Below, piece by piece: positions 1 to 64,000 of a stretch of DNA of 64,000 bases (position 1 is the stretch's first letter; each line of letters starts with the position of its first letter). The stretch is from assembly GCA_017444825.1 (NCBI GenBank), contig JAFSVU010000014.1, positions 1 through 64,000 of the forward strand, in the 5' to 3' direction. Source of the stretch: Clostridia bacterium. GTDB taxonomy: Bacteria; Bacillota; Clostridia; UBA1212. Under the pieces are notes generated by a model. The model saw only the letters and a program-made list of their open reading frames with translations, did no database searches and was not told the DNA's origin. Both the position numbers and the translations under genes were made by a program.

Positions 1-12
1 ATAGCACTATAT

Positions 13-41
13 ATTCTATCACAACAGAAAGATATTGTCAA
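13..41 (-). promoter_or_regulatory. Sigma-A type promoter pointing out of the window
   Basis: On the minus strand TTGACA (41-36) is followed, after 17 bases, by TAGAAT (18-13). This is a near-consensus promoter that would drive a gene lying left of the window edge. Confidence 0.55.
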
Positions 42-224
42 CACTTTTTTTGACAAAATTTGAAACTATTTTTAGGAAAAAATTGAATTTAAGTGGAAAT
101 TGTAACTCCTAAACTTTTATCGTGCTATTCCTAAAGACGGGACTGAATCTGATAGAATACGGGTATCAAACTGAAATAAAGGTGTTACATAATTATCATT
201 ATGTCTCATTTCACAGCGTAAACA

Positions 225-262
225 AAAACCTGCTTTTTCACCTAAATCAGCAGGTTTTTTAT
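225..262. terminator. Bidirectional rho-independent terminator downstream of glgB
   Basis: The arms AAAACCTGCT and AGCAGGTTTT form a 10-bp stem with a T-run on either strand. It lies beyond the glgB stop and the heptamer array, and probably ends the GH127-nth-glgB transcript. Confidence 0.75.
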
Positions 263-270
263 TGCGTTAG

Positions 271-422
271 CTTTTACTATTTATCTATTACTTATTACCT
301 GCGCGGCACCCCTCTAACCCAAGCGGCACTCCCTTTATTGGTACTTGGCGCAGCCACCTATTACCTCTTACTTATTACCTGTTACTTTGTGCGGCACTCC
401 CTTTTACCTGCGCCGGCACTTC
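271..422 (-). repeat. Heptamer/GTGCCG array A, at the 3' end of glgB
   Basis: Read on the minus strand this is a run of TAA-starting heptamers (TAACAGG, TAATAAG, TAAGAGG, TAATAGG) alternating with GTGCCGC words. It begins inside glgB: the last codons and the stop of glgB are array sequence. It is one of seven such arrays in the window, all in the sense direction of the gene before them. Confidence 0.8.
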
Positions 423-2324
423 AAAATAAACCGTCTCATACGGCCTCAGATTATACGTCAGCCTGAACGGCAGGCCGTCGCAGGGCTCAGGTGTTGCCTC
501 TACGGGCGGTGTATCTGCGGAAACTGTTCCGCCGCCGGGCAGTGAGTCGAAGGTGGAGAAGACCCTCTTATACAGGCCGCCCACAGGCGCGCCGAGGGTG
601 TAGTCCTGAAGGTACATTGGCGTGAAGTTGCAGACGGCAATCAGAGCCCCGTTGTAGTTCCAGGGGTTGCGGCGGATGAAGCTCACTGTGGAGCGCATGC
701 GGTCGTCCCGGTTGATCCAGTTGAAGGTATTGGCGTTGGATGAGTCCGAATGCAGGCAGGGGTAGCGGCGGTACACGTCGTTCAGAAGCTTTAGTTCATC
801 CATCACGTCACGGTGCCACACGTCGGAGGCCAGGTTCCACTCGATCTCGGCGCCCTCGTACCACTCGTTGGGCTCGGCAAACTCCTGTCCCATGAAGAGC
901 AGCTTTTTGCCAGGGTGGGCGAACTGGTAGGCGTACAGCGTCTTAAGCGCGCCAAGCCTGTCCCATTCAGCGCCCTGCATCTTGCCGAGAAGCGACTTTT
1001 TCAGGTGGACCACCTCGTCATGGGACAAAACCAATATAAAATGCTCGGTGAAAGCGTAATCAACGGTGTGGGTGAGGTCGCCGTGATGGAAGCCGCGGAA
1101 GACCGGGTCCTTCTCGAAATACTTCAGCGTGTCGTTCATCCAGCCAAGGTTCCACTTGAATGCAAAACCAATGCCCCCCTCGTCGACAGGCGTTGTTATG
1201 CCGGACATCATTGACGAGTCCTCGGCGATGAGGTAGCCCCGGGTCATTTTCGCAACTGTGGCGTTAAGCTGCTTCAAAAAACCAATGCTCTCAAGGTTCT
1301 CATCGCCCCCGAGGCGGTTCTTGCGGCCGGTGTAGCGTCCGAAATTCAGGTACAGCATGGATGCAACGGCATCGACCCGGAGGGCGTCAAAATGGAACTC
1401 GTTTAGCCAATAACAGGCGCTGGATATGAGGAAGCTTCTCACCTCCGGCTTGCTGTGGTCGAAGGCCTTGGTTCCCCACTCAGGGTACTCCTCCAGCATT
1501 GGATCCGCAGGCTCGTAAAGGTTCGTGCCGTCGAATTTTTCAAGGCCGAAGGAGTCCTTAGGGAAGTGGGCGGGCACGAAATCCAGGATGACGCCAATGC
1601 CGCACTCATGCATTTTATCGATAAAATAGCGAAGATCGTCGGGGCTTCCGTACCTTGATGTGGGCGAGAAGAAGCCTGTGACCTGGTAGCCCCAGGAGCC
1701 GTCGAAGGGGTGCTCGCATATGCCTATCAGCTCCACGTGGGTGAAGCCCATGTAGTTTACGTACTCGGAAAGCTCGTCGGCAAGGCGCCTGTAGTTCAGG
1801 AACCCGTCCTCCCCCTCCCGGTAGTCCTTTTTCCAGGAGCCCAGGTGGACCTCGTAGATCGACATTGGTTTGTCCTGGACCGATGTGGGATCGGCGGCCT
1901 CCATGTAATCTTCATCCCGCCAGACGTATCCGGACTCCGGGCAGACTACTGAAAGTGCGGAGGGTCTCAGCCTTGTGAACCTTGCCATAGGATCGGCCTT
2001 TTTCCGCAGGATGCCGTCGCTTCCCAGCACCTCGTACCTGTATACGGCGTAGTCCCAGAGGTCGGGCACAAACACTGTGAAAACGCCGGATATGCTGCGT
2101 TCCATTGGCACGAACCAGGCGGTGTCCTCGTTAAGCTCCACGCCTCTTCCCCCCTGATCGTACCCTGCGGCGATCCTGAGATTCACCAGCTTCGCGTTTG
2201 GCGCATAGACCGAGAACCTGACACCCCGTCTCCCGTTCTCCTCCGTTTTGACAGCGCCAAGGCATTTGTACAGTTCGCAATGGGTCCCCTCGTGAAAGAG
2301 GTATGCATCGTAATCAGTGAACAT
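375..2324 (-). CDS. glgB: 1,4-alpha-glucan branching enzyme (GH13)
   Basis: Cytoplasmic enzyme of glycogen synthesis that cuts alpha-1,4 chains and rejoins them as alpha-1,6 branches. The 649-residue protein has an N-terminal CBM48-like beta domain (about 1-130), the GH13 barrel, and a C-terminal beta domain. Visible catalytic motifs are LRVDAV with nucleophile D318, LIAEDS with acid/base E368, and the SHDE motif with H435 and D436. The start overlaps the end of nth by 11 bases, so the two are probably translationally coupled. No other glg genes are in the window. The last dozen or so residues (ending AAQSNR) and the stop codon are encoded by heptamer array A rather than by family-conserved sequence, which makes the natural C-terminus look extended or replaced. 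The family assignment is secure. Confidence 0.95.
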   Translation of the reverse strand: MFTDYDAYLFHEGTHCELYKCLGAVKTEENGRRGVRFSVYAPNAKLVNLRIAAGYDQGGRGVELNEDTAWFVPMERSISGVFTVFVPDLWDYAVYRYEVLGSDGILRKKADPMARFTRLRPSALSVVCPESGYVWRDEDYMEAADPTSVQDKPMSIYEVHLGSWKKDYREGEDGFLNYRRLADELSEYVNYMGFTHVELIGICEHPFDGSWGYQVTGFFSPTSRYGSPDDLRYFIDKMHECGIGVILDFVPAHFPKDSFGLEKFDGTNLYEPADPMLEEYPEWGTKAFDHSKPEVRSFLISSACYWLNEFHFDALRVDAVASMLYLNFGRYTGRKNRLGGDENLESIGFLKQLNATVAKMTRGYLIAEDSSMMSGITTPVDEGGIGFAFKWNLGWMNDTLKYFEKDPVFRGFHHGDLTHTVDYAFTEHFILVLSHDEVVHLKKSLLGKMQGAEWDRLGALKTLYAYQFAHPGKKLLFMGQEFAEPNEWYEGAEIEWNLASDVWHRDVMDELKLLNDVYRRYPCLHSDSSNANTFNWINRDDRMRSTVSFIRRNPWNYNGALIAVCNFTPMYLQDYTLGAPVGGLYKRVFSTFDSLPGGGTVSADTPPVEATPEPCDGLPFRLTYNLRPYETVYFEVPAQVKGSAAQSNR

Positions 2325-2976
2325 CCTTTTCTCTCCGCTTTTCGTATTCGTCGCAATATGGTTTTAGCGTGCAGGCTTCGCAGTCGGGCCTCTGGGCTTT
2401 GCAAACCGCCCTTCCGTGGTCCACGAGTCTGTGGCAAAAGTCACCGCTCTCTTCTTCGGGCACGATTTTCCTCAGGTCCGCCTCGATCTTTTCCGGGTCC
2501 TTCGTGTCCGTAAGTCCCAGTCTGTTCGTAAGTCTTATGGCATGGGTGTCCACCACGTAGGAAGGCTTCCCGAAGGCATCGCCAAGGACAAGATTCGCGG
2601 TCTTTCGTCCCACCCCCGCAAGGGCTGTGAGCTCCTCCATGGTGTCAGGCACCTTTCCGCCGTGCCTTTCAAGGAGCTGGTTGCAGCAGTCTATAATGTT
2701 CCGGGCTTTTGCCCTGAAAAACCCTGTGGATTTAATGATCTCCTCAAGCTCGTGAACGTCCGCCTCCGCAAACGCTTTGCAGTCGGGGTAGCGGGCAAAG
2801 AGCGCAGGGGTCACCATGTTGACTCTGGCATCCGTGCATTGGGCCGAAAGTCTGGTGCTGATGAGAAGCTGGAGCGGGTCGTCGTAATCAAGAGAGCATG
2901 CGGCATCCGGGTAGAGCCTTTTTAGCTCCCCGATGATGGGCATTATTTTCTTTTTCGCATTTTTAGGAACCATCAC
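2314..2976 (-). CDS. nth: Endonuclease III, DNA glycosylase/AP lyase
   Basis: Base-excision repair enzyme that removes oxidised pyrimidines and nicks the abasic site. The 220 residues show the helix-hairpin-helix GVGRKTANLVL with catalytic K125, the following VDTH aspartate D143, and a complete four-cysteine cluster loop (C192, C199, C202, C208; spacing C-X6-C-X2-C-X5-C) that holds [4Fe-4S]. The first possible start is a GTG that overlaps the TAG of the GH127 gene; an ATG one codon later is equally possible. It sits between two carbohydrate genes with overlapping ends, so it is probably co-transcribed with them although its function is unrelated. Confidence 0.95.
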   Translation of the reverse strand: MMVPKNAKKKIMPIIGELKRLYPDAACSLDYDDPLQLLISTRLSAQCTDARVNMVTPALFARYPDCKAFAEADVHELEEIIKSTGFFRAKARNIIDCCNQLLERHGGKVPDTMEELTALAGVGRKTANLVLGDAFGKPSYVVDTHAIRLTNRLGLTDTKDPEKIEADLRKIVPEEESGDFCHRLVDHGRAVCKAQRPDCEACTLKPYCDEYEKRREKDVH

Positions 2977-4859
2977 TAACCGATCCTTTTCCCCGAAACG
3001 TCGGCAAACGTGTACACCTGCATCTCAGTTTCTTTTCTGTTGGCCATTGCGTAGTAGGGAATGAACACCGCCTCGAGATCCACTGCCGGGCGTGTGCCGG
3101 CTTCGGTGTAAAGCTCCGTGTAAGCCTCCTTATACCGCCTTTTTGCGGAGCATGTTATGGAGGGGACGCCTTTTACCGGGCCGTTTTCCCTGTATTTAAG
3201 TGTCTTTGCATCGATCCTGATGTCACGGAGGGGCTCGCCGTTGTCGATGCCTTCAAGGCAGTACACCACGGGGCCTCTCGTCACGGCCACCCTGCCGCAG
3301 TCAAACACTGCCTCGGGGCGGGCCTCGATGAGCTTTATCTTCATGGGGAGGTCAAGCTTAAGCACTGCGCCGTCCGTCACCGAGAAATATGCGTAGCCCT
3401 GCTCTTTTTTCACAAAGAGCGCCTCCTTAAGGTCAAGGATCTTTATCCCGTCGCTCCAGGAGGGGATCCTCACGGCAAGGGTCGCATTGGCGCCGCTCAC
3501 CGTTATCTGAAGCTTCCCGTTTTCCGGATATTTAGTTTTCTGTTTTACTTTTATGACGCCGGATCCTGTCCGTATCTTCGTCTCGCTCTCCGCAAACTGG
3601 TGGAGATATATCACAGGTGTCTTTTGGCCCGCATCAATCGTGTAAAAATATTCCGCTATCGACGGGATGAACCTCACTATGTTGGGCGGGCAGCAGGAGC
3701 ACTGGAACACCTCGCTTCTCCGGGTCTGAGGCAGGTGGAGAGATTGGTGATTGATCGAAACGTCCCTTCCCGTCATGAACGGCAGGATCTCGAGGGGGTT
3801 CTCGTAAAAGAATGCCTTGCCGTCAAGGGAAAGAGAGGACAAAAAGCCGTTATACATCACCCGCTCGATCACGTCCGCGTATTTCGAATCCACGAACATC
3901 AGCTGCATCCTGCCTGCAAACATGGCAAGGGCAATGGCCGCGCAGGTCTCGGTATACGCAAGAAGATTCGGCAGGTCATAGGGCACAGTGAAGGCTTCTC
4001 CTCCCGAGGAGGAACCGACGCCGCCGGTGATATACATTTTCTTCCCTATAATATCGTCAAATATGGCAAGGCAGGCCTCTTTCAGCTCATCGTCACCGGT
4101 GAGCCTCGCAATGTCCGCCATGCCGCAATAAAGGTAGCCCGCCCTCACAGCGTGGCCCTCGGCAGTGCGCTGCTGCCTTACGGGCAGATGACTTTGGTTA
4201 TATTGGGGCCGCATCCAGTCCGGATTGCTCTCGGCTTGGGCGCCTCTTTGGTCCACGAAATGTTTGGAAAGCTCCAGCCAGCGCCTGTCCCCGGTGTACT
4301 CGAAAAGCTTCACGAGGGCAAGCTCGATCTCCTCGTGGCCCGGCGTTTTAAACCCGGCGTCGCAGTCCGTCACGAACCGTTTTTCGATGTACGCGGCATA
4401 TTTCAGCATGCAGTCAAGGAACTTCGTCTTCCCGGTGGCCCCGGCATACGCGACCGCCGCCTCGATCAGGTGCCCCGCGCAGTAAAGCTCGTGCTCGTCC
4501 CTTGCCGTGAAGCGTCTGTCCCTTGCAAAAAGGGTGTAGTAGATGTTGAAATAGCCGTCCTCCCATTGGTTTCGGGCAACGTTATCGACCACCTCGTCAA
4601 TGACAGCCTCGAGGGCCGGGTCCCGCTTCTCCCTCAGCGCATATGCGGCGCCTTCGATCCACTTGGCTACGTCCGAGTCCCAGAAATAGTGGGGCCTCCC
4701 AGGCATGCCCTCCTTCCAGTCGCAGCGGAAAGCATCGAAACGTCCCGTCTCGCGGAACCTGTCGTAAACAGCGCCAATGGTGACCTTCCTGACCAGATCA
4801 AGCTTCTCACGCCAAAAGCCGCCGGTGATCTTTGTTTCGTAAAAATCCACTTTTTCCAT
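2976..4859 (-). CDS. GH127 (DUF1680) beta-L-arabinofuranosidase
   Basis: Probable exo-acting glycosidase releasing beta-L-arabinofuranose from plant hydroxyproline-linked or arabinan glycans. It is 627 residues, with an (alpha/alpha)6-barrel region followed by beta-sandwich domains. The zinc and catalytic residues known for the family are present: E304 and C306 in TETCAAIA, and C389/C390 in SCCPPN, one of which is expected to be the nucleophile. No signal peptide is visible, so the enzyme is probably cytoplasmic and acts on imported oligosaccharides. The stop overlaps the nth start. Substrate is inferred from the family only; some GH127 members have other specificities. Confidence 0.88.
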   Translation of the reverse strand: MEKVDFYETKITGGFWREKLDLVRKVTIGAVYDRFRETGRFDAFRCDWKEGMPGRPHYFWDSDVAKWIEGAAYALREKRDPALEAVIDEVVDNVARNQWEDGYFNIYYTLFARDRRFTARDEHELYCAGHLIEAAVAYAGATGKTKFLDCMLKYAAYIEKRFVTDCDAGFKTPGHEEIELALVKLFEYTGDRRWLELSKHFVDQRGAQAESNPDWMRPQYNQSHLPVRQQRTAEGHAVRAGYLYCGMADIARLTGDDELKEACLAIFDDIIGKKMYITGGVGSSSGGEAFTVPYDLPNLLAYTETCAAIALAMFAGRMQLMFVDSKYADVIERVMYNGFLSSLSLDGKAFFYENPLEILPFMTGRDVSINHQSLHLPQTRRSEVFQCSCCPPNIVRFIPSIAEYFYTIDAGQKTPVIYLHQFAESETKIRTGSGVIKVKQKTKYPENGKLQITVSGANATLAVRIPSWSDGIKILDLKEALFVKKEQGYAYFSVTDGAVLKLDLPMKIKLIEARPEAVFDCGRVAVTRGPVVYCLEGIDNGEPLRDIRIDAKTLKYRENGPVKGVPSITCSAKRRYKEAYTELYTEAGTRPAVDLEAVFIPYYAMANRKETEMQVYTFADVSGKRIG

Positions 4860-4889
4860 GCTTCACCTTCCATTGAGAGCCCGTAAGCC

Positions 4890-6983
4890 TCAGCCTGCGT
4901 AGCCGTAAGTATAGAAATTCCTTCCGATGGGGGCAGAGTCGCCGTTCTTGTAGAAGCTGAATACGTCTCCCACCGTGTTGTTGTCGGCCCATTTGAAGCC
5001 TATTTTAGCGTTTCCGCTGATCCCCAGGACGCTCTTCGGCACCGATATCATGAGCATGTCGTTTACCCACCTTACGGATGCATCCCCCGCCTTCATGACA
5101 GAATATGTGTCGCTGTCTGCAAGTCTTCCCACCGCTGTCTTCCCGTTTGACGGAGCCTCGTAATTTATCACGTGGGTGGCGCCCTTCCAGCCTTTGGTCA
5201 GGTCGGTCGAAATGTAAAGCGTCATCCAGCCCGTTTTCGAGAAATCATTGGCGGAAGGATGGGTGATGTTGTCCTTGGTTTTTACGAAGAAATAGACGTT
5301 ATTCGAGTCTTCGCACACCTTCATCTCGGTTATGTCGTTACGGTTCGTATTGTCGACTTTCTTCTCGAAGACCGAGTTGGAGCGCTTCTCCGTATCGCCA
5401 ATGTAATCCTTGTAATACATACCGGTGCTGTTCCACTGAGAGAATCCGCTGTTTACGTCAATGGTGGCGGTCGCACGCCCTCCCGCAGAGTCAAGGCCCT
5501 TGTAGCGTCTGATGAAGGAGATCATCTGCATGTAGTAGTTGTCGCCGTATCCCCCTTCCATGGGCTCGATGTCTCGGCTGCAGTTGGGGTCCGCATTGTC
5601 CACGAACCTGATGGGTTTTTTACTGTTTTCCACAGGCTGACGCTGAGCTATCCACTCGTTCCAGCCGGTGATGAATATCATTTCGGGGTCGATCTTGAGG
5701 GCCCAATCAAACTGCTCTGCAAAGTTGTAGCCGTAGAGGTATGCGTCCGCCCCCTTCTCGTTCTTTCCGTTGTGCCAGCTGCGGGTCCTGTCATTGGAGC
5801 CGTACCATGCGGTGTAACTGAAGGTGCAGGTGGCGCTGTGCTGTGCCACGGATACGTTGACCACTTCTTTACGGCCGTTGAGACCGTAAACAGCCTGGTT
5901 GGAAAGAAGTCTTCCGAACTCCATCCAGGGGAAGCCGTCGTCTGTCCTGCCGGCATTGGGCCATACGCTGGCCTTGATCCTGAAGAAGTTCTTCGCCTCT
6001 GCGGAGAGAGCGCTGTCTGAAGCGACGCCAACGATCATCGGCTTCCCGTCCCAGTAATACCACAGGTTCTTGTATTCGGGGTGAGCCTTGTAGATATCAT
6101 TATATATGGTGTTGATGGTCTGGCCGGAGCTTGAATTGGTGTAGAAGCACACCTTCGGAACTCTCCAGCCCTGGGATCTGTACTCCTCCAAAATCTTCAT
6201 GAGATTGAGGGCGTTCGCTGTGTAGGTATAGGCATTGGTGGTGTCAAAGCAGAGGAAATCCACGCCGGCATCCGTCAGCATCTGGACGTGCTTCCTCATG
6301 ACCCACTTGTCCGAGGAGGGGTAATAACCAAACATCGGCTTGCCCCAGAAATGGAAGGCCTGCTCGCCGCCTCCGCCTGCCGCGATCCACGCGTCCACAG
6401 ACTTAATGGCATTGGCGTTTGTCGCAATTATAGCGGAATTATCGTGCAGCCTCGTGTAGTGGTAGCCGATCCAGAGGAAATAGAATATGCCAACCTGCCT
6501 GTTCTGGCGCAGGGACCGGGTGCCCGTGTAAAGCTGCCTGTCAAGATCGTCAACGCCAATGGAATACGTGTTAACATACGCGCTCTCGTTCTTATAGGTG
6601 TCCGTGATGGCCGGTGTCGGGGTAGGCGCCCGGGTGGGAGTCGGCGTGGGCGTAGGGGTAGGAGTGGGAGTCGGCGTGGGCGTGGGACTCGGCGTGGGAG
6701 TCGGCGTCTCGGTGGGCTCCTCGGTGGGAGTGGGTGTAGGGGTGGAAGTCGGCGCCTCGGTGGGCTCTTCCGTCACAGCCTCAGTGGGAGTCTCCTCCGG
6801 CGCCTCCGTGGGATCCTCCGCGGTCTCAGCCGTAGGCGTAGCCTCTTCAGCGGGCGCCTCAGTCGGTTTTCCCGGCACCGGCTGCTCTTCGATCTCCGCA
6901 CACGCCACCAGCGAAACGCACAGCGCCGCGATCAAAAGGATCGTCGCAAGCACCTTCAATATGTTGCAGTTTTTGATATCCAT
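4890..6983 (-). CDS. Lipoprotein with GH71/GH99-like barrel and CBM9-like domain (paralogue 1)
   Basis: A surface lipoprotein of about 697 residues. A lipobox LVAC (Cys about 28) is followed by a Thr/Pro/Glu linker of about 100 residues and a barrel domain resembling GH71/GH99/WbsX proteins (motifs VGIFYFLW, HFWGKPMFGYY, GVDFLCFDTTNA, GWNEWIAQRQ). The final 190 or so residues form a CBM9/DOMON-like beta domain (FSQWN, RNDI, VYFFVKT). The ATG at 6983 is chosen because AGGTGA lies just before it; a GTG five codons upstream is the alternative. The glutamate in WNEW is a candidate catalytic residue, by analogy. It is one of four paralogues in the window. A polysaccharide hydrolase is inferred and the substrate is unknown. 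Confidence 0.7.
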   Translation of the reverse strand: MDIKNCNILKVLATILLIAALCVSLVACAEIEEQPVPGKPTEAPAEEATPTAETAEDPTEAPEETPTEAVTEEPTEAPTSTPTPTPTEEPTETPTPTPSPTPTPTPTPTPTPTPTPTRAPTPTPAITDTYKNESAYVNTYSIGVDDLDRQLYTGTRSLRQNRQVGIFYFLWIGYHYTRLHDNSAIIATNANAIKSVDAWIAAGGGGEQAFHFWGKPMFGYYPSSDKWVMRKHVQMLTDAGVDFLCFDTTNAYTYTANALNLMKILEEYRSQGWRVPKVCFYTNSSSGQTINTIYNDIYKAHPEYKNLWYYWDGKPMIVGVASDSALSAEAKNFFRIKASVWPNAGRTDDGFPWMEFGRLLSNQAVYGLNGRKEVVNVSVAQHSATCTFSYTAWYGSNDRTRSWHNGKNEKGADAYLYGYNFAEQFDWALKIDPEMIFITGWNEWIAQRQPVENSKKPIRFVDNADPNCSRDIEPMEGGYGDNYYMQMISFIRRYKGLDSAGGRATATIDVNSGFSQWNSTGMYYKDYIGDTEKRSNSVFEKKVDNTNRNDITEMKVCEDSNNVYFFVKTKDNITHPSANDFSKTGWMTLYISTDLTKGWKGATHVINYEAPSNGKTAVGRLADSDTYSVMKAGDASVRWVNDMLMISVPKSVLGISGNAKIGFKWADNNTVGDVFSFYKNGDSAPIGRNFYTYGYAG
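6598..6760 (-). repeat. Hexamer repeat tract encoding Thr-Pro linker
   Basis: Direct six-base units of the type GGAGTC/GGCGTG (plus-strand reading) encode alternating Pro and Thr after the lipobox of the first GH71/GH99-like lipoprotein. The tract is in frame, so gain or loss of units changes the linker length without a frameshift. Confidence 0.7.
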
Positions 6984-7010
6984 ACTATCACCTGTCACCT
7001 TGCCGTCACT

Positions 7011-7095
7011 TGTTAACTATTATCTATTACTTCTTACCTATTACCTATTACTTTGTCCGGCACCGCTCAAACTTCAGCGGCACTCCCTTTTACCG
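7011..7095 (-). repeat. Heptamer/GTGCCG array B
   Basis: On the minus strand it begins at the TAA stop of the 614-residue lipoprotein (TAAAAGGGAGTGCCGC), carries a second GTGCCG, and ends in about five TAA-starting heptamers. It fills the gap to the next co-directional gene, whose AGGTGA ribosome-binding site lies just beyond it. Confidence 0.8.
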
Positions 7096-8934
7096 ATTTC
7101 CATAGCAGAACCCCGCCCTGCCTATCGGCGCAGCATCGCCCTGCTTGTAAAAGCTTTCCACATTGTCGCCGCAGTTGTCGGCCCACTTGAAAATGATATT
7201 GGCGTTTATAAATATGCCGAGGGTAGACTTTTTGACTCTGAGCATCATCATGTCGTCCTTGACCCTGTAATCCGCCTCGCCTGCATCAGTGAACTCGTAG
7301 TCGCCGTCGCCGGGCTTGATCTTTCCTACGTAAAGTTTGCCTTCTTTATCGGGAGTTTTATAGTTGATGCAGTAGTCGTAGCCGCCGCGGCCCTTGCCGT
7401 AGGTACCGATAAACAGCCTCATCCAGTCCTCCGAGGGCTCCGTGATGGCCTCCGCAGTTCTCACGAAGAAATACACGTACTGACCGTCCTCGCAGACCTT
7501 CATCTCCACAATGTCGTTCCTGCCGCTCTCGTCGATCAGTTCCTTGTTTCCGAAGCCGTACCAGAAGCGGTCCACCGTGTCCTTCTCATAATCCACGTAC
7601 CTGGCCTCCACGTCGTTCCACTGGGCAAACCCGCCGTCAATGTGAATCGTTTTCCGCACGGCAGACGTGTCGCAGTCAAAGCCCTTGAACTTTCTGATGA
7701 AGGATATCATCTGCATGTAGTAGTTGTCGAAGAAGCCGCCCTCCATGGGCTCGAGATCCCGGCTGGCCTCCACGTCACAGCAGTCCACAAACACTATAGG
7801 CTGGTCGTAGTTGCCCTCCTGTCTCTGGGCCACCCACTCGTTCCATCCGGTGATGAAAACGATCTCAGGGTCCATCTTAAGGTCCCACTCGTACTGCTCG
7901 GCAATGTTATACCCGTATTTATACGCATCCGGGCTTGTGTCCTCTGCGCCGTCATGGTAGCTTCTGGTCCTGTCGTGGCCGCCGTACCAGGCCGTGGCTG
8001 AGAACCTTATGGTTTCGTTGTGCTGAGCCGCGGAGACGTTGACTATCTCCCTGCGGCCCTTGAGACCGTATACCGCGTAATCCGAAAGAAGCCTCGCGAA
8101 CTCCATCCAGGGGAAACCGTCGTCTTTCTTGTCCTCCGTGGGCCATTGGCTTGCTTTGATCCGGAAGAAGCTCCTTGCCTCGTCGCTGAGCCCAAAATCG
8201 TACTCGGAACCGACTATGAGAGGCTTGCCGTCCCAATAGAACCAGGTGTCGCTGAACTCCTCATGCTTTGCGTATACCTGCTTATATATCTTGTCCATGG
8301 TCTCACCGGACCGCGTGTTCGTATAAAAAACGACCTTCGGCGCCTTGAAACCCGCCTCGTTGTACTCATGGGCAATGGCCATGAAATTAAGGGCATTGCC
8401 GGTGTAGGTGACGGCATTTGTGGTGTCGAAAACCACAAAATCCACCCCCGCGTCCGTGAGCATCTGGATGTGCTTCCTGGTGACCCACTTGTCGGATGAC
8501 ACGTAGTAGTCGAAAAGAGGCTTGCCCCAGAAATGATGTGCGCGAACCGCCCCGCCGCCTGAAGCGATCCAGTTCGACTCGGACACCGTCGCGCCGGGCT
8601 CCTTCTCTATCACGCTGTTGTCATAAGGGCCGTCCGTCCCGTGCTCGCCCTGCCAGAGGAAGTAGAAAATGCCTACGTATTTTCCCTCCCGGGTATCCGG
8701 CGCGTCCTTCGAGGTCACCAGCTTTCTTCCCAGGTCGTCCACAGCAAAAGTCGCCGTTCTGGCTGTCTCCGCAGTGTTCACGTATTCATCGGACATCTCC
8801 ACCGGCCCCGAATCGCAGCCACCGGCGGCAAAAAGCATGGCAAGAGCCACAGCAAACACAAAAACCAATGCAGCCGCCCTGCCAAAGCGGGCCGGCATCC
8901 CATTGCTCTCCGAAACCTTCTTTTCAAATCTCAT
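7090..8934 (-). CDS. Lipoprotein with GH71/GH99-like barrel and CBM9-like domain (paralogue 2)
   Basis: 614 residues with a signal peptide ending in a lipobox-like AAGGC (Cys 40), then directly the barrel domain (VGIFYFLWQG, HFWGKPLFDYY, GVDFVVFDTTNA, GWNEWVAQRQ) and a C-terminal CBM9-like domain (FAQWN, RNDIVEMKV, VYFFVRT). It lacks the long Thr/Pro linker of its downstream neighbour but is otherwise closely similar, so the pair looks like a tandem duplication. The ATG lies inside a CCAATG word with GGAG upstream. The TAA stop is the first unit of array B. A secreted, lipid-anchored glycan-acting protein is inferred; the substrate is not visible. Confidence 0.7.
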   Translation of the reverse strand: MRFEKKVSESNGMPARFGRAAALVFVFAVALAMLFAAGGCDSGPVEMSDEYVNTAETARTATFAVDDLGRKLVTSKDAPDTREGKYVGIFYFLWQGEHGTDGPYDNSVIEKEPGATVSESNWIASGGGAVRAHHFWGKPLFDYYVSSDKWVTRKHIQMLTDAGVDFVVFDTTNAVTYTGNALNFMAIAHEYNEAGFKAPKVVFYTNTRSGETMDKIYKQVYAKHEEFSDTWFYWDGKPLIVGSEYDFGLSDEARSFFRIKASQWPTEDKKDDGFPWMEFARLLSDYAVYGLKGRREIVNVSAAQHNETIRFSATAWYGGHDRTRSYHDGAEDTSPDAYKYGYNIAEQYEWDLKMDPEIVFITGWNEWVAQRQEGNYDQPIVFVDCCDVEASRDLEPMEGGFFDNYYMQMISFIRKFKGFDCDTSAVRKTIHIDGGFAQWNDVEARYVDYEKDTVDRFWYGFGNKELIDESGRNDIVEMKVCEDGQYVYFFVRTAEAITEPSEDWMRLFIGTYGKGRGGYDYCINYKTPDKEGKLYVGKIKPGDGDYEFTDAGEADYRVKDDMMMLRVKKSTLGIFINANIIFKWADNCGDNVESFYKQGDAAPIGRAGFCYGNR

Positions 8935-9024
8935 TGGATATTCTCCGTCTTTCTAATACGGCCCGCCCGGTCCCCGCCTTTCGGGAGGTTTTTGAGGCCA
9001 TATCTTTTTTGTTTTCGCCAAGTT

Positions 9025-9053
9025 ATTATAACAAATGAAACGAACCCGCGCAA
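9025..9053 (-). promoter_or_regulatory. Promoter for the paralogue 2-paralogue 1 block
   Basis: Minus-strand TTGCGC (9053-9048), a 17-base spacer, and TATAAT (9030-9025), about 90 bases before the lipoprotein start. Confidence 0.55.
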
Positions 9054-9097
9054 GGAACCGGACGCCAAGTGATCGCCAATGCCGCAGGTTTTTTCAG

Positions 9098-9125
9098 TTG
9101 ATATTAATCACAATTAGAGTATAAT
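9098..9125 (+). promoter_or_regulatory. Promoter for the NlpC/P60-like gene
   Basis: TTGATA (9098-9103), a 16-base spacer and TATAAT (9120-9125), 55 bases before the chosen ATG at 9181. Confidence 0.6.
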
Positions 9126-9180
9126 TGTCTTGAGTATGATAGCAGACCACAAAACTCTTTTTAGACAGCAGGAAAATATT

Positions 9181-10917
9181 ATGAAGCACAAACTGATATC
9201 GAAAATTAGCCTTTTCGGGCTGGCTTTGGCGATGATTTTTGCAGTCATGCCGGTCCCTTCAAATGCACGGATCAAGACGTACTCGTCCCTCTGGTCCGGC
9301 TATCGGGAGCCCCTCTCCCTGGGCGTCGAAAACACGCTTTTCAACGCTCTTAACATGTATAACACCTTCTGGACGCCTCTTTCGGACGTCTCAGTCTTTG
9401 GCACCACAGTGGAAACAAACCGGAAATTCGTGGCCGGTCACACCTACAGAGGCATCCCCTACGGACAGCCGGACAACAACGGATTTTACGTGGGATCAGG
9501 CCTTACGATTGTTAAGTATAAGGACGCAGTGGAGGATCCGGAAAATCCTTTCTACACCGAACGGGGCGAGACCCGGGCTTACACGGACCAAAACGGCCGG
9601 GTGATGTATTCGCCATACCTTTCGAACGACAGCGGCGGCTTTGTTTCTGCGGCTCTCCACATAGACAGGCGCACTCCGGCGGACATTGGCGCTGACTCAG
9701 ACCTTTTCCCTGTTATAGGGCAAAAATTGTCTCAGCTAAGGCCCGGCGATCTCCTCAACTCGGTGGAGCTCGATCATGTGATCCTGGTATACGACGTGGT
9801 CTATGACCATAAAGGAGGAAAGATCCAAAGCATCGTCACCATCGAGCAGACGCCGGACATAATAGTCATGCGCTCCTTCGGAAAAGGCGGCATCTACGGT
9901 TCCCTTTCGGACCTTCAGGACAAGATCTACACGGGGAAATACTACATACACAGATACACCGACTTTGACAATGTGGTTCCGCAGCCTCATGACGATTTTG
10001 ACACACCGATGATGGTGTATTGCATCTGCGAACCTGTCTCGGTTTTTTCCTGTAACTATAGGGCTGTCGGAAATGCATACGTCTCATTTTCAGAGGATTC
10101 ATTCAGGCTCGAAGGCTGGGCGATCATTAACCAGTATTGGGCTGGCGAGGTGAAAGGCTTCGAATACCTGATTTACGACAGCTTAGGCACAGAGAAGGAG
10201 GAATACACGATTCACAAGCTGAACGCAGAATACTGCGACGACCTCGACGCTCCGGTGTTCGGATTCGATTACATTCCCACCGACTATCGCGGGAAAGTGA
10301 ACTATTTCAGCGGCAACGTTCCCCTTGACGGCGTCGTGCCGGGCGACCTTATCGACATATACGCGGTAAATGGTAATGGAGAAAAACGCCTGATCGCGAC
10401 TCTGACAATTAGAGAGAAGCCATCCTCCCAATCTTTTGAAAGCTCTGTAGAATCGATCGAAACGGAGTGCGGCGAAGAAAATGTCAGACGCGCCACTCTG
10501 ACCAAAGTAGATACATTACCCATAAAGGGTTGGTGCGCTTCGGACGGCCTCATCCGTTTTGAGTTAAAGATCGATGACGGACTCTGGTACCAGCTTTCCC
10601 CCGAATTCCGGGAGGACGTGTGGGATCAGACATCGCAGCAGTATTCCAACTGCCGCGACTGCAACGCCTTTAACTGCAGCATAGACTTTTCCTCTCTTCC
10701 CGGCAACACCCACAACGTCACGTTGAGGGCGGTCCTTGAGGACGGAGGTACGTTCACGGTGCTTGAGTGCAGCTGCTCTAAAACACCCCCTGCGGTGATC
10801 GCATTGGTCATAGCGGGATCCTCAGTGCTTTTGTGCGGCGTTGCAGTAATTGTCTTTTTCATTGTAAAAAGAAAAAAGAAACTGACCCCGGAAACAGGGG
10901 AAACAATAACGAACTGA
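9181..10917 (+). CDS. Secreted NlpC/P60-like protein with C-terminal membrane anchor
   Basis: 578 residues: a signal peptide (about 1-29), a papain-like region, two or more beta-rich segments, then one transmembrane helix (about 537-560) and a basic tail with KRKKK. The N-terminal region resembles NlpC/P60 amidases: YRGIPYG at 89-95, SNDSGGFVSAAL at 148-159, RPGDLL and DHVILVYDV with H199. In active members the DCSGFV cysteine would align with S151, so the usual nucleophile is absent. The ATG at 9181 has AGGA upstream and begins the signal peptide; the upstream in-frame codons overlap the promoter. It may bind or scaffold cell-wall material rather than cut it. The family call is tentative. 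Confidence 0.5.
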   Translation: MKHKLISKISLFGLALAMIFAVMPVPSNARIKTYSSLWSGYREPLSLGVENTLFNALNMYNTFWTPLSDVSVFGTTVETNRKFVAGHTYRGIPYGQPDNNGFYVGSGLTIVKYKDAVEDPENPFYTERGETRAYTDQNGRVMYSPYLSNDSGGFVSAALHIDRRTPADIGADSDLFPVIGQKLSQLRPGDLLNSVELDHVILVYDVVYDHKGGKIQSIVTIEQTPDIIVMRSFGKGGIYGSLSDLQDKIYTGKYYIHRYTDFDNVVPQPHDDFDTPMMVYCICEPVSVFSCNYRAVGNAYVSFSEDSFRLEGWAIINQYWAGEVKGFEYLIYDSLGTEKEEYTIHKLNAEYCDDLDAPVFGFDYIPTDYRGKVNYFSGNVPLDGVVPGDLIDIYAVNGNGEKRLIATLTIREKPSSQSFESSVESIETECGEENVRRATLTKVDTLPIKGWCASDGLIRFELKIDDGLWYQLSPEFREDVWDQTSQQYSNCRDCNAFNCSIDFSSLPGNTHNVTLRAVLEDGGTFTVLECSCSKTPPAVIALVIAGSSVLLCGVAVIVFFIVKRKKKLTPETGETITN

Positions 10918-10929
10918 AAGGCATTTTTT

Positions 10930-12099
10930 ATGAACAATGAGTTTAAACCTGTCCTCGGGAGGTACGACCTCGACACGTGGATGGCGCCTGTCTGGAAAGG
11001 CACAGAAGTATACAATGAATCGGTAATGTTTGTGGGCATTGGCGATAAGGCCCCCCTCCTCTACCCCGCGGATAAGATCATTTCCGTGCGCTCCTTCGAC
11101 CTGAAGACCGAGTACGTGGAGGGCAAAGATTACGTTTTAAAAGACGGGAGGCTGGAGCTCACCGAGGGCACGTCCATCACTTACATTCCCGAGGACGTTT
11201 ATTACTCCGACAACCCGGAATTCCCCTTCCAGGTGAAGGTCATGCGCGACGGTGTGGAGACAAGCATCCGTTTCAGCGAGCTCATCTGCAAATACCAGGT
11301 GTTCGTGACGTACACACATAAATGCGGCCGCAAGGTATTCACGCCAAAGAACGAGAGCGAAAAATTCGCAAAACTCCTTAAAAAGCTTGAAAACGGCGAG
11401 GACGTCACATTGGTCTTTTATGGCGACAGCATCACCTTCGGCGCATCCGCAACGGACATGCTGGGCCTCGATCCCCACACGCCGATATGGGCGAAAATGT
11501 TCACCCATTTTCTTGCGAAGAAATACGGCTACACGGTTAAATACGTGGCGCCGGATCTTCCATCCACCGGTGAGGTGCCTTCCGAGCCGCTGGTTTTCGG
11601 AACCAATGGGACCATCACCTACATCAATCCCGCGGTGGGCGGCTGGAGAGTCGTTGACGGCATCGAGAAATTCGATACTTACGTAAAGCCTTTTGTGGAG
11701 GAATACGGCTGCGATTTCCTGCTCCTTGCATACGGTATGAACGACGGCGGAAATACGCCTGAGACCGAGAAAGAGCTGCAGCGTCAGCTTATCGACCTTT
11801 GCTTCGGCATCGCACCGGACGCGGAGATGCTTCTTCTCGCCACTATGGTGCCCAACAACGAATCGGTCAACGGCTGGTACGCAAATCAGCACCTTTACGA
11901 GCCCGTCTTCTATGAGCTTGCGGAGGAGTACACCGCTCTTGGAAAGCACATTGCCGTGGGTCAGATGACCACCATGAGCCTGTCCGTCCTCGAGACCAAG
12001 AGGTTCCGGGACTACACCGGAAACAACATCAACCACCCCAACGACTTCATGGCAAGGATCTACGCCCAGGTCGTTTATTCCACCGTCACAGGCGATTGA
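10930..12099 (+). CDS. SGNH/GDSL-family hydrolase, probable carbohydrate esterase
   Basis: 389 residues with an N-terminal beta domain (about 1-135) and a C-terminal SGNH fold. Catalytic Ser167 is in YGDSITFG, the block III asparagine N271 in GMNDG, and the C-terminal His369 in NNINHPND. This layout is typical of carbohydrate esterases that remove acetyl groups from sugars, although substrate cannot be read from sequence. No signal peptide is seen, so it is probably intracellular. It lies 12 bases after the NlpC-like gene and 24 bases before the GH1 gene, which suggests a plus-strand operon for handling imported glycosides. Confidence 0.8.
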   Translation: MNNEFKPVLGRYDLDTWMAPVWKGTEVYNESVMFVGIGDKAPLLYPADKIISVRSFDLKTEYVEGKDYVLKDGRLELTEGTSITYIPEDVYYSDNPEFPFQVKVMRDGVETSIRFSELICKYQVFVTYTHKCGRKVFTPKNESEKFAKLLKKLENGEDVTLVFYGDSITFGASATDMLGLDPHTPIWAKMFTHFLAKKYGYTVKYVAPDLPSTGEVPSEPLVFGTNGTITYINPAVGGWRVVDGIEKFDTYVKPFVEEYGCDFLLLAYGMNDGGNTPETEKELQRQLIDLCFGIAPDAEMLLLATMVPNNESVNGWYANQHLYEPVFYELAEEYTALGKHIAVGQMTTMSLSVLETKRFRDYTGNNINHPNDFMARIYAQVVYSTVTGD

Positions 12100-12123
12100 C
12101 AAGGTTTACGAAAGGTATTTCAC

Positions 12124-13479
12124 ATGAACAGAACCGATTTTCCGAAGGATTTTTTGTGGGGCATCGCGACTTCAGCGGCTCAAATAGAGGGCGGCGCGTT
12201 TGAAGGCGGCAAGGGGCTCGAGATCTGGGATGTATTTTCCAGAATTCCCGGCAGAATAGGTAATAACGACACTCCCGACGTGGCCTGCGACTACTATCAC
12301 AAGTACCCCGAGCAGCTTGAGCTTATGCGGTCCCTTGGTTTTAATTCCCACCGTTTTTCATTCTCCTGGGCAAGGATCTTCCCCGACGGCTTCGGCCGGG
12401 TGAATCAGGAGGGCCTTGATTTCTACCGCAGGGCTGTGGACAAGATGCTGGAGCTGGGACTCACGCCAAACGCGACCCTTTACCACTGGGACCTGCCCTT
12501 CGAGCTTGAATGCCGTGGCGGCTTTCTTTCGAGAGATATCGTGAAATGGTTCGGCGACTATGCAGAGCTCATTTTCAGAACGTTTAAAGATCAGATCCCT
12601 CTCTTCGTGACTTTCAACGAGCCCATTGCGACATACGTGGGTTACGGTCTCGGAGCCTTTGCCCCGGGACGCAAGGGAGAGAAGTTCGGCAGGATCGCCA
12701 ATCACAATCTGCTCCTGGCCCACGGCGAGGCGGTGAGGCGCTTCAGGGACGTGTGCGGACCTAAGAAAGAATTTGGTTTTGACCACCCGAACATAGGTAT
12801 TGTCGTGGACGTGTGGCACCATCACCCCGCCCGCAAGGACAACCCCGACGACGTGAGGATCGCGGAGCTGGAAAACGAGAAGACCTACAGGTCCTACATG
12901 GCCCCCATATTTAACGGCGGCTACCGTGAGCCCCTGCTTCGCTACATGGAGGAGACCGGTTCCATGCCTGACATTCTCCCCGGAGACATGGAGAGCATCT
13001 GCGAGCCCCTGGACTTTTTCGGTCTCAACTGCTACAACCGGGTGGTGGACAGCGCGGATCCTTCGGCAACTAAAGAGGAGATCGAGCACAGAGGCGGAAA
13101 CTTCATGGACAACGGCCAGGAGTACTACCCGAAGGCGATATACGACGCCCTCTTTAACGTAAAAACCAATTTCACCCGCGACCTGCCCATCTTCATCACC
13201 GAGAACGGCACGTTTGGCCTTGGCGAGAAGATCGAGGTCGAGGACGGGAAGCAGGTCATCCACGACCCCACCCGCATTCGCTACTACAAGGGCTTCATCG
13301 AGTGGCTGAAAAAGGCTATGGACGAGGGCATCGACGTTAGAGGCTATTTTGCATGGACGCTCCTTGACAATTTCGAGTGGACCGCAGGGTACGGGTACAG
13401 GTTCGGGCTTGTGAGGAAAGAGGGAGACTCGTACATCAAAAAGGACAGCGCGTCTTTCTTCGAGGACTTTTTAAAGTAA
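12124..13479 (+). CDS. bglA: GH1 beta-glucosidase / 6-phospho-beta-glucosidase
   Basis: A 451-residue GH1 barrel enzyme of normal length. The acid/base E166 is in TFNEP and the nucleophile E360 is in ITENG; HWDLP and the late DNFEWTAGY are typical aglycone and sugar-binding segments. No signal peptide. The final EWTAGY segment fits a plain beta-glucosidase or related glycosidase better than a phospho-specific enzyme, but this is a weak inference. Its stop TAA is the first unit of heptamer array C. Confidence 0.92.
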   Translation: MNRTDFPKDFLWGIATSAAQIEGGAFEGGKGLEIWDVFSRIPGRIGNNDTPDVACDYYHKYPEQLELMRSLGFNSHRFSFSWARIFPDGFGRVNQEGLDFYRRAVDKMLELGLTPNATLYHWDLPFELECRGGFLSRDIVKWFGDYAELIFRTFKDQIPLFVTFNEPIATYVGYGLGAFAPGRKGEKFGRIANHNLLLAHGEAVRRFRDVCGPKKEFGFDHPNIGIVVDVWHHHPARKDNPDDVRIAELENEKTYRSYMAPIFNGGYREPLLRYMEETGSMPDILPGDMESICEPLDFFGLNCYNRVVDSADPSATKEEIEHRGGNFMDNGQEYYPKAIYDALFNVKTNFTRDLPIFITENGTFGLGEKIEVEDGKQVIHDPTRIRYYKGFIEWLKKAMDEGIDVRGYFAWTLLDNFEWTAGYGYRFGLVRKEGDSYIKKDSASFFEDFLK

Positions 13480-13530
13480 CAGGTAATAGGTAAGAAGTAA
13501 TAAGTAAAAGGTAATGGTAAACAAGTAAAA
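13477..13530 (+). repeat. Heptamer array C
   Basis: Starts with the stop codon of the GH1 gene: TAACAGG, TAATAGG, TAAGAAG, TAATAAG, TAAAAGG in succession, then degenerate units. It has no GTGCCG word, and is the shortest of the seven arrays. Confidence 0.8.
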
Positions 13531-13546
13531 AGTGAGGATTTTGGTT

Positions 13547-14296
13547 ATGAAAAAGTATCTGTATATTGTTTTTGCGGCGGTATTGGCCATGGTGCTTCTG
13601 CTCGCAGCATGTACGCCCGGTCAGACGGCTGACCCCACAAAGGCCCCCGAGGCTGACGTGACGACCGATGCTCCCGCGGAGGAAGCTACGCCTGAGGTTA
13701 CGGAAGCTCCCGAAGAGCCCACCGAGGAGCCCACCGAGGCCGCTCCCACCGAGGAACCCACCGCGACTCCGGAGCCAGAGGCCGACAAGTCCATTGAAAA
13801 AGGAACCAACGTGGCTCTGACCGCCGAGATCGAGGACGTTTCGTCCACAACAGGCGCTACACACGTGCAGTGGGGCTGGTCCTATGAGTTCATCAACGAC
13901 GGCATCATCTACCAGGTCGGAGAGGAGCCCAGTCTCGGCTGGACTACCAACGTGGGCGTGAACCCGGACGACCCGGATCAGGAGGAGTGGATCATCTTCT
14001 GCCTCGACAAATACACGTCCATCGACAAGGTACGAGTCTGCCCGACCATAAGCGGAGTCTGCTTCCCCGTCGACTTCCACATCGAAGTCTCTCTGGACGG
14101 CGAGAACTACGCAACAGTGGCGTCCGTGGAAGGTTGCAACAATGCTAAAACCTCCGATGAGACGCCTGTTGAACTGACATTCGATGCCGTAACAGCAAAA
14201 TATGTTAAATTTGTGGCGACCAAGCTCCACGACGTGCCCTCCGGCAACGACGGCATCCTGATGCAGATCGGCGAGATCGAAATCATTGCGGCATGA
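13547..14296 (+). CDS. Lipoprotein with F5/8 type C (discoidin-like) domain
   Basis: About 249 residues: lipobox LLAAC (Cys 22), an acidic Pro/Thr/Glu linker (about 25-82), and a C-terminal jelly-roll domain of the discoidin/CBM32 type (SIEKGTNVALT, DKVRVCPT, FHIEVSLDGENY, AKYVKFVATKL). The domain commonly binds galactosides or other sugars at cell surfaces. The ATG at 13547 is chosen over an earlier GTG because it begins the signal peptide and has GTGAGG upstream. There is no catalytic domain, so it is probably a surface glycan-binding lipoprotein that follows the GH1 gene. Confidence 0.75.
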   Translation: MKKYLYIVFAAVLAMVLLLAACTPGQTADPTKAPEADVTTDAPAEEATPEVTEAPEEPTEEPTEAAPTEEPTATPEPEADKSIEKGTNVALTAEIEDVSSTTGATHVQWGWSYEFINDGIIYQVGEEPSLGWTTNVGVNPDDPDQEEWIIFCLDKYTSIDKVRVCPTISGVCFPVDFHIEVSLDGENYATVASVEGCNNAKTSDETPVELTFDAVTAKYVKFVATKLHDVPSGNDGILMQIGEIEIIAA

Positions 14297-14300
14297 CCCG

Positions 14301-14876
14301 TTAAACAGTCTTCAGCGCCTCGTATATCGCGGCAACGGGAAAGCCCACCACGTTGTTATAATCACCGCTGATCCTGCGGATGTGCTTTGAAAAAGCGCCC
14401 TGGATCGCGTATGCTCCTGCCTTGTCACTGTACTCTCCGGTGGCAAGGTATTCTTTTATCTCTTCGTCGGAAATTTCCGCAAAAGTGACCTCCGTCACCT
14501 CGCAAAGGCTCCGTTTCTCGACCTTTCCGCCGCGCCTGCTCATGATCACCACGCCCGTGGCCACGATATGGGTCTTCCCGGAAAGCTTTTTCAGCATGGC
14601 AAAGCCCTCGTCAATGTCCTTCGGCTTCCCAAGTATCTCCCCGTCTATCGCAACGCAGGTGTCAGCTGTGATGATTATCTCGTCATCGCCAATGCCCCTC
14701 GCTTCAAGAGCTCCGTCGGCCTTTTCATTGGCGATCTCCAAGGCGAAGGTCTCCGGGTCCTTCGAGCTGCTTTTTTCCTCTGTATCTACGGAAAAAGTGA
14801 TGAAGGGCCTGCCCAGGTATTTTATCAGTTCGCGGCGCCTTGGCGAATTGGACGCAAGGCATAACGTTTTTTCCAT
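14301..14876 (-). CDS. maf: Maf-family nucleotide pyrophosphatase
   Basis: 191 residues, the standard Maf length. ASNSPRRREL near the N-terminus and ITADTCVAIDG are the family's substrate- and metal-binding segments. Maf proteins hydrolyse non-canonical or canonical nucleoside triphosphates (dTTP/UTP or modified bases) and are linked to septum formation in Bacillus. It runs convergent with the discoidin lipoprotein, four bases between stops, and is downstream of the Kor operon terminator. Confidence 0.92.
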   Translation of the reverse strand: MEKTLCLASNSPRRRELIKYLGRPFITFSVDTEEKSSSKDPETFALEIANEKADGALEARGIGDDEIIITADTCVAIDGEILGKPKDIDEGFAMLKKLSGKTHIVATGVVIMSRRGGKVEKRSLCEVTEVTFAEISDEEIKEYLATGEYSDKAGAYAIQGAFSKHIRRISGDYNNVVGFPVAAIYEALKTV

Positions 14877-14892
14877 TTCTGGTCATCTCCGT

Positions 14893-14951
14893 ATAAAAAA
14901 GATCCGGGGCATCGCCTTTTAAAGCAGTGTCCCGAACCGAAAAAGATCTTT
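14893..14951 (-). terminator. Probable terminator of the Kor/Vor operon
   Basis: On the minus strand AAAGATC and GATCTTT arms, with an inner CGGG/CCCG pairing, are followed by a T-run. It sits between korC and maf. The loop is large, so confidence is moderate. Confidence 0.45.
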
Positions 14952-14955
14952 GTTA

Positions 14956-15486
14956 TCAGTATTTTGCGCCTTTTTCAAGAGCTGCCATCTCGTCCGGTAT
15001 CATACCGTGCTTCTTTGGCGGCAGTATCTTGTAGAGGGCCTTCTCGAAGTTCTCGCGGGAGACCACATTGGTCACTTCAAAGAGCTTTCCGAGGAGAATG
15101 ATGCCTGCGAAGGTCGCATTGCCAAGGTCGTAAGCCATCTGTGTGGCCGGGATGGCGTATACCTCCACGTCCTTGCGTTCGGGCATAACGGGAACCAGGG
15201 AACTGTCAAGTATCACCACGCCGCCGGGGACCAGATATTTCTCGAATTTTTCCAGAGAAGGCTGGTTCATGACGATGATGGCGGTGGCCTTGTTTACGAT
15301 AGGTGAGCCCACCTCTTCATCGGCAACGATAACGTTGCAGTTTGCGGTGCCTCCGCGCATCTCCGGTCCGTAAGACGGGAGCCAGGACACGTTCTTGCCC
15401 TCTTCGAGGCCTGCCATCGCAATAAATTTACCCATGGACAGGATGCCCTGTCCGCCAAATCCGGCTAAAATGATTTCCTGCATCAT
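14956..15486 (-). CDS. korC: 2-oxoacid:ferredoxin oxidoreductase, gamma subunit
   Basis: The 176-residue gamma subunit of a Kor/Vor-type enzyme that oxidises 2-oxoacids with CoA and reduces ferredoxin. The N-terminal GFGGQGILSMG and PSYGPEMRGGTANCNV motifs are diagnostic. It starts two bases after the beta subunit stop; of two adjacent ATGs the second has the better spacing to GGAGG. It is the last gene of the delta-alpha-beta-gamma order. Whether the substrate is 2-oxoglutarate or branched-chain 2-oxoacids cannot be decided from sequence here. Confidence 0.9.
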   Translation of the reverse strand: MMQEIILAGFGGQGILSMGKFIAMAGLEEGKNVSWLPSYGPEMRGGTANCNVIVADEEVGSPIVNKATAIIVMNQPSLEKFEKYLVPGGVVILDSSLVPVMPERKDVEVYAIPATQMAYDLGNATFAGIILLGKLFEVTNVVSRENFEKALYKILPPKKHGMIPDEMAALEKGAKY

Positions 15487-15487
15487 G

Positions 15488-16234
15488 TCACACCTCCAGA
15501 TCCTTGCCCTTGAAGTTGCCCAGAGGGTAGTGCTCCATCATGTTCTGCTCAAGCCACTCGAGGGATTTCTGAGGATTCATACCCCAGTTGGTGGGGCAGA
15601 TCGAGAGCACCTCGACAATGGAGAACCCTTTGCCGGCCATCTGCACCTGGAAGGCCTTTTTGATGGCGGCCTTGGCTTTTCTCACGTTGGCCACGTTGTT
15701 AACGGCAACTCTCTCGACGAAAGCGGCGCCTTCAAGAGTTGAAAGCATCTCGCATACTCTGATGGGGTAGCCGTGGAGCTCCGGCTTTCTGCCGAAGGGG
15801 GTGGTGGTTGTGACCTGGCCCACAAGGGTCGTGGGAGCCATCTGGCCGCTGGTCATACCGTATATCGCATTGTTTACGAAAATGGTGGTGATCTTCTCGC
15901 CTCTTGTGGCCGCGTGAACTATCTCAGCGGTTCCGATGGCCGCGAGGTCGCCGTCGCCCTGGTACGTAAAAACCTGTCTGTCGGGGAGTGAGCGGCGAAG
16001 TCCCGTAGCAACTGCCGGAGCTCTTCCGTGGGCAGCCTGGACCATGTCGCAGTTGAAATATTCATAGCTGTTGTAGGTGCAGCCGACGCTTGCAACGCCT
16101 ACCGTGGTGCCTTCTATCCCGAGCTCGTCGAGAACTTCAGCCACAAGGCGGTGGATCAATCCGTGGGTGCATCCGGGGCAGTAATGAAACGGCTTGTCTG
16201 TGAGCGCGTGGGGTTTCTTGAAAACTGTTGCCAT
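15488..16234 (-). CDS. korB: 2-oxoacid:ferredoxin oxidoreductase, beta subunit (TPP-binding)
   Basis: 248-residue thiamine-diphosphate-binding subunit. The GDGDLAAIG motif and the partner NNAIYGMTSGQ form the Mg-TPP site; conserved cysteines near the N-terminus (CPGCTHG) fit family members that carry or contact an Fe-S cluster. It is 13 bases downstream of korA and pairs with it as the catalytic core. Confidence 0.92.
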   Translation of the reverse strand: MATVFKKPHALTDKPFHYCPGCTHGLIHRLVAEVLDELGIEGTTVGVASVGCTYNSYEYFNCDMVQAAHGRAPAVATGLRRSLPDRQVFTYQGDGDLAAIGTAEIVHAATRGEKITTIFVNNAIYGMTSGQMAPTTLVGQVTTTTPFGRKPELHGYPIRVCEMLSTLEGAAFVERVAVNNVANVRKAKAAIKKAFQVQMAGKGFSIVEVLSICPTNWGMNPQKSLEWLEQNMMEHYPLGNFKGKDLEV

Positions 16235-16247
16235 TTTGCTCGCCTCC

Positions 16248-17312
16248 TTACTTTTCAGCCGCGATCTTGCGGACCTGATCTAAAATTTCGTTCTGGGAGG
16301 GGACGTTGCCGCCTGTTCTTCCGTAGAACCTTACTTCGTTTTTACCGTTGACCGCGAGTTTTACGTCCTCGATCATCTGGCCTGCGCTCATCTCAACGCA
16401 GAGGAAGCTCTTGACCTTATCGGCGTATTTTGCGTAGGACTCAGACGGGAACGGCCAGAGCGTGATAGGCCTTATGAGACCGACCTTGATGCCCTCTTTT
16501 TCCGCGTCCTTGATGACGTTCTTCACGATCCTGGAGATGGTGCCGTAAGCGGTGACGATTATGTCCGCACCTTCGCAGTTGAATTCCTCAACGCGGGTCT
16601 CATTGGCTTTGATCTCCGCATATTTCTTCTGGAGCTTCTGGTTATGAGCCTCGAGAACGTCAGCCTCGATGTAGATGGAGGTGATGGTGTGGTGGGGCCT
16701 TTCCAGCTTGCTTCCGCAGGCGGCCCAGGTGGATTTGTCAGCCTTGTAGATCGGCTCCTCGTCTCTGAACGTGACCGCTTCCATCATCTGGCCAAGGTAA
16801 CCGTCGCCCATAACGACCACAGGATTTCTGTATTTATCGGCAATATTGAACGCCTCGACCACCAGCTCGTACATCTCCTGAACACTGCAGGGAGCAAGTA
16901 CGGGCAGTCTGTAGTCGCCGTGTCCGCCGCCCTTCACCATCTGGAAATAGTCACACTGGGCCGGAAGTATACCGCCAAGGCCCGGGCCGCATCTTACGAT
17001 GTCGATGATGACCATGGGAAGCTCCGAACCCGCAGAGTAGGATATGCCCTCCTGTTTAAGAGAGATGCCGGGGCTCGAAGATGACGTCATAGCCCTTACG
17101 CCTGCGCTTGCGGCGCCGTATACCATGTTGATGGCCGCCAGCTCGCTCTCAGCCTGAACGAAAGTACCGCCCAGCTGTTCCATTTTCTTTGCCATGTAAT
17201 GCGCAACCTCGGTCTGAGGCGTGATCGGATAACCAAAGTAGTGCCTGCAGCCTGCTCTTAAGGCCGCCTCGGCGATGACTTCGTTGCCCTTCATAAGAAT
17301 TCTTTCACCCAT
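16248..17312 (-). CDS. korA: 2-oxoacid:ferredoxin oxidoreductase, alpha subunit
   Basis: 354 residues, with the pyrimidine-binding and CoA-binding halves typical of Kor/Vor alpha subunits. GYPITPQTEV near residue 30 is the family motif; GPGLGGILPAQCDYF and TSSSSPGISLKQE are also typical. It lies 12 bases after the ferredoxin subunit. Annotation as VorB-like (3-methyl-2-oxobutanoate) or KorA-like (2-oxoglutarate) is equally plausible. Confidence 0.92.
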   Translation of the reverse strand: MGERILMKGNEVIAEAALRAGCRHYFGYPITPQTEVAHYMAKKMEQLGGTFVQAESELAAINMVYGAASAGVRAMTSSSSPGISLKQEGISYSAGSELPMVIIDIVRCGPGLGGILPAQCDYFQMVKGGGHGDYRLPVLAPCSVQEMYELVVEAFNIADKYRNPVVVMGDGYLGQMMEAVTFRDEEPIYKADKSTWAACGSKLERPHHTITSIYIEADVLEAHNQKLQKKYAEIKANETRVEEFNCEGADIIVTAYGTISRIVKNVIKDAEKEGIKVGLIRPITLWPFPSESYAKYADKVKSFLCVEMSAGQMIEDVKLAVNGKNEVRFYGRTGGNVPSQNEILDQVRKIAAEK

Positions 17313-17324
17313 GAGTACGCCTCC

Positions 17325-17531
17325 TTACCTTTCGACGGTTATAACACAGTCGGGGCACATTGTCGCACAAGATGCGCATCCGATGCATTTTTCCATTTCG
17401 AGAACACCCGCAGGATGGTAGCCGTTCTTGTTGAGCACGTCCTCGCGGATCACGACGATTTTTTTCGGGCAGGCAACCACACAATGCTTGCAGCCCTTGC
17501 ACCTGTCAATATCAAAAGTTACTTTAGCCAT
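17325..17531 (-). CDS. korD: 2-oxoacid:ferredoxin oxidoreductase, delta subunit (2[4Fe-4S] ferredoxin)
   Basis: A 68-residue ferredoxin with two complete cluster motifs, CKGCKHCVVACP and CIGCASCATMCP. The ATG at 17531 is preceded by AGGAGGTT; an upstream in-frame extension lacks family similarity and was rejected. It carries electrons from the TPP core to soluble ferredoxin and is the first gene of the operon. Confidence 0.93.
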   Translation of the reverse strand: MAKVTFDIDRCKGCKHCVVACPKKIVVIREDVLNKNGYHPAGVLEMEKCIGCASCATMCPDCVITVER

Positions 17532-17610
17532 AGAACCTCCTTGCGCCTCGTGCGCAGAGAAAAGTATTGTACAAATTAGAAATTTTATCACTTCACCGGC
17601 CGCGGTTCAA

Positions 17611-20184
17611 TCAGTTTTCGCCGTTTTCCGGGGCCGTTTCCTTTGTCCGCCCTTTTTTTGATTTCGTAACCAATATTATAACCAATGCCGCACCCGCGAC
17701 TGCAAAAGCAGCGGCCCCTGCGATGATGAAGGGCATTGGCGAGGTCTCTTTCTCCGAAGGTTTTGTCGCAAATCTGAAAACGAACCTTCCTCCCGGCGCC
17801 GCGTCACCGTCCGTGTAAAGAGTCAGTATGTCGCCGTCCCCCAGGTTATCGTCGCACCATTTGAACCCGAAATCGAGTGTCTTGCCCGCGTTTCCGAGAA
17901 GCTTTCTCGGCACCTCCAGGACCATCTGATCTCCTTGGACCCTGTAGCTTACGGTGCCCACGGTCTCCCAGTTCCAGCCTCCGGTGCTCTTTTCCAGCAC
18001 CATCGTGTCCTTGGTGGTGCCCTCCCGGCCTATGATGTATTCAAATTCCTCCCAATCCTTGGATGTCCTCGTGGCGGCTCCTGCGTCAATGAGAAGAGTC
18101 ATCCAGTTGCCGGACTCCTGTGGGGTGATGTCGGATGCAGTCTTTACGTAGAACCAGATATTGTCGCTGTCGTAGGAAACTTTAGCCTGCACAAAGTCGT
18201 TCCGGAGGCCCTCCGACACGTAGCGGAGCGTTCCGAAGCCCATATTGTCCCTGGGCAGGGTGTTGTTTGCGTAATGGTTGTATGTGACAAGAGCGGGATC
18301 GGACCATTGGTTAAGGTCTCCGTTCATATCAATGGTCTTCGCCTCCGTCTGGTAATCGGGTTCCGACGCCCCTTTGAAGCGCCTTACGTTTTCCACCAGC
18401 TGGTAGTAATAGTAATCCTTCAGGTCACCCTTCGTAGGCTCGATGTCGCGGGAGTTCTCGTCGTTGCACTGGTCCGGGAAGGCGTTCTTCACACCGCACC
18501 ACTCCTCGTAGCGGCCCATGATCCACTCGTTCCAGCCGGTCACGAACACTATCTCGGGATCCTTGGATATGGCGTAGTCCCACTGCTCCTGGAAATTGCG
18601 GCCGTAGAGCTTGCTGTTTTTGATGTTCTCGTTTACGGTGATCTTTTCGCCCCGGTAGTAGTAACTGTAGGAGTAGCCCTTCTGTCCCGCGTAGGAGCGT
18701 CCCATGTTTTTTCCGCTGTTCATGGCGCTTAAGGACTGAGTCTCGTAGTTCGCGTTCTGGGCAATGCCGACAGTAGTCATCTCCACCGTGCCGTCCTCGT
18801 TGTAGTAGCATGCCTGGGGATAGGCGCTGAGCCAGCCCCAGATGTCGTCGGATCCGTCCTGGGCCCAGTAGCTCGCCACCGGATGTCTGAAGGTGAAGAA
18901 GGTGAGGAGCTCGAGTTCATTGGCGACGTTTCCGTCAAGCCCCGTGTCCCAGGCCATGATCATCGGCTTTCCGTCGAGGTAGAACCAGAGGTCCTTATAG
19001 AGCCCCTCCTTGTAGATCTTCGTGTAGACCTGCCAGAGGGACGAGCGGGTGTTTCCGCTGTAGTCAAACTGGAGCATAAAACCGATCTTGGGGGTGTTGA
19101 CGCCGTCCTCCCGGGCCTTGGACCAGACCTTCAGCAGGTTCATATACGCATCAGTCCACACCGCGTCGCCGTTGGTGCAGTCAAAGAGCACAAAATCTAT
19201 CCCCGCGTCCGCCAGCAGCTCCGCATGCTTTCTCAGCACGTAGTCGTCTGACTCGATGTAATAACCAAAGAGAGGCTCGTTCCAGAAATTGGCGCCTCCG
19301 GTATTCCAGATCGGGTGGTTGTAGTCGTTCGTCGCCTCCGGGTGCTGCTCGAGTATGTCGTTGATGTTTCTCGGATTGCTCTCGGAACGGTTCCCCATGT
19401 GCCAGGTCCAGTAAAACATGCCCACCAGCTTGTCCTTTTTCCCGCCGGTGGTGCCATTCCCCGAAAGAGTCCTCCCGAGTCCGTCCACAGCGCCCCATTT
19501 TGTGGAGTCGATGTTAAGAGCGACTATCGGGTCGTCCTCCGTCAGCACCGGTTCCTCAGGGGGCTGATTGTACACCAGATCCTTATTGTAGGAGGTTGTC
19601 CCCAGGGGGAACTTGTTCTCCTCCGTCAGCTCGATGGAGCCCGGGAAAGCACCGTACCAGCCTCTTCCTTCGATGTAGCTTCTCACGCCAAGGGGTGCCG
19701 GCAGGAACCTTGAGAACATCACCGTTGTCTCCGAGTTGTTCTCAAACTCCACCACGTACTCCCCCGCCTCCAGCACACCTCCGCCGAAGTCACAGGTGAC
19801 AGCGTAGTCGGAATCAGCTTCCGTCTTCAGGTAAGACAGGCATTTTTGCGTAAAAAGAGGCTCCCCTTCAAGGGACTTTAATATATTGGTGTCCCATTTG
19901 AAGACCCGGGCTGTGAACTCGAGGCCCTCGGGAGACACTTCCTCATCTGTGACCTTAAAAAAGTTTATGGTCACGGACTTTGCGGAGAACTTGGTCTTGA
20001 TCTGGTACTGGAACTTCATGCCCGGTCCCATCTCATCCTCGTCCCTCGACACGTATTTCTCCTCATACCAAAGCGGGTATGAATAGGTCTTCTCCTCCGC
20101 CGCGGCAAAAGGGATGCACGCTATAATCATCGCAGCCGCAAGTAAAGCGGCAAACACTCTTTTAAAACGCCCGAGTCCGTTCAA
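17611..20184 (-). CDS. Large surface GH71/GH99-like protein with CBM9-like domain (paralogue 3)
   Basis: About 857 residues: signal peptide, an N-terminal beta domain (about 35-200) absent from the two lipoproteins, the GH71/GH99-like barrel (LVGMFYWTWH, FWNEPLFGYY, GIDFVLFDCTNG, GWNEWIMGRYEE), a CBM9-like domain (LNQWSD, RNDFVQAKV, IWFYVKT) and a C-terminal transmembrane helix with a basic tail. The TTG at 20184 is preferred since GGAG lies 7 bases upstream; a TTG two codons earlier is too close to it. Anchored by a helix instead of lipid, it would expose the same type of catalytic barrel on the surface. Divergent from its nearest paralogue. Confidence 0.68.
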   Translation of the reverse strand: MNGLGRFKRVFAALLAAAMIIACIPFAAAEEKTYSYPLWYEEKYVSRDEDEMGPGMKFQYQIKTKFSAKSVTINFFKVTDEEVSPEGLEFTARVFKWDTNILKSLEGEPLFTQKCLSYLKTEADSDYAVTCDFGGGVLEAGEYVVEFENNSETTVMFSRFLPAPLGVRSYIEGRGWYGAFPGSIELTEENKFPLGTTSYNKDLVYNQPPEEPVLTEDDPIVALNIDSTKWGAVDGLGRTLSGNGTTGGKKDKLVGMFYWTWHMGNRSESNPRNINDILEQHPEATNDYNHPIWNTGGANFWNEPLFGYYIESDDYVLRKHAELLADAGIDFVLFDCTNGDAVWTDAYMNLLKVWSKAREDGVNTPKIGFMLQFDYSGNTRSSLWQVYTKIYKEGLYKDLWFYLDGKPMIMAWDTGLDGNVANELELLTFFTFRHPVASYWAQDGSDDIWGWLSAYPQACYYNEDGTVEMTTVGIAQNANYETQSLSAMNSGKNMGRSYAGQKGYSYSYYYRGEKITVNENIKNSKLYGRNFQEQWDYAISKDPEIVFVTGWNEWIMGRYEEWCGVKNAFPDQCNDENSRDIEPTKGDLKDYYYYQLVENVRRFKGASEPDYQTEAKTIDMNGDLNQWSDPALVTYNHYANNTLPRDNMGFGTLRYVSEGLRNDFVQAKVSYDSDNIWFYVKTASDITPQESGNWMTLLIDAGAATRTSKDWEEFEYIIGREGTTKDTMVLEKSTGGWNWETVGTVSYRVQGDQMVLEVPRKLLGNAGKTLDFGFKWCDDNLGDGDILTLYTDGDAAPGGRFVFRFATKPSEKETSPMPFIIAGAAAFAVAGAALVIILVTKSKKGRTKETAPENGEN

Positions 20185-20243
20185 TTTCAAGCTCCTCTTT
20201 ATGTGAAAAATCTTTTCCGCATTTTCCGCGGTAAGCCGCCCAT

Positions 20244-20249
20244 ATTATA
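20244..20249 (-). promoter_or_regulatory. Possible -10 element for paralogue 3
   Basis: Minus-strand TATAAT with only a T-run (no clear TTGACA) at the -35 distance, about 55 bases before the start. Confidence 0.35.
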
Positions 20250-20294
20250 CACCCGAAGCGCCCTCAAAAAAAGCACCAAAAACGTTTAATCCGA

Positions 20295-20323
20295 TTGCCC
20301 GGACCGCTCAAAAATGATAAAAT
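20295..20323 (+). promoter_or_regulatory. Promoter for paralogue 4 and the GH78-like gene
   Basis: TTGCCC (20295-20300), 17-base spacer, TAAAAT (20318-20323). It overlaps the most upstream in-frame TTG, which argues that translation starts later, at 20361. Confidence 0.55.
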
Positions 20324-20360
20324 CAATGCATCAAAAATCTTGAAAAGGAGGATCTCTCCC

Positions 20361-22877
20361 TTGAAGTTTTCTTCAAAACCAATGCGGATCGTCTGCCTCT
20401 GTCTCGCCGTTATATTGGCGCTGGCAGGCCTGACGTTTTTCCCCGGTGGAGTGACAAAAACAATGGCTGCCGATAGTTATCAATACCTGTGCGACCCCGA
20501 GGCAAAGCAGTCCCTTATAAAAACTGCCGGAAATATCTTCGCCGTCCAGTTCAGCGTCAGTCAGGGCGTAAAAGCATTTGAGCTCTACGTCGCAAAGACC
20601 GCATCAAGCGGCGATACGGCCGTCACGATAGAGCTTTACCCCTGGCGGGGAAGCTACGGCGAGAGCGCGCGGGAGAAGACACTTGCGTCGAAAAAATTCG
20701 AAAAATTCGACATGCAGGTCTGGCTCTCTCTTGAGTGCGATCTGTCCTCAGGCGAATATCTGGCCGTTTTCAGGGACTTCGCGGGAAACGTGCAGCTTCA
20801 CTTCGACAACACAGTATCCTCTTATGCGAGAACGTACATGAACGCGTCGCAAAGAGACGGCAATATCCGCTCCAGAGTCGTTTTTAAAGACGCGGGAGGC
20901 AGCCTTTCGAAGGTTTCGGAAAACGTTGTAAAGCTTGTGAGCTCCCAGGGCACGTGGGTGGCCACCGACGCCCTCGGCCGCACCGTGGACAACGTGTACG
21001 GCAAGTCCACCGTCCGTGAGAACAAGACCGTGGGCATCTTTTTCCACACCTGGCATACCAGCCTCACCGCCACGGGCACCAGGAACATAACCGAGATACT
21101 TAAGGAACATCCGGAGATCAAAAACGACTACTCCAGCCCTCTCTGGGGGCATGCGGGGACGTACCACTGGAACGAACCCATTTGGGGCTACTACAGAAGC
21201 TCCGACGAGTGGGTGCTGAGAAGGCAGGCAGAGCTGCTGGCGGACGCCGGCGTCGACGTGGTATTCTTCGACAATACGAACGGCACCTCTACGTTCGTGG
21301 AGGACGTATTGGTTTTGCTGAAGGTCTGGTCCCTGGCGAGAGCCGACGGCGTAAACACGCCAAAGATCTCCTTCATGCTGCCCATGTTTGAATATGGTGA
21401 CGTGGCGGTGCAGCTCCGGGAACTGTACAAGAGGATATACAAGGACGGGCTCTACAAGGAGCTCTGGTTCTACTGGAAGGGAAAGCCTCTCATGGTGGGC
21501 TATCCGGGAAGACTGGACCTTTCAAAAGAAGAGGACAAGGAGATCTACGATTTCTTCAATTACAGGGTGATAAACCACGCCCAGTCTCAGGACCACGTGC
21601 AGGTACAGGACGAGGACGGAAATCCTCTCGTTATGGGCGCCATACAGTCTGAGGTCACCGACAGTTTTCAGCTCTGGAACTGGATATCCACCACGCCCCA
21701 GCTCATAAACAATAACCCGGACGGGACGCCCGAGGAGGTGGCGGTGGCCATTGCCCACAACTGGTGCGCGGAGACCCATCTCACCGCCATGAACAACGAT
21801 AAATTCAAGGTCTTCGGCAGGCACTACAGGCCCTCCCTCGAAGATTACGATCCGAGAGAAAACGCGAAGCTTTACGGCGCCTATTTTGAGGAGCAGTGGG
21901 AATATGCTCTCGAGGTGGACCCGGAATTTATTTGGGTCACCGGTTGGAACGAGGGTGTTGCAGGCCGTTTCGAGGATTTCTGGGGCGTCGAAAATGCGTT
22001 TCCCGACAATTTCAGCGACGAGTTCAGCCGCGACATTGAGCCCTCGAAGGGAGATCTCAAGGACAATTACTACTATCAGCTCTGCAGCTTCATCAGAAAG
22101 TATAAGGGAGTGCCCGAGGCGACTGCGGCGGAAAAGCCCGTCACCATCGACATCGAGACAGGGGAAGGCTGGGACAGCATTGATCTCGTATACGAGAGCT
22201 ACCCCGGTGACACCTTCGACAGGGACTGCAAAGGCTACAAGAACGAGGCCACAAACGAGTACTACGTCTACAAGGACGAGAGCGGCCGGAACGACATAGT
22301 TTCCGCCAAGGCCTCCTACGACAGCGACTTCGTGTATTTCAGAGTCGAGACCTCGTCGGACATCACACCCGCAACGGACGACCTCTGGATGAGGCTTCTC
22401 ATAGACGTGGAATCGGTAAACGGAAAAGCCACCGACCTCCCCTCCTGGGAATCCTTCAATTACATAATAAATCGCGTGAGTCCCGGCACGGCCTCGACCA
22501 CCGCAGTCGAAAGGTCTACGGGAGGCTGGAACTGGGAAAAGTCAGGCGCCGCCGATTTTAAGGTAAGCGCCAACGTCCTCCAGCTTAAGATTCCCCGCGA
22601 AGCCCTGGACATCGACAAGGACGTGCCCTTCGTGATCAATTTCAAGTGGGCCGACAACAACCTCGCAGACGGCAGCGACCCCCTGGAGCTCTACACCCTC
22701 GGAGACACAGCCCCGGGAGGCAGGTTTAAATACCAGTTTGCGGCGGGCGAATCTCCCCGCGCGAAAGAAACAAAGAAAGGCTGCGGAAGCGTCTTCGCGG
22801 GAGCGGGAGCGGCTGCCGCGGTCATCGGAGCCGGCATTGGTTTATCCCTTAAAAAAGGCAAAAACAAAAGACGCTGA
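20361..22877 (+). CDS. Large surface GH71/GH99-like protein with CBM9-like domain (paralogue 4)
   Basis: About 838 residues with the same order as paralogue 3: signal peptide, N-terminal beta domain, barrel (TVGIFFHTWH, HWNEPIWGYY, GVDVVFFDNTNG, GWNEGVAGRFED), CBM9-like domain (RNDIVSAKA, VYFRVET) and a C-terminal anchor. The barrel motif reads WNEG instead of WNEW, so the candidate catalytic Glu is kept but its neighbour differs. The anchor begins with KKGCGS, then about 18 hydrophobic residues and a Lys/Arg tail, unlike paralogue 3. The TTG start at 20361 has AAGGAGG upstream. The GH78-like gene follows 14 bases later, suggesting one transcript. Confidence 0.68.
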   Translation: MKFSSKPMRIVCLCLAVILALAGLTFFPGGVTKTMAADSYQYLCDPEAKQSLIKTAGNIFAVQFSVSQGVKAFELYVAKTASSGDTAVTIELYPWRGSYGESAREKTLASKKFEKFDMQVWLSLECDLSSGEYLAVFRDFAGNVQLHFDNTVSSYARTYMNASQRDGNIRSRVVFKDAGGSLSKVSENVVKLVSSQGTWVATDALGRTVDNVYGKSTVRENKTVGIFFHTWHTSLTATGTRNITEILKEHPEIKNDYSSPLWGHAGTYHWNEPIWGYYRSSDEWVLRRQAELLADAGVDVVFFDNTNGTSTFVEDVLVLLKVWSLARADGVNTPKISFMLPMFEYGDVAVQLRELYKRIYKDGLYKELWFYWKGKPLMVGYPGRLDLSKEEDKEIYDFFNYRVINHAQSQDHVQVQDEDGNPLVMGAIQSEVTDSFQLWNWISTTPQLINNNPDGTPEEVAVAIAHNWCAETHLTAMNNDKFKVFGRHYRPSLEDYDPRENAKLYGAYFEEQWEYALEVDPEFIWVTGWNEGVAGRFEDFWGVENAFPDNFSDEFSRDIEPSKGDLKDNYYYQLCSFIRKYKGVPEATAAEKPVTIDIETGEGWDSIDLVYESYPGDTFDRDCKGYKNEATNEYYVYKDESGRNDIVSAKASYDSDFVYFRVETSSDITPATDDLWMRLLIDVESVNGKATDLPSWESFNYIINRVSPGTASTTAVERSTGGWNWEKSGAADFKVSANVLQLKIPREALDIDKDVPFVINFKWADNNLADGSDPLELYTLGDTAPGGRFKYQFAAGESPRAKETKKGCGSVFAGAGAAAAVIGAGIGLSLKKGKNKRR

Positions 22878-22891
22878 AGAAGGATTGTATT

Positions 22892-24352
22892 ATGGATTTT
22901 CTGAAAAAAGCAAATGACCTCATGCCTGTGCTTCGGGAGAAGACCGTAAGGCCCACCTCCGGAATGCCGGAGGCAGATAAACTCATGAGGGAGGGAGACT
23001 GTTTTCTTCTTGATTTCGGCTCCCACTTCGTCGGCCATCTCACTCTCCGGCTTGACGTAAAAAGGCCCGGAGACGATGCGGCGGACGCGCCCCTTGCCGT
23101 GGAATTCAGGTTTTTCGAGAACCTCTGCGAGGACACCGGGAAGCCCTACACCGGAGGCCTGTCCTCATCCTGGCTCCAGGTAGCAAACCTGCTCGTGGAC
23201 GACCCGTACGCTCCGATCGTGCTTCCCCGCCGCTACGCCTTCAGGTACGTTAAGATCAGATTTACGACAAACACCAGCTACTCGGTGGTTTACAGGGACT
23301 GCTTTGTAAAGGCGGTGACGTCAGGAGACGAGGCTTTGGTCGAACCCCTTCCCGAGGGCACCGATCCGCTGCTCGCAAGGATCGACAAAGCCGGAGTTCT
23401 GACTCTCCGGGACTGCATGCAGCAGGTCTTTGAGGACGGCCCCAAGCGGGATCGCAGGCTGTGGCTTGGCGACCTGTATCTTCAGGCGAAGACCAATTAT
23501 TACACCTTCAAAAACAACGATCTGGTGCTCCGTTGCCTGTACCTTTTCGCGGGGCTGGCACACGAAGACGGTTGTCTTTCATCAGCGGTCTTCCACGAGC
23601 CGGTGCTTAAAAAGCAGTCCTGGATCCTCCACGACTACGCACTGTTTTTCATTGGCGTTTTGGCCGACTATTACAGAGCCACAGGCCGCGACGATGTGGT
23701 AAAAGAGCTCTGGCCCACAGCCTTAAGGCAGACGGAGATCGCGTATAAAGCTTTTCTCGACGCGGGTCGCAGAGCAAATACGGACCTCTATTTCATAGAC
23801 TGGTGCCCCGCCCTCGACAAATCCTGCGCAGCTCTCGGCATCATCGTTTCGATGCTGAAAGAAGCTCTGTTTCTGGCGGATATCGCGGGTACTTCCGAAG
23901 AGAAGCTTGCGCTTAAGGAGCGCATAGACGGCGTGTCTCCGGCGCTCATTGGTTTGTACGATAAGAGCCTCAGCCTTTTCCGGGGCGTTTCGGGGCAGCT
24001 CTCCATCCACTCCCAGATGTGGGCGGTTTTGGCGGGAGTCCTTGACGCCGCAGAGGAGACCAATGTGATGCGCGCGACCCTGAAAACCGCCATGGTGGAC
24101 CCCGTCACACCTTATGCGATGCACTATTATGCGGAGGCGCTGATAAAGGCGGGTCTTAAGGACGAGGCTTTCTCACTGATCAGGTGTCACTGGGGAGGCA
24201 TGCTGGAGAGGGGCTGCGACTGCTTCCCGGAGGTATATGTTCCCGGGGACCGGGAGGCCTCGCCCTACGGCGACGTGACCATAAACAGCTTCTGCCACGC
24301 CTGGAGCTGCACACCTTCCTATTTCATCAGAAAATATCAGGTCGGATATTGA
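22892..24352 (+). CDS. GH78-like alpha-L-rhamnosidase-related protein
   Basis: 486 residues with a short N-terminal beta region and an (alpha/alpha)6-barrel. The motif EDGPKRDRRLWLGD at 181-194 corresponds to the catalytic segment of alpha-L-rhamnosidases (CPQRDERLGW-type), but the usual acid Glu is Arg188; this GPKRDR variant recurs in a rhamnosidase-related subgroup, so activity may still exist with other residues. No signal peptide is present, so the enzyme is probably cytoplasmic. It is shorter than classical GH78 enzymes (often 800 residues or more), lacking several accessory beta domains. It probably processes sugars released by the surface protein encoded just upstream. Confidence 0.72.
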   Translation: MDFLKKANDLMPVLREKTVRPTSGMPEADKLMREGDCFLLDFGSHFVGHLTLRLDVKRPGDDAADAPLAVEFRFFENLCEDTGKPYTGGLSSSWLQVANLLVDDPYAPIVLPRRYAFRYVKIRFTTNTSYSVVYRDCFVKAVTSGDEALVEPLPEGTDPLLARIDKAGVLTLRDCMQQVFEDGPKRDRRLWLGDLYLQAKTNYYTFKNNDLVLRCLYLFAGLAHEDGCLSSAVFHEPVLKKQSWILHDYALFFIGVLADYYRATGRDDVVKELWPTALRQTEIAYKAFLDAGRRANTDLYFIDWCPALDKSCAALGIIVSMLKEALFLADIAGTSEEKLALKERIDGVSPALIGLYDKSLSLFRGVSGQLSIHSQMWAVLAGVLDAAEETNVMRATLKTAMVDPVTPYAMHYYAEALIKAGLKDEAFSLIRCHWGGMLERGCDCFPEVYVPGDREASPYGDVTINSFCHAWSCTPSYFIRKYQVGY

Positions 24353-24378
24353 CCGGCGGACGTCCGGATATGTATAAT
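24349..24378 (+). promoter_or_regulatory. Promoter for the zinc-ribbon gene
   Basis: TTGACC (24349-24354), 18-base spacer, TATAAT (24373-24378). The -35 overlaps the stop codon of the GH78-like gene. Confidence 0.55.
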
Positions 24379-24440
24379 AAGCTCATAGCTATTTGATTGA
24401 CGGCGTTTGCTTGGCGCCGGTAAAAAAGGAGGATATTTAT

Positions 24441-25067
24441 ATGGCATTTTGTACAAAATGCGGGAAGCAGCTACTACCCGCAGCCAATTTTTGTTCCGGA
24501 TGCGGAGCCAGGATCTCACCGCTTGTAGTCATGCAGTCTCAGGCAGATTCTCAACCACAGACCGCCCCTCAGCCTCAGGCCGCGCCGCAGCCTCAGTTCG
24601 TTCCCCAGCCTCAGCCGGTTCAGCAGCCCATTCAGCCCTCACCCGCGGCGGCCCAATACGACAGGGATTTTGCAGGGGTGAAGGTCCGCTACAGATGCCC
24701 CTCGGGCCACGTTTTTAACGGTACCCCGGACCAGGAAAAATGCCCCACCTGCCAGGCTCTGCTTGAAAAAGGCGGCTATATCCAGGTGTACAGAATGGGC
24801 CATATGGCCGGCGCCGCAGTCGGCATGGGCATTTACGTGGACGAACAACCCTACGGACACCTTGCGAACAAGGAGTCTGTAAGGATCAGCGTCCCCTACG
24901 GCGCCCATCAGCTCCACATCACCCACACCACCACGAGAGACTCCACAAGGCCCACGCTGTTCATCAGTTCCAGCACGCCCTACGTCTTCTGCAAGGCACA
25001 CTTTGCAAGAGGCGGCTTCTTTATCGCCATAGAGGAGTCGGATCCCGCGGATATGCCGAAGCGTTAA
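24441..25067 (+). CDS. Zinc-ribbon protein with Pro/Gln-rich linker
   Basis: 208 residues. It opens with a double-CXXC zinc ribbon (FCTKCGKQ and FCSGCGAR), followed by a Pro-Gln repeat linker (about 32-72), a second zinc-binding segment (RYRCPSGHVF and KCPTCQ) and a beta-rich C-terminal domain. The ATG at 24441 follows AAAGGAGG. No transmembrane helix is seen. The function is unknown; such ribbons often act as scaffolds or sensors. It is transcribed from its own promoter and ended by a strong hairpin. Confidence 0.7.
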   Translation: MAFCTKCGKQLLPAANFCSGCGARISPLVVMQSQADSQPQTAPQPQAAPQPQFVPQPQPVQQPIQPSPAAAQYDRDFAGVKVRYRCPSGHVFNGTPDQEKCPTCQALLEKGGYIQVYRMGHMAGAAVGMGIYVDEQPYGHLANKESVRISVPYGAHQLHITHTTTRDSTRPTLFISSSTPYVFCKAHFARGGFFIAIEESDPADMPKR

Positions 25068-25090
25068 ACACCGTTTTTTTCGAAATTGTC

Positions 25091-25135
25091 GCGAAGCATC
25101 GCCCTTCTTTCTCAGAGCCCTGCTTCGCTTTTTTT
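25091..25135 (+). terminator. Rho-independent terminator after the zinc-ribbon gene
   Basis: The arms GCGAAGCA (25091-25098) and TGCTTCGC (25121-25128) pair perfectly and are followed by a run of T. Confidence 0.75.
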
Positions 25136-25137
25136 GC

Positions 25138-25182
25138 TTGAATCTTGCCCTTTGCGGTGGTAAAATCACATTTTTATTGTGA
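25138..25182 (+). promoter_or_regulatory. Promoter and possible operator for the amidohydrolase gene
   Basis: TTGAAT (25138-25143), 17-base spacer, TAAAAT (25161-25166). Directly at the expected transcription start lies an inverted repeat TCACA-N7-TGTGA (25166-25182) that could be a repressor site. Confidence 0.5.
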
Positions 25183-25237
25183 CGGCGGTTTCCGTAAAAC
25201 GCCGGATACCATTGGTTTTGCAAAAGGGGGGACGCGC

Positions 25238-26059
25238 GTGGAAAAGTTTATCTACGATATGCATACTCACATTTTCCCGCAGAAAATAGCGGAAAAGGCA
25301 GTTTCGTCAATCGGAGGGTTCTACGGTATCCCCATGGTTAAAAAAGGCTACTCCGAGGACCTCATCGAATCCGCGTCGGAGATCGGCGTCGAGAAATGTC
25401 TGGTCTGCTCCACCGCGACCACACCGCTTCAGGTGACTGCCATCAACAGCTTCGTGGCGGGGGAGACGGAGAGGCATCCGGAGTTCATTGGTTTCGGAAC
25501 CATGCACCCGGGCTACAGCGATATCGCCGGAGAGGTGGACAGGATAGTGGACATCGGTCTTTCGGGCATCAAGCTGCACCCCGATTTTCAGAAGTTTGCC
25601 ATTGACGACAGGGAGGCTTATCCTATTTACGAGGCGGCGGAGGGACGGCTTCCGATCCTTTTCCACACGGGGGACAAGCGCTACAGCTACTCGAATCCGG
25701 AGAGAGTTTTGAGGATCCTCAAGGACTTTCCGAAGCTCACCTGCATCTGCGCTCACCTCGGCGGCTACAGCGAGTGGGACAGAGTGGTGGCTCTCAAGGG
25801 GTACCTGGGACATCCCAACATATATTTTGACACCAGCAGCGCCATCCGTTTCATCGACCCCAAGGATTCGGTCAGGATCATAAGAGCTCACGGCGTCAGC
25901 CACGTTTTTTGGGGCACCGATTACCCTATGCAGAAGCACACTGCGGAGCTTGAGGATTTTATGAAGCTCGAGCTCACCGACGAAGAGAGGCACATGATCT
26001 TCAGAGACAACGCGGTGAAATTCTTAGATGATGTTAACAAGACCCTCGGAAGGAAATAG
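25238..26059 (+). CDS. Amidohydrolase (family 2) metal-dependent hydrolase
   Basis: 273 residues, a TIM-barrel amidohydrolase. MHTHIFP provides the first metal histidines, FHTGDKR and CAHLGGYSEW the next histidines, and WGTDYPM the late aspartate. The family includes decarboxylases and hydrolases of small cyclic or acyl substrates; the reaction here is not identifiable. The GTG at 25238 is preferred since a GGGGGG ribosome-binding site lies six bases upstream, and the 31-residue upstream extension has no family similarity. It is 15 bases before the aminotransferase gene. Confidence 0.82.
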   Translation: MEKFIYDMHTHIFPQKIAEKAVSSIGGFYGIPMVKKGYSEDLIESASEIGVEKCLVCSTATTPLQVTAINSFVAGETERHPEFIGFGTMHPGYSDIAGEVDRIVDIGLSGIKLHPDFQKFAIDDREAYPIYEAAEGRLPILFHTGDKRYSYSNPERVLRILKDFPKLTCICAHLGGYSEWDRVVALKGYLGHPNIYFDTSSAIRFIDPKDSVRIIRAHGVSHVFWGTDYPMQKHTAELEDFMKLELTDEERHMIFRDNAVKFLDDVNKTLGRK

Positions 26060-26074
26060 AGAAAGGAAACGCCA

Positions 26075-27352
26075 ATGCAATACAAGGACCTCAGCAAAAA
26101 AGAACTGATCGCAATACTCAGCGACGAGTACAGGAAATATTACGATTACAAAAATCTCGGTCTCAGCTACGACATGACCCGCGGCAAACCCTGCAGCGCC
26201 CAGCTGGAGCTCTCGAACGAAATGGAGAGCCAGAAGCTTCTCAAGGGCTACAGCTCCATCTCAAATCAGGAGGTCAGGAACTACGGCGTCCTGGACGGAA
26301 TTCCGGAGGCAAAAAAGCTCATGTCTGAGATGCTTGGCGTTGGCACTGACGAGATAGTCGTGGGCGGAAATTCCAGCCTCAACTTAATGTACGACCTTCT
26401 TGTAAGGTTCATGCTTTTCGGCACAGGCACCGAAGGGTGCAAGCCCTGGTGCAAAGATGAAAAGATCAAATGGATCTGCCCGGTTCCCGGATACGACCGC
26501 CACTTTCTGATCACCGAGAAGCTGGGTTTTGATCTTATAGCCGTGCCTCTTCAGGGAGACGGTCCCGACATGGATATGGTGGAGGAGCTTGTAAAGGACC
26601 CGGCGGTCAAGGGCCTCTGGATGATCCCGAAATATTCAAACCCCTCGGGCGAAGTTTATTCCGATGAGAAGATCCGCCGTCTGGCCTCCATGAAAACCGG
26701 TGCCGCAGACTTCAGGATCCTCTGCGACGATGCCTACACCGTACATTTCTTAAGAAAAGGCCCCGCAAAGCAGCTCAACATGCTGGAGGCCTGCAAGGAA
26801 GCCGGTAACCCCGAGAGAGTCTTCATCTTCGGCTCCACCTCCAAGATCACCTTCCCGGGTTCGGGTATTTCCGCGGTCTGCGGTTCCGAGAAGAACATCA
26901 AGTTCCTTCTCTCCTACCTCACGATCCAGACCATCTGCTACGATAAGATAAACCAGCTCCGCCACGCCCGCTTCCTCAAGGACTACAACGGCATCCTTGC
27001 CCACATGAAAAAGCACGCCGAGATCCTCTACCCTAAATTTGAGGCCGTGGACAGGATACTCAAAAACGAGCTCATGGACCTGGGCATTCTCAGCTGGACA
27101 AAACCCGACGGCGGTTACTTCATCAGCGTCAATACCCTCCCCGGCTGTGCATCGGCAGTTGTGGAAAAAGCCAAGGAGTGCGGCGTGAAGTTCACACCCG
27201 CCGGAGCCACGTATCCCTACAAAAAGGACCCCAATGACACCAATATCCGCATCGCGCCCACACTGCCCCCGATCCAGGAGCTGGAGGCGGCCATAAAGAT
27301 ATTCTGCGTGTGCGTGAAGATCTGCTCTATTGAAAAACTTCTTGAAGAATAG
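26075..27352 (+). CDS. PLP-dependent aminotransferase, aspartate aminotransferase-like (PF12897 type)
   Basis: 425 residues, fold-type I. It matches the family of bacterial aspartate aminotransferases that open with a TRGKPC segment: YDMTRGKPC near residue 35, YGVLDGIPEAK, PKYSNPSGEVY, DDAYTVHFL and the PLP lysine in GSTSKITFPGSG. It probably interconverts aspartate and oxaloacetate with 2-oxoglutarate/glutamate; other donors are possible. The ATG lies inside a GCCAATG word and is preceded by GAAAGG. It is followed by heptamer array D two bases after its stop. Confidence 0.85.
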   Translation: MQYKDLSKKELIAILSDEYRKYYDYKNLGLSYDMTRGKPCSAQLELSNEMESQKLLKGYSSISNQEVRNYGVLDGIPEAKKLMSEMLGVGTDEIVVGGNSSLNLMYDLLVRFMLFGTGTEGCKPWCKDEKIKWICPVPGYDRHFLITEKLGFDLIAVPLQGDGPDMDMVEELVKDPAVKGLWMIPKYSNPSGEVYSDEKIRRLASMKTGAADFRILCDDAYTVHFLRKGPAKQLNMLEACKEAGNPERVFIFGSTSKITFPGSGISAVCGSEKNIKFLLSYLTIQTICYDKINQLRHARFLKDYNGILAHMKKHAEILYPKFEAVDRILKNELMDLGILSWTKPDGGYFISVNTLPGCASAVVEKAKECGVKFTPAGATYPYKKDPNDTNIRIAPTLPPIQELEAAIKIFCVCVKICSIEKLLEE

Positions 27353-27493
27353 TTTAAGGGAGTGCCGCCCTAAGTAATAAGTAACAGGTAAAAGGTAAGA
27401 GGTGCTCTGCAAGAAGTGCCGGACTAAGTAACAAGTAAAAGGTAAGAGGTGCTCTGCGAGAAGGAGTGCCGCATCAGGCAATAAGTAAAAAGC
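27353..27493 (+). repeat. Heptamer/GTGCCG array D
   Basis: It begins two bases after the aminotransferase TAG with GGGAGTGCCGCC, then heptamers. A block of about 59 bases (heptamers, a GTGCTCTGC word and a GTGCCG word) is repeated with few changes. It ends about 30 bases before the TPR gene. Confidence 0.8.
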
Positions 27494-27521
27494 CTGAAAT
27501 TATAGGTGAAAAGCAACGGTT

Positions 27522-28370
27522 ATGAACGACTTCTCCAAGACGAACGCGATGGGTCCCGAGGACTACGCCGAACCCCGCTGTCTGCTCTGTGACGAGCCAT
27601 ACGGCAAGGAGCCCGAGGTGCGCTCCGTTCCCCAGCAGCGCATAATCGAAAAGAACGACGAATATCTCGCAAAAAAAGACTATGCCGGCGCCGAAAGGCA
27701 TCTGCTCTACTGGCTTGAGGAGGCCCGCCTCGGCAATGACAAACGGGGCATGCTGGTCATCACCAATGAGCTCATTGGCCATTACAGAAAGTGCGGCGAG
27801 AAGGAGAAGGCCCTGAAAAACGTGGACTCCGCCCTGGAGCTTCTGGACAAGCTCGGCTTTGAGGACTCCACCAGTGCCGGCACCACCTACGTCAACTGCG
27901 CCACCGCCTGCAACGCTTTTTCCGAAAACGAGCGCTCGATTGGGCTGTTCCAAAAGGCCCGCAGGATATACGAAAATACGGAGGGAATTTCGAAAACTCT
28001 CCTCGGCGGTCTCTACAACAACATGGGGCTCTGCTTCAAGGCGCTGGGCCGCTATGACGAGGCGCTGGAGGCCTTTGACAAGGCTGACGGCTGCATGGCC
28101 AACGTGGAACACGGCGAGCTTGAACGGGCCATAACCTGCCTAAACGTGGCTGACGTGATATCGGCAAGCCGCGGAATGGAGGACGGGGAGTCTGATATCT
28201 ACGCCCTGCTCGACAAAGCATACGACTATCTCACAAAAACCAATGCCCCCAGGGACGGCTACTACGCCTTCGTTTGCGACAAGTGCGCCCCGGTGTTCGG
28301 GTATTACGGATATTTCCTCGCGGAGGATGAGCTTAAGAAAGAAGCCGACAGGATATATGCAGGGAATTGA
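27522..28370 (+). CDS. Tetratricopeptide-repeat protein
   Basis: 282 residues, nearly all alpha-helical. TPR-like helix pairs are visible from about residue 45 (YLAKKDYAGAERHLLYWLEE) to 230 (GRYDEALEAFDKAD, ERSIGLFQKARRIYE). The N-terminal CLLCDEPYG has two cysteines that could bind metal but no full motif. Cytoplasmic, no signal peptide. Its 3' end overlaps the following DUF4037 gene by 14 bases, so the two proteins are probably made together and may interact. Confidence 0.75.
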   Translation: MNDFSKTNAMGPEDYAEPRCLLCDEPYGKEPEVRSVPQQRIIEKNDEYLAKKDYAGAERHLLYWLEEARLGNDKRGMLVITNELIGHYRKCGEKEKALKNVDSALELLDKLGFEDSTSAGTTYVNCATACNAFSENERSIGLFQKARRIYENTEGISKTLLGGLYNNMGLCFKALGRYDEALEAFDKADGCMANVEHGELERAITCLNVADVISASRGMEDGESDIYALLDKAYDYLTKTNAPRDGYYAFVCDKCAPVFGYYGYFLAEDELKKEADRIYAGN

Positions 28371-29298
28371 GCTTTCTCGCAAATATTTCGAGGAATACGG
28401 GCGGCCCCTTCTGGAGAAAGATTTCGGCCACCTGCTGCCGTTTATTGCCGTGGGACTGGCGGGAAGCGGGTCGGAGTGCCTTGGCTACGACGACGAGGTT
28501 TCACGGGACCACGATTTCGAGCCCGGCTTCTGCATCTTTCTGCCCGGCGAGGAGACCGTGAGCCGCCGCGATGCATTTCTGCTTGAAAAGGCATACGCCA
28601 AGCTTCCGAAGGAGTTCATGGGTATCAAAAGAGAGAGGCTCGCACCGGTGGGCGGAGCAAGGCACGGAGTCATAAGAATTTCCGATTTTTTCGAAAAAAC
28701 AGTAGGTTCAAGGGACGGAAGTCTCACCCTCGGCAAATGGTTTTCGGTCCCGGAGCAGTCGCTCCTTGAGGCCACCTCCGGCGAGATCTTTTTCGACAAT
28801 TACGGCCTCCTGACCGGCATCCGGGAGTCCCTGAGCTTTTTCCCGAGGGACGTCATGCTGAAAAAACTGGCGGGACGCCTCCTGCTCATGGGCCAGTCGG
28901 GCCAGTACAACTATCAGAGGTGCATTGACCACGGGGAGACCGGTGCGGCCCAGCTGGCGGCCTTTGAGTTCGCGGACAGCGCCGTTTCAGCGGCATTTCT
29001 CCTTGCGGGCAGATACCGGCCCTATTACAAATGGACCTTCCGGGCACTGAGAGACATTCCCTCCTGCGCCCTTCTCGAACCGATTATCGAGAACATCATA
29101 ACCACCGGCAATGCGGGCGACGATGCCGCAAGGAAGCGGTCTGAGATCGAGGCTGTGTCGGGGCTTGTGATCAAAAGCCTTAAGGAGCATGGCATTGGCG
29201 ATGAGAGCAGCACTTCCCTCGAGGCCCAGTCCTATGCGGTGAACGGAGCAATATCCGATTCATCGATCCGCAACCTCCACGTGCTTGCCGCCGTGTAA
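28357..29298 (+). CDS. DUF4037 nucleotidyltransferase-like protein
   Basis: 313 residues. The N-terminal part holds a minimal nucleotidyltransferase signature: GSGS at 36-39, then D51-H-D53 within SRDHDFEPG, which resembles the GS...DxD pattern of the polymerase-beta superfamily. The remainder is helical. The ATG at 28357 overlaps the TPR gene; the upstream in-frame extension was rejected because it lies wholly in that gene. Transfer of a nucleotide to a protein or small molecule is inferred; no substrate is known from this sequence. It is followed by a strong terminator. Confidence 0.72.
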   Translation: MQGIELSRKYFEEYGRPLLEKDFGHLLPFIAVGLAGSGSECLGYDDEVSRDHDFEPGFCIFLPGEETVSRRDAFLLEKAYAKLPKEFMGIKRERLAPVGGARHGVIRISDFFEKTVGSRDGSLTLGKWFSVPEQSLLEATSGEIFFDNYGLLTGIRESLSFFPRDVMLKKLAGRLLLMGQSGQYNYQRCIDHGETGAAQLAAFEFADSAVSAAFLLAGRYRPYYKWTFRALRDIPSCALLEPIIENIITTGNAGDDAARKRSEIEAVSGLVIKSLKEHGIGDESSTSLEAQSYAVNGAISDSSIRNLHVLAAV

Positions 29299-29318
29299 CA
29301 GTCACTGACATTTTCTTT

Positions 29319-29346
29319 AGCGCGCCAAAAAGGCGTGCTTTTTTTA
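29319..29346 (+). terminator. Rho-independent terminator after the DUF4037 gene
   Basis: AGCGCGCC and GGCGTGCT arms (one G-U pair), a five-A loop, then seven or more T. Confidence 0.8.
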
Positions 29347-29449
29347 TACCCGCAAGCAGTGAACACCCGCGTTTATATTAAAAATAACAGTCGCAAATAA
29401 TGCTGAAAGATGATATAATTTTTCTGAATTCTTTTATGGAGGATCCCTT

Positions 29450-30886
29450 ATGGCTAAATTTGATGAATCACTTGAGTTTAAACGCAAAAACTCGTGGCAG
29501 TACATGAGTGAAGAGCAGAAAAAAGAAGTGTTTGATTTCTGCGAGGACTACAAAAAATTCCTTAACAACAGCAAGACCGAGCGTGAGGCTGTTGACACCG
29601 CAGTGGAAATGCTGAGAGCCGACGGTTACCTTTCCCTTGAGGAAGTAAAGGCCAAAAAGATCTCTCCCGACAAGCTTCCCGGCACAAAGCTTTACTACAT
29701 CCATCACAACAGATGCATTTTTATCGCAAAACTGGGTAAATCTCGCCCGGACGAGGGCTTTAATCTGGTGGGCGCTCACGTGGACTGCCCCAGACTTGAC
29801 CTCAAGCCCTGGCCCATCATGGAGAAGAACAATTTCCTCTACTTTAAAACTCACTACTACGGCGGAATAAAGATGTATCAGTGGCCCACGATACCGCTCG
29901 CACTTCACGGTGTTATCGTAAAGGCTGACGGAACAAAGATCAACTTCCGCATCGGTGAGGACGAGGGGGATCCGAAATTCATGATCTCCGACATTCTTCC
30001 CCACCTTGGACACCAGCAGATGAGCAAACCCGCCAATGCATTTATGGATCCCGAGGTCCATCTCAACGTCATCGTCGGTTCAATGCCCGGCTTCATCAAC
30101 GAGTCAGACCCCGAAGACAAGCCTCTCACTGTTAAGCAGGCGATCCTCACCTATCTGGCGGAGAAATATAACGTCACAGAGCGCGATTTCATCAACGCTG
30201 AGCTGGTGATCACCCCTGCAGATAAGGCCGTAGACATCGGTTTTGACAGAGCTATCATTGCCGCATACGGTCACGACGACAGAGTCTGCGCCTTCACCGA
30301 GCTTCGCGCTCTCCTCGATATGAAATCGATCCCCACGAAGACGGCTGTGGCATATTTCGCCGACAAGGAAGAGATCGGATCGGTGGGCGTCACAGGCGCG
30401 CGGTCCAATTCTCTCGAGCTTTTCGCCATGGAGGTGGCTGATCTTTACGGCTACGACGAGACACTTTTAGCCACAAAGCGCTGTCTCGCAGCCTCCAAGA
30501 TGCTTTCCGCGGACGTCACCGCAGCCTTCGACCCCTCATATGCAGAGGTCTATGACGAATCCAATGCGGCCTTCATGGGCGGCGGTATTGCCATTGAAAA
30601 ATACACCGGCAGCGGCGGAAAGGGAGGCACGTCCGATGCTCCCGCAGAGTTTGTGGCCGAGGTCACCGGAATATTCGATTCGCAGAACGTGGCATGGCAG
30701 ATCAACGAGATGGGTAAGATGAACGCCGGAGGCGGCGGGACCATTGCCCAGTTCATGGCAGACAAGGGCGTCGAAGTCATCGACTGCGGTGTCCCCCTCT
30801 TCAGCATGCACGCCCCCCTCGAGATGGCCTCAAAGGCGGACGTTTACTGGGCCTACAAAGGATATCTGGCATTCATAGACAGGTAA
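29450..30886 (+). CDS. M18-family aspartyl aminopeptidase
   Basis: 478-residue zinc aminopeptidase of the M18 family, which removes N-terminal Asp/Glu from peptides in the cytoplasm. Visible metal and catalytic segments are GAHVDCPRLDLKP, YGHDDRVCA, ADKEEIGSVG and the final SMHAPLEM. GGAGG lies seven bases before the ATG, and a TATAAT at 29424-29429 is a possible -10 without a clear -35. It stands alone between a terminator upstream and a secreted-protein gene downstream. Confidence 0.92.
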   Translation: MAKFDESLEFKRKNSWQYMSEEQKKEVFDFCEDYKKFLNNSKTEREAVDTAVEMLRADGYLSLEEVKAKKISPDKLPGTKLYYIHHNRCIFIAKLGKSRPDEGFNLVGAHVDCPRLDLKPWPIMEKNNFLYFKTHYYGGIKMYQWPTIPLALHGVIVKADGTKINFRIGEDEGDPKFMISDILPHLGHQQMSKPANAFMDPEVHLNVIVGSMPGFINESDPEDKPLTVKQAILTYLAEKYNVTERDFINAELVITPADKAVDIGFDRAIIAAYGHDDRVCAFTELRALLDMKSIPTKTAVAYFADKEEIGSVGVTGARSNSLELFAMEVADLYGYDETLLATKRCLAASKMLSADVTAAFDPSYAEVYDESNAAFMGGGIAIEKYTGSGGKGGTSDAPAEFVAEVTGIFDSQNVAWQINEMGKMNAGGGGTIAQFMADKGVEVIDCGVPLFSMHAPLEMASKADVYWAYKGYLAFIDR

Positions 30887-30983
30887 CTACACAGAACCGG
30901 AAGGTACTGTCAAATAAAACCAAAGCGGTCTTGGTCAACCGAACCGCAAGATTGTTAAATTACACAAAAGGAAGGATAAGATT

Positions 30984-31856
30984 ATGAAAAAACTGATTTC
31001 AATTCTTTTGATTCTGGCCGTTATGGTTCTCGGAATCGTTGCAGTCTCTGCGGACGACGGCGAAGTTATCACAGTCGGCGCCGAAGAAGAGCGTGAGATC
31101 CTTTACCTGGCGGATTTCGAGGATCCGGTACCGAACCCGAACCCCGGTCTTTGGTTTGCATCTGCCGTTCAGGACGGTGGCCAATGGGTCACAACAGTAT
31201 TTGAAGACGGATACTGCGCTGTTTCGTTCTTTGCAAACAAGCCCTTCAGCACCATCGGAATGCCTTTCTGGGCAGGTGCGAGCACGTTCCCCGGAATCGA
31301 GCCCGGAACCATGCAGCTCGCAATCTTCAAGACCGACGCCTCCAAGGCCACCGCTCTTGACTACAATATCGAGGACGCGCTCATAAAAGAAGAAATAACG
31401 ACCGACCACGACATCCCCGATTTCGAGTGGACATTTGATCAGCTCCCCGGCGGAAGCTACACGTTCAGAGTAATGTTCCCCACCGAAGCAAACGCATACC
31501 TGGTTCTCAGCCAGGGTGAGCCTCTGGAAGGCGAGTTTGACATTGATTACGTCAGCGCTCCCGGAGAAGGCTTCCACTGCTACGTTGTGCTTGACGAGGG
31601 CGAAGAAGTGACTCCCGAGCCCACACCCGAGCCGACGGCCACACCTGAGCCCACCGACACTCCCGAGCCCACAGCCGAGCCCACCGACGCTCCCGAAACC
31701 GGCGATACCGAGGCAACCGAAGCTCCGGCTACGGAAGCTCCCGCGGACAGCAGTAAGACCGAGGAGAAGAAGGGATGCGGAAGCATCATATCCATCTCCG
31801 GCCTTTCGGTAGTTGCCCTTGCCGCAGCCGCTTTCGTTCTTAAGAAAAGATCCTGA
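30984..31856 (+). CDS. Secreted protein with Pro/Thr linker and KKGCGS membrane anchor
   Basis: 290 residues: signal peptide (about 1-24), a beta-rich domain (about 25-205) without a recognised family, an acidic Thr/Pro/Glu linker (about 210-255) and a C-terminal KKGCGS followed by about 18 hydrophobic residues and KKRS. The anchor matches that of the fourth GH71/GH99-like protein. GGAAGG lies before the ATG. The 98-base gap upstream holds an imperfect hairpin (30924-30947) with no T-run. Function unknown; a surface-exposed binding protein is likely. Confidence 0.65.
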   Translation: MKKLISILLILAVMVLGIVAVSADDGEVITVGAEEEREILYLADFEDPVPNPNPGLWFASAVQDGGQWVTTVFEDGYCAVSFFANKPFSTIGMPFWAGASTFPGIEPGTMQLAIFKTDASKATALDYNIEDALIKEEITTDHDIPDFEWTFDQLPGGSYTFRVMFPTEANAYLVLSQGEPLEGEFDIDYVSAPGEGFHCYVVLDEGEEVTPEPTPEPTATPEPTDTPEPTAEPTDAPETGDTEATEAPATEAPADSSKTEEKKGCGSIISISGLSVVALAAAAFVLKKRS

Positions 31857-31937
31857 CAAACATCGGAACCCGGGGCATTCAAACGTTCCGGGCTCTCTTA
31901 AATATCCCGCATATCGCGGGCACTCTCGGAGGAAATA

Positions 31938-32795
31938 ATGGTAAGAGTTTTAATTAATCCCAAAGCCAACAACGGCGCAGGCAGAGAAACCGGAAAAGAG
32001 ATCGAAAAGCTGCTTCCGGGCGAGACCTTTGAATACGTTGACGTGACCACCATCGAAAACGCATATGATTACCTCGACACGGTTCCCGAGGACGTCAAAG
32101 TTGTTTTCGGAGGCGGAGACGGCACTCTTCAGCACCTTGCGAACGACGTACACAACAGGCCTCTCAAGAGAGACATCTACTTCTATCCCGCAGGCTCCGG
32201 AAACGATTTCTGGAAGGACGTGAAGGGAGATTCCAAGGACGAGCTGCTCCTCATCAACCCCTACATTGAGAAGCTCCCCGTTACGATCATTAACGGTAAG
32301 GAATACTGCTTCGTTAACAACGTTGGTTTCGGCATCGACGGTTACTGCTGCGAGGAAGGTGACAGACTGCGCGCTATCAGCGATAAGCCTATCAACTACA
32401 CATCCATTGCGATCAAGGGCCTCCTCTTCAAATTCAAACCGAGAAACGCCAAGGTCACCGTTGACGGCGTGGTCCACGAGTTCAAGAACGCATGGCTCGC
32501 ACCTGTAATGAACGGCAGATACTACGGCGGCGGCATGAACGTAGCTCCCGATCAGGACAGACTGAACAAAGAGCGCACACTCACATGCGTCGTCCTGCAC
32601 GACAATATCCCGCTTCACGCTCTCATGATCTTCCCGAAGATCTTCAAGGGCGAGCTCGTGAACGAGAAAAAGCACTGCGTCGTATTCACCGGCAAGGACA
32701 TCAGAGTCGAATTCGACAAGCCCTGCGCTGTGCAGATCGACGGCGAAACTTTCCTGAACATTTCCTCCACAGAAACTCACGCCTACAGAGACTGA
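31938..32795 (+). CDS. Diacylglycerol kinase-like lipid kinase (YegS/BmrU family)
   Basis: 285 residues. INPKANNGAG near the N-terminus and GGGDGTLQHLAND at about 57-69 are the nucleotide-binding motifs of the family, which phosphorylates diacylglycerol or related lipids so they re-enter phospholipid synthesis. PAGSGNDFWKDV and VNNVGFGIDG are also typical. A good GGAGG precedes the ATG. Small hairpins before it (about 31869-31893 and 31905-31921) have no strong T-run. Confidence 0.85.
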   Translation: MVRVLINPKANNGAGRETGKEIEKLLPGETFEYVDVTTIENAYDYLDTVPEDVKVVFGGGDGTLQHLANDVHNRPLKRDIYFYPAGSGNDFWKDVKGDSKDELLLINPYIEKLPVTIINGKEYCFVNNVGFGIDGYCCEEGDRLRAISDKPINYTSIAIKGLLFKFKPRNAKVTVDGVVHEFKNAWLAPVMNGRYYGGGMNVAPDQDRLNKERTLTCVVLHDNIPLHALMIFPKIFKGELVNEKKHCVVFTGKDIRVEFDKPCAVQIDGETFLNISSTETHAYRD

Positions 32796-32871
32796 CGTGG
32801 TGATGTGAATAATCATTTTCCGGGAACCTGCGGCCTGCGGGTTTCCGGATTGTTGTAAAGAAAGGAACGAC

Positions 32872-33939
32872 ATGCAAGACAATCTGGTTTCTTTCAAGTG
32901 TCCCACCTGCGACACTTCGCTGCTTTTCGACGCAGAGCTTGGTAAATTTCTCTGCCCCGCATGCAGCAACCAATACGAAATAGCCGACATAGAAAAAGCC
33001 GGTGCCTCCGCGGAGCCCTCTTTTGACTGGGGCGCCCATATGGCCTCCTACGTCAAGGAAGACCTGACAGGCACTGTAACATATTCCTGCAAATACTGCG
33101 GCGCCGACATCGTGACGGAAGCCACCACCAGCGCGACCCATTGCCCATATTGCGACAATGAGATCATAATCAACGAAAAGCTGACCGGTTCCCTGCGCCC
33201 AAATTGCATCATTCCCTTTAAATTCGACAAAAAGAACATTGCGGATATGTGGAAGACGCTGCTTAAGAAAAAGCGCCTTCTCCCCAAAAACTTCATCACA
33301 GACGCGGTGATCGAAAAAGCACAGGGTATTTACGTGCCCTTCTGGCTCTATGACTGCACAGCTGACGGCCGCATGACCTTCGAGACCACCACCAGAAGAT
33401 CCTGGTACTCCTCGGGCTACGACTACACCGAGGTCAAGTACTATTACGTCACCGTTGAGGGCGAGGTCGGTTTTAAGAAGGTGCCCGTTGATGCCAGCAT
33501 AAAGATGGACAACCGTACCATGGACCTCCTTGAGCCCTACGACTACTCCCAGCTGGAGCCTTTTGCGCCGGGATATCTCAGCGGCTTCATGGCAGACAGA
33601 TACGACGACACACCCGCGGAGTGCGCTCCGAGAGTCAACACGAGAGTCATTGACGGCGTCGCCAATGTGTTCTCAAAAGAGGTTACGGGCTACAATACTT
33701 CCCGCCGGGTCAGCGAGGACCTGGGCCTCAAGGACACCGCTGCGGTCTACGCCTTGCTGCCGGTCTACACGATGAAAGCACAGTACAACGGCAAGACTTA
33801 CGAATATACCATAAACGGTCAGACAGGCAAAATAGTGGGAGACTTCCCCAAGTCCAAGGCCCGCTGGTTCAAGACCTTCGGAATAGTTTCGGGCATCATT
33901 GCGGTCGTGCTGATGCTCCTGATGTTCCTGATGCGGTGA
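32872..33939 (+). CDS. Multi-zinc-ribbon membrane protein
   Basis: 355 residues. The N-terminal ribbon (FKCPTCDTSL and FLCPACSNQY) is followed by a second (YSCKYCGADI and HCPYCDNEI), a beta-rich domain (about 110-310) and one C-terminal transmembrane helix (about 332-352). The similarity is to a common but uncharacterised Bacillota family often annotated as a TFIIB-type zinc-ribbon or PriA-like protein. It ends 13 bases before the triple-TPM gene, an association seen in related genomes, and the two may work together in envelope protein handling; that role is inferred. Confidence 0.75.
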   Translation: MQDNLVSFKCPTCDTSLLFDAELGKFLCPACSNQYEIADIEKAGASAEPSFDWGAHMASYVKEDLTGTVTYSCKYCGADIVTEATTSATHCPYCDNEIIINEKLTGSLRPNCIIPFKFDKKNIADMWKTLLKKKRLLPKNFITDAVIEKAQGIYVPFWLYDCTADGRMTFETTTRRSWYSSGYDYTEVKYYYVTVEGEVGFKKVPVDASIKMDNRTMDLLEPYDYSQLEPFAPGYLSGFMADRYDDTPAECAPRVNTRVIDGVANVFSKEVTGYNTSRRVSEDLGLKDTAAVYALLPVYTMKAQYNGKTYEYTINGQTGKIVGDFPKSKARWFKTFGIVSGIIAVVLMLLMFLMR

Positions 33940-33952
33940 AAGGAGGACTGTC

Positions 33953-35842
33953 ATGAAGATTTCAAAGAAGATTTTGACGTTCATCCTGGCGGCATTGGTC
34001 ATACTTGCTCCGGCATTGCTTCTCATCCCGACCGCAAAAGCTTACGTTGATTTTGAGCCCTTCCACGACTACAATGCGCCGAGAGTCATTGACAATGCAG
34101 GCATCCTCTCCGATGAGTTTGAGGAGACCGCCGCGGAGCGCATTGGCGAGATCGGGCAGCGCTACAAAACGGACGTGGTGGTCCTTACGGTGGACGGCTA
34201 TTCCGCATCCGAGTTCGGCGAAAAGGTCGAGGACTACTACCGTGACATCTACGGGGGCATGGGTTTCGACGACTACCTTGCGGATTATTTTGACTACAAA
34301 GGCTACGGGTACGGAAGCACCTACAGCGGCATCATCATGGGCATCAACATGGATCCCGACAACAGGATGTATTGGTTTATCACCACGGGTGACGCCGAGT
34401 ACGAGTTCGAGGGCCATATCAGCGCCTTGAAGAGCGGAGTTCAGGGGTATCTTGCAAGCGGCCGGTACGACACCGCTGTTGAGTGGTACATTGATTACGT
34501 GGAATCCGTGGCAAAACAGGCTGCGGTCAGTCAAAAATACGATTTCGGCAAGGAAACCTTTGTGAACGGGGACTTTGTTTACGACGATGCCGGCATTCTT
34601 TCGGACGGGGACACCTCTGCGATACTCCCTCTCTTCAAAGAACTGGAGGCAAAATACGAGTCTGACTTCATCCTTCTCACGGTCAAAAACGGTTTTTCCG
34701 CCTCGGATTTCGGCGAAGAAGCCGCTGATTTTTACAGAGAAAGAGGCGTGGACTACAACCTTAACGACTACGCCGCGGACTTCCTGAACTCAAACAGTTT
34801 AGGCGGTTACAACAATGACGATACGGATCAGAGCGCGGTGATATTTGCCATAACCAAGGGTCCGGACGGCTTTGAATCCACCTGCTACTCTGCGGGCAAG
34901 GCCCGGGACCTTTATTACGGCGAGAAAAACGAGCAGGCTCTCTTTACCGAAACCGCGAAGAGTTCCGCAGAGTGCGTGGCAGGGCTGGTGAGATACGTCA
35001 GTTTTTTGGAGACGCCTGAGTATTACGATCCCGATGACGCCGGCGTTTACACTGTCGTAACGCCCGGGGAAAAAGCTTCGGAGCCCGGGTTTATTACCGA
35101 CAGCGCGAAGGTGTTTGGCAGCGAAGATCTCGAAATTATCCGGGAAAAACTCACCAAGGCAAGCGCCAAGGCCAAGGCAGATCTTATGATCATCACCCTT
35201 AACGACTACAACGTGTCCGAGTTCGGTCCCGAGGCGGTCGTCGCATACAACCACGGCTATTATGGTTCGGATTATACTCTTTACGAATATGCATACGATA
35301 AGATCAGAAGCCTGGGCTACGGCGGAGAAGACGAGGGAGTCCTTCTGGTAATATATGACGACAACGGCTACCTTGAATGTGCCATCGCAGGCGCAGGTCA
35401 AAAAGCCGCGGGTCGAATCCTCGTGGATTACGAGACGCTGAGGGAGAGCATTGGCGGTAAACTGAACTCCTTCTCCGGCAACTCTTTTGTAAAAGCCGCA
35501 AACACCTTTATAACCTTCACGAAATGGAAGCTGATCACCGGCCACTACCCGCTCACATTCGGGCACTATTTCTGGTCCATAGCCATTGCGGTTTTCATAG
35601 GCGCCATCGTTACTTTGATCCGCACTGCCAATTCGTATAACAAAATGACCGTAACGCCCGCATCGACATACATCGACTCCTCCACGGTGCACATTCGCGA
35701 TAAAAACCAGGTCTTTGTCCGTTCCTCCGTAACAAGGGTGGTCCACCAGTCATCCTCTGGCGGTTCTTCGGGAGGCGGCGGCCATTCCCACTCCAGCGGT
35801 TCCTCGGGCAGGTCCCACGGCGGTGGCGGCGGAAGGTTCTGA
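33953..35842 (+). CDS. Triple TPM-domain membrane protein (YgcG-like)
   Basis: 629 residues: signal peptide (about 1-30), three TPM domains in tandem (about 40-180, 205-350 and 375-520; repeated signature D.AGILSD or DSAKVFG with VLTV/ILLTV/MIITL), a transmembrane helix (about 537-560) and a Gly/Ser/His-rich tail ending GGGGGRF, as in YgcG proteins. Three TPM copies are unusual, because one is the common case. TPM domains have been proposed to act in membrane protein or photosystem repair and sometimes as phosphatases; the job in this lineage is unknown. Confidence 0.8.
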   Translation: MKISKKILTFILAALVILAPALLLIPTAKAYVDFEPFHDYNAPRVIDNAGILSDEFEETAAERIGEIGQRYKTDVVVLTVDGYSASEFGEKVEDYYRDIYGGMGFDDYLADYFDYKGYGYGSTYSGIIMGINMDPDNRMYWFITTGDAEYEFEGHISALKSGVQGYLASGRYDTAVEWYIDYVESVAKQAAVSQKYDFGKETFVNGDFVYDDAGILSDGDTSAILPLFKELEAKYESDFILLTVKNGFSASDFGEEAADFYRERGVDYNLNDYAADFLNSNSLGGYNNDDTDQSAVIFAITKGPDGFESTCYSAGKARDLYYGEKNEQALFTETAKSSAECVAGLVRYVSFLETPEYYDPDDAGVYTVVTPGEKASEPGFITDSAKVFGSEDLEIIREKLTKASAKAKADLMIITLNDYNVSEFGPEAVVAYNHGYYGSDYTLYEYAYDKIRSLGYGGEDEGVLLVIYDDNGYLECAIAGAGQKAAGRILVDYETLRESIGGKLNSFSGNSFVKAANTFITFTKWKLITGHYPLTFGHYFWSIAIAVFIGAIVTLIRTANSYNKMTVTPASTYIDSSTVHIRDKNQVFVRSSVTRVVHQSSSGGSSGGGGHSHSSGSSGRSHGGGGGRF

Positions 35843-35872
35843 ACTTTCCCTAAATTTAGCAACATCTGTTTA

Positions 35873-35914
35873 CAACAAGATCCCGCAGGGCCTGCCTCCC
35901 GCGGGATCTTGTTG
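35873..35914. terminator. Long perfect hairpin between convergent genes
   Basis: A 14-bp perfect stem (35873-35886 with 35901-35914) between convergent stops. No strong T-run follows on either side, so it could terminate or stabilise the two 3' ends. Confidence 0.5.
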
Positions 35915-35958
35915 TAGCCTTTATTTGTAGTTTTCAGCTTGAAAGCCAGTCCTTTGCG

Positions 35959-36600
35959 TTAAAGCTTTAAGTCCGCGACCTCTCTTATGTCGTTTACCGT
36001 AAAATCCGGCCCAGCCGCAAGAAGCTTTTCTCTGTCGCCCATGCCGTAGAGGCATCCGCAGGTCTTAACTCCCGCAGCCCTTCCCGCGTCAATGTCAGCC
36101 TTTGAGTCGCCCACCATCACGGTCGATGCAGTGTCTGTCCCCGCATCCTCCATGGAGCGGAATATCCCTTCGGGGTCCGGCTTTCTTTTGGTCAGGTTTT
36201 CGGGGCAATAGATCGAGTTGAACTTGTCCTTGATCCCGAACCGGTCAAGAGTCTTCACCGCGATCTTAAGAGGCTTATTGGTGAAAAGAGCCGCCAGGTC
36301 TCCCCGCTCCCTTATAACGTCCAGGATCTCCGCCAGTCCGTCATAGGGCACTGAAGTGTCGCAGCAGTGAACAAAATATGAGGCCTTGTACTCCTCAAGG
36401 ATCTTGTCCAAAGGCTCCCCGGGCACGTTCAGCGTGTTCTCGATAAGAAACCTCGCCCCGTAGCCCACGAACTTCAGCACCTCACTTACGCCAAGCGCCT
36501 CCAGCCCGTATTTTTCTCTCACCTCGTTAAGCGACACCGCAATGTCGTCGCCGGTATACGAGATCGTCCCGTCAAAATCAAATATGTAAAGCTTTTTCAA
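35959..36600 (-). CDS. HAD-family phosphatase, phosphoglycolate phosphatase-like
   Basis: 213 residues. FDFDGTISYTG carries the nucleophile D9 and acid D11 (HAD motif I), FTNKP is motif II, KRKPDPEG holds the motif III lysine and MVGDSKADIDAGRAAG motif IV. The cap domain type and motifs fit phosphoglycolate phosphatase (Gph) or a related sugar/nucleotide phosphatase. It is 32 bases downstream of rsfS and probably in the same transcript. Confidence 0.85.
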   Translation of the reverse strand: MKKLYIFDFDGTISYTGDDIAVSLNEVREKYGLEALGVSEVLKFVGYGARFLIENTLNVPGEPLDKILEEYKASYFVHCCDTSVPYDGLAEILDVIRERGDLAALFTNKPLKIAVKTLDRFGIKDKFNSIYCPENLTKRKPDPEGIFRSMEDAGTDTASTVMVGDSKADIDAGRAAGVKTCGCLYGMGDREKLLAAGPDFTVNDIREVADLKL

Positions 36601-36632
36601 AGCCTTTAGTCCTTTCTCAGGTCTCTACGCCC

Positions 36633-36992
36633 TTAGGCGTTTTCAGCCTCGTTCTTTCTTTTCGCGGCAGCCGTCCCCGACCAGAGCTTTTCGAGATTGT
36701 AGAACTCCCTCTCGCTCTGCTGGAACAGGTGCACCACTACGTCAAGAAAATCAATAAGTATCCAGGAGGCGCTGTCGTAGCCTTCGACACCCATTGGCGT
36801 CACGCCCTCCTTCTTAAGCTCGGCAATGACCTCATCCGCCATGCCGCGAAGCTGGGTGGTCGACGTACCGCTGGCGATCACAAAATAATCCGTGACGATG
36901 GTCTTATCCGCCAATGGGATCACCTCGATATTCTTCGCCTTCCTGTCCTCAAGCACCTTTTTTATCTTTTCTACCATTACATCCGCAACCAT
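36633..36992 (-). CDS. rsfS: Ribosomal silencing factor RsfS
   Basis: 119 residues. It binds the large ribosomal subunit protein uL14 and blocks subunit joining when nutrients are low. DYFVIASGTSTTQLRGMADEV and WILIDFLDVVVHLF are the family core. GGAGG lies seven bases before the ATG. Located downstream of nadD-yqeK as in many Bacillota, but here heptamer array E separates the two genes. Confidence 0.93.
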   Translation of the reverse strand: MVADVMVEKIKKVLEDRKAKNIEVIPLADKTIVTDYFVIASGTSTTQLRGMADEVIAELKKEGVTPMGVEGYDSASWILIDFLDVVVHLFQQSEREFYNLEKLWSGTAAAKRKNEAENA

Positions 36993-37026
36993 TTAAAATC
37001 CTCCGTTAACTGTTACTTTCCCCTAT

Positions 37027-37222
37027 ATTACCTATAATCTATTACCTTTTACCTATTACTTGAGCGGCACCCCTCGCGCAGCCGCTTTTACTTTTTACCT
37101 ATTACCTTTTACCTTTTACCTATTACTTGAGCGGCACCCCTCAAACTATTACTTAGGGCGGCACTTCACGCAGGTGCCTTTTACTTCTTACTTATTACTT
37201 ATTACTTTGTCCGGCACCGCTC
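37027..37222 (-). repeat. Heptamer/GTGCCG array E, overlapping the 3' end of nadD-yqeK
   Basis: The longest array, about 195 bases on the minus strand: GAGCGGTGCCGG, heptamers, then further GTGCCGC words and heptamers (TAATAAG, TAAAAGG, TAATAGG). It encodes the last ten residues and stop of NadD-YqeK and fills the space to rsfS. Confidence 0.8.
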
Positions 37223-38393
37223 TCGCCAAGGCCATATTCCTGGTATAAACCGTCCTGACGTCTATCGGCTCGCCCCTGCTCAGTATCGTCTTTATGGTCT
37301 CGTCGCAGGAAAAAGCAATCGCCGGAAGCAGGCCCTCTGTTTCCACAAGATCCCGCACCTTCTCAAAGAACCCGCCGGAGCGGTTCTCCTCGGTGTAGTC
37401 CGCTATGAATATGATCTGATCAAGGAGGCTCATGTCTCTGCCCCCGGTCGTGTGCTTTGAAATTGCGCTCAGCACCTCTTCATCGGTCACCCCGTATCTG
37501 CTTTTCGCAACCTTGGCGCCGAGGGGGCCGTGCAGCACCCTGTAGCTGAAGCCCGCAGCCGGATCATCGGAAAAGTCCTCCATCCTCATGTCGGCCCAGC
37601 GCAGCTGGTCTACAGTCACACCCTTGGCGCAGTCGTGAAGAAGCCCCGCAAGCTTCGCCTTTTCCTTGTCTGCTCCGAATTTTTCTGCGAGGCGTACAGC
37701 CTCCTTCGAAACACCCAGACTGTGAACAAACCTTTTTGTCGGAAGAACGGACCTTAGGTCCTCGGTGATCTGCTCCGGCGACATTGGTTTGTCTATGTAG
37801 ATCTCGTTTTCAATGATATACCGGGCTTCGTCCTGCGGGATAAGTCCGTCGCGAAGCTCCTTCCCGTCTCTGAACGCTGCTCTCAGCTCTGTTGAGGATA
37901 CCGGCGTGATGGGCTTTTTTAAAACTTCGAAAGAAGCACCTATCGCAGCCAGCGCTTCCTTTGCATTCATGTAAACAATCGGGTGGGTGTCAGCTCTCCC
38001 GACCAGTATGAAGGTGCAATAGTCCTTGAGCTTTTCCGCGTCCTTCCACTCCTTTACCCGGGCTGCGGCATCGACGCCAATGATGAAAAACAACTCATCC
38101 CCGGGGCACATTGCTTTCATTTCCGCCAATGTGTCGGAGGTATACGTGTAACCGGTTTTTTCGACCTCAACATAACTCACCTCAAGGCCGTCTATACCTT
38201 TTATTCCGAGCTCCGCAAGCTTTGCCCTGGTCAGTGCCGGAGTAACTCTGTTTGCGAACCGGTGAGGAGGATTTCCGGAGGGTAGAAAAAGGATCTTGGA
38301 CAGGCTAAACTGCTCCCTGGCCATGAGAGCGCACTCAATATGCCCAATGTGGACGGGATCGAAGGTACCGCCTAAAATGCCTATTTTTGCCAT
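37188..38393 (-). CDS. nadD: NadD-YqeK fusion: nicotinate-nucleotide adenylyltransferase plus HD hydrolase
   Basis: 401 residues with two domains. The first (about 1-200) is NadD: GGTFDPVHIGHIE and LPSGNPPHR are its ATP-binding motifs, and it makes nicotinic acid adenine dinucleotide in NAD synthesis. The second (about 205-390) is a YqeK HD domain: FVHSLGV, LLHDCAKG and HTTGGRDM fit the family that hydrolyses diadenosine tetraphosphate. The C-terminal AVPDKVISNK and stop are encoded by array E. It lies 34 bases after the UPF0210 gene. The fusion is found in other Bacillota, and the two parts are separate genes in Bacillus. Confidence 0.93.
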   Translation of the reverse strand: MAKIGILGGTFDPVHIGHIECALMAREQFSLSKILFLPSGNPPHRFANRVTPALTRAKLAELGIKGIDGLEVSYVEVEKTGYTYTSDTLAEMKAMCPGDELFFIIGVDAAARVKEWKDAEKLKDYCTFILVGRADTHPIVYMNAKEALAAIGASFEVLKKPITPVSSTELRAAFRDGKELRDGLIPQDEARYIIENEIYIDKPMSPEQITEDLRSVLPTKRFVHSLGVSKEAVRLAEKFGADKEKAKLAGLLHDCAKGVTVDQLRWADMRMEDFSDDPAAGFSYRVLHGPLGAKVAKSRYGVTDEEVLSAISKHTTGGRDMSLLDQIIFIADYTEENRSGGFFEKVRDLVETEGLLPAIAFSCDETIKTILSRGEPIDVRTVYTRNMALARAVPDKVISNK

Positions 38394-38427
38394 CTTTTTA
38401 TCCCCCGGTGATAAAACCGCCTTAACG

Positions 38428-39789
38428 TCAGTTCCTGAGACTGTGTATCGGGGCGGGTATTCTGCCTCCCCTGTCGATAAACAAACTGCTGTCGGCTTTC
38501 CTGACGCTCATTACCGGCGCTTCGCCCAGAAGTCCGCCGAACTCCACCGTGTCGCCCTCTGCCATACCGGGAACGGGGATTATCCTCACCGCAGTGGTCT
38601 TGTTGTTAATAACGCCAATGGATATTTCGTCCGCAATTATTGCCGAAAGTGTCGACGCGGGAGTGCTTCCCGGGACAGCTATCATATCAAGTCCCACCGA
38701 GCAGACACAGGTCATAGCCTCCAGCTTTTCAAGGGACAGGGAGCCGGACCTTACCGCCGCGATCATTCCCTCGTCTTCGCTCACAGGAATAAACGCTCCA
38801 CTGAGGCCGCCAACGTGGGAGGATGCCATTACGCCGCCTTTTTTGACTGCGTCGTTAAGAAGCGCAAGAGCCGCCGTTGTGCCGGGCCCTCCGCAGTTGC
38901 TGATGCCCATCTCTTCAATAATTCTCGCTACGCTGTCGCCCACCGCAGGGGTCGGGGCGAGGGACAGATCGACTATGCCGAACTCCACGCCCAGCCTTCT
39001 GCTGGCTTCCTTGGCCACAAGCTGACCCATCCTGGTGATCTTAAACGCGGTCTTCTTTACGGTCTCAGCCAGAACCGTGAAGTCCTCGCCTCTCACCTTT
39101 TCGATGGCGCACTTCACAACGCCGGGGCCGCTGACGCCCACGTTGATCACTGTTTCAGGCTCGCCCACACCGTGGAAAGCGCCGGCCATGAAGGGATTGT
39201 CCTCCGGGGCATTGGCGAATACCACCAGTCTTGCGCAGGCGGAACCGCCGGAATCTTTGGTAAGCTCCGCGGCTTTTTTAATGAGGATGCCCATCTCTTT
39301 TACTGCGTCCATGTTTATGCCCGCCTTGGTGGTGGCCACGTTGACGCTTGAGCAGACCCTTGTGGTGGCAGCCAGTGCCTCCGGGATGGAAGCGATGAGA
39401 GCCTTGTCGGCAGACGTGAACCCTTTATGGACCAGCGCCGAATAACCGCCGATAAAATTCACGTTCACAGCCTTCGCGGCCTCTTCGAGAGTCACCGCAA
39501 GCTCGGCGCACTGCTTTGGCGTCGCTCCTCCGCAAATGATCGAAGCGGGTGTGATGGAAATTCTCTTGTTTACTATCGGTATGCCCAGTTCCCTTTCAAT
39601 GGCCTCGCACTCAGGCACCAGCCTCTCCGCACATCTGCAGATCTTATCGTAGACCGCTTTTTTGGTGGCCTCGAAATCACTTCTTATGCAGTCCAGCAGG
39701 CTGATTCCCATCGTAACAGTCCTTATATCGAGGTGCTCGGACTGGATCATGTGTATTGTTTGTCTGATCTCGTCAACTGATATTAGCAT
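38428..39789 (-). CDS. UPF0210/DUF711 family protein
   Basis: 453 residues, matching the conserved PFL/DUF711 (UPF0210) family in full length: [33 protein letters not shown] and [11 protein letters not shown] are recognisable. Cytoplasmic with no signal peptide. The biochemical function is not established. It usually pairs with a small ACT protein, as here, where that gene lies immediately upstream with a hairpin between them. Confidence 0.85.
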
Positions 39790-39810
39790 TGCTTTCTTCT
39801 TTCATTGGTT

Positions 39811-39850
39811 AAAAAATTATGCGCCGTCCCGTTGGTCATAGGTTCGGCGC
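39811..39850 (-). terminator. Terminator between the ACT and UPF0210 genes
   Basis: Minus-strand GCGCCG and CGGCGC arms, then ATAATTTTTT. An ACCAATG word (39803-39809, as CATTGGT) follows directly on the downstream side. It may be partial, since the two genes are usually co-expressed. Confidence 0.65.
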
Positions 39851-39873
39851 AGATTAGCGGGCTGTCCCGGCGC

Positions 39874-40146
39874 TCATATTTTATGCATCGACTGGAAAAT
39901 TTCCGCTCTCTGGATCTGGATCACGACGCCAAGCTCTTTTCCCAGCTCATTAAGGTCGTTGTATATCTCATCGAAGGGTTTGGTGGCCTCGTTTATGTCA
40001 ACCATCGTGACCATCGTGAAAAGTTCTTCCATTATCGTCTGGTTGATGTCCAAAATGTTTACGTTTACCTTTGCAAGGTATGTGCTCACGGCGGCAATGA
40101 TGCCCACCCTGTCAGCGCCAAGTATTGTTATTACAGCTTTGTTCAT
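39874..40146 (-). CDS. ACT-domain protein (UPF0237)
   Basis: 90 residues, a single ACT domain: AVITILGADRVGIIAAVSTYL, the glycine-rich ligand turn, NVNILDINQTI and FTMVTMVDI. Likely an allosteric or signalling partner for the UPF0210 protein. Its ATG is part of an ACCAATG word, and the stop of the PdaA-like gene (TAA) ends three bases before it. Confidence 0.88.
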   Translation of the reverse strand: MNKAVITILGADRVGIIAAVSTYLAKVNVNILDINQTIMEELFTMVTMVDINEATKPFDEIYNDLNELGKELGVVIQIQRAEIFQSMHKI

Positions 40147-40149
40147 TGG

Positions 40150-41175
40150 TTAATGCCTTCTCTCAACGAGTTTAAAATTGATCTTCTGGTCAATGCAGTT
40201 CTTGATGAAACCTTCAAGCGCATCGATACATTTTTTCTCGGGAATGAACTCCGAAACGGATCCGTTGTATGCGGCCCTCGCGTTGAATCTGATCACCAGC
40301 TCCTCGACGGATTTGTTCTGGTATTCCGCTGCGTCGGAGTAATACGTGTAGGTTCTGAAAACAACGGTATATCCCGCGGCCTCAGCCACCTTGAGGGTCC
40401 TCTCACTGAAATAGTCCGGTCTGTAAAGATACATTCTTTCTGTGGAACCGAACAGATCCTGGTAGGCCTTCTCCACGCCAAGGAGTCCCTGGTAAAACTC
40501 TTCCGCGGTCTGCTCCTTAAGCTTTGCCTCGGTCATCTCACCGCCGTCGGCGATCTGGCCTCTGCTGCCTATGATGTGGCCTTCCTCCTTCATCCTGCGG
40601 ACCAGGTCGGGGTTCTTCTCAATGTACATCTTCGTTACGAAGAACACAGCCTTCACGTCGTATTTCTTGAGGAGGTCCAGCAGCTCGCCGGTATAGCCCG
40701 TCTCCCAGTGGAGAACGAACGTCATGTAGTGGTTCCACTCGGTCTCGGATTCCACGGTGTAGAAAACGTAGTCAATGTCTTTGATCTTTTCAAGGACCGT
40801 ATCAAGTATCACGGCCTTGTTCTGGTTGTTCTCACCCGTGACCCATTTGGTGGAGAAATGGTCGAACGTGTTGTCATATCTTGCAAAACCAAGGTTACTG
40901 ATGTTCGGGAAAGGAATGCTCGGAAGGGGTGTTTTCGAGGCAGGGTCTTTGGTTCCGGTCTCGATCGGCTCCTCTGTCGCACCGGGCTCCGGAGTCTCCT
41001 CCGCCACCGGCTCCGTCTCAAGGGGCTTCATGGTGGGCAGAATATCGACGGCGCTGGAAGGGCTGGGCGTTTCATTCGACTTATCCTTCGGATCGTCGAT
41101 GAAGCATCCTATGCAAATGATGACAGACGCCACGATGAGCAGTATGAAAATCGTTATAAATTGGCTTTTCTTCAC
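40150..41175 (-). CDS. PdaA-like polysaccharide deacetylase homologue with lost metal site
   Basis: 341 residues: an N-terminal lipobox-like VIICIGC (Cys 24, alternative Cys 21), a Pro/Glu/Thr linker (about 30-90) and a NodB-fold domain (about 140-335). The best match is to PdaA delta-lactam deacetylases: GYTGELLDLLKKYDVKAVFF, MKEEGHIIGS and YRPDYFSERTL align well. But the TFDNGYENGYT aspartate is replaced (VLHWETGYT at 154-162) and the GNHSFHHPD metal histidines are replaced (GSRGQIADG), so deacetylase activity is unlikely. A cell-wall-binding or regulatory role is inferred. Confidence 0.75.
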   Translation of the reverse strand: MKKSQFITIFILLIVASVIICIGCFIDDPKDKSNETPSPSSAVDILPTMKPLETEPVAEETPEPGATEEPIETGTKDPASKTPLPSIPFPNISNLGFARYDNTFDHFSTKWVTGENNQNKAVILDTVLEKIKDIDYVFYTVESETEWNHYMTFVLHWETGYTGELLDLLKKYDVKAVFFVTKMYIEKNPDLVRRMKEEGHIIGSRGQIADGGEMTEAKLKEQTAEEFYQGLLGVEKAYQDLFGSTERMYLYRPDYFSERTLKVAEAAGYTVVFRTYTYYSDAAEYQNKSVEELVIRFNARAAYNGSVSEFIPEKKCIDALEGFIKNCIDQKINFKLVERRH

Positions 41176-41210
41176 AGCACTCCGTCCTTTCGGGTTGGTT
41201 TTGCGAACTC

Positions 41211-41239
41211 ATTTTATCACAAAGAAATATTCGTGGCAA
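41211..41239 (-). promoter_or_regulatory. Promoter for the PdaA-like gene
   Basis: Minus-strand TTGCCA (41239-41234), 17-base spacer, TAAAAT (41216-41211), ending 36 bases before the start. Confidence 0.6.
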
Positions 41240-41285
41240 GAATGGCCGGGATGAGAATACTCCTTTTAAGGATCTTTACGGATTT

Positions 41286-42572
41286 TTACAGATTAACTGC
41301 GCCTTTATTCATCATCTCCTGGAGGCTCATCAGGATGCCCAGTTTTGCGTGGGCCCAGGTCAGGCCGCCCTGAAAATAGACCGCGTAAGGCTCCCTTATG
41401 GGACCGTCCGCCGAAAGCTCGATGGAGGACCCCTGAATGAAGGCACCCGCAGCCATGACCACCTTATCGTCGTAGCCCGGCATGTCCCAGGGAAGGGGCG
41501 TCACGTAGGCATCCACCGGAGCCGCAAGCTGAATTCCCTTGCAGAAAGCCAGCATGGCCTCCTCGCTGCCGAGCTCTATGGACTGTATGATATCGTGGCG
41601 TTTTTCCGACGCCTTCGGCACGCAATTGAAACCAAGGGGCTCATAAAGGGCGGCCGCAAATATGGCGCCCTTTTCGGCCGCCGCGGTCACTGTAGGAGCA
41701 AGGAAAAAGCCCTGGTAGAGTCTGTCGATTATGCCGAAATTGGCCCCGACTTCGCTTCCCAGGCCCGGCGCGGAAAGCCTGTAGCCGCACCTTTCAACAC
41801 ACTCCTTCGTTCCGCAGATATATCCGCCTGAAGGCGCAAGTCCGCCGCCCGGGTTCTTTATAAGGGACCCCACGGTCATGTCCGCTCCCACGTCCGATGG
41901 CTCGATAAGCTCCGTAAACTCGCCGTAGCAGTTGTCCACCATGACCTTGACTCCGGGTTTCAGCTTCTTTACGAAAGCTATCGCCTCACCTATCTCATCC
42001 ACCGAAAAGCTGGGCCTCATGGAGTAGCCCTTGGATCGCTGGATCGCCACAAGCGCCGTGTCACTGCTTATAGCCCCCGCAATGGCGTCAAAGTCAAAGC
42101 GGCCCTCCCGGTTCAGCTCCACCTGGGAATAGTTCACACCCATTTCGGCAAGGGAACAGGGGCTGGGCCTTATGCCTATAACTTCCTGCAGCGTATCGTA
42201 TGGGGCACCGTTTATGGAAAGAAGCTCCTCGCCGGGCCTCAGGTTTGCTGAAAGAGCAACGGCCAAAGCATGGGTCCCGCATGTGATCTGTGGCCTCACC
42301 AATGCCGCCTCCGTGTGGAACGTATCCGAATAGACTTTTTCCAGGGTGTCCCGTCCAAGGTCGTCGTAACCGTAGCCCGTGCTTCCCGCAAAGCAGGCCG
42401 CGCTGACCCGGTTTTTGCTCATCGCCAGCAGCACCTTCGCCTGGTTGCGCTCCGCGATCTCATCTATTTCTTTGAATCTCTTTTCAAGCTTCGAAAGGGC
42501 AGCCTCTCCGTAAGCGATCACTCTGTCCGATATTCCCAGCTCATTCAGCAGTTTGTTCTTATTATCCGTCAT
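41286..42572 (-). CDS. Cystathionine beta-lyase family / aluminium-resistance-type PLP protein (YnbB-like)
   Basis: 428 residues of fold-type I, matching the methionine gamma-lyase family proteins once called aluminium resistance. The motifs GYGYDDLGRDTLEKVY, CGTHALAVALSANLRPGE, VDNCYGEFTE and SLIKNPGGGLAPSGGY (PLP lysine) are typical. The physiological reaction is not established; sulfur amino acid lyase activity is inferred from the fold. The ribosome-binding purines before its ATG are part of array F. Confidence 0.85.
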   Translation of the reverse strand: MTDNKNKLLNELGISDRVIAYGEAALSKLEKRFKEIDEIAERNQAKVLLAMSKNRVSAACFAGSTGYGYDDLGRDTLEKVYSDTFHTEAALVRPQITCGTHALAVALSANLRPGEELLSINGAPYDTLQEVIGIRPSPCSLAEMGVNYSQVELNREGRFDFDAIAGAISSDTALVAIQRSKGYSMRPSFSVDEIGEAIAFVKKLKPGVKVMVDNCYGEFTELIEPSDVGADMTVGSLIKNPGGGLAPSGGYICGTKECVERCGYRLSAPGLGSEVGANFGIIDRLYQGFFLAPTVTAAAEKGAIFAAALYEPLGFNCVPKASEKRHDIIQSIELGSEEAMLAFCKGIQLAAPVDAYVTPLPWDMPGYDDKVVMAAGAFIQGSSIELSADGPIREPYAVYFQGGLTWAHAKLGILMSLQEMMNKGAVNL

Positions 42573-42584
42573 CTTTTTACCAGC

Positions 42585-42715
42585 ACCTATTACTTCTTAC
42601 CTGTTACTTATTACTTTGGGCGGCACCCCCTTGCGCCAGCCACTCTTACCTATTACCTCTTACTTATTACCTTAGCGGCACCCCTTTAACTATTACCTTG
42701 TCCGGCACCGCTCGC
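42585..42715 (-). repeat. Heptamer/GTGCCG array F
   Basis: Lies about 80 bases downstream of the PAP2 stop and directly upstream of the YnbB-like start on the minus strand. It has three GTGCCG words (GGTGCCGGAC, GGGTGCCGC twice) separated by heptamers, including TAATAAG and TAACAGG. The last units supply purines near the next start. Confidence 0.75.
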
Positions 42716-42797
42716 GTCTCGCACCTTGCATCTCGTCACTTGGCTTCACTTCGTGAAGAATCGCTCCTCGATGAAACGTGGTCGACGTGGGCCCTTT
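42716..42797 (-). other. Spacer with a small hairpin between PAP2 and array F
   Basis: GTGAAG/CTTCAC form a tight hairpin at 42744-42758 next to CTCGC/CTTGC-like words. The stop codon of the PAP2 gene reads TAAAAAGGG, resembling an array unit, but no further heptamers are seen. Confidence 0.4.
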
Positions 42798-43667
42798 TTA
42801 CTTATCGTCATCCAGGAAAAACCTGATCTCAATCTCCCCGTCATCCTCCGGCTCTTCCTCACGGACATCTTCCCGTTCAGCATCTTCCGGAGCATCATCT
42901 TCAGGGCTCTGTTCATCTTCCTCATCCGGCTGCTCGCCCGGTGTCACCGTAAGGAGCTCCTCCGTCTCGTCCTCTTCGTCATCTATAGTCTCCTCTTCCG
43001 TGGCGGCCCTTCTCTCCTTGATCTTTGCAATCAGAGGCCTGAACAGTTTGGCGGCGTCAATATCGTAAAGCACCAGCCGCGCAAGCTTCGTTTTCTCGTA
43101 TTTTTCCAGAAGCCAGTATATAAACACCGTGATGCCGTAGGCCACCACCGCAGAGAAAAGTCCCACGGCGCAGCCGCCCAGAACGTCCGTCGGATAGTGG
43201 GCCATAAGGTAGTTTCTGGCGGCGCCCATGAGCATTACGTAGGGCACGCCTGCCAGCAGGACCTTTTTGTCCCAGGTGAAAGCCATGGCAAGGACTCCCG
43301 CCGCCGCGGCAGTTACGTGGCCCGAGGGGAATGAATACCCGTCCTCGAAGGGCTGGCCTATCGCGATCCACCAGCTTCTGTAATCAAGGCCGGCCACCTC
43401 AAAAGGCCTCGGCCTTGCGATAAGGTCCTTGAGGACGATATTGGTTACGAGGGCACCGCAGCACACGGCGCCGAACAGGCATATGCCTATCTTTCTTGTT
43501 TTAGCAAAGCACATAAGTATCACGGCAAGGACGAGCATCCAGATGCCCTTCTCCCCGATTAGCGTGATAAACTTGAACAGAGGCGTAAGCGCACCTCCGG
43601 TGCTCTCCGCCAGGGAGTGCCAGAATGAAAGAATATTGTGATCAAATCCGTTAAAAAACGAAATCAT
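42798..43667 (-). CDS. PAP2-family membrane phosphatase with acidic C-terminal tail
   Basis: 289 residues. Six transmembrane helices are visible in the first 200 residues. The phosphatase triad motifs are KDLIARPRP, PSGHVTAA and YLMAHYPTDVLGG. Likely to dephosphorylate an isoprenoid or phospholipid diphosphate at the membrane (for example undecaprenyl pyrophosphate). The C-terminal 80 or so residues are very acidic and predicted cytoplasmic. It follows the corrinoid-activation gene with a 33-base gap. Confidence 0.85.
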   Translation of the reverse strand: MISFFNGFDHNILSFWHSLAESTGGALTPLFKFITLIGEKGIWMLVLAVILMCFAKTRKIGICLFGAVCCGALVTNIVLKDLIARPRPFEVAGLDYRSWWIAIGQPFEDGYSFPSGHVTAAAAGVLAMAFTWDKKVLLAGVPYVMLMGAARNYLMAHYPTDVLGGCAVGLFSAVVAYGITVFIYWLLEKYEKTKLARLVLYDIDAAKLFRPLIAKIKERRAATEEETIDDEEDETEELLTVTPGEQPDEEDEQSPEDDAPEDAEREDVREEEPEDDGEIEIRFFLDDDK

Positions 43668-43700
43668 TGCTTCCTCCCGGTTTACTAAAGTGTTAACGTA

Positions 43701-45227
43701 TCAGTCAAAATACATATTGTCGATAAATTTTTCGCTGAAGTTCTTCGCGTCGTTAAGCGAGAAAGTTTCAAATTTCAAAGCAAGGGCCGATGCCTTTTCG
43801 AGAAACGTCGGGTCGTCTCCCGCAGCCGTCGCACCGTAAAGCGATGTGTTTCCGGGCGCTTTGCACTTTCCCTTGAATTCCGGCGGCAGCAGCCCTGTCC
43901 TTATCGCGGCGGAAGGATCAATGTGGGTTCCCAGGCCCCCCGCGGTGTAGACAGTCTCAATATCTTTTGCCTCAAGACCCGCCTTTTCGAGAAGTATTTC
44001 GACACCTGTCCGGATTGCGGCCTTGGCGAGTTGAAATTCTCTTACGTCCTTTCTGGTAAGAGAAATGCCTGTCTGAACAGGTTTCTCCCCGCCCGGAGTT
44101 TTAAGGAAGCCACATATCTCAAGGTCCTCCTCCATAAGACCCGTCTCGTCAATGACCCCTCTTTCGAGAAGCACCGCCACAAGACTCAAAAGTCCCGAGC
44201 CGCAGATCCCCACAGGAGCCTTATCGCCAATGGTCCCGATGACAAGCCCTCTCTCCGAGTCCTTCACATCCGAGATCGCACCCTCTATGCCGCCTGTGCC
44301 GCAGCTGATATTGGCGCCTTCAAAGCACGGTCCCGCCGCGGAAGAAGTCGCATAATACCTGCCGCCTGACTTTAAGACCATTTCGCCGTTGGTTCCCAGG
44401 TCTATGAAAAGCGTGGGTGGAAGATCCGGATCTTCGAGGTAAAGCTCAGCCCCCGCCACCACGTCAGCGCCAATGAAAGCATCCGCAGAAGGAAGGACCG
44501 TCACGTTTTCGGCATTGACGCCAATTTCCGCGCCTTTTAACTGCCTCGCTTCTGTAAACGCCGGTGTAAAGGGATAATGGCCCATGCTCTCGGGCGACAC
44601 TCCCATGAACAGGTGCTGCATCGTGGTGTTTCCTGCAATGTATACGTTCCCGATCTTCAGGCCGGGGTGCTTTTTTCTTCCGGCTTCAAGCATATTGTTT
44701 ATGCATAGTCTAATGTCGCCTGTCATTCTCTCAAGACCGCCGGGAGTTTTTGAAAACGCGATCCTCGAAATGACGTCGGCGCCGTATTTTTTCTGAGGAT
44801 TTAGCCCCGCAAAGTGGCCAAGAGTCCTGCCGCAGCACTTCAGCACGGCCTCAACGGTAGTGGTTCCGATATCCACGGCCAGAAATCCGTCGCTGCTTTC
44901 AGACTCCCCGCAGGCATCGCAGTTTTCCCCGGAAACATCGACATTTGTACCACCCAGCAGCAGTGTCTCGGGAAAGCCCACGGTGACAGCCCCCTCATTC
45001 GGGACAGCGCTCCGGCAAAGCTTCACGGGCATGACTTTCTTAACGCCGTCCGTGACCGTCTCGATGTACCCTGAGCACTTGCCGCATCGGCCGTTTCCGC
45101 CGCAGGGAAGATCGATATCAAGGCCCATAAGTCTTAGGGCCTCGGATGCGGTCATACCTCTGTATATATCCGGGACGGCAACTCTTATATAGCCCCCGTC
45201 TCTTTCCGCAGATATCTTACCCGCCAA
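43701..45227 (-). CDS. Reductive activator of corrinoid methyltransferases (RACE, RamA-like)
   Basis: 508 residues. An N-terminal 2Fe-2S-type segment (LPCGGNGRCGKCSGY with the cysteine pattern C-X5-C-X2-C and a later LCRS) precedes an ASKHA ATPase domain (LAVDIGTTTVEAVL, IDLGTNGEMVL, GICGSGLLS). Such proteins use ATP and an electron to return inactive Co(II) corrinoid to Co(I). The TTG start lies in the end of the UroD-family gene with GAGGAG upstream, an 11-base overlap. Together with the two genes upstream it forms a methyl-transfer set. Confidence 0.85.
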   Translation of the reverse strand: MAGKISAERDGGYIRVAVPDIYRGMTASEALRLMGLDIDLPCGGNGRCGKCSGYIETVTDGVKKVMPVKLCRSAVPNEGAVTVGFPETLLLGGTNVDVSGENCDACGESESSDGFLAVDIGTTTVEAVLKCCGRTLGHFAGLNPQKKYGADVISRIAFSKTPGGLERMTGDIRLCINNMLEAGRKKHPGLKIGNVYIAGNTTMQHLFMGVSPESMGHYPFTPAFTEARQLKGAEIGVNAENVTVLPSADAFIGADVVAGAELYLEDPDLPPTLFIDLGTNGEMVLKSGGRYYATSSAAGPCFEGANISCGTGGIEGAISDVKDSERGLVIGTIGDKAPVGICGSGLLSLVAVLLERGVIDETGLMEEDLEICGFLKTPGGEKPVQTGISLTRKDVREFQLAKAAIRTGVEILLEKAGLEAKDIETVYTAGGLGTHIDPSAAIRTGLLPPEFKGKCKAPGNTSLYGATAAGDDPTFLEKASALALKFETFSLNDAKNFSEKFIDNMYFD

Positions 45228-46344
45228 TTTTTTTGATCTCCTCGCAATAGTAAACGACCAGCTCGAATTTCGTACCCGGCATCAGCCTGTGGTCCGGGCA
45301 GGGTATGAAGCCTCCCAGGGCGGAAAGCCTCTTCATTCTCTCAAGCTCTACGTCAACGGCTTTTTTGTCCTTTCTGAGGGCAGTCTTGTCCATACCTCCC
45401 ACGCCCAGCACCGCTTTCCCGTAGCGCTTTCTGGCCTTCTCAAACTGGTCACCCCAGGTGCCCACCTCTATGGGGAACATCACGTTGACGCCGTTTTCCA
45501 CCCAGACCGGCAGCAGCTTTTCCACCACGCCGTCGCAGTCGAGAGATATGATGTCGATGCCGTGGGAGTGGCACAGCTCGGTGCGCTTCCTGTAGTGCTT
45601 TGCGCAGAGTTCCTCAAATTTCACGGGACTCAAAAGGGGTCCGCCGTTAAAGCATATATCCTCCCAGTAGTGGGCAAAGTCGAATTTGGCGCCGGTCTCA
45701 AGCACCGCCTTCGCCACCTCGTACTGCATGTCCGCGTAGGCGTCCACAATGTCCCCGAATAGCTCCTCGTCCTCGTCGTACATGAGATAGCTCATACCCA
45801 TGACGGACGTCATGTCCCTGATGCTTCCCATTACGGAACCAAGGTGTATCCCGATGGGCACATTGGTTTTTTCATATATATCTCTGTTGAAATTTCTGAA
45901 AAAATCGAAATTGACTCTTTTTTCGATATCTACGGCCATTTTGGGCCTGAAAAGGGTCTCAAAAGCCTCCCTGTCTTTTAGCAGGTAATCGTATTCGGCA
46001 GGTATGGAAACAGTGCCGGGGTAGATCTTCTCGATGATGCCGTTGCCGTTTTGGACCGCTTTGGCGCCGTCCGGAAACTCCTTCACGACTTTTCGCTCAA
46101 AGGGGGGCAGAAGACCGTTGTAGCCGCAGTAATTGTGCTGCCAGTTGTAGTCCCAGCCTATTATCCTGTCAAGCTCGTTGTCTTTGGGGCCGCCGTCGCA
46201 ATATCCCTCGAGAATAGACCTGTCGATATATCCCTGATCTGCCCACTCGGAAAGAAGCTCGGGCCAGTAACCGAAATGCACGGCAGGCATCCTGTCGGCA
46301 CCCCTAAAGTGCAATATGTTGTAGGTCCTCTCACGATTATTCAT
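45217..46344 (-). CDS. Uroporphyrinogen decarboxylase-family methyltransferase (MtaA/CmuA-like)
   Basis: 375 residues with the UroD fold. HSHGIDIISLDCDGV, PIEVGTWGD and GFIPCPDHRLMPGT resemble the zinc-binding UroD-family methyltransferases (MtaA/CmuA type) that move methyl groups between a corrinoid protein and an acceptor or substrate. No signal peptide. It overlaps both neighbours by a few bases (4 with the corrinoid protein, 11 with the activator). The methyl donor is unknown. True heme UroD is unlikely given this company. Confidence 0.82.
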   Translation of the reverse strand: MNNRERTYNILHFRGADRMPAVHFGYWPELLSEWADQGYIDRSILEGYCDGGPKDNELDRIIGWDYNWQHNYCGYNGLLPPFERKVVKEFPDGAKAVQNGNGIIEKIYPGTVSIPAEYDYLLKDREAFETLFRPKMAVDIEKRVNFDFFRNFNRDIYEKTNVPIGIHLGSVMGSIRDMTSVMGMSYLMYDEDEELFGDIVDAYADMQYEVAKAVLETGAKFDFAHYWEDICFNGGPLLSPVKFEELCAKHYRKRTELCHSHGIDIISLDCDGVVEKLLPVWVENGVNVMFPIEVGTWGDQFEKARKRYGKAVLGVGGMDKTALRKDKKAVDVELERMKRLSALGGFIPCPDHRLMPGTKFELVVYYCEEIKKIGG

Positions 46345-46988
46345 TTTACGTTCATTTCCTTGAGAGCCTTCTCCGCCACCTCTGCTGCGCTTGCGGCATC
46401 CAGCGTATAGTAGTCCGCGCCGATCTCATCCGCAAAAGCCTGTGTCACGGGAGCACCGCCCACCATGACCCTGACCTGATCCCTTATTCCGGCGGCCTTC
46501 AGCGCTTCGATAACGTCCCTCTGACCGTTCATTGTCGTGGTAAGAAGGGCCGAGAGGCAGACGATCTGTGCGCCGCTCTCCTTCACCGCTTCCACCACTC
46601 TCTCCGGGTCCACATCCGAGCCCAGGTCTATGCATTCGATGCCTCTTCCCTCGATCATCATCTTGACCAGGTTTTTCCCGATGTCATGCATGTCGCCCTT
46701 GACTGTGCAGATGACAGCCTTTCCCAGGGGCTCCGCGCCGGCCTTCGCTAATGCAGGCTTCAGCACGCCCATGCCCTTATTCATCGCCCTCGCGGCAACG
46801 AGCACCTCAGGCACGAAGACTTCATTGGCTTTGAACCTCTCGCCGATTACATTCATGCCCGCCATAAGTCCCTCGGTAAGTATCGCCTCCGGGTTCTCCC
46901 CCTCGGAAAGCGCCTGCTCCACCAGTGCCACAACGTCCTTCGCCTTGCCGCCGATGACCTTCTCGGCAATTTCCTCACAATAGCCCAT
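46341..46988 (-). CDS. Corrinoid (B12)-binding methyl-carrier protein
   Basis: 215 residues. An N-terminal helical cap (about 1-90) and a B12-binding Rossmann domain: KGDMHDIGKNLV contains the cobalt-ligating DxHxxG, and CLSALLTTTM and MVGGAPVT contain later corrin contacts. The partner for the UroD-family enzyme (4-base overlap) and the activator downstream. The 15-base gap to yhbY upstream suggests the set could be part of a longer transcript. Confidence 0.88.
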   Translation of the reverse strand: MGYCEEIAEKVIGGKAKDVVALVEQALSEGENPEAILTEGLMAGMNVIGERFKANEVFVPEVLVAARAMNKGMGVLKPALAKAGAEPLGKAVICTVKGDMHDIGKNLVKMMIEGRGIECIDLGSDVDPERVVEAVKESGAQIVCLSALLTTTMNGQRDVIEALKAAGIRDQVRVMVGGAPVTQAFADEIGADYYTLDAASAAEVAEKALKEMNVK

Positions 46989-47003
46989 AACAAATACCCC
47001 TCA

Positions 47004-47297
47004 TCATTTCTTTTCCGGATTTTTACGATATAAAACAACAGTAAACCCGACGACCTGGATCACCTCGGCCGACAGTTCCTTCGCAAAGAAATCCGCCACC
47101 TCCCGGGGATCCTCCATCGACGTGTCGAGCACCTTTATCTTGATAAGTTCTCTCGCCGTAAGGGCGTCATCCACCTGTGTGATCAGATTCTCTTCTATCC
47201 CGTTTTTGCCTATCTGCAGTATCGCCTGCATCTTGTTTGCCTGAGCTCTTAACGCCGCTCTCTCTTTTCCGCGAAGCATACCCGCCTCCAAATTCAA
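47004..47297 (-). CDS. yhbY: YhbY-family RNA-binding protein (CRM domain)
   Basis: 97 residues, a single CRM domain: RALKAQANKMQ-like N-terminus, IGKNGI and VLYRKN are the family marks. Associated with large-subunit ribosome assembly. The start overlaps the upstream SPOUT gene by four bases. Short but of normal family length. Confidence 0.9.
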   Translation of the reverse strand: MNLEAGMLRGKERAALRAQANKMQAILQIGKNGIEENLITQVDDALTARELIKIKVLDTSMEDPREVADFFAKELSAEVIQVVGFTVVLYRKNPEKK

Positions 47298-48151
47298 TGT
47301 CTTTTAACGATCCCCTTTTGTCTCAGGGAGCTTTCATAACAAACCAATGTGGCCGCAAATCCCACGTTAAGCGACTCCACGCTGCCCAGCATCGGTATGA
47401 TAACAGTGCTTGAAAAAGGCTTTCCACGCCAATCCGGCGTTATGCCCTTGTACTCGTTCCCGCACACCACGGCGATCCTGCCGGAGTAGTCCTCGTCAAT
47501 GTAATTTTTCGTAGCGGTAAGGTCCGTCACCACAGTCTTGAAACCGTTCTTCTCAAGGAAACCGTAAAGCTCCTCCGCCTCAGCCTCCACGAATGGAACC
47601 GTAAAAGCAGCGCCAAGGCTCGACCTTATGAGCCTCGGATGGGTCATCCTGCAGCGCCTGTTAACGTAGATCGCAAATCCGCCCCCGCAGGCGTCAACTG
47701 TCCTAAGGATAGCGCCAATGTTCCCCGGCTGCTCAAGGCCGTCAAGCACGACCCCGGTCATGTTCTCACTGAGTTTTATGTCGCTGAGCCTCACCTTGGG
47801 AAGTACCGCAATTATAAAACAGTAATCCGCCCCGTCTCTGTCGCTGATCCTTCCGCAGGTCTTTTCCGATATGGCGTAGACTTCCTTTGCGGCCCTCATG
47901 ACACCCGCGAGCTTCTCCGCGTTCTCTTCGGCCTCTTTCCTCTCCGGGCACACCAGGAACATCCTTATCTCGATATTGTTTTTCAGCAGCATGTCGCAGG
48001 CCCAGTCCCCTTCGCAAACGAAAAGTCTGTCCGCATCCGGATCCTCCGCATATTCCTCGGGGAGTTTTTTTGCCAGCACCAGTCTATTGGCAAGTCTGGC
48101 CTGGGGACTTCCCGCCCCTACTGCTGTGAGATTTTTGAAAATGTCTGTCAT
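47294..48151 (-). CDS. SPOUT (TrmH/SpoU) RNA methyltransferase, copy 1
   Basis: 285 residues: N-terminal substrate-binding part and C-terminal trefoil knot. Motif 1 VLDGLEQPGNIGAILRT, motif 2 VVCGNEYKGI and motif 3 VESLNVGFAATLVCYE bind SAM and support 2'-O methylation of rRNA or tRNA ribose. It lies directly downstream of a second SPOUT gene of low overall similarity. Confidence 0.88.
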   Translation of the reverse strand: MTDIFKNLTAVGAGSPQARLANRLVLAKKLPEEYAEDPDADRLFVCEGDWACDMLLKNNIEIRMFLVCPERKEAEENAEKLAGVMRAAKEVYAISEKTCGRISDRDGADYCFIIAVLPKVRLSDIKLSENMTGVVLDGLEQPGNIGAILRTVDACGGGFAIYVNRRCRMTHPRLIRSSLGAAFTVPFVEAEAEELYGFLEKNGFKTVVTDLTATKNYIDEDYSGRIAVVCGNEYKGITPDWRGKPFSSTVIIPMLGSVESLNVGFAATLVCYESSLRQKGIVKRH

Positions 48152-48166
48152 CGGTCGGTCCCCCGG

Positions 48167-48967
48167 TCAATATTTGTCTTTGCGCAGCCTGTACACGCCA
48201 ATGGCCGCCGCCACGGGAAGATTGAGCGAATCCACAGTATCCGCGTGCATGATCCTGACGGGCTGTCCCACATTGAGGAAGCTCTCCGGAAGCCCCGCCG
48301 CCTCGTTCCCGAGTATCAGCGTCGCAGGTCTTTCCGGGTCCGTTTCCACCGTTTCAATGGGTTTTCCATTCAGCATAAACGGGAAAAACTGCCTCTTACC
48401 GTCATTTCTTTCCGCAAGAGACTTTCTGTAGGCATCAAAGGTCTCAAATTCACTGATCCGGAGCCTGAACACCGCGCCCATCGACGCTCGCACAGTTTTC
48501 GGGTTATACACATCACAGCATGGTGTTATAAGAGCCAGATCGAATATCTCAAAGGCCGCCATGGTCCTCATTATGGTACCCAGATTTCCCATATCTCCGG
48601 GATTCACCAGCACCACGTGGTTCTCGCCGGGCTTCGGAAGCTCAAAGGACTTCTCAAACACCCCCACGGCGTAAACGTTCTCCTTCGGGTAGATCCGTGA
48701 GACCGCCTTGTCGTCGACAATAAACGGTATCCCGAGGGCCGCCGCCCGCTCTCTCAGCTTAACAACTCCGCCGTTTTCAAGGGAATTCTTCGTAACGACG
48801 ATCTTTTTCAGAATCCCGGGCTTCACCTCAGCCAGCTCGCAGGTCGGAAACACACCGCAGGAATAGGAATAACCAATGTCTCTCTTGTACGGCTTAAGAG
48901 GCATCCCGTCAGAGGTGCCCTGAGCCTTTATATCCTCGCCTTTGCGATCAAAACTTTTTTCCGTCAT
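48167..48967 (-). CDS. SPOUT (TrmH/SpoU) RNA methyltransferase, copy 2
   Basis: 266 residues. Motif 1 LVNPGDMGNLGTIMRT, motif 2 LILGNEAAGL and motif 3 SLNLPVAAAIGVYRL are complete. The ATG at 48967 has AAGGA six bases upstream; an ORF that starts 30 residues earlier runs through a strong hairpin and lacks conservation. It is the first gene of the YhbY run and sits 15 bases from copy 1. The target RNA site is unknown. Confidence 0.87.
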   Translation of the reverse strand: MTEKSFDRKGEDIKAQGTSDGMPLKPYKRDIGYSYSCGVFPTCELAEVKPGILKKIVVTKNSLENGGVVKLRERAAALGIPFIVDDKAVSRIYPKENVYAVGVFEKSFELPKPGENHVVLVNPGDMGNLGTIMRTMAAFEIFDLALITPCCDVYNPKTVRASMGAVFRLRISEFETFDAYRKSLAERNDGKRQFFPFMLNGKPIETVETDPERPATLILGNEAAGLPESFLNVGQPVRIMHADTVDSLNLPVAAAIGVYRLRKDKY

Positions 48968-49004
48968 TTGAAGTCCTTGAGGCAGGAAGCCCTTCTTATG
49001 CTCT

Positions 49005-49039
49005 AAATGCACGCATTTTTTCGGAAAACACGTGCATTT
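49005..49039. other. Perfect 9-bp inverted repeat upstream of SPOUT copy 2
   Basis: AAATGCACG and CGTGCATTT (49005-49013, 49031-49039), a hairpin or operator in the gap between the flavodoxin stop and the SPOUT start. It could be the flavodoxin terminator, but the T-run is short. Confidence 0.5.
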
Positions 49040-49098
49040 AAGGCGTCGTTTGCGCACCGGTATTATTTTCCGGTCTATCTTCTTTTAAAAGACCTGCG

Positions 49099-49647
49099 TC
49101 AGGGTTTGAATATCGTCTTGCGGCGCTCAAACTCCTCCTGCTCGATCATCTTTGCGGCCTCGTCGGCAATGCCCTTGGCCCATGTGGCGGCTTCGTCAAG
49201 TATCTTCTCGGTGTCCTCGTCCTTGTCCTCAAAAATAGGCTCTATGCAATGGTATCTGCCGAGTATGACCGAATCCTGAAGCTTCTTTGCGAACTTGTCA
49301 AGCGCCTTCTGACTGTCTGTCTCACCTGTGGAGAAAAGAGCGATCTTTCTGTCGTAGATCTTGATGACCTCGAACAGAGTATCAAAGACCGGGTTGTATC
49401 TGTCAAACCAAACCGGGGTTCCGATAAAAATGAGATCGTAGTCACGAGGGTCATGTTTGAACGGGAAAATACCGGGATGGCGTTTGAATGTTACCTCAAG
49501 CCAGAGGCGGAAACGGTCTATGCCGTAGGCATGCCTCTTACTGACGCGGACGATCTTGGACACATCGGCATCCGTTTTCTTCGCTATTGCCTCCGCGACG
49601 GCCTCAGTATTACCGTCAAGTGTCGTGTAAAGAACAAGAACTTTCAT
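49099..49647 (-). CDS. Flavodoxin-family protein
   Basis: 182 residues. LYTTLDGNTEAVAEAIA is the FMN phosphate loop; FIGTPVWFDRYNP and LFSTGET are later flavodoxin segments. Probably an FMN-binding electron carrier or NADH-dependent flavin-type protein. The basic segment KRHAYGIDRFRLW is unusual for an electron carrier flavodoxin. It has its own promoter upstream. Confidence 0.82.
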   Translation of the reverse strand: MKVLVLYTTLDGNTEAVAEAIAKKTDADVSKIVRVSKRHAYGIDRFRLWLEVTFKRHPGIFPFKHDPRDYDLIFIGTPVWFDRYNPVFDTLFEVIKIYDRKIALFSTGETDSQKALDKFAKKLQDSVILGRYHCIEPIFEDKDEDTEKILDEAATWAKGIADEAAKMIEQEEFERRKTIFKP

Positions 49648-49697
49648 CTGCCTGACAAATTCTCCTTTCGGGAATTTTTGAATTTCGATACCTTTTG

Positions 49698-49726
49698 ATT
49701 TTACAACGAAAACGCCCTCAAGTCAA
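49698..49726 (-). promoter_or_regulatory. Promoter for the flavodoxin gene
   Basis: Minus-strand TTGACT (49726-49721), 17-base spacer, TAAAAT (49703-49698). Confidence 0.65.
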
Positions 49727-49751
49727 TAATATTACCGACCGCAGGGAGGCC

Positions 49752-49773
49752 CCGTTTAAGCTCATTTAAACGG
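49752..49773. other. Inverted repeat downstream of mnmA
   Basis: CCGTTTAA and TTAAACGG (8-bp perfect arms). On the minus strand no T-run follows, so the role as terminator for the gyrA-mnmA transcript is uncertain. Confidence 0.4.
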
Positions 49774-49776
49774 TTT

Positions 49777-50853
49777 TTAGACGATCTCGCCCCCGCAAAA
49801 GACCTCATCTTCGTCGTAAAAAACCGCAAACTGTCCCGGTGCCGCAGCTCTCACGGGCTTTTCGAGGACCGCCGTAAGTATCCCGGTCCCGGGGTCATAG
49901 GTGACCGACGCGGGTACGGTCTTCTGACCGGATCTGGTCTTTACAAGAAGGCCCTTTTTTTCAAGGGGCGGCGTCTCGCCTTCGTACAGCCAGGGGAAAT
50001 TCACGTCCCTGACCTTAAGAATCCCGGAGTAGAGCAGCTCGTCACGGCCCATTATGACCGCTCCGTCCTCGGGCCGCTTTCCGATCACGTAGAGGGGTTC
50101 CTCACCGAGAGTCATGCCCACGCCCTTCCGCTGGCCTATGGTAAACCTCTCCATGCCCCCGTGGGTGCCAAGCACGCGGCCGTTTACGTCGATAAAGCTT
50201 CCGGGCTTTCTGGCCCTGCCCTTCTCATCGTAGTAGCGCTCGATGACTTCCACGTAGTTTCCGTCCGGCACGAAGCAGATGTCCTGGCTGTCCCGCTGGT
50301 TTGCATTGTCAACGCCCGCAAGCCTCGCGATCTCCCGGGTCTCGTCCTTTGTTTCGATATCCGCCAGCGGGAAAAGCACGTGTTCCATGATCTTCGGAGC
50401 CAGCCCGAAAAGAAAATATGACTGGTCCTTTGCGGCGCTTCCGGCTTTTTTCAGCCTGGGGCGGTCGACATTGGTTATTCTCGCATAGTGGCCCGTGGCA
50501 ACGTAATCAAAACCAAGGGACCGCGCCTTTTCGTAGAAGAGACCGAATTTAATGTGTTTGTTGCAGACGACACATGGGTTCGGGGTCCTGCCGGCCTCAT
50601 AGGAAGCGCAGAAAGCGTCCATGACCCGCTCCTTGAACTCCTGCTCCATTTCGAATACAAAAAAATCAATGCCCAGAACTTCAGCGGCTTTTTTCGCCCT
50701 TTCCACCTGGGCGTCGCAACCCGGGAGAAGTCTCATTATCGCACCGGCGACCTTAAAACCTCTCTCGAGAAGGAGCTTAACCGCTACCGTGCTGTCCACG
50801 CCGCCGCTCATGGCGACGAGGACTTTCCTGCTGCATTGATCTTTTTCTGTCAT
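49777..50853 (-). CDS. mnmA: tRNA-specific 2-thiouridylase
   Basis: 358 residues. The PP-loop AMSGGVDSTVAVKLL binds ATP; the catalytic cysteines are in NPCVVCNKHIKF and in DSQDICFVPDGNY. It makes the 2-thio group at wobble uridine of tRNA for Lys, Glu and Gln. The start is three bases after gyrA, an unusual pairing that suggests a two-gene operon. Confidence 0.95.
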   Translation of the reverse strand: MTEKDQCSRKVLVAMSGGVDSTVAVKLLLERGFKVAGAIMRLLPGCDAQVERAKKAAEVLGIDFFVFEMEQEFKERVMDAFCASYEAGRTPNPCVVCNKHIKFGLFYEKARSLGFDYVATGHYARITNVDRPRLKKAGSAAKDQSYFLFGLAPKIMEHVLFPLADIETKDETREIARLAGVDNANQRDSQDICFVPDGNYVEVIERYYDEKGRARKPGSFIDVNGRVLGTHGGMERFTIGQRKGVGMTLGEEPLYVIGKRPEDGAVIMGRDELLYSGILKVRDVNFPWLYEGETPPLEKKGLLVKTRSGQKTVPASVTYDPGTGILTAVLEKPVRAAAPGQFAVFYDEDEVFCGGEIV

Positions 50854-50856
50854 ATA

Positions 50857-53547
50857 TCAGATATCTTCGCTGTTCTCGGGTTCTTGTTCACCGTCTGCAG
50901 CGTCTTCTTCACTGCCCTCGGGCCCTTCCGGGACTTCGAGCTCTCCTTCATTGGTTTCGAGTTCCCCGTTCACGCTTTCGGCCTCATTTTCCGCGCCTTC
51001 AAGATCCTCTTCGCTCTCGGGAGCAGCCTCGGGCTTGGACGTCTCTTCGTCCGACATTGCGACTGTGGTGAAGCTTACCACAGGGTTATCGGCGGTTGCC
51101 TTCATAAGCGTTACGCCGGATGCAACTCTTCCCGTGGTGCTGATATCCCTAACGTGGATCCTGATGACCGTGCCCGTGAGGTTGATGATCATCACGTCTT
51201 TATCGTCACCTGCGACCACCAGTCCGCAGAGAGGTCCTGTCTTTTCGGTGACTCTGTAGCTTCTCATACCCTTTCCGCCTCTGCCGTGCTCGCTGAAATC
51301 GGACGCGGGCGTGCGCTTACCGAAGCCGTTCTCGGAAATGAACAGCACTTTATCCTCCGGATCTCTCACCACGTCAAAACCAATGACGTAATCGTCTGCG
51401 CCGGGTCTTATCGCAATGACGCCGAAGGACGTTCTGCCCACAGCTCTTGCCAGCTCGCCGTCGAATTTAACGGTGAAGCCCTTCTTTGTGCAGACTATGA
51501 ATTTATCGCCGTCATTGGTCAGTATCGCATTAACGAGTTCGTCTCCCTCGCGAAGATCGACCGCTCTCAGGCCCGACTTTCTCAGGTTCTTGTAAAGATC
51601 CAGTCTCGACTTCTTTACGATGCCGTTCTTTGTGCACATTGTGAGGTACTGGGCGTCTTCAAAGGATCTGATGGGTATGATGGTCTGGACTTTTTCCGAG
51701 GGCTCGAGCGGGATCAGGTTTACGATCGGCATGCCCTTGGCGGTGCGTCCCGCGTCAGGAATTTCATAGCCCTTAATTCCGAACAGCCGTCCGAAGTTCG
51801 TGACGAACATGACCAGATCGTGGGATGAAACAACTATGAGGTGCTGGATGAAATCCTCCTCTTTCGTGGTAAGTCCGAGGACGCCCTTTCCGCCTCTGTT
51901 CTGAGCTCTGTAGGTGTCGGAAGGAGTGCGCTTCACGTAGCCGTGCTGTGTAAGGGTGATGGCGATGTCCTTTTCTTCGATGAGGTCCTCAAGAGGTATC
52001 TCGTTTTCCGCGTCAAGGATCTTCGTGCGTCTGTCGTCGCCGTACTTTTCCTTGATGGCAATGAGCTCGCTCTTTATAACGTCGAACATCTTAACGTCAT
52101 CGTCCAGGAGAGACGTGAAATAGGCAATGTCGGCAAGCTTCTGGTTGTATTCCTCCAGTATCTTGTCGCGCTCAAGTCCGGTGAGTCTTCCCAGGCGCAG
52201 GTCAACGATATATTGTGCCTGTCTCTCGGTGAAATCGAACCTTTCCATGAGCTTTTCCTTGGCTTCCTGTTCGAGTCTGGAGCTGCGGATTATCCTGATG
52301 ACCTCCTCGATGTTATCGATGGCGATAAGCGTGCCTTCGAGGACGTGGGCTCTGTCTCTGGCTTTGTCCAGATCGAACTGGGTCCTTCTCGTTACCACGT
52401 TCTTCTGGTGGTCGATGTAGTATTTCAGCATCTCCTTCAGGTTTAGCTGTTTGGGCTCGTATTTGCCGTTCTCACCGGGGACCAGCGCCACCATATTCGC
52501 ACAATATGCCTCCTGGAGAGGAGTATTTGCGTAAAGTTGATTGAGAAGCACGTTCGCATTAACGTGCTGCTTCAGCTCCATGACTATACGAATGCCTTTT
52601 TTACTGTATTCGTCTCTGAGGTCCGAGATGCCTTCGATCCTCTTTTCCTTATGGAGGTCGGCTATTCTCTTAACCAATTGGGCGTTATTGACTTTGTACG
52701 GCAGCTCCGTGACGACTATTCTCTGCCTTCCGCCGGGCATGTCTTCGATGGCCGCTTCCGCCCTGACTACTATCCTGCCCTTTCCCGTGTGGTAAGCCTC
52801 CCTGATGCCCTGCCTGCCGATGATATTCGCAGCAGTGGGGAAATCCGGGCCTTTGATATACTGCATAAGGCCGTCGATGGTGATATCGGGATCGTCTATC
52901 ATGGCAACAACGCCGTCGATCACCTCGCGAAGATTGTGGGTCGGGATCTCTGTGGCCATACCGACGGCAATACCCGACGAACCGTTCACCAGAAGGTTCG
53001 GGAATCTCGAAGGCAGCACCTCAGGCTCCATCTCATGCTCGTCGAAATTGGGTCTGAAATCCACCGTGTTCTTCCTGATGTCGGCCACCATCTCGTTTGC
53101 GATCTTCGCCATTCTCGCCTCGGTGTACCTGGAGGCAGCCGGAGGGTCGTTGTCCCTCGAACCGAAGTTTCCGTTTCCGTCCACCAGCACGTATCTCATG
53201 GAAAAATCCTGGGCAAGTCTTACCAGTGAATCGTAGATAGCGGCGTCTCCGTGGGGGTGATATTTACCCATAACATAACCAACGGTGGTGGCGCATTTTC
53301 TGTAGGAACTGTCCGGTGTAAATCCCTGCTCAAACAGTGAATAAACGATCCTTCTGTGGACAGGCTTCATACCGTCTCTCACATCCGGCAATGCCCGGTC
53401 GACAATAACGCTCATCGAGTACTCAATGAACGCCCTCTTCATTTCGGCTTCCACGTCAATGGGTTTAATTTTGTCCTTTATTATCGGGGAATCCTGCACC
53501 GTTTCTTCTATTTCGCCGTTGTTGTTTTCGTTAATATCGTCTGCCAT
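50857..53547 (-). CDS. gyrA: DNA gyrase subunit A
   Basis: 896 residues: breakage-reunion domain with the catalytic tyrosine Y141 (AASRYTEARM), coiled-coil gate, then the six-bladed C-terminal domain with the GyrA box (QNRGGKGVLG). The quinolone-binding position equal to E. coli Ser83 is Ala102 (HPHGDAAIYD), while Asp87 is kept as D106. A long acidic tail (about 820-896; Glu/Asp/Ser) follows the last blade and may regulate supercoiling as in other GyrA tails. gyrB is not in the window. The promoter lies about 50 bases upstream. Confidence 0.96.
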   Translation of the reverse strand: MADDINENNNGEIEETVQDSPIIKDKIKPIDVEAEMKRAFIEYSMSVIVDRALPDVRDGMKPVHRRIVYSLFEQGFTPDSSYRKCATTVGYVMGKYHPHGDAAIYDSLVRLAQDFSMRYVLVDGNGNFGSRDNDPPAASRYTEARMAKIANEMVADIRKNTVDFRPNFDEHEMEPEVLPSRFPNLLVNGSSGIAVGMATEIPTHNLREVIDGVVAMIDDPDITIDGLMQYIKGPDFPTAANIIGRQGIREAYHTGKGRIVVRAEAAIEDMPGGRQRIVVTELPYKVNNAQLVKRIADLHKEKRIEGISDLRDEYSKKGIRIVMELKQHVNANVLLNQLYANTPLQEAYCANMVALVPGENGKYEPKQLNLKEMLKYYIDHQKNVVTRRTQFDLDKARDRAHVLEGTLIAIDNIEEVIRIIRSSRLEQEAKEKLMERFDFTERQAQYIVDLRLGRLTGLERDKILEEYNQKLADIAYFTSLLDDDVKMFDVIKSELIAIKEKYGDDRRTKILDAENEIPLEDLIEEKDIAITLTQHGYVKRTPSDTYRAQNRGGKGVLGLTTKEEDFIQHLIVVSSHDLVMFVTNFGRLFGIKGYEIPDAGRTAKGMPIVNLIPLEPSEKVQTIIPIRSFEDAQYLTMCTKNGIVKKSRLDLYKNLRKSGLRAVDLREGDELVNAILTNDGDKFIVCTKKGFTVKFDGELARAVGRTSFGVIAIRPGADDYVIGFDVVRDPEDKVLFISENGFGKRTPASDFSEHGRGGKGMRSYRVTEKTGPLCGLVVAGDDKDVMIINLTGTVIRIHVRDISTTGRVASGVTLMKATADNPVVSFTTVAMSDEETSKPEAAPESEEDLEGAENEAESVNGELETNEGELEVPEGPEGSEEDAADGEQEPENSEDI

Positions 53548-53593
53548 TTTTCTTAAAAAATCTCCTTAACTAGTTTGGGTCAGGTACACTTTT

Positions 53594-53622
53594 ATTATAT
53601 CATTTTTTGCCTCTCTTGTACA
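53594..53622 (-). promoter_or_regulatory. Promoter for gyrA-mnmA
   Basis: Minus-strand TGTACA (53622-53617), 17-base spacer, TATAAT (53599-53594), about 47 bases before the gyrA ATG. Confidence 0.6.
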
Positions 53623-53679
53623 GTTTTTTCATCCCCGGTTCAAGGCCGGTTTTAGGCTTTGTCAGGCACAAACCAATGA

Positions 53680-53714
53680 AATAAAAATAAGGCGGACCGT
53701 CTCTTTGGCCCGCC
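53680..53714 (-). terminator. Terminator of the small membrane protein gene, bracketed by ACCAATG words
   Basis: Minus-strand GGCGGGCC and GGTCCGCC (one mismatch) followed by a T-rich stretch. The sequence ACCAATG (53672-53678) and its complement CATTGGT (53722-53728) flank the stem and could extend it. Confidence 0.7.
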
Positions 53715-53740
53715 GTGGATGCATTGGTTATTAACCCGTT

Positions 53741-54142
53741 TTACTCGTTGTTTTGCTCACCCTGATCGGTGTTTTCCGGTTGTTCTTCCTTCTTCTTTCC
53801 GAGCTGTCTCACCGCAAAGCCAAAGGCCGCTCCAAGTGCCGCAGTACCGCCGTAAAGGAGCAGGAAAAGCAGCTTCACAGCACCGCCGCCGACACATATA
53901 AAGTGGGCAATAACGATGACGAACGCTCCGATAATGATCTCCTGAGTCGCAGGCACGCCCCGGTAAAAAGGTATCGCAAAGGTGGCAAAGGCAGCAAGAG
54001 GCAGAAACAGTCCCGCAGAGAAAAGGCTGAAGCCCTCACCCGTTATAATGAGGCCGATAATGAGCACAGTGCCGATGACCGCCACATGCCGAAGAGCCAC
54101 TTTTCCGTATTTGATTAGTGCAGCTAAAATGGCGGGGCCCAA
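53741..54142 (-). CDS. Small integral membrane protein, function unknown
   Basis: 133 residues with about four hydrophobic helices (about 18-35, 40-55, 67-83 and 86-108) and a charged C-terminal tail. No family is recognised. The TTG start has GGGAGG upstream, in the gap after the sepF terminator. It ends in a clear terminator, so it may be transcribed alone. Confidence 0.6.
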   Translation of the reverse strand: MGPAILAALIKYGKVALRHVAVIGTVLIIGLIITGEGFSLFSAGLFLPLAAFATFAIPFYRGVPATQEIIIGAFVIVIAHFICVGGGAVKLLFLLLYGGTAALGAAFGFAVRQLGKKKEEQPENTDQGEQNNE

Positions 54143-54168
54143 AGCGCTTACCTCCCGTACCTCCCGGG

Positions 54169-54202
54169 TAAAAAAAGCCGCGAAGCTGAAATGTCCGCGG
54201 CT
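54169..54202 (-). terminator. Terminator of sepF
   Basis: Minus-strand AGCCGCG and CGCGGCT (7 bp) followed by seven T. A smaller GGCAGC/GCTGCC hairpin precedes it near 54208-54223. Confidence 0.8.
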
Positions 54203-54242
54203 TGTGACGGCAGAAAAGCTGCCGCTGATCAGTCATCTTTCA

Positions 54243-55427
54243 TTACATTACGTCGAAGAATCCGCCTGCTCTCGGAGGCTCGCTGGGGGTGAACGAGAAG
54301 AAGTCGTTGGGATCCGGAACTTCTACCTTAGGAGCGGGTTTTGCCTTGGTTTTGTCCTCGGCCGGTGCCTGAGGTGCATCGACGGAATTAATGAGGTTTA
54401 CGTTTGAGGGAACCGCAATTAGAACAGCGGTGCTGGACTCAACGGAGATGATCTCGCTGAAGCTGGCGTCGCAGCCCTTGCAGCATCCGCAGAGATAATC
54501 GCTGAAGCGGATTCTTGTGTTCTTATCGGGGATCTCGCTGAGGTTGCACACGACAACGATTCCTTTCTTAAGAAGTGACCCGACGAATGAAGCCTCTGAG
54601 ATCTCCTTCGGTCTAAGTACCTGTACTGTCAAGTTATCCATTGATTTTCCTCCATAGTTGGTGGCGCGTGCAGCTCCGCCGCTGTAGGGTGTGCCCGAGG
54701 GTGTGCCTGCCGCCGCTGTCGTATTGAAACCAACAACCGCTTTTGCTCTCACCGCTTCGGCGTTATCGTCCGCTTTTACGGGCTCACTGCCAAATGCCAG
54801 TGTTCTGGACTCGTATCTTGTATTGGGGCGTGATCTGAACGTTACGGGCTCTGTGGCGCCGCTGAACGAGAAATCTCTCTCAGCCGAAGCGCTGCCGCGG
54901 ATCTCTGAGCCGCGGTTTCCGGATGCAGTCACCGGTGATGCGAAAGGAACGCTCTGCGCAGGTTCCGAAGGCCTCGTATTTCCGAATACGACGGAACTGG
55001 ATGCGGGAACTCTCTCCACTGCCGGTCTTCTCTCGAAGGAAGTGTTCCTTGCAAGTGAGAAATCAACGCTGGAGTTATCCTCGTAGCTGTCGATACCGGT
55101 GTATTCGTTCCTGTGGGCGTATATGCTGCCTCTGGATGCTGCCGCAGGCTCCGGTCTTCTCTCACGGGCCTCTACAGGCGCAGGTCTTTGTATTCTCTCG
55201 ACCTCGCGCGGCTGCGGAGCAGGTCTTCTTGTGCGCTCAGGAATCTCTTTACGCTGCTCTGACATAGAAACAGCGGGCTTATTCTTCTTAACGTCGTCCT
55301 CCTCAAAGACCTCGTCCTCCTCCAGAAGAGCATCCTCTTCCAACGGACTGAACACGCCGACTACGTAATCTTTGATCTTGGTTGCGACGTTTTTCGCACC
55401 CGCAAAAAACTCACTTGATGAAGCCAT
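54243..55427 (-). CDS. sepF: SepF-like cell-division protein with long disordered linker and Cys cluster
   Basis: 394 residues, more than twice the usual SepF. An N-terminal amphipathic start and acidic region, a linker of about 200 residues rich in Arg, Pro, Ser and Glu, then a SepF core (about 267-345: QVLRPKEISEASFVGSLLKK, VVVCNLSEIP, IRFSDYL, IAVPSNV). Where normal SepF has a Gly-Ala-rich turn (SGACYALDGS), it has CGCCKGCDAS with Cys at 313, 315, 316 and 319. SepF tethers FtsZ to the membrane. The ATG at 55427 is chosen for its GAGGGGG site. YggS lies just upstream, as beside sepF in Bacillus. Confidence 0.78.
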   Translation of the reverse strand: MASSSEFFAGAKNVATKIKDYVVGVFSPLEEDALLEEDEVFEEDDVKKNKPAVSMSEQRKEIPERTRRPAPQPREVERIQRPAPVEARERRPEPAAASRGSIYAHRNEYTGIDSYEDNSSVDFSLARNTSFERRPAVERVPASSSVVFGNTRPSEPAQSVPFASPVTASGNRGSEIRGSASAERDFSFSGATEPVTFRSRPNTRYESRTLAFGSEPVKADDNAEAVRAKAVVGFNTTAAAGTPSGTPYSGGAARATNYGGKSMDNLTVQVLRPKEISEASFVGSLLKKGIVVVCNLSEIPDKNTRIRFSDYLCGCCKGCDASFSEIISVESSTAVLIAVPSNVNLINSVDAPQAPAEDKTKAKPAPKVEVPDPNDFFSFTPSEPPRAGGFFDVM

Positions 55428-55531
55428 CAAATATTCCCCCTCATCTTCTGTAAACTCAAAATTTTTTCTTAGGTATGGCCAATGCGAACTGCTCCGAAAA
55501 GCCGGCCCGCCGCGGATAAAATACACACTGT

Positions 55532-55560
55532 ATTTTAATATATTTATACCCGCTTTGCAA
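55532..55560 (-). promoter_or_regulatory. Promoter for sepF
   Basis: Minus-strand TTGCAA (55560-55555), 17-base spacer, TAAAAT (55537-55532). Confidence 0.65.
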
Positions 55561-55613
55561 TACCCAAATAATTCCGATTTACAGATAAAATTTTTGATTT
55601 CCCCCTGTTAATT

Positions 55614-55823
55614 TCACTTGCCGGCATTTCGGGAGGACCCGTCCGCCACGTCCTGTTTCAGATCGTCCACCTTCATGCTGAAAGGTATGCCGTTCTCCGA
55701 AACAAGGCGTGAAATACACATACGCAAATACGTCGGCAGGTCGATGCCCAGCTTACTGCAAATAGCTATAGCTTCATCTCTTGACTTTTCATCAGTCCTG
55801 AATTGAACCAGGTTGGTGGACAA
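55614..55823 (-). CDS. Orphan RelB/DinJ-like antitoxin or DNA-binding protein
   Basis: 69 residues with a ribbon-helix-helix start and a helical C-terminus: VQFRTDEKSRDEAIAICSKLGID, LPTYLRMCISRLVSE and GIPFSM match RelB/DinJ antitoxins. The TTG at 55823 with AGGAGGAGG nine bases upstream fits the family start; the longer frame adds a Lys/Arg-rich leader that overlaps the ribosome-binding site. No toxin gene (RelE/YafQ) is next to it: the downstream side carries sepF and the upstream side yggS. It may act as a solitary repressor. Confidence 0.72.
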   Translation of the reverse strand: MSTNLVQFRTDEKSRDEAIAICSKLGIDLPTYLRMCISRLVSENGIPFSMKVDDLKQDVADGSSRNAGK

Positions 55824-55858
55824 GAACCAACGCCTCCTCCTTTTGCTTTTGTAGGACA

Positions 55859-55893
55859 ATTATACAATATTGTGTAATCATTTGCAAGCAAAT
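55859..55893 (-). promoter_or_regulatory. Promoter of the RelB-like gene with two inverted repeats
   Basis: Minus-strand TTGCAA (55887-55882), 17-base spacer, TATAAT (55864-55859). ATTTGC-AA-GCAAAT (55880-55893) covers the -35 and ACAATATTGT (55864-55873) abuts the -10; both could be operators for the RelB-like protein. Confidence 0.6.
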
Positions 55894-55973
55894 ATTTTCA
55901 TATTTTTTCAGAAATTTGCATATTTCTTCAGTTGTTTTCAATTGATTACACTTTGGCAAGTGTCTCGGCACGC

Positions 55974-56002
55974 AAAAAAGAGAAGCAGTTTGCCCGCTTC
56001 TC
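55974..56002 (-). terminator. Terminator of yggS
   Basis: Minus-strand AGAGAAGC and GCTTCTCT (8 bp) followed by TTTTTT. An ACCAATG word (56004-56010) lies on its upstream side. Confidence 0.85.
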
Positions 56003-56039
56003 TCCATTGGTTATCAAAGTCTGCCCGGCCGCCCGAGGC

Positions 56040-56729
56040 TTATGCAAATACCGCCGTTCCGATCCTCACCATGGTCGCTCCCTCAAGGACCGCTTCCACG
56101 TAGTCGCCGCTCATGCCCATGGAAAGCTCTCCCATTGGAGCATTCGGAAGCCTCATTCCCCGTATACGCTCCTCAAGCTCGCGTGCTTTCGCAAAGATCG
56201 TTCTCAGTTCTTTCTCATCCGAACCAATGGGCGCCATTGTCATGACACCGCAAAGCTCCAGATCTTCGACTGCTGTAAACGCCTCAAGGAACCTGTCCAC
56301 CTCAGCCGCCGGCAGCCCCGTCTTGCTCTCCTCACCCGAAATATTGACCTCAAGAAGGCCCTTGACGGTAAGTCCGTGAGCTCCCGCATATTTTCCGATG
56401 GCCTCGGCAAGCTCGATCCTGTCCACGGAATGGATAAGTTCGACCTTTCCCGCGCAGTATTTGATCTTGTTGGTCTGAAGCTGTCCGATAAGATGCCACT
56501 TGATATCCCCGGAAAGATCTGCGAGGGCCTGCTGCTTTTCGCGAAGCAGCTGCGTACGGTTCTCCGCAAACTCCCGCTGACCGCACTTTACAGCCTCTCT
56601 GACCTCCTGCTCGCCCACCGTCTTAGACACGCAAATGAGCCGCACCGAGCCCTCCGGCCTTCCTGCCTTCATCTCCGCCCTGCGGATGTTCTCGTTTATT
56701 CTCTTCAGATTCTCGGAAATATTACCCAT
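56040..56729 (-). CDS. yggS: YggS/PLPBP-family pyridoxal-phosphate homeostasis protein
   Basis: 229 residues. LICVSKTV holds the PLP lysine (K36), FAENRTQ and WHLIGQLQTNKIKY are the family segments, SMGMSGDYVEA binds the phosphate. Known roles are PLP storage and amino-acid balance, with no enzymatic reaction established. In Bacillus the orthologue (ylmE) lies beside sepF, as here. The ATG is only a few bases beyond array G, whose AAAAAGGTG supplies the ribosome-binding site. Confidence 0.9.
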   Translation of the reverse strand: MGNISENLKRINENIRRAEMKAGRPEGSVRLICVSKTVGEQEVREAVKCGQREFAENRTQLLREKQQALADLSGDIKWHLIGQLQTNKIKYCAGKVELIHSVDRIELAEAIGKYAGAHGLTVKGLLEVNISGEESKTGLPAAEVDRFLEAFTAVEDLELCGVMTMAPIGSDEKELRTIFAKARELEERIRGMRLPNAPMGELSMGMSGDYVEAVLEGATMVRIGTAVFA

Positions 56730-56732
56730 GAC

Positions 56733-56862
56733 ACCTTTTTACTTATTACCTATTACCTTTTACTTATTACCTTAGCGGCACCCCTGTAACCTAAGGCGGC
56801 ACTCCCTTGCGCCAGCCACTTTTACCTATTACCTTTTACTTATTACTTTGTTCGGCACCTCT
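56733..56862 (-). repeat. Heptamer/GTGCCG array G
   Basis: On the minus strand it begins about 15 bases after the stop of the HlyD-like gene with GGTGCCGAAC, then TAATAAG, TAAAAGG, TAATAGG heptamers, GTGCCGC twice more, and further heptamers up to the yggS start. Confidence 0.8.
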
Positions 56863-56876
56863 CGCGCAGCGACCTG

Positions 56877-58835
56877 TCAGGATATCTGCTGCCCGTCATG
56901 CACCCTCTTGGAATCCACCACGTAGCACGTTCCTGCCGTGATGGTCGCGATCTTGCTCTGGGGCACGGGCGAGCCGTCCTTGTAGACGATGGTCGCGTCA
57001 TCGTAGGGCGAGTCAGTGATGATAGCCTTTTCGTTGTCCCAGGCCTTGATGCCTACGTACATGAACTGGACGTAGCCTGCCTTGACCACAGCAAGCCTTG
57101 CGGTGGTGTTGTTTTTGTCCCAATCGGAAAGAGCGGTGAGAGGCACGCAGTAGCCGCTGGATTTGCTGACGTCGAAGGTGACGTTCAGAGTCTTTGATTT
57201 GAGGCTGTTCTTGAGGCCCCTCATGGTGCTGATCACCACGTATTCGTCGTCCGAGAGGACCTTCTCGCTGACGTTGCCCACGGCCTGGTAGGTCAGGTCG
57301 CTGTTTTTGACTGTGAGGAGACCGCTGAGGTTGCTGACCGGCTTGGTTATTTTCAGGATAACGTAGTAGTTCTGGTCGCTTATGACGCTGCAGATCTTCT
57401 CCTCGGGCTGGACGTTCTGGTTAAGCTTGCTGTAGACATTGGCGTTTTCGAAGTTCGAGAGAGACGCTATCCGGAGGGTGCCGCTTTGGGCCGCCAGACT
57501 CTCGTAGAGCTCGTTTTCGGCATCGTCGTCATCGCTGATATGGAAACTCACCACACCCGCCTTTTCGGACCTCACAGGCACCATTTTCTCGTTAATGACG
57601 GTCTCCAGCTCCTCTTTTTCCCGCTTGAGGGTTAGGATGCTGTCATTGCCGTTTTCGGACTCGATGAGGAGTGCATTCCGCTCTGTGATCAATGCGTTTA
57701 TCGCGTTTTCCACTTCGCCGCAGCCCGTGACTGTGCCTGAAAGTCCCATCTCCGTGAGACGGGCCCGCTCCTCCTTGATCTTTGCGTTGATCTCGGTAAG
57801 TTTGATCTCGGTCTCAAGAAGCGTTGACTCGGAAACAAGGCTCACAAGGGCCAGGATCTTTGCATTGACCTGTTTAAGCCTCGCCAGCACGTTCCGGTTC
57901 TCTTCCTTTACGATATAACCAACGATACCGCCTGCCTCGACCCGGTCTCCCTCCTCAAGCTCCGACATAAAAATGCCCGTCGCATCGCTGTAGAGGGGTT
58001 CTGACTTTCTGGCAAAATAGGCTGTTGCGGCGCCCTGCTCTGTCACCTCGCCAAGGCTGACGTAGCCGAGCTTGAAGGTTCCGAAATCGATGCTGTTGAC
58101 GATAGAGATGCCTATGATAAGCACCACCGCCACGGCAATGCCGGCCATGACTATATACTTCCCCGCCTTGCTGAGTTTGTCGGAGGGCTTCTTTTTCTTC
58201 TTTTTTACGACGGGCTTCTTGGCAGGCTGGGGCGTCGCTTTTTTGGCAGGCTCGTCGTCCTCCGAAGGTACGCTGTAGAGAGGTGAGGGGCTGGGCTGTT
58301 TTTCCGCGCGGAAGCCGGCCTCCTCGCCGTATTCGTCAAGGCCGAAATCGACCCCTTCGCCGTCCGCATAATCGTCCGGATCTCCGTAGTTATCGTAAAG
58401 GTCCGCGGATCTTCTGTCGTAGCCCCGGGTCTCATCGTAACCTCTTGCTCTCTCCGCGTGGCCCCGGGAGCTGTCGCTGCTGCCCCAAAGACTCTCGCTG
58501 TAGTCTCCGGACGACCGTGATCCCCTGCGGAAATCCTCGTCATCCTCTTCGTAATAGCGGCCGTCCTCTTCACCGTCGGACACATAACCTCTGCTGCCGG
58601 ACTCATCGTAAATGCCGGTGTTTCTTCCGGCGCCCGGAGTTCTCCTTCTTTCGGCCTCGTTTTGTCTGGCTCTTTCGGCGGCAACGGCCTCCCGGTCTTT
58701 TTTCGCCTGATTACGGTCTCTTATAACAGCAGTCATGACAAGACGCGGGTCATCGTTATACAATACCCGCTTGTAGAAGGGAACGTTATTTTCTCTGAGC
58801 CAGCGCTCATATTCCTCTCTGCTGATGTCTTCCAT
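56877..58835 (-). CDS. HlyD/MFP-like membrane adaptor protein
   Basis: 652 residues. A charged, disordered, Arg/Ser/Tyr-rich N-terminal region (about 1-200) stays in the cytoplasm, a transmembrane helix (about 228-247) follows the basic KKKKKK stretch, then a barrel-sandwich hybrid (GVVSFH-, GDRVEAGGIVGYI), a coiled coil (about 318-415) and a C-terminal beta region (KTLNVTFDVSK, TARLAVVKAGYVQFMYVG). The fold matches HlyD-type adaptors, yet no ABC transporter lies near. Its ATG is part of an ACCAATG word. It is 19 bases after rodA. It may be a structural or division-related adaptor. Confidence 0.75.
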   Translation of the reverse strand: MEDISREEYERWLRENNVPFYKRVLYNDDPRLVMTAVIRDRNQAKKDREAVAAERARQNEAERRRTPGAGRNTGIYDESGSRGYVSDGEEDGRYYEEDDEDFRRGSRSSGDYSESLWGSSDSSRGHAERARGYDETRGYDRRSADLYDNYGDPDDYADGEGVDFGLDEYGEEAGFRAEKQPSPSPLYSVPSEDDEPAKKATPQPAKKPVVKKKKKKPSDKLSKAGKYIVMAGIAVAVVLIIGISIVNSIDFGTFKLGYVSLGEVTEQGAATAYFARKSEPLYSDATGIFMSELEEGDRVEAGGIVGYIVKEENRNVLARLKQVNAKILALVSLVSESTLLETEIKLTEINAKIKEERARLTEMGLSGTVTGCGEVENAINALITERNALLIESENGNDSILTLKREKEELETVINEKMVPVRSEKAGVVSFHISDDDDAENELYESLAAQSGTLRIASLSNFENANVYSKLNQNVQPEEKICSVISDQNYYVILKITKPVSNLSGLLTVKNSDLTYQAVGNVSEKVLSDDEYVVISTMRGLKNSLKSKTLNVTFDVSKSSGYCVPLTALSDWDKNNTTARLAVVKAGYVQFMYVGIKAWDNEKAIITDSPYDDATIVYKDGSPVPQSKIATITAGTCYVVDSKRVHDGQQIS

Positions 58836-58854
58836 TGGTTTTTACCTTAATCGA

Positions 58855-60012
58855 TCACTCACTGAAGAAGCCTTTTTCACGGCGCATCGAAATACTCATG
58901 ACCATGCCAACCGAAATGTAGTTTGCGAGCATAGCGCTGCCTCCCTGGCTCATAAAGGGGAGAGCAAGGCCCGTGATGGGGAGCAGACCCAGGTTCATTG
59001 CAATGTTCTGGACAATAACGACGAAAAAGCTGGCGAAGATACCGGCGGCAACGCAGCGCCCGAAGTAGTCCTGGGACCGCATGGATACCGAAAGCATTCG
59101 CAAAAGAATGACCGTAAAGAGCACGATGACCGCGACGGCGACTATGAATCCGCCTTCTTCGCACACCACGGAATAGATCATGTCCGTCAGTTTAACGAGG
59201 ATCTTATTGCTCCTGTTCATGGTCCCTTCGTTGAGACCCTGCCCGTAGACGCCGCCGTTGCCGATAGCTGTGAGAGAGCGGCGCAGCTGAAGCGTGTAGT
59301 CGAAATAGAGCTCATTGTCGGGGTCCAGGAAGCCCAGAAGTCTCGTTCTTCTGGTACCGTTCATGTAGAACTTCCACACAAACGGGATGCCCATGGCGCC
59401 TGCCACTACAGCTCCTACAAGGTAACGCAACCTGATCTCGCCCACAAAGATAACCACCATGAAGGTGATGATGTAGGTGATGGCCATTCCCAGGTCCTTC
59501 TGAAGGAAGACCAGAGCAAGGGGCAGAACAAATCCGAACAGTATGTGGAAGCCGTATTTTAGGGTCATGCCCTCGCGTTTGACCTTCTCCAGGTAGATTG
59601 CGATATAGATGACCATCGCCAATTTCATGAGCTCGGAGGGCTGGTACGTCGTAAAACCGAGGTTGAGCCAGCTCCGGCTTCCTCCGGAGTCGATACCGAT
59701 ACCGGGGAGGAAAACCGCCAGCATCAATCCGACATTTATGATAAAGAAGGGTATGTAGACCTTTTTGAAGTTTCTATAGTCGAAAAACGTGAACACGATG
59801 CACAGCACTATACCGATGACCAGTCCCAGTATCTGAATGATCATCTGACGCTGGCCGTGGTCCAGGTATTTGTCATACTGTGCGCTGCTGAGGTATACGA
59901 GCCCCACAGCGGTAACGGCAAGCACAGCAGAAAGAAGCATGTAGTCAAACTTTCTGAAGTAGTCTACACGCTCGCTGTGTTCTATTGAAACGTTGCTCAA
60001 ACTGCCGTTCAA
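58855..60012 (-). CDS. rodA: RodA/FtsW/SpoVE-family peptidoglycan polymerase
   Basis: 385 residues, about ten transmembrane helices. The polymerase active region includes NLGFTTYQPSELMKLA, QKDLGMAITY and FVGEIRLRYL, and the conserved GLALPFMSQGGS near the C-terminus. It polymerises lipid II together with a class B PBP during wall growth. The TTG start overlaps the lgt stop by four bases; RodA is favoured over FtsW by location and length, but the two are hard to tell apart. Confidence 0.88.
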   Translation of the reverse strand: MNGSLSNVSIEHSERVDYFRKFDYMLLSAVLAVTAVGLVYLSSAQYDKYLDHGQRQMIIQILGLVIGIVLCIVFTFFDYRNFKKVYIPFFIINVGLMLAVFLPGIGIDSGGSRSWLNLGFTTYQPSELMKLAMVIYIAIYLEKVKREGMTLKYGFHILFGFVLPLALVFLQKDLGMAITYIITFMVVIFVGEIRLRYLVGAVVAGAMGIPFVWKFYMNGTRRTRLLGFLDPDNELYFDYTLQLRRSLTAIGNGGVYGQGLNEGTMNRSNKILVKLTDMIYSVVCEEGGFIVAVAVIVLFTVILLRMLSVSMRSQDYFGRCVAAGIFASFFVVIVQNIAMNLGLLPITGLALPFMSQGGSAMLANYISVGMVMSISMRREKGFFSE

Positions 60013-61157
60013 TCTTCCTGTCTCTCCTCCGGCAAATCTTCTTCTGTCTCGGGCTCGGGCTCAGGCTCTTCAGCCTCAGGCTCGGGCTCGGGCTCTGTCT
60101 CAGACTCTTCAGCCTCAGAATCCTCATCCGCCTCTTCAGTTTCAGGATCCGGTTCCTCCGCACCATCCTCCGGCTTCTCCGCCAGTATCGCTGCGGCCCT
60201 GGAGAGGGACGATTCCTCTTCCTCCGTGTCCCCGGTCTCCTCTTTCTTAGCCTTCTTCACGCCCACGATGCCCCGCTCGTTTGCGTCCTCTATAACATCT
60301 GTAAGCTTCTTGCCTCTCACCTTAGCGTCGATAAAGAGGGCTATTCCCAGCACCACCAGTGCCACAGAAAGCCACTGCGAAACTCTTATGTCAACGCTTC
60401 CGATCTTCAGCATAAGGCTGTCTGTTCTCAGCCCCTCGACCAGCGCTCTCTCCGCGCCGTAAACGATCATGTAAAGAGCGGTGATCTCACCGACTTTTTT
60501 CTGGAATTTCTTCCTGTATATGACTATGAATACAAACCCCAGGATGCACCAGACCGACTCGTAGAGGAATGTGGGGTGGACGAGCTTGTCCCCCATGGTC
60601 TTCGAAATAACGTTTCCGGTCATACCGAAGATGGTATTGGTTTCGGAACCGTAGGCCTCCTGGTTGAAGAAATTGCCCCACCGGCCGATTCCCTGGCCCA
60701 GCATTATATAGGGCATTGCGAAATCAAGGAGATGCAGCAGGCTTCTTTTCTTTACCTTGGTCGCAACGACGGCCACTATCACGATGGCTATCACCGCGCC
60801 GTATATCGCAAGTCCGCCGTTCCAGATCTTTATGATCTCCCACGGGTTCTTCGAGTAGTAATCCAGCGAAAAGATCACGTAGTAGAGTCTGGCGCCGACG
60901 ATTGAAATCGGAAGTGCCCAGATAAAGTAATCCATGAGGTCGTTCCGGGATATGCCGTAAGACTCCGCCCGGCGCATGCCGAGAACAAGGCAAAGGACCA
61001 TGCCAAGGCATATCACGATGCCGTACATGTGGATCGTAAAGGGACCTATCTTGAACGAGCTGATGAGAGGATCGATCTTTATCCCTATATTCGGAAACGA
61101 AACGTAATCTCCCGTACCGCCGGCTTCCTGCGCCAGCAGCGCTGTCATTTCAAACAT
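60009..61157 (-). CDS. lgt: Prolipoprotein diacylglyceryl transferase with long acidic tail
   Basis: 382 residues. About seven membrane helices in the first 270, with the family signature GQGIGRWGNFFNQEAYG and preceding YGAVIAIV; it transfers diacylglyceryl to the lipobox Cys of the many lipoproteins seen in the window. About 90 residues after the last helix are an Asp/Glu/Pro-rich tail with no known counterpart in Bacillus Lgt. GGAGAA precedes the ATG. The stop overlaps rodA by four bases. Confidence 0.93.
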   Translation of the reverse strand: MFEMTALLAQEAGGTGDYVSFPNIGIKIDPLISSFKIGPFTIHMYGIVICLGMVLCLVLGMRRAESYGISRNDLMDYFIWALPISIVGARLYYVIFSLDYYSKNPWEIIKIWNGGLAIYGAVIAIVIVAVVATKVKKRSLLHLLDFAMPYIMLGQGIGRWGNFFNQEAYGSETNTIFGMTGNVISKTMGDKLVHPTFLYESVWCILGFVFIVIYRKKFQKKVGEITALYMIVYGAERALVEGLRTDSLMLKIGSVDIRVSQWLSVALVVLGIALFIDAKVRGKKLTDVIEDANERGIVGVKKAKKEETGDTEEEESSLSRAAAILAEKPEDGAEEPDPETEEADEDSEAEESETEPEPEPEAEEPEPEPETEEDLPEERQED

Positions 61158-61217
61158 ATCATTCTCCTTCTCCTTTGGCGTGTCATAACCAATGCCGCCG
61201 GGATCTGAAAAGTGTTT

Positions 61218-62852
61218 TTATGGGATCATAGCGATTATGATCTTCATGCATTTCACAGCCGCCGCATAGTCCGCGGACAGATAATCGTCGCCGAAAAGAC
61301 CCGTGGTCCTTGTGTAGCCGCCGGCGTATTCCCCGTTTACGTATGCCCAGGCAGTGGTGTTGTCGCGTTTAAACAGTTCAACCTTGTACACCTTTCCGCT
61401 GTTCTCGGTGTATGTGATAGACGCCACGATCTCGCCAATGTCCTCCTGCGCAGGCTCCTCCAGCACAACGTCCTTTATGACCGTATTGGTGTAAAGGGAC
61501 AGGAGCACCCAGTTGAAGGCCTCGTAGGGGTTTACGGTCTGGATGTCATTGGAAAGGTCGTCGTCCCGGTTGAGCGCGATATCCTCTTCCGTGAGGGGCG
61601 TATAGCGGTTGCCGGAGGTGACGAGGGTGATGTCATCATCGTCCACAGCCTCCCTGCCGTCCCAGTAACGGGTGACCACCGGCTCCTCGGTCTCATTGCC
61701 GTCCTTGTCGGTCTTCGTGACGGTCTCGTAGGTGTAGGTCATGGTGTGCTTCTCGCCCGCGATGTCGATCTCGATCTTACTGATGTTGTCCGAGTCCTCC
61801 ATGTAGAGGTATGCGTCGATGTAGTCCATCACGTTGATGGTCTTGTAGACGTAAGAGGTGCTCACCGTGTATATCTCGTAAATGCCGTCCTTGCCGTCGT
61901 CCACCAGGCAGTAGTACTTGTCGCCGTCCTCGGTCTTATTTCCGACTTTTATAAAGTAGCGCTCCAGCGCACCGTCCTCGGTTTCCGCGTAGTAGTAATA
62001 CTCTATGTCCGCGGGGGCAAGGCCGTAATTCACAAATTCCTCCTCCGTAACGTCCGCCACGGCAATGGAATCAAGTGGCAGATCCTTCAGAGAATCGGTG
62101 AGTTCGTTCACCTTGGTGTCCTGGGACTTGCGCTCGAGAGGATATTTCACCCTCCACTTCCAGGAATCGTCGCCCTCCTGTATCCCGGTGCATTCCAGTT
62201 CCAAAAGCTTGCTGCCCTTCTCGTTGATGACAAAACGCTTGGGGACCGACGTGGTAAGGTATGCGAAAGCTTTCATCTGAATGACGGATTCCTTCTGGAA
62301 AAGCAGCCTTCCCACCGAAATGGCGTTGACCTTGTAGACGGTCTTGGAGCCGTCGTCCAGGTAGACGAACCTGTAATTCCTGGAAAACTCGTAGCCGCCG
62401 ACGTAAAGCGTGATGGTCTGTCCTTCGATGTTGGTGGCCTTGATATAGAGGTCCGAGGTTCCGTCCTCGTTGAAGCCGTAATCCGTCAGGCTCTCCACGT
62501 CCTTTATCGCGATGCCGGAGCTTGACGATACCACAGTAGAAACCAATGAGTTCACCGTGCCGGTATTGGCTTCAATGGAGGGATCCGAGGTGCAGGTCCA
62601 GACCTTTGTGTTCTTCCCGTCCACCTCGACAATGCTGCGCTCGAGTGTAATGACCGTTCCGTTGACCTTTGACTCAAGGCCGGCAATATAGTCGTACTCA
62701 AAGCTTATAAGCTTCACGTATTCCTCCGACGGTGCCTCGGTGGGATCCGCGGAGCTGTTGTTTCCTTTTGTCACAATAAGCACCACAGCCACCGCCACAG
62801 ACACGATGACGAGGGCGACCAATGCGATGATAGTGGTTTTGTATCTTTTCAC
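61218..62852 (-). CDS. DUF4340 domain protein (ABC-associated, membrane-anchored)
   Basis: 544 residues with one N-terminal transmembrane helix (about 8-30) and a large extracytoplasmic beta-rich part. The repeated IRVGNKTEDGDKYYCLVDDG-like segments are typical of DUF4340 proteins, which follow GldG-like genes in uncharacterised ABC transport loci. Start overlaps the GldG-like stop by four bases. Function not established. Confidence 0.75.
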   Translation of the reverse strand: MKRYKTTIIALVALVIVSVAVAVVLIVTKGNNSSADPTEAPSEEYVKLISFEYDYIAGLESKVNGTVITLERSIVEVDGKNTKVWTCTSDPSIEANTGTVNSLVSTVVSSSSGIAIKDVESLTDYGFNEDGTSDLYIKATNIEGQTITLYVGGYEFSRNYRFVYLDDGSKTVYKVNAISVGRLLFQKESVIQMKAFAYLTTSVPKRFVINEKGSKLLELECTGIQEGDDSWKWRVKYPLERKSQDTKVNELTDSLKDLPLDSIAVADVTEEEFVNYGLAPADIEYYYYAETEDGALERYFIKVGNKTEDGDKYYCLVDDGKDGIYEIYTVSTSYVYKTINVMDYIDAYLYMEDSDNISKIEIDIAGEKHTMTYTYETVTKTDKDGNETEEPVVTRYWDGREAVDDDDITLVTSGNRYTPLTEEDIALNRDDDLSNDIQTVNPYEAFNWVLLSLYTNTVIKDVVLEEPAQEDIGEIVASITYTENSGKVYKVELFKRDNTTAWAYVNGEYAGGYTRTTGLFGDDYLSADYAAAVKCMKIIIAMIP

Positions 62853-64000
62853 TTAAACCTCCTGGTCAGCCACACGGCAAAGCCTGCGCCGAGAATAAGG
62901 AGCGGTATTGCGATCATCACTATGATCGTGTGCACTCTCATAGCGTTTTCCGAAATGACCACAGCGGTCTTGACGCCGTTGTTGTAGGCCTTCGCCTGTA
63001 TGGAGTCGGCCACGTTGGATTTGACCTCAAGGTCCATCCATCTTAAAGCTGCGGATATGGTCTTTTGAGGCGCGTCGCTGCCCAGCATTCCGAGGGCCGC
63101 ATCCGAATACGTTCCGCTGGAGCCGAAAACGACGATCCTGGACGTGTTAACGCCAATGTCCTTCTTTCCGCTGGCCGCCACCACCGAGATTCCGGAGCGG
63201 GAATCGTTCTCATTCTCGATAGCCACCGCTTTTGCGTTTTTGGAGGTCTGGATCAGAGGCTCCGCCTCGGCTGTATCCGTCATATTGTCAAGGTTCAGGG
63301 ACCTTGTGTACATGATATAGATCTCTGTGGACTCCAGCTTCTCGAAGGCGCCTACGCCCCTGGTCTTCGCTTTGAAGGCCTGTCCCTCGCTGCCGCTGAC
63401 CGAAACGTCGTCCGTCTCCTCCACCAGCGTCTTCTCAAGGGAAATGCCGTAGCTTACCAGTATCTCGCCGAAATTCTCGAAATCGTTGTATATGATCTTA
63501 TCCTCGTAGATAGATTTCACGTCCATGAAGAAGAAGGCGCTGTGGCCCGCTTTCAGCCAGCGGTCAAGCTTGTCCCGTGCCTCGCCGGTAAGATCCTGGG
63601 TGGGGCCCATAAATATCATGCAGACGGCCTCTTCCGGAATGTCCGCAGTCCTTATGTCGATCTCCTCCACGTCGAAGCCGTTGTTCTCTATGTACTCGAG
63701 TATCGAGGAGGAATAGTTCTTCCTCGGCATCTCGCCAAAGCCCGTCGAATAGCAGATGACGGGTATCTCGCCGGTCACCTTGATGATGGCGGATGTGAAT
63801 TTGGTCTCAGCCTGGATCCCCACCGTCACCTCGTACTGGTAATAGTACTGATACGTCTGGGTCTCCGTCGCATAAAGGTCGGTGGACGTGAGATGTCTGA
63901 TATTGTCGCCGCACTTTACAATGAAATCGTTCTTCTTGTAGTTGGACGAGGCCTGCTCGCCTACGGTCTTCAGAAGGAACGAGGGATTTCTGTCAAGATC
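62849..64000 (-). CDS. GldG-like ABC-transport auxiliary protein (cut by window edge)
   Basis: The frame is open to the window edge, so the true start is outside; at least 384 residues are visible. Segments such as VICYSTGFGEMPRK, MIFMGPTQDLTGEARDKLDRWLKAG and FVVFGSSGTYSDAALG belong to the GldG/ABC-type uncharacterised transport family, with an extracytoplasmic sensor domain and a C-terminal transmembrane helix (about the last 25 residues). A GTG at 63829 was rejected because coding sequence (...YYYQYEV) continues upstream of it without a stop. The partner ATPase and permease would lie to the right of the window. Confidence 0.75.
   Translation of the reverse strand, partial: DLDRNPSFLLKTVGEQASSNYKKNDFIVKCGDNIRHLTSTDLYATETQTYQYYYQYEVTVGIQAETKFTSAIIKVTGEIPVICYSTGFGEMPRKNYSSSILEYIENNGFDVEEIDIRTADIPEEAVCMIFMGPTQDLTGEARDKLDRWLKAGHSAFFFMDVKSIYEDKIIYNDFENFGEILVSYGISLEKTLVEETDDVSVSGSEGQAFKAKTRGVGAFEKLESTEIYIMYTRSLNLDNMTDTAEAEPLIQTSKNAKAVAIENENDSRSGISVVAASGKKDIGVNTSRIVVFGSSGTYSDAALGMLGSDAPQKTISAALRWMDLEVKSNVADSIQAKAYNNGVKTAVVISENAMRVHTIIVMIAIPLLILGAGFAVWLTRRFK

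Follow-up and report, generated by a model that had tools for sequence, protein, structure and literature searches.

Core of a putative corrinoid-dependent O-demethylation system in a Clostridia bacterium, with methionine as candidate methyl sink

On balance, the window analysed here, a 64,000-nucleotide stretch of DNA from a gut Clostridia bacterium, appears to carry the core of a corrinoid pathway for O-demethylation, with further components scattered over other contigs: methyl groups, most likely bound to oxygen in plant-derived compounds, would pass to a corrinoid protein, from there to homocysteine and thus into methionine. A Pfam scan and ORF coordinates place this core in three overlapping genes on the minus strand (43701-46988), encoding a corrinoid protein, a UroD-family protein termed UroD1 and a RACo-type activator. 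The overlaps measure 4 bases between the corrinoid gene and UroD1 and 11 bases between UroD1 and the activator. The features of the locus are:

46341-46988, minus strand: corrinoid (methyl-carrier) protein, 215 aa; Pfam B12-binding_2 and B12-binding
45217-46344, minus strand: UroD1, UroD-fold methyltransferase, predicted substrate-side O-demethylase, 375 aa; PF01208, 33.8 bits, E 2.5e-8
45532-45540, minus strand: predicted metal site of UroD1, first half, D269-C270-D271 (then G272); invariant in 82 aligned UroD1 rows, His-x-Cys-Gly at this place in UroD3
45289-45291, minus strand: predicted metal site of UroD1, second half, H352 (DHR motif); His in 82/82 UroD1 rows, Cys in this column in 38/39 UroD3 rows
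43701-45227, minus strand: RACo/RamA-type reductive activator of corrinoid protein, 508 aa; PF17651 and PF14574 (RACo middle and C-terminal domains)
47004-47297, minus strand: YhbY; TIGR00253 above cut-off
47294-48151, minus strand: SpoU-family RNA methylase (context); PF00588, 100.2 bits
48167-49057, minus strand: second SpoU-family RNA methylase (context); PF00588, 97.5 bits

The initial annotation had already described the overlapping trio, and the Pfam domains, the overlaps and conservation within the genus bear it out. Gene order is kept in four of five same-genus genomes (G001-G004), with identities of 78-89% for UroD1, 79-93% for the corrinoid protein and 45-61% for the activator; hence, the arrangement is not a product of chance. 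YhbY, which is probably co-transcribed with the corrinoid gene, precedes it by 15 bases, and the two SpoU-type methylases lie above YhbY. A promoter scan placed no site in the gap between the corrinoid gene and YhbY, although it gave no excess overall (6 promoter-like sites versus a mean of 6.3 in shuffles). The link to YhbY and SpoU genes, previously flagged as unusual, is real: the window's genome shares it with four of the five others of its genus. It was not seen in UroD1 loci of other genera (0/22 and 0/77). YhbY is genus-specific context and stands outside the mechanism. Still, that the probable co-transcription partner is YhbY rather than a catabolic gene is odd, and counts against a catabolic function.

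The corrinoid protein scores 213.1 bits against TIGR02370 (cut-off 215.3), has PDB 1y80 as its best match (E 1e-57) and carries the D-x-H-x-x-G cobalt-ligand motif, which 60 of the 62 corrinoid proteins examined share. A PF02310 match on contig C49 (27.8 bits, below the cut-off) was not counted as a corrinoid protein, as the gene reads as a radical-SAM methylthiotransferase. The activator matches PDB 3zyy (E 1.9e-57), which we take to be RACo, and its N-terminal Cx5Cx2C motif, found in 51 of 52 activators, presumably is a [2Fe-2S] motif.

The trio had been thought to lack a separate substrate methyltransferase. Indeed, the Pfam scan of eight neighbouring proteins turned up no MTTB (PF06253) or other MtaB/MttB-like match, but the conclusion does not follow: MtvB, OdmB, VdmB and CdmB themselves belong to the UroD superfamily (PMC13222342), so the premise of a missing methyltransferase fails. 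The accompanying suggestion, that the UroD-family enzyme acts on the substrate itself, fares better, and UroD1 is probably an O-demethylase, judging by its acidic metal triad. An AlphaFold2 model of UroD1 (mean pLDDT 89.1) has UROD 1j93 as its best structural match (Z 23.5, rmsd 3.5, 311 aligned) and also superimposes on methyltransferase 4ay7 (Z 20.7, rmsd 4.2, 314 aligned), which we take to be MtaA. In sequence, UroD1 matches no NCBIfam family, including TIGR01463 (MtaA/CmuA) at E 0.001. A PDB search with UroD1 alone gave no match at E 0.001, and UroD1 and UroD2 profiles gave only weak ones (best 4wsh, E 0.14 and 0.21). The two subfamilies share a characteristic set of residues, with D-x-D-G...DHR in 81/82 UroD1 and D-[ST]-D-G...DHQ in 26/26 UroD2. 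In contrast, UroD3 proteins carry H-x-C-G...C (His-Cys-Cys; 38/39), a motif found in 0/82 UroD1 and 0/26 UroD2. His-Cys-Cys has been tied to S or Se substrates, and the presence of carboxylates instead to O substrates (PMC10418091). The acidic D-x-D...H triad of UroD1 and UroD2, set against His-Cys-Cys in UroD3, therefore suggests an oxygen-linked methyl donor, and we infer from these residues that both proteins bind a metal. The correspondence to the published O-type pattern is partial: there carboxylates replace Cys, whereas UroD1 and UroD2 also have Asp for His and His for the late Cys. We came across no description of a D-x-D...H triad. To our knowledge, no relative of UroD1 or UroD2 has a measured activity. 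The metal-site argument is not decisive, because CdmB and the Moorella O-demethylase act without zinc (PMC13222342).

Partner genes were indeed found elsewhere, as had been proposed as an alternative: in the window's genome (97% complete), UroD2 lies on contig C22, a stand-alone homocysteine methyltransferase (HMT) on C29 and DUF2284 on C23, while UroD3 was not found. UroD2 reaches 25.9 bits and UroD3 122.5 bits against TIGR01463, both below the cut-off of 235.4; the MtaA/CmuA models are well matched by UroD3 but not by UroD1. HMT is 59% identical to an in-cluster HMT versus 34% to the genome's own MetH, and its cysteine motifs, NC[SG] and GGCCG, are intact. PF02574 is its only Pfam family, without a MetE-type catalytic domain; its best PDB matches are MetH-type, led by 1q7m, a 5-methyltetrahydrofolate S-homocysteine methyltransferase. 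The separate methyltetrahydrofolate methyltransferase that the initial annotation proposed to look for was not found: the only pterin-binding PF00809 match in the genome lies inside MetH, and thus no folate-type acceptor enzyme or separate folate-type methyltransferase II was detected.

Among related gut Clostridia, the trio belongs to a larger cluster together with UroD2, DUF2284 and either UroD3 or a stand-alone HMT. Outside the window's genus, 63 of 77 UroD1 loci hold at least one of corrinoid protein, RACo, DUF2284, UroD2 and UroD3 (corrinoid 56, RACo 47, DUF2284 45, UroD3 41, UroD2 26; HMT 5), and 14 have no partner within reach, some of them at contig ends. A named strain, Eisenbergiella porci WCA-389-WT-23B, has a UroD1 of 68% identity close to the end of a contig. 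HMT and UroD3 were never detected together, neither in the 77 loci (5 HMT, 41 UroD3; chance 0.02) nor in the 17 UroD1 genomes (13 HMT, 2 UroD3; chance 0.04), an alternation that rests on just 2 UroD3 genomes and 5 HMT loci. In the order as sampled by 31 genomes (17 with UroD1, 14 without), the 13 that have HMT all have UroD1 as well, and UroD3 was found in none of them, but this co-occurrence is not phylogenetically independent, as HMT is confined to 2 of the order's 12 genera. UroD2 is present in 14/17 UroD1 genomes versus 1/14 others, and RACo in 17/17 versus 4/14; for UroD3 the difference is not significant (2/17 versus 0/14, p 0.29). UroD2 may be dispensable, given that none was found in G017 (96% complete), G001 and G029. 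Neither HMT nor UroD3 is nearby in 9 of 42 loci with corrinoid protein and RACo, though HMT is unlinked in the window's genome too. In two UroD1 genomes, G011 (75% complete) and G014 (where UroD1 shows just 47% identity), both HMT and a close UroD3 are missing.

In the mechanism that we propose, UroD1 (and UroD2) would bind a methyl ether via the Asp-x-Asp...His metal site, so that its methyl group moves onto the corrinoid protein's Co(I). HMT would then methylate homocysteine at the expense of the methyl-corrinoid and so form methionine. Where relatives have no HMT, the acceptor role could fall to UroD3, an MtaA-like protein whose thiol site is of the His-Cys-Cys type. The RACo-type activator would re-reduce the corrinoid protein after oxidation, and DUF2284 may be a conserved accessory. 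Which genes are present, how they cluster and co-occur, that HMT and UroD3 alternate and which motif class each UroD belongs to can be read from the sequences; the direction of transfer, oxygen as donor atom and homocysteine as acceptor we infer. In the accessible part of the open-licence literature, DUF2284 and corrinoid were mentioned together in a selenoproteome review alone.

How does this compare with known systems? Methyltransferase II of the three-component O-demethylases and of the Cdm system is folate-type. Like the acetogen three-component O-demethylases and the Cdm chloromethane system (MtvB, OdmB, VdmB, CdmBCA), which combine a UroD-superfamily methyltransferase I with a dedicated corrinoid protein and an activating enzyme (PMC13222342), the trio joins a UroD-superfamily protein (PF01208, UROD fold), a small corrinoid protein and a RACo-type activator in one operon. 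It differs in that no PF00809 methyltransferase II apart from MetH was found in the 97% complete genome, with either HMT or the thiol-type UroD3 as apparent acceptor enzyme, and in the recurrence of two substrate-type UroD proteins and DUF2284, MtvB and OdmB being compared by description. Similar in layout are the type 1 mlp clusters of anaerobes (73% Firmicutes), which contain multiple UroD proteins, a corrinoid protein and a RACE activator without a folate methyltransferase, and for which recycling into methionine has been suggested (PMC10418091, Kountz and Balskus). Such clustering is seen in the relatives' loci, though the genes are dispersed in the window's genome. However, the mlp UroD proteins are His-Cys-Cys (S/Se) save several Mlps1, whereas here this holds for UroD3 alone. 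The soluble coenzyme M methyltransferases MtaA and MtbA share the UroD fold, and UroD3 has their H-x-C-G and late Cys, but the metal triad of UroD1 and UroD2 is different, and UroD1 has no NCBIfam match and UroD2 a weak one. In CmuA, a single polypeptide comprises both methyltransferase I and the corrinoid protein (PMC13222342), unlike the separate genes found here. Methyl transfer from a corrinoid protein to homocysteine without folate has been predicted for the MesA-MesC core methionine synthases (PMC7857596); these are MetE-related, unlike the PF02574 enzyme considered here.

The methyl donor is the least certain part. O-methylated plant-cell-wall sugars are favoured over methoxyphenols because glycosidases occur in some relatives' operons. 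The 77 proteins in an operon or cluster with UroD1 (76 rows, less one short and three in L130 repeating L125, plus five in-cluster proteins) include, among the 25 of 67 families listed, Cellulase-like (3), GH95 (2), GH32 (2), alpha-rhamnosidase domains (2 and 2, possibly the same proteins), DUF5722 (4) and MFS_2 sugar transport (2). The control set, 96 proteins located over 3 kb from UroD1 (110 rows, 3 dropped and the last 11 left out), includes MGH1-like glycosidase (2) and trehalase (2; these may be the same proteins) among the 25 of 128 families listed; given these partial lists and the synteny shared by some loci, the comparison is suggestive only. We tentatively speculate that a folate-free anaerobic corrinoid pathway, widespread in ruminant gut Clostridia, takes methyl groups from methylated plant sugars (e.g. 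4-O-methylglucuronate, 2-O-methyl fucose or xylose) straight to homocysteine. In the accessible open-licence literature, nothing on corrinoid demethylation of O-methyl sugars was found. Were a methylated sugar the donor, this would suggest a route by which anaerobes remove the methyl ethers of plant polysaccharides without oxygen, and in the rumen methyl groups would be seen to enter methionine instead of folate. The analysis also defines two conserved UroD subfamilies unnamed by NCBIfam (UroD1 without a match, UroD2 far below cut-offs), for which a testable reaction, a set of partners and a predicted acceptor are now proposed.

A less probable donor for the same machinery is a methoxylated aromatic from plant walls (ferulate, sinapate, lignan), as for MtvB, OdmB and VdmB. 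Known UroD-superfamily O-demethylases use methoxyaromatics (PMC13222342), a carboxylesterase gene ends 15 bases ahead of UroD2 in the window's genome, and one relative's operon contains an old-yellow-enzyme-type oxidoreductase (PF00724) and a FAD_binding_2 protein; yet several operon-linked genes of relatives encode glycosidases or sugar transporters. That UroD1 instead demethylates S- or Se-methyl compounds is improbable. The layout shared with type 1 mlp clusters (several UroD proteins, corrinoid protein and activator without folate methyltransferase; PMC10418091) would fit, as would a downstream PF06838 gene (methionine gamma-lyase in Pfam), but the His-Cys-Cys motif is found in 0/108 full-length UroD1 and UroD2, and the PF06838 gene lies past a PAP2 gene and near the trio in same-genus loci only (0/77 others).

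Even less credible is that the activator chiefly serves MetH, with the corrinoid/UroD pair as a side passenger: the activator gene overlaps UroD1, shares its locus in 47/77 relatives, and follows UroD1 across genomes in the proportions given above. MetH (817 aa) does lack a match to the reactivation domain PF02965, and the activator is the sole PF14574 gene of the genome, so that it may serve both MetH and the O-demethylation system that we favour. No separate reactivation protein was recognised upstream of MetH, where three ORFs have no Pfam family and the two inspected do not resemble such a protein. A 253-residue ORF upstream of MetH resembles a lipoprotein.

On the minus strand of the window, two SpoU-type RNA methylases and YhbY are followed by a small corrinoid protein, a UroD-family protein (UroD1), a RACo-type activator, a PAP2 phosphatase and a PF06838 enzyme. 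The corrinoid, UroD1 and activator genes overlap, and 15 bases lie between YhbY upstream and the corrinoid gene, confirming the compact set described in the initial annotation:

46341-46988, minus strand, small corrinoid protein
45217-46344, minus strand, UroD1 (PF01208)
43701-45227, minus strand, RACo-type activator
41286-42572, minus strand, PF06838 enzyme (578 bits; Pfam name methionine gamma-lyase), 3' of the trio, in a gene order specific to the genus

Relatives of UroD1 were followed in 97 genomes including the window's, 40 of which had a match, and in 80 public contigs kept as the best of 559 confirmed stretches; the titles of these contigs mostly denote gut metagenome genomes, many of them from ruminants. 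Excluding three same-genus loci from the 80 left 77 loci outside the window's genus. Around UroD1 a cluster recurs: corrinoid protein, two further UroD-family proteins (UroD2 and UroD3), RACo and the accessory protein DUF2284, joined in some loci by a stand-alone PF02574 homocysteine methyltransferase (HMT). In these 77 loci, from the best 80 of 559, UroD1 is accompanied by the corrinoid protein in 56, RACo in 47, DUF2284 in 45, UroD3 in 41, UroD2 in 26 and HMT in 5, while 14 contain none of the first five. None of the 77 was found to contain YhbY, either SpoU gene, PAP2 or the PF06838 gene. The YhbY/SPOUT link, earlier considered unusual, is present in the window's genome and four of five same-genus genomes; the context looks like a relocation of the trio at genus level, not a functional partnership. 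In the fifth genome (G005), UroD2 adjoins UroD1 on a 3.4-kb contig.

What chemistry might these proteins perform? According to PMC10418091, S-methyltransferases of the superfamily bind zinc via His-Cys-Cys, and in O-type enzymes one or both cysteines are swapped for carboxylates or non-ligands. Aligned with the methylcobalamin:CoM methyltransferase 4ay7, UroD3 shares H-x-C-G and a late cysteine. By motif, these sites read H-x-C-G and Cys in 38/39 UroD3 proteins, D-x-D-G and DHR in 81/82 UroD1 proteins, and D-[ST]-D-G and DHQ in 26/26 UroD2 proteins. Intermediate forms (His with Asp or Cys) in other UroD paralogues of the clusters support treating these columns as equivalent; UroD3 is aligned one column off at this loop, and the columns are anchored on the conserved glycine. 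Since the exact D-D-H triad is not known among the published patterns, we infer the O-type of UroD1 and UroD2 from the hard ligands of their predicted metal site. Both models have the UROD fold (pLDDT 89 and 91, respectively).

The initial annotation saw no separate substrate methyltransferase nearby, treating UroD and MtvB as different kinds, but MtvB-type enzymes are members of the UroD superfamily (PMC13222342). As they are not separate kinds, a corrinoid and a UroD protein can form a complete substrate half, and the apparent gap looks to be the acceptor half. The window's genome (2.45 Mb, 56 contigs, 97% complete) has two PF01208 genes and one PF14574 activator gene. Its only PF00809 match lies inside the 817-residue MetH, so this search found no separate folate methyltransferase in the 97% complete genome; of three PF02310 matches, the two above the family cut-off are MetH and the window's corrinoid gene. 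MetH (L050:4059-6512, 817 aa) is located behind MetF and has no PF02965 match; the window's activator is a candidate for reactivating it.

Partner genes do lie elsewhere, as had been suggested. UroD2 on contig C22 shares 76-89% identity with its counterparts in three same-genus genomes and 72-75% with UroD1-adjoining copies in six others; HMT on C29 is 59% identical to an in-cluster HMT versus 34% to the same genome's MetH; and DUF2284 on C23 is 41% identical to an in-cluster copy. UroD3 gave no match in this genome at E 1e-20. Among 31 genomes of the order (thresholds E 1e-100 for UroD1, 1e-60 for HMT and UroD2), UroD1 occurs in 17, HMT in 13, all with UroD1, and UroD2 in 15, 14 with UroD1 and one (G012) with a broken-off UroD1 match. 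RACo is found in 21, including all 17 UroD1 genomes. A close UroD3 (at least 56%) is present in two genomes, neither with HMT; two more have a 26% match only. One-sided Fisher tests against UroD1 across the 31 genomes gave 1.2e-5 (HMT), 3.2e-5 (UroD2), 2.3e-5 (RACo) and 0.29 (UroD3), values that overstate independence because HMT is confined to two genera. Two of the 13 HMT genes adjoin UroD1 (G024, G030), one lies about 50 kb off on the same contig (G001), and ten, including that of the window's genome, are on other contigs; that HMT is retained without linkage says more than adjacency by itself would. HMT and UroD3 never overlap (probability by chance 0.04 for genomes, 0.02 for loci).

The system, explained in outline, probably consists of O-type UroD methyltransferases whose methyl groups go to homocysteine, with its parts dispersed in the window's genome. 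UroD1, with UroD2, would act on an oxygen-linked methyl group, which the corrinoid protein would carry to HMT, or to UroD3 in other lineages, for transfer to a thiol acceptor, which is most likely homocysteine, and RACo would reactivate the corrinoid. HMT has its family's cysteine motifs, and its best PDB matches are MetH-type proteins. The main reason for assigning UroD3 a thiol acceptor too is that HMT alternates with this MtaA-like thiol-type protein. A related idea has been published for the Mes enzymes, predicted in PMC7857596 to transfer methyl groups from corrinoid to homocysteine without folate; they belong to another family than HMT.

As methyl donor, O-methyl sugars compete mainly with methoxyphenols. 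Within or in line with relatives' clusters are GH95 (L094, and something similar in L100), a cellulase-like protein (L094, L100, L138), a GH127-like gene (L125), and a heparinase-like gene accompanied by a KDPG-aldolase/PfkB protein (L060, identical with locus L115). Also cluster-linked are GH2 (L067) and alpha-rhamnosidases. Control proteins had few glycosidases, and this difference favours, though not strongly, plant-wall carbohydrate and so its O-methyl sugars over methoxyphenols. In the window's genome, a carboxylesterase precedes UroD2, an SGNH/GDSL-type hydrolase HMT, and a GH127-like gene DUF2284; the trio itself is set among housekeeping genes, a context uninformative on the donor.

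DUF2284 is cysteine-rich, with 7-17 cysteines across 46 copies (e.g. L072:1426-1968 and L058:8619-9179). In six loci a 402-442 aa protein adjoins UroD1 or the cluster (L076:10920-12182, similar in L089, L096, L099, L100 and L142); the L076 copy has no match in Pfam or NCBIfam and, from its YYGCCEPL sequence, looks like a further distant UroD-type protein. Corrinoid open frames of about 500-540 aa (L093:4568-6085, L111:11070-12674, L117:7598-9211, L142:2493-4031, L056:13436-15064) may be true fusions or frames extending upstream; the additional part of the L056 frame is an AraC-type regulator domain.
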